DNA from: a bacterium
Lineage (GTDB): Bacteria; Patescibacteria; ABY1; BM507; VMTK01
Assembly (NCBI GenBank): GCA_030641105.1
Contig: DAOWHZ010000055.1
Span: 1 to 6,367 of the forward strand
Direction: 5' to 3'
DNA: 6,367 nt
A program made the translations under genes and the position numbers. The notes under the pieces were generated by a model, which saw only the letters and a program-made list of their open reading frames with translations, was not told where the DNA came from and ran no database searches. Shown here piece after piece: positions 1 to 6,367 of the stretch (position 1 is its first letter; every line of letters starts with the position of its first letter).

Positions 1-1541
1 GTCATGATTATAATGCGGTGATAGCGCAGTTTTTCAAGATCAAATTGCTCATCAATATTAGTGCCCATGGCAATAACCAAATTTTTAATTTCATTATTAG
101 CCAGCATTTTATCCAAGCGCGCCCGTTCAACATTTAAAATTTTGCCGCGCAAAGGCAGAATCGCCTGGAATTTTCTGTCCCGGCCTTGCTTGGCCGAGCC
201 GCCCGCAGAGTCGCCTTCAACAATATACAGTTCGCATTCCTCTGGCTTGCGGCTTGAGCAATCTGCTAATTTTCCCGGCAGAGTCATGCCTTCTAATGCC
301 CCTTTTCTTAAAATTGTAGCGCGAGCGGTTCTGGCGGCAATTCTGGCTTGGGCTGACAGGACGCATTTGCCAATAATGGCTTCAGCTTCTTTAGGGTGCT
401 CTTCTAAAAATATAGCAAACGTTTCGCCAAAAATCTGCTCAACATAAGTTTTTATTTCCGGGTTGCCTAATTTGCCTTTGGTTTGGCCTTCAAATTGAGG
501 ATTGGCTAATTTTACGCTGATTATAGCGGTTAATCCCTCGCGCACATCATCACCGGTTAAATTTTCTTCTTTCTCTTTTAAAATATTTAGCGCCCTGGCA
601 TAACTATTTAAAGTTCCGGTTAAAGCTGTTCTGAACCCGATTAGATGCATGCCGCCTTCAGGATTAATGATATTATTGGCAAAAGGCAGCACTGCTTCAT
701 TAAAACCATCATTATACTGCAGAGCCACTTCAATTTTAGAATCATTGATTTCTTTTTCAATATAAAAAATAGTTTCATTTTTAACAGCGCGGTTGTGATT
801 AAGCGATTTTATGTAAGTTTTAATGCCGCCTTCAAAATAAAACCGATAATCTTTTTGCCTGTGATCTTTGCGGCGATCAGCTACTTTAATAGTAATTGCT
901 TTAGTTAAGTAAGCTTGTTGTCGTAATCTGTCTAAAATTTTTCCCCAATTAAATTCTAAGGTTTCAAATACTTGCGAATCTGGTTTAAAAGTTATTACAG
1001 TGCCGGTTTTACGGGTCGCGCCGACTACTTTGATTTTTTTTACTGGCTTGCCGCGCTTATATTCCTGCATCCAGATTTTACCATCGCGATAAACCTCTGC
1101 TTTTAAGTATTCGCTTAAAGCATTAACTACGCTGACGCCAACGCCATGCAAGCCGCCAGAAACTTTATAACCGCCGCCTTCGCCAAATTTGCCTCCGGCA
1201 TGCAGTTTTGTCAACACGGTTTCCAAAGCGGAAAGTCCCGTAACTTTATGCTTGTCTACTGGTATGCCTCTTCCATTGTCTATTACTTCAACCATTCCAT
1301 CATTAAGCAGCTTGACAGACACTTCGGTGGCGTATCCGGCCATTGCTTCATCAATGCCATTATCAACCACTTCCCAAATTAAATGATGCAGTCCAGAACT
1401 TGAAGTGGAGCCAATATACATACCAGGCCTTTTTTGCACCGGTTCAAGCCCCTCTAAAACTGTAATGGCTTCAGCGCCGTAACTCGGAGCGGTTTTTTTA
1501 GCCTTTTTAGTTATAGATTTTTTATTTGATTTTTTTGGCAT
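1..1541 (-). CDS. gyrB: DNA gyrase subunit B, partial (C-terminal end lies beyond the window edge)
   Basis: GyrB is the ATPase subunit of the A2B2 gyrase that introduces negative supercoils into DNA. The frame is open from ATG 1541-1539 to the left edge, 513 codons without a stop. The Bergerat ATP fold is clear: the N box has E57, N61 and D64 (VVDNGIDEAMAG); DNGRGIP is at 88-94 with the adenine-contacting D88; the glycine-rich lid is at about 115-135 (HAGGKFGEGG, then SGGLHGVGVS). The transducer domain carries the GQTK loop with K355. The TOPRIM domain begins with EGDSAGG at 442-448, where E442 is the metal-binding glutamate, and continues through QAILPLRGKILNVE to HRIIIM, where the window ends just before the expected DxD motif. 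About 120-140 residues are missing. GKILNVE favours GyrB over ParE. The first 17 residues form a lysine-rich extension ahead of the conserved core. No Shine-Dalgarno sequence precedes the start. Strongly supported by the sequence. Confidence 0.97.
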   Translation of the reverse strand, partial: MPKKSNKKSITKKAKKTAPSYGAEAITVLEGLEPVQKRPGMYIGSTSSSGLHHLIWEVVDNGIDEAMAGYATEVSVKLLNDGMVEVIDNGRGIPVDKHKVTGLSALETVLTKLHAGGKFGEGGGYKVSGGLHGVGVSVVNALSEYLKAEVYRDGKIWMQEYKRGKPVKKIKVVGATRKTGTVITFKPDSQVFETLEFNWGKILDRLRQQAYLTKAITIKVADRRKDHRQKDYRFYFEGGIKTYIKSLNHNRAVKNETIFYIEKEINDSKIEVALQYNDGFNEAVLPFANNIINPEGGMHLIGFRTALTGTLNSYARALNILKEKEENLTGDDVREGLTAIISVKLANPQFEGQTKGKLGNPEIKTYVEQIFGETFAIFLEEHPKEAEAIIGKCVLSAQARIAARTARATILRKGALEGMTLPGKLADCSSRKPEECELYIVEGDSAGGSAKQGRDRKFQAILPLRGKILNVERARLDKMLANNEIKNLVIAMGTNIDEQFDLEKLRYHRIIIM

Positions 1542-1557
1542 AATTATAAAAGTAATA

Positions 1558-1644
1558 AGTAATAAGACATAAGTAATAAGGTTTTTATTCAGAAGTAAAT
1601 TTTATAAAAATATTCTTATTACTTATTGCTTATGTCTTATTACT
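1558..1644. repeat. inverted repeat built from iterated 'taataag' words
   Basis: The arm 1558-1580 is complementary to 1622-1644 at 22 of 23 positions, separated by a 41-base AT-rich loop. Each arm is built of the short words AGTAATAAG and ACATAAG; the left arm is preceded by a further AGTAATAAG copy (1551-1559) and the right arm's inner side by another CTTATTACTT unit (from 1615). The repeat starts 17 bases from the gyrB start codon, so it would lie in the 5' leader of a gyrB transcript from the candidate promoter. There is no U-run typical of a terminator on the gyrB strand. Whether it is a mobile palindromic element or a leader structure cannot be told from one copy. Confidence 0.75.
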
Positions 1645-1723
1645 ATTTTGTTTAATTTTAGCTATTTTAACATAAAAACATCCCCACATATTAGGGCTTG
1701 TTTTTAGATTTATTTATATTAAT

Positions 1724-1752
1724 ATTGTAGCAAAAAAATAATAAAATAGCAA
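1724..1752 (-). promoter_or_regulatory. candidate sigma-70-type promoter for gyrB
   Basis: Read on the minus strand, TTGCTA (1752-1747; 4 of 6 matches to TTGACA) is followed by exactly 17 bases and then TACAAT (1729-1724; 5 of 6 matches to TATAAT). Transcription would begin near 1717, giving a leader of about 175 nt that contains the inverted repeat at 1558-1644. In such AT-rich DNA chance matches are common, so this is only a plausible candidate. Confidence 0.4.
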
Positions 1753-1808
1753 GAAAATAAGTTGGCAAAATTGGGATTGTCCGAAAACTATTTAGATTTA
1801 ATTTCTAC

Positions 1809-1852
1809 CTCACTTTTCCTCCAGAGGCGGATCAGCCTTTGGCTGAAGTGAG
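1809..1852. repeat. compound palindromic element with outer stem and two inner hairpins
   Basis: The outer arms CTCACTT (1809-1815) and AAGTGAG (1846-1852) enclose two smaller inverted repeats: CCTC/GAGG (1818-1827) and TCAGCC/GGCTGA (1832-1846, loop TTT). The segment is far more GC-rich than the surrounding DNA. A single strand could fold into a three-way junction, although base 1846 is claimed by both the outer stem and the second hairpin. It has no coding role here. Its composition and shape suggest a dispersed small palindromic element rather than a terminator, since neither end has a T-run. Confidence 0.65.
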
Positions 1853-1891
1853 AGTTTAATTAGCTAATATTACATAACACATTCTTTAACT

Positions 1892-1905
1892 CCAACTAAA
1901 GTTGG
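1892..1905. repeat. short hairpin
   Basis: CCAACT (1892-1897) and AGTTGG (1900-1905) are perfectly complementary with only two bases between them, or five pairs with a four-base loop. It is followed by an AT-rich stretch but not a clean T-run. It could be a remnant of a palindromic repeat; no function is evident. Confidence 0.45.
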
Positions 1906-2073
1906 GCAGAAATTTATTTAATTTTATTTAATTTTTTGTTTAACTTTAGCTAAGAACAGCAAAAATGCTTGACAGGTTTAGAAAGAATAATGTTTTTTTG
2001 TTGATATTGAAAGTAAGGGTTCCATATATATTTTTTAGCAAACAAATGAATCCTTTTTCTTTTTGTTAAATTA

Positions 2074-2082
2074 TGTTATTAT
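2074..2082 (+). promoter_or_regulatory. candidate extended -10 promoter element for the membrane-protein gene
   Basis: TG at 2074-2075, one base, then TATTAT (2077-2082; 5 of 6 to TATAAT) forms an extended -10 element. No good -35 hexamer stands 16-18 bases upstream. Transcription would begin near 2089, leaving a leader of about ten bases and no room for a Shine-Dalgarno sequence. This is a weak call in AT-rich DNA. Confidence 0.3.
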
Positions 2083-2098
2083 ATAAACAAAAGAAAAT

Positions 2099-3094
2099 AT
2101 GCAAAACAATAATAATAAAACTCAAAACAACAAACCTGATTCTGCAAAAACCGAGCGGCAGCTTGCCAAGGAAGTTGAGCAGTATAAAGATGTTGAAGGT
2201 CTGACAACTAAAAAATTAAATTTTGGCTTGTGGTATGTTGAACATCGGCAATTTTTTAAAAAAATAATAATTGCTTGTTTAATTGTTGTATCAGCGGTTT
2301 CTTGGTCATATACTCTTTATGGCTTGGCTTATTATGTTGTTCGCGGTATGAATGAGGATGAATTATTAGTTAGACAATTACTCCAGACTAATATTGTCAG
2401 CCATGATTATTTAACGCAAATCGGAGCTCAAGATTTAAGACATTTTCCAGTTAATGTTTTAATATCCACTAAAGATAAGTATGATTTAGCTGTCTGTGTG
2501 CAAAATATTAATGAGAGATGGTATGCTGAATTTGATTATTATTTTTTAGTTGGCGGTGAAAAAATCGGTCTGGCTCATAGTTTTATTCTGCCAATGGAAG
2601 AAAAATATTTAATGGCGTTGTCGCAAGAATTTGGAAGGCGAGACGCCGGCGTCTCGCCTTCCAAACCGAATAATGTTCAATTAGTAATAGAAAATTTGAG
2701 TTGGAGCAGAATTAACCGGCATAAAATTCCTGATTGGCAGGATTATAAAAATAGTTATTTAAATATTATAGTTGAGGATGCAAAATTTATTTCAGCCAGC
2801 AAAAGCAAACTATCAGAGAAAATTAACTTAAATCAAGTAGATTTTAAAGCCATAAATAAAACCGCGTATAATTATTGGCAAGTTGATTTTCAAATAGTGC
2901 TTTTTAGAGGCATGGACGTTATTGGTATTAATAAAATTAGTTTAAATGAGTTTATGTCTGGCCAAAAACGTTCAGTTGAAATTCGTTGGCCAGGCAAGAT
3001 TGGCCGGGTTGGCAAAGTAGAGGTAATGCCGGAATTAAATATTATGAGAGATGATATTTATATAAAATATGAAGGAGTGGTTGGAGAAGAATAA
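2099..3094 (+). CDS. unknown single-pass membrane protein with two FxLYD-like beta domains
   Basis: I do not recognise this 331-residue protein. Residues 1-53 are polar (Asn/Lys/Gln-rich) and presumably cytoplasmic; 55-82 form one hydrophobic helix preceded by KK, so the remainder should be outside. The exterior looks like two copies of one beta-rich unit. Copy 1 (about 115-205) has N136, then W141-YAEFDYYFLVGG, then an LPMEEK turn. Copy 2 (about 220-315) has N253, then W260-QVDFQIVLFRG, then a MSGQK turn. The pattern (an Asn turn, an aromatic strand, a Gly, then a strand after a charged turn) resembles the FxLYD/DUF3426 type of extracellular domain; this is inference. A 36-base perfect palindrome adds residues 178-189 in a turn of copy 1. 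The start is ATG 2099, preceded only by a weak purine run. A role in the envelope is suggested by topology and by rodA downstream, but the 182-base gap does not prove an operon. Confidence 0.85.
   Translation: MQNNNNKTQNNKPDSAKTERQLAKEVEQYKDVEGLTTKKLNFGLWYVEHRQFFKKIIIACLIVVSAVSWSYTLYGLAYYVVRGMNEDELLVRQLLQTNIVSHDYLTQIGAQDLRHFPVNVLISTKDKYDLAVCVQNINERWYAEFDYYFLVGGEKIGLAHSFILPMEEKYLMALSQEFGRRDAGVSPSKPNNVQLVIENLSWSRINRHKIPDWQDYKNSYLNIIVEDAKFISASKSKLSEKINLNQVDFKAINKTAYNYWQVDFQIVLFRGMDVIGINKISLNEFMSGQKRSVEIRWPGKIGRVGKVEVMPELNIMRDDIYIKYEGVVGEE
2630..2665. repeat. 36-base perfect palindrome inside a coding sequence
   Basis: Positions 2630-2665 read identically on both strands with no mismatch and no loop (centre GCCGGC, between 2647 and 2648). 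The segment holds 22 G or C of 36, in a gene that is otherwise strongly AT-rich. It fills exactly 12 codons in phase 0 and encodes FGRRDAGVSPSK (residues 178-189) in a predicted loop. This is what an in-frame palindromic element insertion would look like. Confidence 0.95.
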
Positions 3095-3142
3095 TAAATA
3101 TAATTCAAATATTACAACTGGGCATATATAAGGAATATATTA

Positions 3143-3237
3143 AAATTAGTAGAAATTTAATTGTTGCTTGCCAAGCAGCAATTGAATTTCAATGAATTTT
3201 GCGACGGGCAAAGCGAGGAGTAAATTTCTATTAATTT
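3143..3237. repeat. nested inverted repeat between the membrane-protein gene and rodA
   Basis: The outer arms 3143-3159 and 3221-3237 match as reverse complements at 16 of 17 positions, the exception being a G-T pair. Inside, 3152-3190 is itself a nearly continuous palindrome: 19 pairs including two G-T, around the centre at 3171. Bases 3152-3159 belong to both structures, so the two folds are mutually exclusive. A GC-rich stretch (3199-3220) lies between the inner hairpin and the right outer arm. No terminal T-run is present, so a classical terminator is unlikely. Confidence 0.75.
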
Positions 3238-3264
3238 CACTTGGATAAATTTAAGGATTTGGAT

Positions 3265-3270
3265 TATATT
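3265..3270 (+). promoter_or_regulatory. possible -10 hexamer directly ahead of rodA
   Basis: TATATT (5 of 6 to TATAAT) ends six bases before the rodA ATG; TTGGAT lies 18 bases upstream as a poor -35. If used, the transcript would begin close to the start codon and be nearly leaderless. No Shine-Dalgarno sequence exists at normal spacing; the nearest AAGGA (3253-3257) is 19 bases away. Low confidence because such hexamers are frequent in this DNA. Confidence 0.22.
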
Positions 3271-3276
3271 TAAACA

Positions 3277-4383
3277 ATGTTTAATAAGATTATTTTATAT
3301 CTAAAAAACTTTGACTGGATTTTATTCGCTGCGGTATTACTTTTAGTCTGTTTTGGTTTAGTTGAGCTTTATAGTATAGCTTTAGGCCAGGGTGAAATTG
3401 ATTTGCTTAATTTTAAAAAGCAAGTTTTTTTTGTTATAGCGGGCTTAATCATGCTGTTTGTTTTTGCTTTCTGGGATTATTATAATTTGAGGAGTTATAG
3501 TGTTTATTTTTATTTATTCGGCGCGGCGCTTCTGCTGGGTGTTTTATTTTTCGGCCAGGAAATTAGTGGCACAAAAGGATGGTTTCATTTGTTGGGATTT
3601 GGCATTCAGCCGGTGGAATTTATAAAATTTATTTTAATTTTATTTTTAGCCCGTTATTTTTCGTCAGCTTCTTTGAAAATCAACCCATTAAAGCATTTAG
3701 CGATAACAGGAGCCGGAACTTTTATTTTTATTGCTTTGGTTTTGCTTCAGCCGGATTTTGGTTCAGCTTCAATTTTGTTTTTATTATGGTTTTTTATGGT
3801 TGTTTTAGCCGGGTTTAAGAAGAGATATTTTATTGTTATTATTCTGATTCTGTCAATTTTAATGGGAATAAGCTGGACATTTCTTTTTGAAGATTATCAA
3901 CAACAGCGCATAGTAACTTTTTTAAACCCTTCTCACGATCCTCTTAGCCGAGGATATAATATTGCTCAGGCCATTATCGCGGTAGGATCCGGCGGGCTGG
4001 CAGGCAGAGGATTGGGATTTGGCTCTCAATCCCAGCTTAAATTTTTACCAGAGGCGCAGACTGATTTTATTTTTGCCGTTATTGCTGAAGAATTAGGATT
4101 TTTAGGCGTGATGTTAGTGATAATTCTTTTTGCCATCTTTTTTTATCGCTGTTTGGCAAACTTAAAAAGAATTAATAATGATTTTGCTATTTTTTTTATT
4201 TTAGGCAGTGTCTGCTTGCTTTTTATTGAAATGTTTATTAATATAGGTATGAATATAGGCATATTGCCAGTTATAGGCATTTCATTGCCTTTTTTAAGTT
4301 ATGGCGGCAGTGCTATGCTTTCCAGTTTGATCTTGGTTGGGGTGATTGAGGGGATTATTATAAGGTCAAAAATTAATTATTAA
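3277..4383 (+). CDS. rodA: RodA, SEDS-family peptidoglycan glycosyltransferase (rod shape)
   Basis: RodA polymerises lipid II into glycan strands during cell elongation, working with a class B penicillin-binding protein in the inner membrane. At 368 residues it has the family's usual length and is almost wholly hydrophobic, consistent with about ten membrane helices. Family motifs are in order: GTKGWFHLLGFGIQPVEFIK (98-117), LLQPDFGSA (156-164), NPSHDPLSRGYNIAQA (217-232), FLPEAQTDFIFAVIAEELG (256-274) with D263, equivalent to the catalytic Asp of characterised SEDS enzymes, and NIGMNIGILPVIGISLPFLS (322-341) followed by YGGS. The NIGM and GISLPF wording and the QSQLKFLPE context fit RodA better than FtsW. 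A valine replaces the usual Ser in the QPSE motif (QPVE, 111-114), a mild oddity. The gene lies downstream of the unknown membrane protein and ahead of a large palindrome; no cognate PBP2 or mre gene is visible in the window. Confidence 0.93.
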   Translation: MFNKIILYLKNFDWILFAAVLLLVCFGLVELYSIALGQGEIDLLNFKKQVFFVIAGLIMLFVFAFWDYYNLRSYSVYFYLFGAALLLGVLFFGQEISGTKGWFHLLGFGIQPVEFIKFILILFLARYFSSASLKINPLKHLAITGAGTFIFIALVLLQPDFGSASILFLLWFFMVVLAGFKKRYFIVIILILSILMGISWTFLFEDYQQQRIVTFLNPSHDPLSRGYNIAQAIIAVGSGGLAGRGLGFGSQSQLKFLPEAQTDFIFAVIAEELGFLGVMLVIILFAIFFYRCLANLKRINNDFAIFFILGSVCLLFIEMFINIGMNIGILPVIGISLPFLSYGGSAMLSSLILVGVIEGIIIRSKINY

Positions 4384-4392
4384 TTTTTTCAA

Positions 4393-4608
4393 GACAGCTA
4401 GTAAATAGACAGCTAGACAGATAGAAGCATTCATAGTACCTGATATTCTGATTAACTGGCATCCTCTCCCTGATTACCTTGATCAACTGGTATCCTTAAA
4501 GATTATCAGGCAATCAGTTAAACAGGGAAAGGATGTCGGGATATCAGTATACCAGGGATATTTTAAAATCTCTTATAGTTATTTATTTACTAGTTGTCTA
4601 GTTGTCTA
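4393..4608. repeat. large nested imperfect palindrome filling the rodA-L25 gap
   Basis: The outer arms 4393-4407 and 4584-4598 are complementary at 14 of 15 positions and continue with iterated GACAGCTAG / CTAGTTGTC words (4406-4424 against 4590-4608, 16 of 19). Within them, 4439-4556 forms a second imperfect palindrome whose best-conserved arm is 4460-4472 against 4523-4535 (12 of 13). The inner left half contains a direct repeat, GATTAACTGGCATCCT (4450-4465) and GATCAACTGGTATCCT (4481-4496), 14 of 16 identical. The centre is near 4497. The right edge stops six bases before the L25 ATG, so a folded transcript would place a long stem just ahead of that start. No T-run follows. Confidence 0.8.
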
Positions 4609-4613
4609 AATTT

Positions 4614-5303
4614 ATGAACGAAATAAAACTAAGCGTATTATCAAGGAGTGAAAAAAATGGTAAAACAAAAAAAATACGAGCTGATGGTTTTGTGCCAGTA
4701 GTTATTTATGGCTCAGGAGCCAAAACCCGCAGTTTAAAAGTTAAGCAACTTAATTTTGAGCGTGTTTTTGAATTGGCTGGTGAATCTAATCTAATTAATT
4801 TAATAATTGACAAGGAAGAGCCGGTTAAAGTTATTATTAAGGATATTCAGAGAGATGTAATCAAGGGGAACGTCATACATGTCGATTTTTATCAGGTTGA
4901 TATGAGCAAGAAGATTACTACTGAAATTCCTTTAAATTTAATTGGCGAATCTAAAGCTGAATTTGAATTAGGCGGAACTTTAATGAAGAATATGGATAGT
5001 GTTGAAGTTTCATGCTTGCCGGGTGATTTAGTTGACCATATTGATATTGATTTGTCAAAACTGGAAAATTTTGGTGATGCAATTAGAGTGGCTGATTTGG
5101 CTTTACCATCGGGCATGGCAGTAATTAGCGAGCCAGATGAAGTTGTTGCAAACGTAATTGAGCCGCGGGAAGAAGCTGAAGAAGAAAAACCAAAAGAAGA
5201 AGAAGCCGAGGAAAAAGAAAAAGTTGCTGAAACAGAGGAAGGTAAAAAAGAGGCAGTGAAAGAAGAAAAGGGTAGCGGGAAGGAAGAGGAGAAAAAGAAA
5301 TAA
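4614..5303 (+). CDS. rplY: 50S ribosomal protein L25, CTC/TL5 form with long charged tail
   Basis: L25 binds 5S rRNA in the central protuberance of the large ribosomal subunit. Counting from ATG 4614 it has 229 residues. Residues 1-92 match the 5S-binding beta-barrel domain: the opening LSRSEKNGKTKKIRADGFVP and VIYG, then VKVIIKDIQRD and VIHVDFYQVD. Residues about 98-184 match the TL5/CTC C-terminal domain: ITTEIPLNLIGES, GGTLMKNMDSVEVSCLPGDL, IDIDLSKLENFGDAI and the closing ISEPDEVVANVIEP. Residues 185-229 are a disordered tail made almost only of Glu, Lys and Ala, common as a variable tail in long-form L25. I chose ATG 4614 over the in-frame TTG 4602, which lies inside the palindrome arm and would add four residues ahead of the conserved start. 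No Shine-Dalgarno sequence is visible. The stop is 11 bases before the DUF3048 gene, suggesting cotranscription. Confidence 0.95.
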   Translation: MNEIKLSVLSRSEKNGKTKKIRADGFVPVVIYGSGAKTRSLKVKQLNFERVFELAGESNLINLIIDKEEPVKVIIKDIQRDVIKGNVIHVDFYQVDMSKKITTEIPLNLIGESKAEFELGGTLMKNMDSVEVSCLPGDLVDHIDIDLSKLENFGDAIRVADLALPSGMAVISEPDEVVANVIEPREEAEEEKPKEEEAEEKEKVAETEEGKKEAVKEEKGSGKEEEKKK

Positions 5304-5314
5304 TTATTATAACA

Positions 5315-6367
5315 ATGAATAAAAATAAAATTACAAGAAAATTTTGGATAATAATCGGCATTATTTTTATTATTTTGTCTATTGTTTTAGGGTTTATTGC
5401 TTATTATTTTGCAGCTGAATTTTATCCAGCTATTTTTGGTAAACCAAACATTGTTAAGCTGGGTTTTAAAACCCAGCTTAACAATGTTTGTCCTGATTGC
5501 GTTCGCCGTAGCATTGACGGGGTTTATGTAGAAAAGGGCAAGGAAAATCCATATCCAATAGCTATAATTATTGAGAATCATATTGATGCCCGTCCGCCTT
5601 CAGGATTAGCGCAGGCTAGTTTAGTTTTTGAAGCTGAAGCTGAGGGAGGCATAACCAGATTCTTGGCAATTTTTGCCAAAGGGCAAAACTTGGAAGAAAT
5701 CGGTCCGGTTAGAAGCGTAAGGCCTTATTTTGTTGATTGGGCGCGGGAATTTTCAGCTGTACTTGTTCATTGCGGCGGCAGCCCCTCAAGCTTGGTTAAA
5801 ATTGTTCAGGACAATGTTTTTAGTTTAAATGAATTTTATAACAGCGGTTATTATTGGCGGAGTGGAAAAAGGTCTGGACCGCATAATGTTTATACTTCAA
5901 CCGAAAATTTGGAAAAATATTTAAACAGCAAAGGGTTAAAAGAAGGCAAATATTTAAGCTGGCAGTTTAAAGATGATACCTCACCCCCAGCCCCTCTCCT
6001 AGAACAGGAGAGAGGAGATAGCGAAAACAATAAATCAAAAATTACAATTAATTTTAAGCCGCCTGATTATGTTGTGGAATGGATTTATGACAGAGAAGAT
6101 AATGATTATATTCGTTATTTGGCAGGGCAAAGGCATAAAGACATTGACGGAGAAGAAATCAGGGCTAAAAATATTGTGATCGCGATTATTGATGCTGAAG
6201 TGATTGATGATGAACTGCGATTAAAAATGTATCATATTGGCGAGGGTGAGGCAGTAGTTTGCAGGGATGGTAAATGCACGGAAGGAACATGGCAAAAAAA
6301 ATCAAGTTCAGCACGAACTCGATTTTATAAAGAAACTGGCGAGGAGTTTAAATTTAATGCTGGGACA
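5315..6367 (+). CDS. DUF3048 (YerB-type) membrane-anchored protein, partial at the C-terminus
   Basis: 351 codons are present and open to the right edge. Residues 11-34 form one hydrophobic anchor; the rest should be extracytoplasmic. The DUF3048 core is clear: PIAIIIENHIDARPPSGLAQ (81-100), VFEAEAEGGITRFLAIF (104-120), GPVRSVRPYF (130-139), VHCGGSP (151-157). The C-terminal DUF3048 part includes VVCRDGKCTEGTWQKK (314-329) and TRFYKETGEEFKFNAG (335-350). By comparison with the family only some 15-25 residues are missing. B. subtilis YerB is the named relative; the biochemical role of the family is unknown. Two segments look inserted: residues 44-59 from a perfect 46-base palindrome between anchor and domain, and residues 222-236 from a C-rich hairpin element between the two DUF3048 parts. 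Cysteines C59/C62 (CPDC) and C316/C321 form two close pairs. It follows L25 by 11 bases without a recognisable Shine-Dalgarno sequence at proper spacing. Confidence 0.92.
   Translation, partial: MNKNKITRKFWIIIGIIFIILSIVLGFIAYYFAAEFYPAIFGKPNIVKLGFKTQLNNVCPDCVRRSIDGVYVEKGKENPYPIAIIIENHIDARPPSGLAQASLVFEAEAEGGITRFLAIFAKGQNLEEIGPVRSVRPYFVDWAREFSAVLVHCGGSPSSLVKIVQDNVFSLNEFYNSGYYWRSGKRSGPHNVYTSTENLEKYLNSKGLKEGKYLSWQFKDDTSPPAPLLEQERGDSENNKSKITINFKPPDYVVEWIYDREDNDYIRYLAGQRHKDIDGEEIRAKNIVIAIIDAEVIDDELRLKMYHIGEGEAVVCRDGKCTEGTWQKKSSSARTRFYKETGEEFKFNAGT
5445..5490. repeat. 46-base perfect palindrome inside the DUF3048 gene
   Basis: Positions 5445-5490 equal their own reverse complement without a mismatch or loop (centre TTTTAAAA, between 5467 and 5468). 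The reading frame stays open and the segment encodes residues 44-59, from PNIVKLGF to LNNVC, lying between the membrane anchor and the DUF3048 domain. It shares no obvious sequence with the palindrome at 2630-2665, so it would belong to another repeat family. Confidence 0.96.
5978..6015. repeat. C-rich hairpin element inserted in frame in the DUF3048 gene
   Basis: The stretch begins CCTCACCCCCAGCCC and carries a perfect 7-bp stem CTCTCCT (5994-6000) / AGGAGAG (6006-6012) with loop AGAAC. It encodes SPPAPLLEQERGDS-type sequence (residues 222-236), low-complexity and Pro-rich, unlike the AT-rich codons on both sides. From memory, similar C-rich CCCCCAGCCCCTCTCC strings recur as dispersed repeats in several bacterial groups; I could not check this. 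Confidence 0.7.

Follow-up and report, generated by a model that had tools for sequence, protein, structure and literature searches.

How does a perfect palindrome of 46 nt come to lie, in frame, inside a protein-coding gene of a member of the Patescibacteria? To our knowledge, Rickettsia and Wolbachia are the main groups in which palindromic repeats that code for protein have been described, and the mover of such repeats is unsettled. The window that we analyzed (the whole stretch of 6,367 nt) contains a gyrB-like gene and genes for a hypothetical protein, FtsW/RodA, an L25/TL5-type ribosomal protein, and a DUF3048 protein, the last of which holds the palindrome. Here we ask whether this palindrome is peculiar to its gene or has relatives elsewhere, and which process could have produced it.

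A perfect palindrome in the linker of a DUF3048 protein

The host protein has Pfam matches to DUF3048 (1.2e-42; residues 72 to 208) and DUF3048_C (9.3e-22). The arms of the palindrome, CAAACATTGTTAAGCTGGGTTTT|AAAACCCAGCTTAACAATGTTTG, meet with zero spacer at a position between a hydrophobic N-terminal stretch, judged by eye, and the DUF3048 domain, and the reading frame remains open throughout (Table 1). The initial annotation had described the palindrome as perfect, loopless, in frame, and situated in the linker. A check of sequence and frame agreed with this description, with the palindrome falling in residues 44 to 59 and the DUF3048 match beginning at residue 72. When loops of up to 8 nt were scanned, no other perfect palindrome in the window was as long, the next being that at 2630 to 2665. 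The annotation had also considered a chance origin unlikely, and two estimates concur: from base composition we expect fewer than 1e-8 such palindromes per 6.4 kb, and 689 kb of a relative's genome contains 25 loopless palindromes whose arms span 11 nt or more, compared to 0 in one first-order (dinucleotide) resampling. Nine of these 25 lie within stop-to-stop frames of at least 120 amino acids, not all of which are necessarily genes. Folded as single-stranded DNA, the 46-mer reaches -22.7 kcal/mol (z = -10.8). It is composed of a conserved 30-nt core and a copy-specific extension of 8 nt on each side, a structure that the initial annotation had overlooked. The window also contains two long imperfect intergenic inverted repeats, at 1541 to 1656 (49-nt arms, 76% complementary) and at 4392 to 4599 (24-nt arms, 83% complementary).

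TABLE 1 Palindromes and associated features of the window
Feature	Position	Strand	Description
Second in-frame perfect palindrome	2630..2665		18+18 nt; GAAGGCGA-N12-TCGCCTTC family, 28-nt core at 2634-2661
DUF3048 protein gene	5315..6367	+	Host of the palindrome; 351 codons, leaves the window at its end; identified by Pfam
Perfect loopless palindrome	5445..5490		23+23 nt; within residues 44-59 (P NIVKLGFKTQLNNV C)
Left copy-specific extension	5445..5452		8 nt, complementary to 5483-5490; flank permutation
Conserved 30-nt core	5453..5482		GTTAAGCTGGGTTTTAAAACCCAGCTTAAC; AGC subtype of the dispersed family; 2 further copies in G001 contig C42
Right copy-specific extension	5483..5490		8 nt, complementary to 5445-5452; flank permutation
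Imperfect inverted repeat	5991..6015		CCCCTCTCCT-AGAAC-AGGAGAGAGG; same DUF3048 gene, codes for about PLLEQERG

The host protein has 2394 homologues at E ≤0.001, and among the 120 listed, all named organisms are Patescibacteria, for example, Falkowbacteria. P0001, a 94% identical protein from a separate record that is known here as protein alone, has the same linker residues as the window protein. The two proteins are identical over approximately the first 180 residues and have many differences later, as if recombined or chimeric. The closest orthologues without the insert (P0002, P0003, P0026, and P0004; 73 to 82% identical) have linkers that are unrelated in sequence and, counted by eye, 3 to 5 residues longer than that of the window protein. 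The proposal that residues 44 to 59 would simply be missing from orthologues therefore fails as worded, and these linkers suggest instead that the element replaced linker sequence here or arrived with a deletion. A protein search with the insert region yielded, from 4 candidates, P0001 and P0003 alone. A DUF3048 profile search, from which 50 loci were fetched, gave the highest identity (59%) for L014 of Candidatus Falkowbacteria isolate S3_17 (genome G001), and L014 itself holds a palindrome similar to that in the window.

The core of the palindrome is dispersed in related genomes

The 30-nt core, GTTANNNTGGGTTTTAAAACCCANNNTAAC, occurs in 13 copies in G001, the closest relative found (up to 3 mismatches), and a reversed-pattern control gave 0. 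The NNN of the core is GGA in 5 of these copies, GCT in 5, and AGC in 3, and the opposite arm is matched every time; in one AGC copy, the adjoining pair is also changed on both sides. A 26-nt form of the core (up to 1 mismatch) was present in 6 of 380 genomes of the class, many of which are probably incomplete, and the exact form was found in 1 of 379 genomes in a wider sample of the phylum, namely, G001 itself. The inner 14-mer has 33 copies over the six genomes (13, 9, 7, 2, 1, and 1), and these, together with the window copy, make up the 34 copies studied here. The element has no spacer and measures 30 nt as a core, 46 nt in the window, and at most 86 nt with extensions. The exact 42-mer of the window palindrome had 0 matches in the genome contigs searched, and its 24-mer and 19-mer pieces, as well as a 30-mer of the 2630-2665 palindrome, had 0 matches in viral contigs.

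Copies deep inside genes share one reading frame

Fourteen of the 34 copies overlap no frame of 120 amino acids, 7 reach only into a frame's start region (with fewer than 35 codons ahead of the center), and 13 lie well inside frames (at least 35 codons on both sides). Two frames of the core, A and B, are open, and the third has stops. All 13 copies deep in frames are read in frame A (GFKT), with LGFKT in 12, and 0 are read in frame B (VLKP), which by our arithmetic is a 1-in-8192 outcome if A and B are equally likely. Frame A is the less hydrophobic (mean Kyte-Doolittle values for two variants of -0.1 and -0.7, compared to +0.8 and +0.9 for frame B), so selection after insertion would be a simple reason for this bias. 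In the start-region group, 4 of 7 copies are in frame B, and 6 of the 7 frames have no upstream ATG.

An NCBIfam scan covering 9 of the 13 in-frame hosts and the start-region copy L117 identified TopA (topoisomerase I), GlyA (serine hydroxymethyltransferase), [FeFe]-hydrogenase, a nucleotidyltransferase, and NrnA-like, ComEC-like, and ComEA/nuclease-like proteins, while 3 of the 10 gave no match. The initial annotation had placed the palindrome in a linker where extra residues are harmless. This view is too narrow: other copies of the family lie inside conserved enzymes. Alignment to solved structures placed the insert at an 11-residue gap in GlyA (12 with a second structure), a 9-residue gap in the [FeFe]-hydrogenase, and gaps of 3+5 residues in the nucleotidyltransferase; in TopA, the gaps are scattered. 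Comparison with orthologues of GlyA (G040) and TopA (G381) indicated, by eye, a net gain of approximately 7 to 8 residues, which is shorter than the element and points either to loss of part of the host sequence or to loops that differed beforehand. In the window gene, TopA, and GlyA, the net change is either a gain of less than the element's length or a loss, so these sites do not document a clean insertion. A search for empty sites in family members (3 genomes for GlyA and 2 for TopA) gave orthologues 73 to 78% identical, too distant for an exact boundary, and no two closely related genomes were found that differ by the presence of the insert at a given site. In G128, the same loop of GlyA carries a different, longer insert.

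The two arms mostly change together

Core pairs 1 to 7 are invariant as a result of how the copies were gathered. Pairs 9, 10, and 11 do vary, each with 3 to 4 base types, and are complementary in 33, 31, and 31 of the 34 copies, counts that are uncorrected for kinship of the copies. Complementarity at the outer core pairs 12 to 15 falls to just 31, 30, 25, and 23 of 34, with losses mainly in G165 and G305, which we read as decay.

Pairing extends past the core. Among the 20 copies with an intact core, a copy's own flanks pair over 6.3 further positions on average, compared to 1.0 for exchanged flanks; for the 13 intact-core copies of G001 and the window, the values are 5.4 and 1.7 (P of approximately 5e-5 for both sets, the floor of 20,000 permutations). 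An extension is lacking in eight of the 20 copies, of which five are in G165 and G305 and three in G001. Several extensions in G001 are T-tracts and may belong to the element, whereas those of the window, TopA, and ComEC-like copies differ.

Copies in G304 have arms of 42 to 43 nt. At loci L206 to L225 of this genome, the same outer arms (AACTAAGTACCTACGATTT) surround at least four different cores, including that of the window family, and thus form mosaic palindromes. Either cores were exchanged or inserted at the dyad center or one arm was rewritten from the other.

A mobile-like element as the probable origin of the palindrome

A conserved core that is dispersed, its residence in enzymes, a single frame deep in genes, mostly matched changes in the arms, and copy-specific flanks that are complementary together support the interpretation that the window palindrome represents a single copy of a mobile-like palindromic element, short and non-autonomous, which in Patescibacteria occurs within and between genes. 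We assign this interpretation a probability of approximately 0.78. The element would move as a single-stranded hairpin. Copies landing in the less hydrophobic of its two open frames, which encodes about VxLGFKTQxN, would be those that survive. Template switching at the hairpin could re-equalize the arms and could copy flanking bases across, which would explain the 8-nt extension of the window copy.

Alternatively, the palindrome might be a miniature inverted-repeat element (MITE) of a DD(E/D) insertion sequence, with two terminal inverted repeats joined head to head. A loopless palindrome could represent such repeats without an interior, and the long arms in G304 would suit this origin. However, the mosaics of G304, with the same outer arms around different cores, speak against it. 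Moreover, a half-site search for an insertion sequence with these ends found, by our count, 15 half-sites beyond the 33 copies in the six genomes, compared to 16 matches for the reversed control, the sole excess being in G001 (3 unpaired half-sites versus 0). We therefore consider a MITE unlikely. Local template switching (quasipalindrome correction), in which host sequence formed one arm and served as the template for the other with no mobile element involved, agrees with the 8 outermost nucleotides and with the symmetry of the changes and has precedents in E. coli and in yeast coding genes, according to excerpts of PMC7202029 and PMC8604942, respectively. It cannot put the same 30-nt core into unrelated genes and genomes, and the dispersed copies contradict it for the core. 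As the whole explanation, it is distinctly unlikely; as a secondary process acting on the element, it is likely.

The palindrome could instead be no selfish element but a conserved DNA site with a cellular function, such as a binding site, terminator, or uptake signal. Roles as binding sites or terminators are typical of long palindromes, and the 14 copies outside long open frames would fit this role. Yet positive genomes have just 1 to 13 copies, 374 of the 380 class genomes (many probably incomplete) have no match, and copies lie inside conserved enzyme genes. In addition, no terminator-like site was found at 5300 to 5700, and the window has no Rfam match at the gathering score. We see little chance that a functional site accounts for the family. 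Finally, although palindromes can arise as chimera products, an assembly or library fold-back artifact is very unlikely, because the same core recurs in several assemblies at unrelated places, the subfamilies have matched changes, and P0001 has the same linker residues.

Further palindrome families in coding sequence

The proposal in the initial annotation that there are several families of coding-tolerant palindromes was borne out, as the palindrome at 2630 to 2665 belongs to the separate GAAGGCGA-N12-TCGCCTTC family. The insert comprises 8 residues in the window protein and in P0121 to P0123; of the 30 proteins aligned, the remaining 26 show a clean gap in its place, which in two of them spans 9 residues. 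In P0121, K and L replace the R and P of the window protein, as a matched change in both arms would, in our reading, lead one to expect; the residues of P0123 at the insert appear to us incompatible with a perfect palindrome. P0123 and P0125, both homologues of the protein encoded at 2099 to 3094, contain another Ser/Pro/Gly-rich insert at a different place. The GAAGGCGA-N12-TCGCCTTC pattern occurs 17 times, in 4 of the 144 genomes, with 0 for the reversed control. By our count, N12 is self-complementary in 15 of the 17 copies and has 10 different sequences; the chance of self-complementarity is 1 in 4096 for each.

The imperfect inverted repeat downstream in the DUF3048 gene resembles, by eye, CCCCTCTCCTAATTAGGAGAGGGG of G001, and several aligned relatives do not have these residues. 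Palindromes of a further family, the GGAGCTNAGCTCC-GAAG type with a small hairpin in each arm, were seen at L003 1910-1943, L006 19712-19749, and L016 11532-11597. This type lies in open frames, for example, the DUF3048 gene of L003 and a 318-amino-acid frame of L016 that has a methyltransferase-like motif.

RAYT-type transposases are candidate movers

After palindromes had been noticed in two Y1/RAYT (PF01797) frames, L102 and L235 (the latter presumably such a frame), we examined frames of this type. In a first set, for which several source genomes had been chosen for having palindromes, 13 of 29 RAYT frames carry one (arm of at least 10 nt, loop of at most 6 nt); as controls, 80 neighboring frames (56.2 kb) carry 1, and 602 G001 frames (708 kb, both strands) carry 45. 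A second set from other genomes consisted of listed frames of approximately 160 to 290 amino acids with matches weaker than 1e-15, scanned for arms of at least 10 nt and loops of at most 4 nt. Of 60 frames hand-picked without regard to palindromes, 21 carry one, compared to 0.9 in shuffles; the remaining 33 listed frames, of which one with an internal stop is missing, gave 6 of 32. Pooled, 27 of 92 RAYT frames among the matches listed (L286 to L378) have an internal palindrome, with the caveat that homologous transposases are not independent. The density is approximately fivefold higher in RAYT frames (32 palindromes in 56.0 kb, or 0.57/kb) than in 276 neighboring frames (15 in 141.5 kb, or 0.11/kb). 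Other palindrome-bearing RAYT/Y1 frames are L239, L242, L245, L246, L248, L250, L252, L253, and L254, as well as L102. In 17 of the 27 frames, the palindrome lies at residues 90 to 140, and where HxH was found ahead of it, it follows HxH by 13 to 69 residues; exceptions are L354, in which it precedes HxH, and two frames with no HxH by the search string used. Some other RAYT palindromes coincide with the ends of frames and might simply be flanking repeats of the ordinary kind.

In G055 and G013, 3 of 11 GAAGGCGA-family copies lie in RAYT frames. The inner 14-mer of the window's family is absent from all RAYT loci fetched. The single RAYT-like match in G001 is on a 3.4-kb contig, approximately 2 kb from a core copy, the only one there, and G165 (approximately 0.7 Mb) has 9 core copies and no RAYT match. 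At L138 1914-4015, a RAYT gene of G305 has three palindromes in and around it, of the GACACTAAGTGTC-loop-inverse type, in a classical REP arrangement; these were rejected as copies of the window's family because they belong to another family. A core-like match near a RAYT gene in L294 was also rejected, being coding sequence of the neighboring gene.

Because RAYT genes of the same class carry palindromes, some of them of sister families, in frame more often than neighboring genes do, a RAYT-type HUH/Y1 transposase would be the likely mover of the window's family. We also put forward, tentatively and with the odds against it, that Patescibacteria may have a self-tagged system of their own. RAYT genes with an in-frame palindrome, often soon after the HUH motif, would spread palindromes of the same family as peptide-coding inserts; the arms would be re-copied in each round, so that the inside drifts yet stays paired, and the window palindrome would be a product of this system.

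Relationship to known palindromic elements

In our best reading, the window's family works in the manner of both Rickettsia palindromic elements (RPEs) and REPINs. RPEs are characterized in excerpts of PMC10969869 and PMC2229807 as dispersed, in frame in unrelated conserved genes, encoding a family peptide, present as several families per genome, and approximately 105 to 150 bp in size with long stem-loops; PMC2229807 cites by title a report on such elements in Wolbachia. The window's family is likewise dispersed in unrelated genes and intergenic regions, in frame, and with a conserved peptide (13/13 in one frame). Unlike RPEs, which we compared by description only, it is 30 to 86 nt long, loopless, often perfect, and found in an unrelated phylum. 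It works like an RPE, but because length and loop do not agree and RPEs are known here by description, we do not file it as a member.

In the portions of PMC3116915, PMC3733652, and PMC8266576 consulted, REPs and REPINs are short palindromes that are regarded as mobile, show compensatory changes in the hairpin, and have ties to HUH/Y1 transposases. Compensatory changes also maintain the hairpin here, at pairs 9 to 11 of the window's family and in N12 of the sister family. REPINs are described as extragenic and REPs as lying beside the RAYT gene (PMC3116915, in part), although some REPs occur inside genes and flanking repeats may overlap the ends of the transposase gene (PMC3733652, the latter in section 16). 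Whereas REPs are mostly extragenic and flank RAYT genes, the palindromes reported here are inside the frames of RAYT and other proteins, and the excerpts of these three descriptions mention no internal palindromes in RAYT frames. The unpaired GTAG/CGTC tag of REPs is also absent: the window core starts with GTTA, and both ends are paired in intact copies. Some sister palindromes do start with GTAG, which is paired too. In the mitochondria of Nematomorpha, functional coding genes contain long, perfect inverted repeats, according to an excerpt of PMC6649704. There, both arms encode conserved host regions, whereas the element described here brings a peptide of its own and is found again in unrelated genes.

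Among the matches listed from the open-licence literature, we recognized no account of such elements in Patescibacteria. The present families place several kinds of much shorter, nearly symmetric coding palindromes in core enzymes of a large, streamlined bacterial group. They offer a testable system for asking how selfish hairpins can invade proteins while the cell survives and how the two arms of a palindrome stay matched. They also come with a candidate for the transposase, which has a link to a sister family of the window's palindrome, and a RAYT gene carrying GTTANNNTGGGTTTTAAAACCCA would tie the window's own family to a RAYT mover.
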